6,421 bases of DNA. Origin: Nitrososphaerota archaeon. Its GTDB lineage: Archaea > Thermoproteota > Nitrososphaeria > Nitrososphaerales > JACPRH01. This document shows, one piece after another, positions 1-6,421 of the stretch. The notes under the pieces were generated by a model. The model searched no databases and was not told the origin of the DNA. It saw only the letters and a list, made by a program, of their open reading frames with translations. Each line of letters begins with the position of its first letter. Position 1 is the first letter of the stretch. The stretch is from positions 1-6,421 of the forward strand of contig JARPAQ010000093.1 of the NCBI GenBank assembly GCA_029460375.1, read 5' to 3'. The position numbers and the translations under genes are program-made.

Positions 1-675
1 CATATGTATCCCGGCACAACTTCAGGCTCAGTCCATGTAGATGGCGCGAATATAGCGGAAACATCGATAACCGAGGTGGCGAAGAAGGTGGGCTTTGTCT
101 TCCAAAACCCTGAGAACCAGATATTCATGTTCTCTGTAGAACGAGATGTAGCCTTTGGGCTTGAAAACCTTGGGGTGCCGCGTGATGAGATGCGGGAACG
201 GGTCGATTGGGCGATTCAACTCTTGGGTATAGAGCATTTAGCTGGACGTGCTCCGCATGAACTTTCAGATGGTCAGAAGCAGAGGGTCGCCTTGGCAGGA
301 GTGTTAGCTATGAAACCCAGTGTGCTGATTCTTGACGAGCCGACTTCGCTTCTCGATCCCTCTACTGCATTTGAGCTGGTGGAGGTAGTGGAGATGCTCA
401 ATGACGAGCTTGGATTGACAGTCATCGTGGTCGAGCATAGACTCGACCTGCTGGTTCATGCAGCTACGAGGATCATCTGTATGGATAACGGTAAGCTGCT
501 CTACGACGGTTCACCGCGGAGGATCTTGGCAGAGAAGGAGCTCCCCATCATTGGGATAAGTGTACCTACAACTGCTCGCCTCCATAACCTCTTAAAGGAT
601 GAAGAGATAGATCTGAAAGAACTCCCACTCTCAACAATAGAGCTGACCAAACGGCTCAACGTGATGCTGAAATGA
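1..675 (+). CDS. ECF transporter ATPase subunit (EcfA/CbiO-like), N-terminus cut by window edge
   Basis: This is a cytoplasmic ABC ATPase that would power uptake by an energy-coupling-factor transporter, paired with the ATPase encoded next. The frame is open from base 1 (a His codon precedes the Met at position 4), and the Walker A motif is absent because it lies left of the window. The Met at 4 is therefore internal, not the start. Numbering from that Met, the Q-loop FQNPENQIF is at 33-41, the ABC signature LSDGQKQR at 87-94, Walker B VLILDEPTSLLDP at 107-119 with the catalytic Glu, and the switch His at 145 in VVEHRLD. The FQNP Q-loop and the DEPTSLLDP ending are typical of EcfA/CbiO proteins. 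The signature reads LSDGQ rather than LSGGQ, a tolerated change. Its TGA stop overlaps the next ATG (ATGA), indicating translational coupling. The substrate cannot be told from this subunit. Confidence 0.93.
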   Translation, partial: HMYPGTTSGSVHVDGANIAETSITEVAKKVGFVFQNPENQIFMFSVERDVAFGLENLGVPRDEMRERVDWAIQLLGIEHLAGRAPHELSDGQKQRVALAGVLAMKPSVLILDEPTSLLDPSTAFELVEVVEMLNDELGLTVIVVEHRLDLLVHAATRIICMDNGKLLYDGSPRRILAEKELPIIGISVPTTARLHNLLKDEEIDLKELPLSTIELTKRLNVMLK

Positions 676-1487
676 TAGAGTTCTCATCTGTCGACTTTGA
701 ACACCCGAACGGCGTAATGGCGCTTAGAGGGATCAATCTCCAGATAAGGACAGGCGAAGTGACAGCGATAGTCGGAGAGAACGGAGCTGGTAAGACAACT
801 CTTGTCAAGCATACTAATGGTCTCCTGAAACCTACTCATGGGAAAGTGTCGGTCTTCGGAGTAGATACACGTAAAGAGAGCGTAGCCCACCTATCTAAAC
901 GGATAGGAGTAATCTTTCAGAACCCTGATCATCAGCTCTTCTCAGACAGTGTTGAGAACGAAATAAAGTTCGCTCTAACGAACTTCGGCTTCCAAGAAGA
1001 TGTAATAGCCAACAGGTTGAACTGGGCTCTGAACTTCTTTGACCTAGAAAAGTATAGGTCTACATCCCCTATGCTTCTAAGCGGCGGCGAAAAGAAGCGG
1101 CTGTGCATAGCATCGGTCTTAGCTTGGGATCCTGATGTCACGATTCTTGACGAGCCGACTGTGGGTCAAGACTTTGTTCAGAAGGAGCGGCTTATGAATA
1201 TGATTCAGATGCTTGTATCTCAAGGCAAGACCGTTGTAATAGTCTCGCACGACATCGAGTTCATCTGGCCTCTACAGCCCAGAGTCGTAGTTATGGCTGG
1301 GGGGAAGATTTTAGCCGACGGCAGAGCTGAAGATATATTTCGTAACGAGGAGATTCTGAGAAAGGCTAGGCTGATAAAGCCGCAGCTCCTCGACCTAGCG
1401 GATGGATTAAGGGTAAAGCCGGCAGGAGCTTTTCCGAATGTATACGACGCCAAGCGATGGCTGATTCATAGATTGAAGAGTGAGTAA
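672..1487 (+). CDS. ECF transporter ATPase subunit, second of the pair (EcfA-like)
   Basis: This complete 271-residue ABC ATPase should form a heterodimer with the upstream ATPase beneath the EcfT membrane subunit, coupling ATP hydrolysis to uptake of a vitamin or metal ion. Walker A GENGAGKTT is at residues 35-43, the Q-loop FQNPDHQLF at 82-90, the signature LSGGEKKR at 136-143, Walker B VTILDEPTVGQD at 156-167 and the switch His at 193 (VSHD). DEPTVGQD followed by a Lys-rich helix is a familiar ECF ATPase pattern. The C-terminal 60 residues form the usual extension after the nucleotide-binding domain. The ATG overlaps the previous stop by four bases, and the TAA stop lies two bases before the EcfT start, so the three genes form one operon. 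All catalytic residues are intact. The family call is sure; the substrate is unknown. Confidence 0.95.
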   Translation: MIEFSSVDFEHPNGVMALRGINLQIRTGEVTAIVGENGAGKTTLVKHTNGLLKPTHGKVSVFGVDTRKESVAHLSKRIGVIFQNPDHQLFSDSVENEIKFALTNFGFQEDVIANRLNWALNFFDLEKYRSTSPMLLSGGEKKRLCIASVLAWDPDVTILDEPTVGQDFVQKERLMNMIQMLVSQGKTVVIVSHDIEFIWPLQPRVVVMAGGKILADGRAEDIFRNEEILRKARLIKPQLLDLADGLRVKPAGAFPNVYDAKRWLIHRLKSE

Positions 1488-1492
1488 CATTG
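1478..1492 (+). promoter_or_regulatory. Ribosome-binding site and TTG start of ecfT
   Basis: GAGTGAG at 1478-1484 contains GTGA, complementary to the archaeal 16S rRNA 3' end (SD consensus GGAGGTGATC), six bases before TTG at 1490. It overlaps the stop region of the upstream ATPase gene. This decides the TTG start, since no ATG exists in frame between the upstream stop and the conserved DPRVKLL region. Confidence 0.55.
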
Positions 1493-2221
1493 CAGTGGAT
1501 TGCTCAAGGATTCATATTTAGACACACAGCCTCTCCATACCACCAGCTAGATCCTCGTGTAAAGCTCTTGATAGCTGTGGAACTTTTCACGCTGGCACTT
1601 CTTGTAGGTTCTCTCCTCGAAGTCGCTGTAGCCCTATCAGGAGTATTTGTTATAGCAGGTGTTTCGAAGATTCTTCGAAGAATGAGCCGCACACTCACCT
1701 ATACCCTTATTTTTGCAGGTATGATATTCGGTATCAACCTTCTCGTCGGCTACCCGCTTATAGACTCTATGGTCATAGCTGTCCGATTCATCGCTATAGT
1801 CGGCTCCACCTCTGTATTCTTTCTGACCACGCCTCCTGACGAGTTGGAACTTGTTATGAAGTGGTTTCGTCTTCCGCGTGATTTGATCTTCGCCTTTGTC
1901 ACAGCAGTCAGGTTTGTACCTGTCTTGATGATGGACGCTCTCCAAATAATGGACGCTCAGAAGTCGAGGGGACTGGAGCTGCAGAAGGGGAATATCTTTT
2001 CAAGGTTCAGACGTTTCATACCTATCCTAATCCCCCTTATAGTGGACGCCGTCATCAGGAGCGGAGAACTTGCTGAGGCTATGGAATCTAGGGCATATGG
2101 TGCTGTAAAGAATCCTACCAGCATATACGTTCTATGTGTGAAGCGGCGTGATACCTTTGCAACTGTATTAAGTATCACATTAATGGTGCCTGCAATATAC
2201 CTATTTCTATCCGTAATATAG
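1490..2221 (+). CDS. ECF transporter transmembrane coupling protein EcfT (CbiQ-like)
   Basis: This 243-residue membrane protein links the two ATPases to a substrate-binding S component in an energy-coupling-factor transporter. The family motif DPRVKLL is at residues 21-27. Hydrophobic segments are seen near 26-58, 69-89, 93-113, 131-147 and 222-243. TTPPDEL at 113-119 is also typical. Two Arg-containing coupling motifs that dock in the ATPase grooves are present: AQKSRG at 156-161 and AMESRAYG at 197-204. The start is TTG at 1490: an in-frame TGA lies three codons upstream (1481-1483), there is no nearby ATG, and GTGA at 1480-1483 gives a ribosome-binding match about six bases away. The stop is TAG. 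No S component follows; the strand switches at once, so the S gene must lie upstream of the window or elsewhere, as is common in group II ECF systems. Confidence 0.93.
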   Translation: MQWIAQGFIFRHTASPYHQLDPRVKLLIAVELFTLALLVGSLLEVAVALSGVFVIAGVSKILRRMSRTLTYTLIFAGMIFGINLLVGYPLIDSMVIAVRFIAIVGSTSVFFLTTPPDELELVMKWFRLPRDLIFAFVTAVRFVPVLMMDALQIMDAQKSRGLELQKGNIFSRFRRFIPILIPLIVDAVIRSGELAEAMESRAYGAVKNPTSIYVLCVKRRDTFATVLSITLMVPAIYLFLSVI

Positions 2222-2269
2222 TCGTTTGGCTGTAGGTGCAGCACCGCATCGTAATGTGGGGAAAATTAG
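2222..2269. other. Convergent intergenic spacer between ecfT and SIS gene
   Basis: This 48-base gap separates two converging genes. It contains a short inverted repeat, GGTGC-A-GCACC at 2235-2245, that can form at most a 4-bp stem with a 3-base loop. On the - strand a short T-run (AATTTTCCCC) follows the SIS stop. Nothing here is a convincing terminator, although archaeal termination needs only T-rich tracts, and the + strand meets TTATTCTTTTA at 2270-2280, just inside the SIS gene. Confidence 0.3.
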
Positions 2270-2890
2270 TTATTCTTTTAGGGTCTCGTCGCGCTCGTGG
2301 GTCTTAGCTATTATACTTCCTTCTATCTCTTTATGCATCCCTATGGCGCTGAGAAGGGTCTCTTGGAAGAGGTAAGCGTAGAATTCGAACTCTCCTCCCC
2401 CGTAGAAGGAGGGGCGTTCATTGAGCTGTGCTTCTAGGTAGCTCCACCCCTTCCCCTTCTCCATACCGCCGGGTAGAATGATTACTACATCTGAGTTCTT
2501 GACCAGCATCGAGTCTGTGTATGATGTAAGTGAAACTATTTTGGCGCCCAGTTTACGGGCCTTCTTTGCCACTTCCACAACTTCTGAAGTATCACCGGAG
2601 CCTGATATCAGAAAGATCATATCGTCGGGGGCTATGACCTTCTTTATCACGTCGCCTAAGAAGAAGACTGGTTTGAAGTCAAAGTGGCTCAGACGTAGAG
2701 AGAAGCAGACAGCTATAGCGCCTGATCTACCTTTTCCGTATACGTGGATTGCTGAGCATTTCTCGACAATATCATATATCTTGTCTATCTTCTCCCGTTG
2801 CTCCTCGATTATACTGGGAAATTTATCGGAATATTTCTTCATTATTTTTGCGTATTCAAGCGTTTCATCAGAGAAGTGGTGAAGCTTCAC
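2270..2890 (-). CDS. SIS-domain sugar-phosphate isomerase-like protein (6-phospho-3-hexuloisomerase family)
   Basis: This 206-residue single-SIS-domain protein is about the length of archaeal 6-phospho-3-hexuloisomerase (PHI), which interconverts hexulose 6-phosphate and fructose 6-phosphate in the ribulose monophosphate pathway used by many archaea to make pentoses. The phosphosugar-binding loops are visible: YGKGRSG at 51-57 and ISGSGDTSE at 95-103, followed by the alternating beta/alpha pattern AKKARKLGAKIVSLT. The N-terminal 45 residues form a long helix, as in PHI. The C-terminal part departs from what I recall of PHI: GGGEFEFYAYLFQET replaces a GTxFE-type helix, and KTHERDE stands where RHxxLE is expected, so substrate and reaction are uncertain. 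The start is GTG at 2890, downstream of a good TATA box; no strong ribosome-binding site is seen. There is no formaldehyde-fixing partner (HPS) next to it. Confidence 0.8.
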   Translation of the reverse strand: MKLHHFSDETLEYAKIMKKYSDKFPSIIEEQREKIDKIYDIVEKCSAIHVYGKGRSGAIAVCFSLRLSHFDFKPVFFLGDVIKKVIAPDDMIFLISGSGDTSEVVEVAKKARKLGAKIVSLTSYTDSMLVKNSDVVIILPGGMEKGKGWSYLEAQLNERPSFYGGGEFEFYAYLFQETLLSAIGMHKEIEGSIIAKTHERDETLKE

Positions 2891-2925
2891 AACGAGTCGG
2901 CCCGTGACCTACGACTACATATGGA

Positions 2926-2941
2926 CTATTTAATTTTTCCT
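2926..2941 (-). promoter_or_regulatory. BRE/TATA promoter of the SIS gene
   Basis: On the - strand the sequence reads GGAAAAATTAAATAG: a purine-rich BRE-like GGAAAAA followed by an AT-rich TATA box, AATTAAATAG. The expected transcription start about 25 bases downstream would fall near 2905, leaving a leader of about 15 bases before the GTG at 2890. The spacing supports that start. Confidence 0.6.
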
Positions 2942-2960
2942 TTTTTTGTTGAATACTTTC

Positions 2961-2975
2961 ATCTTCTTCGAAGAT
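2961..2975. repeat. Inverted repeat in the divergent promoter region
   Basis: ATCTTC (2961-2966) and GAAGAT (2970-2975) form a perfect 6-bp inverted repeat around TTC, with TTCGAA at the right side. It lies about 25-35 bases upstream of the SIS-gene TATA box and could be an operator for a dimeric regulator, or chance in AT-rich DNA. No second copy is seen in the intergenic region; a similar TTCTTCGAAGAA occurs inside ecfT (about 1671-1682), which weakens the case. Confidence 0.25.
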
Positions 2976-3053
2976 TTGTTCGATTGAAATGCATAGCTCC
3001 CAAAGGACATATATTCCGACACCTAACAAGGCTGTTCAATTTCACATTATAGG

Positions 3054-3070
3054 GTGAAAAGATTAATACT
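3054..3070 (+). promoter_or_regulatory. Candidate BRE/TATA promoter of EF-2 gene
   Basis: GTGAAAAG followed by ATTAATACT resembles a BRE plus TATA element. Transcription would start near 3090-3095, leaving a leader of about 15 bases before ATG at 3108. The TATA match is imperfect, and ATTATAG at 3046-3052 is an alternative. The 217-base gap at 2891-3107 must contain the EF-2 promoter since the neighbour is divergent; no other gene or RNA is seen in the gap. Confidence 0.4.
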
Positions 3071-3096
3071 CGAAAAAATCTCCTCTGAGATCAAGT

Positions 3097-3110
3097 GTGA
3101 TAACAAGATG
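3097..3110 (+). promoter_or_regulatory. Ribosome-binding site and ATG start of EF-2
   Basis: GTGAT at 3097-3101 matches the core of the archaeal SD consensus GGAGGTGATC, six bases before the ATG at 3108-3110. The peptide encoded from that ATG, MPRYKSTTEVMKII, matches the N-terminus typical of archaeal EF-2, which fixes the start even though the frame is broken 23 codons later. Confidence 0.65.
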
Positions 3111-5330
3111 CCGCGCTACAAGTCCACAACAGAAGTTATGAAAATCATAGGCAAAAAAGACCAGATCAGGAAACTGTAGGACAACTCCGTCCGCAGCCTG
3201 TATTTCGGGGTCATTGCCCACGTAGATCACGGAAAGACCACTATGTCAGACTCTCTTCTGGCAGCGTGTGGTATGCTCTCCCCGTCAGTAGCGGGCCAAG
3301 CCTTAGCCCTAGACTACATGGATCTCGAGCAGACAAGGCAGATGACCATCAAAGCCGCCAACGTCACCCTCTACTATGAGACCAAGGGCAAGGGGTACGT
3401 TATGAACATGATAGACACGCCGGGCCACATAGACTTCACAGGCAGGGTGACACGAAGCCTCAGAGCCATAGATGGCGCGATCGTGGTCAGCGACTCTGTT
3501 GAAGGTATTATGACTCAGACAGAGACTGTCACTAGGCAGGCTCTGGAAGTACGTGTACGTCCAGTCCTTTTTATAAACAAGATTGATCGGTTGGTGAAAG
3601 AGCTGAGACTCACTCCAGATAAGATGCAGGAGTGGTTAGCTAACATCATCAGCGACTTCAACCGGCTGATATCCATCTATGCTGAGCCGGAGTATCGAGA
3701 GAAGTGGAAGGTGAATATACAGGACAGTAGCGTGGCTTTTGGTTCTGCTAAGGATAGGTGGGCTTTTACTTTCGACTTGGCTAAGGAGACCGGTGTCAAG
3801 TTTAGCGACATATATGACGCGTATGTTAATGATAAGGTTGATGAGCTGAGGGCGAAGATACCTTTACATGAAGCGGTATTGAGTATGGTGATAAAGCATC
3901 ACCCTCCGCCGCACGTAGCGCAGTCTTACCGAATACCGGTTATTTGGAAGGGTGACCTGAATTCGGATATTGGACAAGCTCTCTTGAAGTGTGATGATAA
4001 AGGGCCTGTAATTATGATGGTGACCAACATCGTCGTAGATCCTCAGGCCGGCGTAGTCGCTGTCGGTCGACTCTTCTCCGGAACCGTTGAAAGCGGTATC
4101 AGTCTTAGCCTCATATCTGAGAAGAGGCTTGGGCGAATCCAGTCTGTGAATATGTTTATGGGACCTTACCGTGAAATTGTGGATAAATTGTATGCTGGTA
4201 ATATCCCGGCGCTGCTTGGTCTGGAGTACGCTCGGGCTGGTGAGACTCTTTCCACGATCAAGAATATTCATCCTTTTGAGAGTATAAGATATGTTTCTGA
4301 GCCGGTTGTCACCATAGCTGTCGAGTCGAAGCATCCTCGTGAACTTCCTAAGCTCGTAGATACTTTGAGGAGGCTGAGCATAGAGGATCCGAATCTTGTG
4401 GTTAAGATAAACGAGGAGAGTGGAGAGATGCTAATGTCCGGTATGGGTGTTCTCCACCTCGAGATAGCGACTACTCTCTTGCAAGAGGACGGTCTTGAAA
4501 TCGTTACTTCTGAACCCCTTATCAACTACCGTGAGACTATTCAGGGGAAAGCTGGACCCATTATGGCGAAGTCGCCTAACAGACATAACAAGATATTCAT
4601 ACGTATCGAGCCGCTTACCCCTGAAGTTATTGAGCTGATACGGACAGGTAAGATAAACGAAAATATGGATAAGAAGGAGATGGCGAAGATTCTTAGGGAG
4701 CAAGGCTGGGATACTGACGAATCTAAGAATGTTGTCGCCATGGATGAGCGTGGAAACATGTTCGTAGATGCTACCAAAGGTGTCCAGTTCCTGCAGGAGT
4801 CTCTGGACTCTATGAGGGCAGGGTTCACCGACGTGATGATAAACGGCCCCTTAGCATACGAGTACTGCAGAGGCTTCAAGGTTATACTGCATCACTATGT
4901 ACCGCACGAAGACCCTGCGCACAGAACATACGCTCAGCTTATGCCTGCTACGAGAAGAGCGATACTGGGTGCTGCGCTATTGGCCAAACCTGTTCTGCTT
5001 GAACCTATATTGGGTATGGAGGTGAAGTGCACTTCGGAGCTGATAGGTGCGGTTGCGAGTGTGATTTCTTCGAAGAGGGGGAAGATGTTGAACGTGGATC
5101 AGAAGGGTATTCTTACGTTAATTGACGGGGAGGTGCCAGCCTCCGAGACCTTCGACCTGTCTGAAGTTATGAGAGGAGCGACTGCTGGAAAGGCTATCTG
5201 GAACACTCACTTCAAGTTATGGTCACCCGCCCCTCAGTCCCTTATGGCAGGTCTTGTGTCGGAGATAAGGAAGCGTAAGGGTCTAGAACCAGAACCGCCG
5301 AAGCCTCAAGAGTTCATAGATAAAGAGTAG
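3108..5330 (+). CDS. fusA: Translation elongation factor 2 (aEF-2), split by a 30-nt BHB intron
   Basis: aEF-2 is the ribosomal translocase GTPase. The coding sequence is join(3108-3172, 3203-5330), giving 730 residues, normal for the family. Unspliced, the frame hits TAG at 3177-3179. In mature numbering: P-loop AHVDHGKTT at 27-35; switch I with RQMTI (Thr70), the thaumarchaeal-type form of RGITI; G3 DTPGH at 93-97; G4 NKID at 147-150; then domain II, and domains III-V with the conserved SPNRHNKI and RGATAGKAIWNTHFKLW. The diphthamide histidine is His595 in DPAHRTYAQ, where the usual Gly after HR is Thr. The C-terminus EFIDKE and TAG stop match the family end. Starting instead at the first long-frame ATG (3243) would lose the P-loop and give a dead protein. 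Codon use and conservation are otherwise those of a functional single gene, not a pseudogene. Identification is certain; the splice is inferred from sequence. Confidence 0.95.
3173..3202 (+). other. Archaeal bulge-helix-bulge intron inside the EF-2 gene
   Basis: A BHB motif, the substrate of the tRNA splicing endonuclease, can be drawn here. The central helix is exon CAGG (3167-3170) with intron CCUG (3197-3200). The 3-nt bulges are AAA (3171-3173) and UAU (3201-3203). The intron hairpin pairs CUGU (3174-3177) with GCAG (3193-3196) and GGAC (3179-3182) with GUCC (3189-3192), with A3178 bulged and a 6-nt loop. The exon helix is weaker: A3165-U3205, G3164-C3206, then GACC (3159-3162) with GGUC (3209-3212) across a small internal loop and a U-U mismatch. 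Cutting after the second base of each bulge removes 30 nt, including the in-frame TAG, and ligation makes codon AAU (Asn22), restoring QIRNFGVIAHVDHGKTT. The cut from structure and the cut from protein homology agree to the base. Confidence 0.9.
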
Positions 5331-5345
5331 CCCGCTGTAAGTGGG
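5331..5345. terminator. Hairpin after EF-2 stop, possible terminator
   Basis: CCCGCT (5331-5336) and AGTGGG (5340-5345) form a 6-bp stem with one G-U pair and a GTA loop, immediately after the EF-2 TAG. No strong T-tract follows (TTCAACTCTAATCTC), so it is at best a weak terminator or an mRNA 3'-end structure shared by the converging genes in this 28-base gap. Confidence 0.3.
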
Positions 5346-5358
5346 TTCAACTCTAATC

Positions 5359-6421
5359 TCATCGGTGTAGAATGCGCTGTTGTAGCGTCTTTAGTGCTGT
5401 TTGGACGTTAGTGAGCCCAAATAACGGCAGTTCTCTATGAGCCTTATCCTCAAGAATCGTCTTGGATAAGTGTACATATTGTGCTGCGACATGCGGCCAT
5501 CGTCTAGCCTTCATACGCTCAATTGCTCTATGTTGAAGTCCAACTAAACGGGTGGGTCTACCCAGTAGCCAGTTTACCGCTTTAACTATCTCTCCTGAGT
5601 TACGAGGAGGCACCATTACACCGTTCGAATGGGCAAGTTCGTACTTTGAATGTGGGTATGGTGTTGAGACTACGGCCATACCGTGGGCAAGAGCGTATGT
5701 CAGGCAGCCACTGGAGCTCTGGTCTCGGTTTAGGTAGGGGGCCAAGTATATGTCTGAAGCGGCGAGGTATAGGCTCAGATTATCTTCGGGGAGAAAACTG
5801 TTGATGAACTTCACATGATCTTCCAGACCGAGTGCACGTACCCTCTCTTCCAGCTTCTCCCTGTAAGCCTCACCATACCTCCTCAAGATGCGTGGGTGGG
5901 TCTGGCCAAGGATGAGATAGATGGTGTCTGGGTGGCGATCTATGATCTTGGGGAGAGCTTCTACGGCATACTCCAAACCCTTATTAGGACTGATGAGGCC
6001 GAATGATGTCAGAACCCTCCTGTTGCTCAACCTTAGGCTCACCTTGGCTGTAACCTTATCAGGCCACTTGACTTCTGGGACGCCGTGAGGTATGAACTCT
6101 ACCTTGTGGTCACCACTCGCTTCATAAATTTCTGCCAGATCTTCTCTGTAGATTGAAGGTAGCACCACTACCGCATCACTGTTCTCCACGATTTTTCTGA
6201 TAACCTTGTATGCCGTCGAGTTCAGGTTATGATTTAACGTATGAAGGGTGGTTACGATGGGCTTTTCACACCGCTCCATGAAGTCTAGGATGTAGCTCCC
6301 CCCGACTCCTCCAAAGATGCCAAACTCGTGCTGTATGCAGACCAGGTCAGTCCTCGACTCGTTTATAGCTTTGGCAAGGGTAACGTAGGCTCGACGTTCG
6401 TCCTTAACGATTCTTAAGATC
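5359..6421 (-). CDS. Family 4 (GT-B) glycosyltransferase, N-terminus beyond window edge
   Basis: This retaining GT-B glycosyltransferase would transfer a sugar from a nucleotide-sugar donor to an unknown acceptor, probably in cell-surface or glycolipid synthesis. The frame runs open from 6421 down to the TGA at 5359 (353 residues visible), so the Met at 6279 is internal. The 47 codons before it encode conserved family sequence, including DLVCIQHEFGIFGG, directly continued by PIVTTLHT. Numbered from the Met at 6279, later landmarks are FIPHGVP at 62-68, the C-domain start TSFGLISPNKGLEYAVEAL at 91-109, LILGQTHP at 122-129, and the donor-site region DQSSSGCLTYALAHGMAVVSTPY at 186-208. The region after STPY (PHSKYEL) carries the Glu of the donor-binding motif. 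It converges with EF-2 and no partner gene is visible. The family is sure; donor and acceptor are unknown. Confidence 0.92.
   Translation of the reverse strand, partial: ILRIVKDERRAYVTLAKAINESRTDLVCIQHEFGIFGGVGGSYILDFMERCEKPIVTTLHTLNHNLNSTAYKVIRKIVENSDAVVVLPSIYREDLAEIYEASGDHKVEFIPHGVPEVKWPDKVTAKVSLRLSNRRVLTSFGLISPNKGLEYAVEALPKIIDRHPDTIYLILGQTHPRILRRYGEAYREKLEERVRALGLEDHVKFINSFLPEDNLSLYLAASDIYLAPYLNRDQSSSGCLTYALAHGMAVVSTPYPHSKYELAHSNGVMVPPRNSGEIVKAVNWLLGRPTRLVGLQHRAIERMKARRWPHVAAQYVHLSKTILEDKAHRELPLFGLTNVQTALKTLQQRILHR

Follow-up and report, generated by a model that had tools for sequence, protein, structure and literature searches.

The window, that is, the whole stretch of 6,421 nucleotides analysed here, is contig C52 of the 1.05-Mb genome G000 (192 contigs, 88% complete). 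It carries the gene for elongation factor 2 (EF-2) together with two ABC-transporter ATPase genes, a CbiQ-type membrane gene and, both on the minus strand, a SIS-domain gene and a glycosyltransferase gene; a search of Rfam gave no match within the window. The EF-2 frame opens with the ATG at 3108, meets a TAG at 3177 and, still in that frame, resumes at 3203 and runs to 5330. A mechanical list of open reading frames gives EF-2 only as a 695-residue frame from 3243. The initial annotation had pointed to an in-frame TAG and extra codons in this frame, and both are indeed present, the TAG at 3177-3179 and the insert at 3173-3202, just ahead of the GTP-binding loop (P-loop). At the end of exon 1 the codons read CAG ATC AGG AA/A CTG TAG, and exon 2 starts at 3203 with T/TTC GGG. 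The residues of exon 1, PRYKSTTEVMKIIGKKDQIR, are similar to the front ends of EF-2 in relatives whose gene is uninterrupted. The features of the locus are as follows.

3108..3172, plus strand: EF-2 exon 1 (codons 1-21 and the two first bases of the Asn22 codon), open frame
3167..3170, plus strand: 5' strand of the central helix, CAGG, on the exon side; pairs with 3197-3200
3171..3173, plus strand: 5' bulge AAA, with the predicted cut 3172/3173; from the sequence and the product codon AAU
3173..3202, plus strand: predicted bulge-helix-bulge (BHB) intron of 30 nt, of 3-4-3 form; missing from uninterrupted relatives
3174..3196, plus strand: intron hairpin CUGU/GCAG and GGAC/GUCC; from the fold and from covariation in five CAGG-type sequences
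3174-3177, 3179-3182, 3189-3192 and 3193-3196, plus strand: hairpin strands CUGU, GGAC, GUCC and GCAG, from the sequence
3177..3179, plus strand: stop codon UAG in the frame of exon 1, within the intron; in-frame stop in 49 of 49 introns at this site
3197..3200, plus strand: 3' strand of the central helix, CCUG, on the intron side; pairs with 3167-3170
3201..3203, plus strand: 3' bulge UAU, with the predicted cut 3202/3203; from the sequence and the product codon AAU
3203..5330, plus strand: EF-2 exon 2 (remainder of the Asn22 codon to the stop), with Pfam GTP_EFTU and EF-G/EF-2 domains

All the elements of the BHB that had been proposed for this insert (CAGG/CCUG, the bulges AAA and UAU, and both hairpin helices) lie where they had been placed. 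Moreover, the proposed cuts, 3172/3173 and 3202/3203, restore the codon AAU (Asn22) and the junction QIRNFGVIAHVDHGKTT within a single open frame encoding a 730-residue EF-2, in which NFGVIAHVDHGK is the stretch that a tryptic peptide would have to span. A second intact EF-2 gene, which had been named as evidence against an intron, was not found in the 88%-complete genome of the window, and the single-contig relative G005 has one EF-2 match only, which carries the insert.

Inserts at the same codon in other archaea

We searched 61 genomes, the window's own included, and read the 59 with an EF-2-like match at the DNA level. An insert lies at the window's codon, hereafter site A, in 19 of them and at the Lys codon of the P-loop, hereafter site B, in four; one has an apparent intein and 35 are uninterrupted, a number that includes G002, which holds only a distant EF-2. 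In this genome, from the window's family, the sole EF-2 (L205, G002:C1) has 53% identity and the front end DPTHIRNIAICAHIDHGKTT, and it possibly comes from a contaminant. The comparison of presence and absence among relatives, for which the initial annotation had asked, came out in favour of the intron: the inserts fall in the same codon with differing lengths and frames, and the uninterrupted genes match the predicted junction, reading QIRNFG or similar, which makes them an independent splice template.

Site A introns were collected with a scan that required an Asn codon after joining, preceded by Ile or Val and then Arg or Lys, as well as three or more central pairs and two or more inner ones. 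The scan imposed the Asn codon but did not call for a stop codon in the insert. The covariance search that had been suggested did bring up further inserts at this codon, and the total stands at 49 distinct introns, the window's included, in 19 families (a count that puts L096, the stretch of which is identical in G441, under f37). All 49 are of the 3-4-3 form with four central pairs out of four, although the threshold was only three. Their lengths range from 16 to 63 nt and leave a remainder of 0, 1 or 2 upon division by three in 18, 21 and 10 cases, so that 31 of the 49 are not multiples of three. The shortest of the set is a 16-nt BHB intron with three inner base pairs (L026:3584-3669, minus strand, in G047).

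Many loci were found with covariance models trained on such introns, R1 on 15 introns of the UUCG type and R2 on five of the CAGG type; a match spanning 70 nt denotes no insert and one of 86 nt or more an insert. Since spans are given for best matches only and filters drop weak matches, the survey counts are lower bounds. In the order of the window (400 genomes) there are at least 19 long spans among the matches listed, to which G007, known separately, is added. The phylum survey (398 genomes) gave at least 13 insert carriers outside the order, and that of the class of G437 (256 genomes) at least 18, some of which are the same genomes as in the phylum survey. Seventeen of these 18 pass the scan script; the remaining one (L220, in G864) failed its pattern, stays outside the 49 and fits by eye, with UACG/CGUG, bulges AGA and AAC, an in-frame UAG and the product QLRAVGIIAH. 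With R2, 400 genomes of the window's own class yielded at least four more carriers, in another order (family f91). Matches of odd span were read as DNA: those in G164, G438, G532, G625 (98 nt), G792, G478 and G137 proved to be uninterrupted EF-2, and those in G780 and G633 another GTPase with no insert. Two regular-expression matches, L056 and L058, were false and were dropped.

Folding and covariation

When the 30 bases of the insert were shuffled 200,000 times, four central pairs arose in 1.3% of the trials; with four or more contiguous inner pairs required as well, the share was 0.0135% (about 1 in 7,400). In isolation, the 50-nt segment does not exceed its shuffled versions in stability (z of -0.85, 29 of 200 shuffles as good), and the 76-nt segment reaches a z of -2.6, with 4 of 200 shuffles as good. 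In the fold of lowest energy, part of the 3' bulge is paired, so that 1 nt instead of 3 nt stays unpaired there. Because the folding energy did not separate the 50-nt segment from shuffles, we turned to comparative evidence, and it is this evidence that decisively supports the EF-2 intron, the thermodynamic support being weak.

The UUCG-type alignment (15 introns) has 91% of its cells paired, against 26-47% in slid versions, and six pairs changed on both sides. In the five CAGG-type introns the share is 98%, against 27-40%, with both sides changed in six of 12 pairs. In both alignments, none of 500 shuffles reached the observed paired share or covariation score. By weaker measures in the UUCG alignment, 11 of 500 shuffles had as many two-sided pairs and 24 of 500 as many further types. 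These shuffles ignore the relatedness of the sequences.

Exon codons (Ile-Arg) supply the 5' strand of the central helix, and the intron supplies the 3' strand. Over the 49 introns this helix is UUCG/CGAA in 22, UCCG/CGGA in 18, CAGG/CCUG in five, UCCG/CGGG in three and UUCG/CGAG in one. The third base of the Ile/Val codon and its intron partner form C-G in 21 and U-A in 19 of 40 phase-1 introns, which come from an earlier scan (45 introns) that required pairing and would have let U-G pass; as that scan demanded four of four central pairs, its absence of mismatches is partly by construction. Compensatory change in the central helix, for which the initial annotation had proposed to look, is seen between helix types but not within either training alignment (none of four pairs in each), and the covariation of this helix comes from the comparison between types. 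Thus, as read from the aligned DNA, the inner hairpins covary, and the exon and intron sides of the predicted central helix change together across types. In the window's type, CAGG/CCUG lies one base further on, so that the predicted intron does too, in phase 2 rather than phase 1, and this phase 2 position goes with a changed Arg codon. The one-base shift may reflect either sliding or a new gain.

The conserved in-frame stop codon

Every one of the 49 site A introns has a stop in the frame of exon 1 (UAG in 30, UAA in 10, UGA in 9), whereas a stop occurs in 9 and 20 of the 49 when the other frames are read. Counting from the Asn codon, the in-frame stop is codon three in 38 of the 49. For the earlier set of 45 site A introns, 18.6 with an in-frame stop were expected after shuffling. 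Such counts are inflated by shared descent, but UAG, UAA and UGA are all represented, which favours selection for a stop as such over selection for one particular sequence. The presence of a stop in all 49 site A inserts and in all seven at site B suggests selection against translation of the unspliced RNA, or a use of it. A conserved in-frame stop in this kind of intron is new to us. It makes directly testable whether prokaryotic introns protect or regulate translation.

We also entertain, as a speculation that we think rather unlikely to hold in full, that selection has kept the EF-2 intron since ancient times as a switch. The stop would gate translation by splicing: early ribosomes would terminate on the BHB and hold back or delay splicing, and EF-2, itself the translocase, would thereby feed back on its own synthesis. 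Coding-sequence introns would, on the same speculation, be more than an oddity of cbf5 and form a layer of regulation that is widespread but escapes gene callers.

A second insertion site in the P-loop

Seven further genomes from three families carry a 23-29-nt insert at site B, in the Lys codon of GKTT (P-loop): G009 and G023 in f6, G017, G030, G067 and G077 in f14, and G129 in f10 (G009 is the public record JARVKA010000001.1). Joining the flanking exons restores KTTMSDS or KTTTSDS, and an in-frame stop is present in all seven. Three of the seven have a BHB with the full four central pairs (L009, L012 and L250) and four a relaxed one, with three pairs in L011 and L013 and two in L246 (G077) and L258 (G067). 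These last two, with two of four central pairs, could be either relaxed EndA substrates or cases of decay.

Inteins, too, interrupt EF-2 at the P-loop and, unlike the intron, are removed from the protein. Those in P0043 (540 residues) and P0092 begin directly after the P-loop Lys (GK/TT), and the site B cut is one or two bases away. G008 (L018) has an open frame of 1355 in which IIVHN is followed by TTMSD; only the end of this insert was within view, and it is probably an intein. With BHB inserts in this Lys codon and inteins right after it, the P-loop of EF-2 has been struck by at least two kinds of insertion.

Proposed splicing and alternative explanations

The interpretation of the EF-2 insert as a BHB intron is supported by the comparisons above, and we consider it highly probable that 3173-3202 is such an intron of the EF-2 mRNA, predicted to be excised, likely by EndA, and sealed, likely by RtcB. 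In the transcribed RNA, the exon CAGG would pair with the intron CCUG, and EndA would cut after 3172 and after 3202. The ends that EndA cleavage produces are a 2',3'-cyclic phosphate and a 5'-OH. Ligation of the exons by RtcB would create the codon AAU (Asn22), and the 30 nt cut out may close into a circle. A ribosome on the unspliced RNA would halt at the UAG at 3177-3179 after 23 residues; since unspliced reading stops there, EF-2 with its P-loop would be made from spliced RNA only.

As regards the machinery, a gene for RtcB is present in the genome of the window. EndA-family matches in 17 genomes number two in 13, one in three (G000 among these) and none in G004. The single EndA-family gene of G000, L144, is without the expected catalytic His, and no EndA of catalytic type was found in this 88%-complete genome. 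Both types occur in G001, of the same family, and in G005, one with the GIDHAPYLV His and a Lys, which we take to be the marks of a catalytic subunit, and the other without the His; this reading of residues rests on L144, L288, L304, L286 and L298. ARAGORN, run on 13 loci of the window's own genome, named a tRNA in nine and none in four. The two EndA types of G001 and G005 would fit the heteromeric EndA that PMC7714728 describes, found mainly in TACK archaea and with a broad BHB range.

One must also consider a ribosome that reads through the stop or hops over the insert, the RNA being left whole. Ribosome bypassing is reportedly used in T4 gene 60. The layout of a bypass site is a stop codon right after the junction together with a hairpin, and the window has both, the stop being conserved as well. 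Plain readthrough, however, cannot work because 31 of the 49 inserts shift the frame. Against bypassing, the Asn of uninterrupted relatives arises in the window only once the two bulges are joined, matching take-off and landing codons were not seen in the window by eye, and the exon-intron pairing changes in step, as a BHB requires. We regard this reading, in either form, as very improbable.

Hardly any credence is due to a broken or misassembled EF-2 gene, silent in this copy, even though the in-frame stop and a draft assembly of 192 contigs might invite the idea: 19 families share the break at one codon, the single-contig G005 being among the carriers, 11 aligned relatives are 74-84% identical over the residues that follow, and no other EF-2 was found in the genome. 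The same scant probability attaches to a start of EF-2 at the internal Met at 3243, with the upstream bases as a leader. MSDSLL does begin 37 of the best 120 of 7281 matched database proteins, P0001 (the window's own) among them, but such a protein would be without the conserved P-loop region AHVDHGKTT, whose codons lie immediately upstream, and its Pfam GTP_EFTU match would begin at profile position 20. Under the intron reading, EF-2 would be whole only after splicing; as the gene is essential and single-copy as far as seen, its intron would have to be spliced for life and, if it is spliced, EndA would have an essential job outside tRNA.

Comparison with known introns

The BHB of 3-4-3 form and the presumed EndA/RtcB route are those of archaeal tRNA and rRNA introns, from which the EF-2 intron differs in that its host RNA would be an mRNA and its position is set by a codon and not by the anticodon loop. 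Regarding mRNA, the BHB sites in the 5' untranslated region of Haloferax HVO_1309 (PMC7714728) are likewise EndA substrates, in a leader instead of a coding sequence. The open-licence literature consulted names cbf5 as the one interrupted coding sequence. According to PMC2738675, cbf5 introns are described for Desulfurococcales and Sulfolobales, and introns have been predicted in other coding genes, unconfirmed. No report of an EF-2 intron was found in open-licence papers, and an earlier report elsewhere is possible. PMC6563490 describes thaumarchaeal EF-2 as the commonest casposon target.

The predicted EF-2 intron is of the cbf5 kind in that it interrupts the coding sequence of a gene found once in the 88%-complete genome. 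Further likenesses to the intron of cbf5, the dyskerin homologue, are a predicted cut between the second and third bulge bases, pairing partly with the exon, and gain and loss across lineages (PMC2738675). The gene and the lineages are different; moreover, most cbf5 structures are called unconventional BHBs in the same paper, whereas all 49 at EF-2 site A are 3-4-3, and cbf5 splicing is backed by cDNA, whereas that of EF-2 is predicted from DNA. A further difference from the cbf5 kind is the in-frame stop in 49 of 49. Small inserts in coding genes whose splicing is likewise a prediction are the putative 12-bp introns of protein genes from a virus of archaea (Peng et al., cited by PMC2738675). 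The viral introns have one size, whereas those of EF-2 are cellular, 16-63 nt long and spread over many families.

In a search for cbf5 itself in 16 genomes, 14 of them had a match above the cut-off, G000 and G022 having no such match. In all four genomes of other classes, cbf5 is broken at GTL-D-P (L265 in G437, L276 in G863, L277 in G413 and L278 in G406). Each break is explained by a 17-34-nt 3-4-3 BHB insert whose removal restores DP..TG, and three of the four inserts hold an in-frame stop. In the window's order, ten cbf5 matches are without a stop or split in the match table, the DNA having been read for two. EF-2 is a new gene, in new lineages, for a known kind of BHB intron, as predicted from these genomes, and archaeal coding-sequence introns would thereby extend from one gene and two orders to two genes and many families.

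Distribution and age

A FastTree tree of 134 EF-2 proteins, rooted at the midpoint and without family f91, places all 42 site A rows in one supported group of 109 rows. This group holds the window's class and Bathyarchaeota-like lineages, including JAGTQN010000006.1 ('Candidatus Bathyarchaeota archaeon QZM_A2_bin_28'); it also has G405, beside intron-free records of Wolframiiraptor, Pelearchaeum and Calditenuaceae. A 44-row branch with the ammonia oxidisers has no site A intron. The class of G437 contributes four uninterrupted EF-2 proteins (L222 and L225-L227) that fall outside the 109-row group. On this tree nine changes suffice for site A, three of them forced by supported branches; since many loci outside the order were chosen for having the intron, the nine changes are no loss rate. 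The simplest reading would be an early origin of the site A intron, in the common group of the window's class and the Bathyarchaeota-like lineages, followed by losses in the ammonia oxidisers and others. Alternatively, the intron may have been gained repeatedly. A single gene thus shows apparent losses and one-base slides together with a second insertion site.

Probable effect on database entries

Introns of this kind likely cause the front-end loss in EF-2 entries of relatives, and the predicted EF-2 intron would explain entries that are without a P-loop. The entry for the window's EF-2, P0001, has 695 residues and starts from the internal Met at 3243; in this one case the DNA itself shows the insert behind the truncation. 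Among the best 120 of 7281 protein matches to the spliced EF-2, 66 have a complete front end, none of them above 79% identity, and the matches listed at 80% identity or more are all N-terminally truncated gene calls. Other entries of the best 120 start with MSDSLL (37), MLSPS (7) or elsewhere (10), some with intron-like residues. Such entries could disturb EF-2 phylogenies and completeness checks; 54 of the best 120 database matches are without a complete front end.
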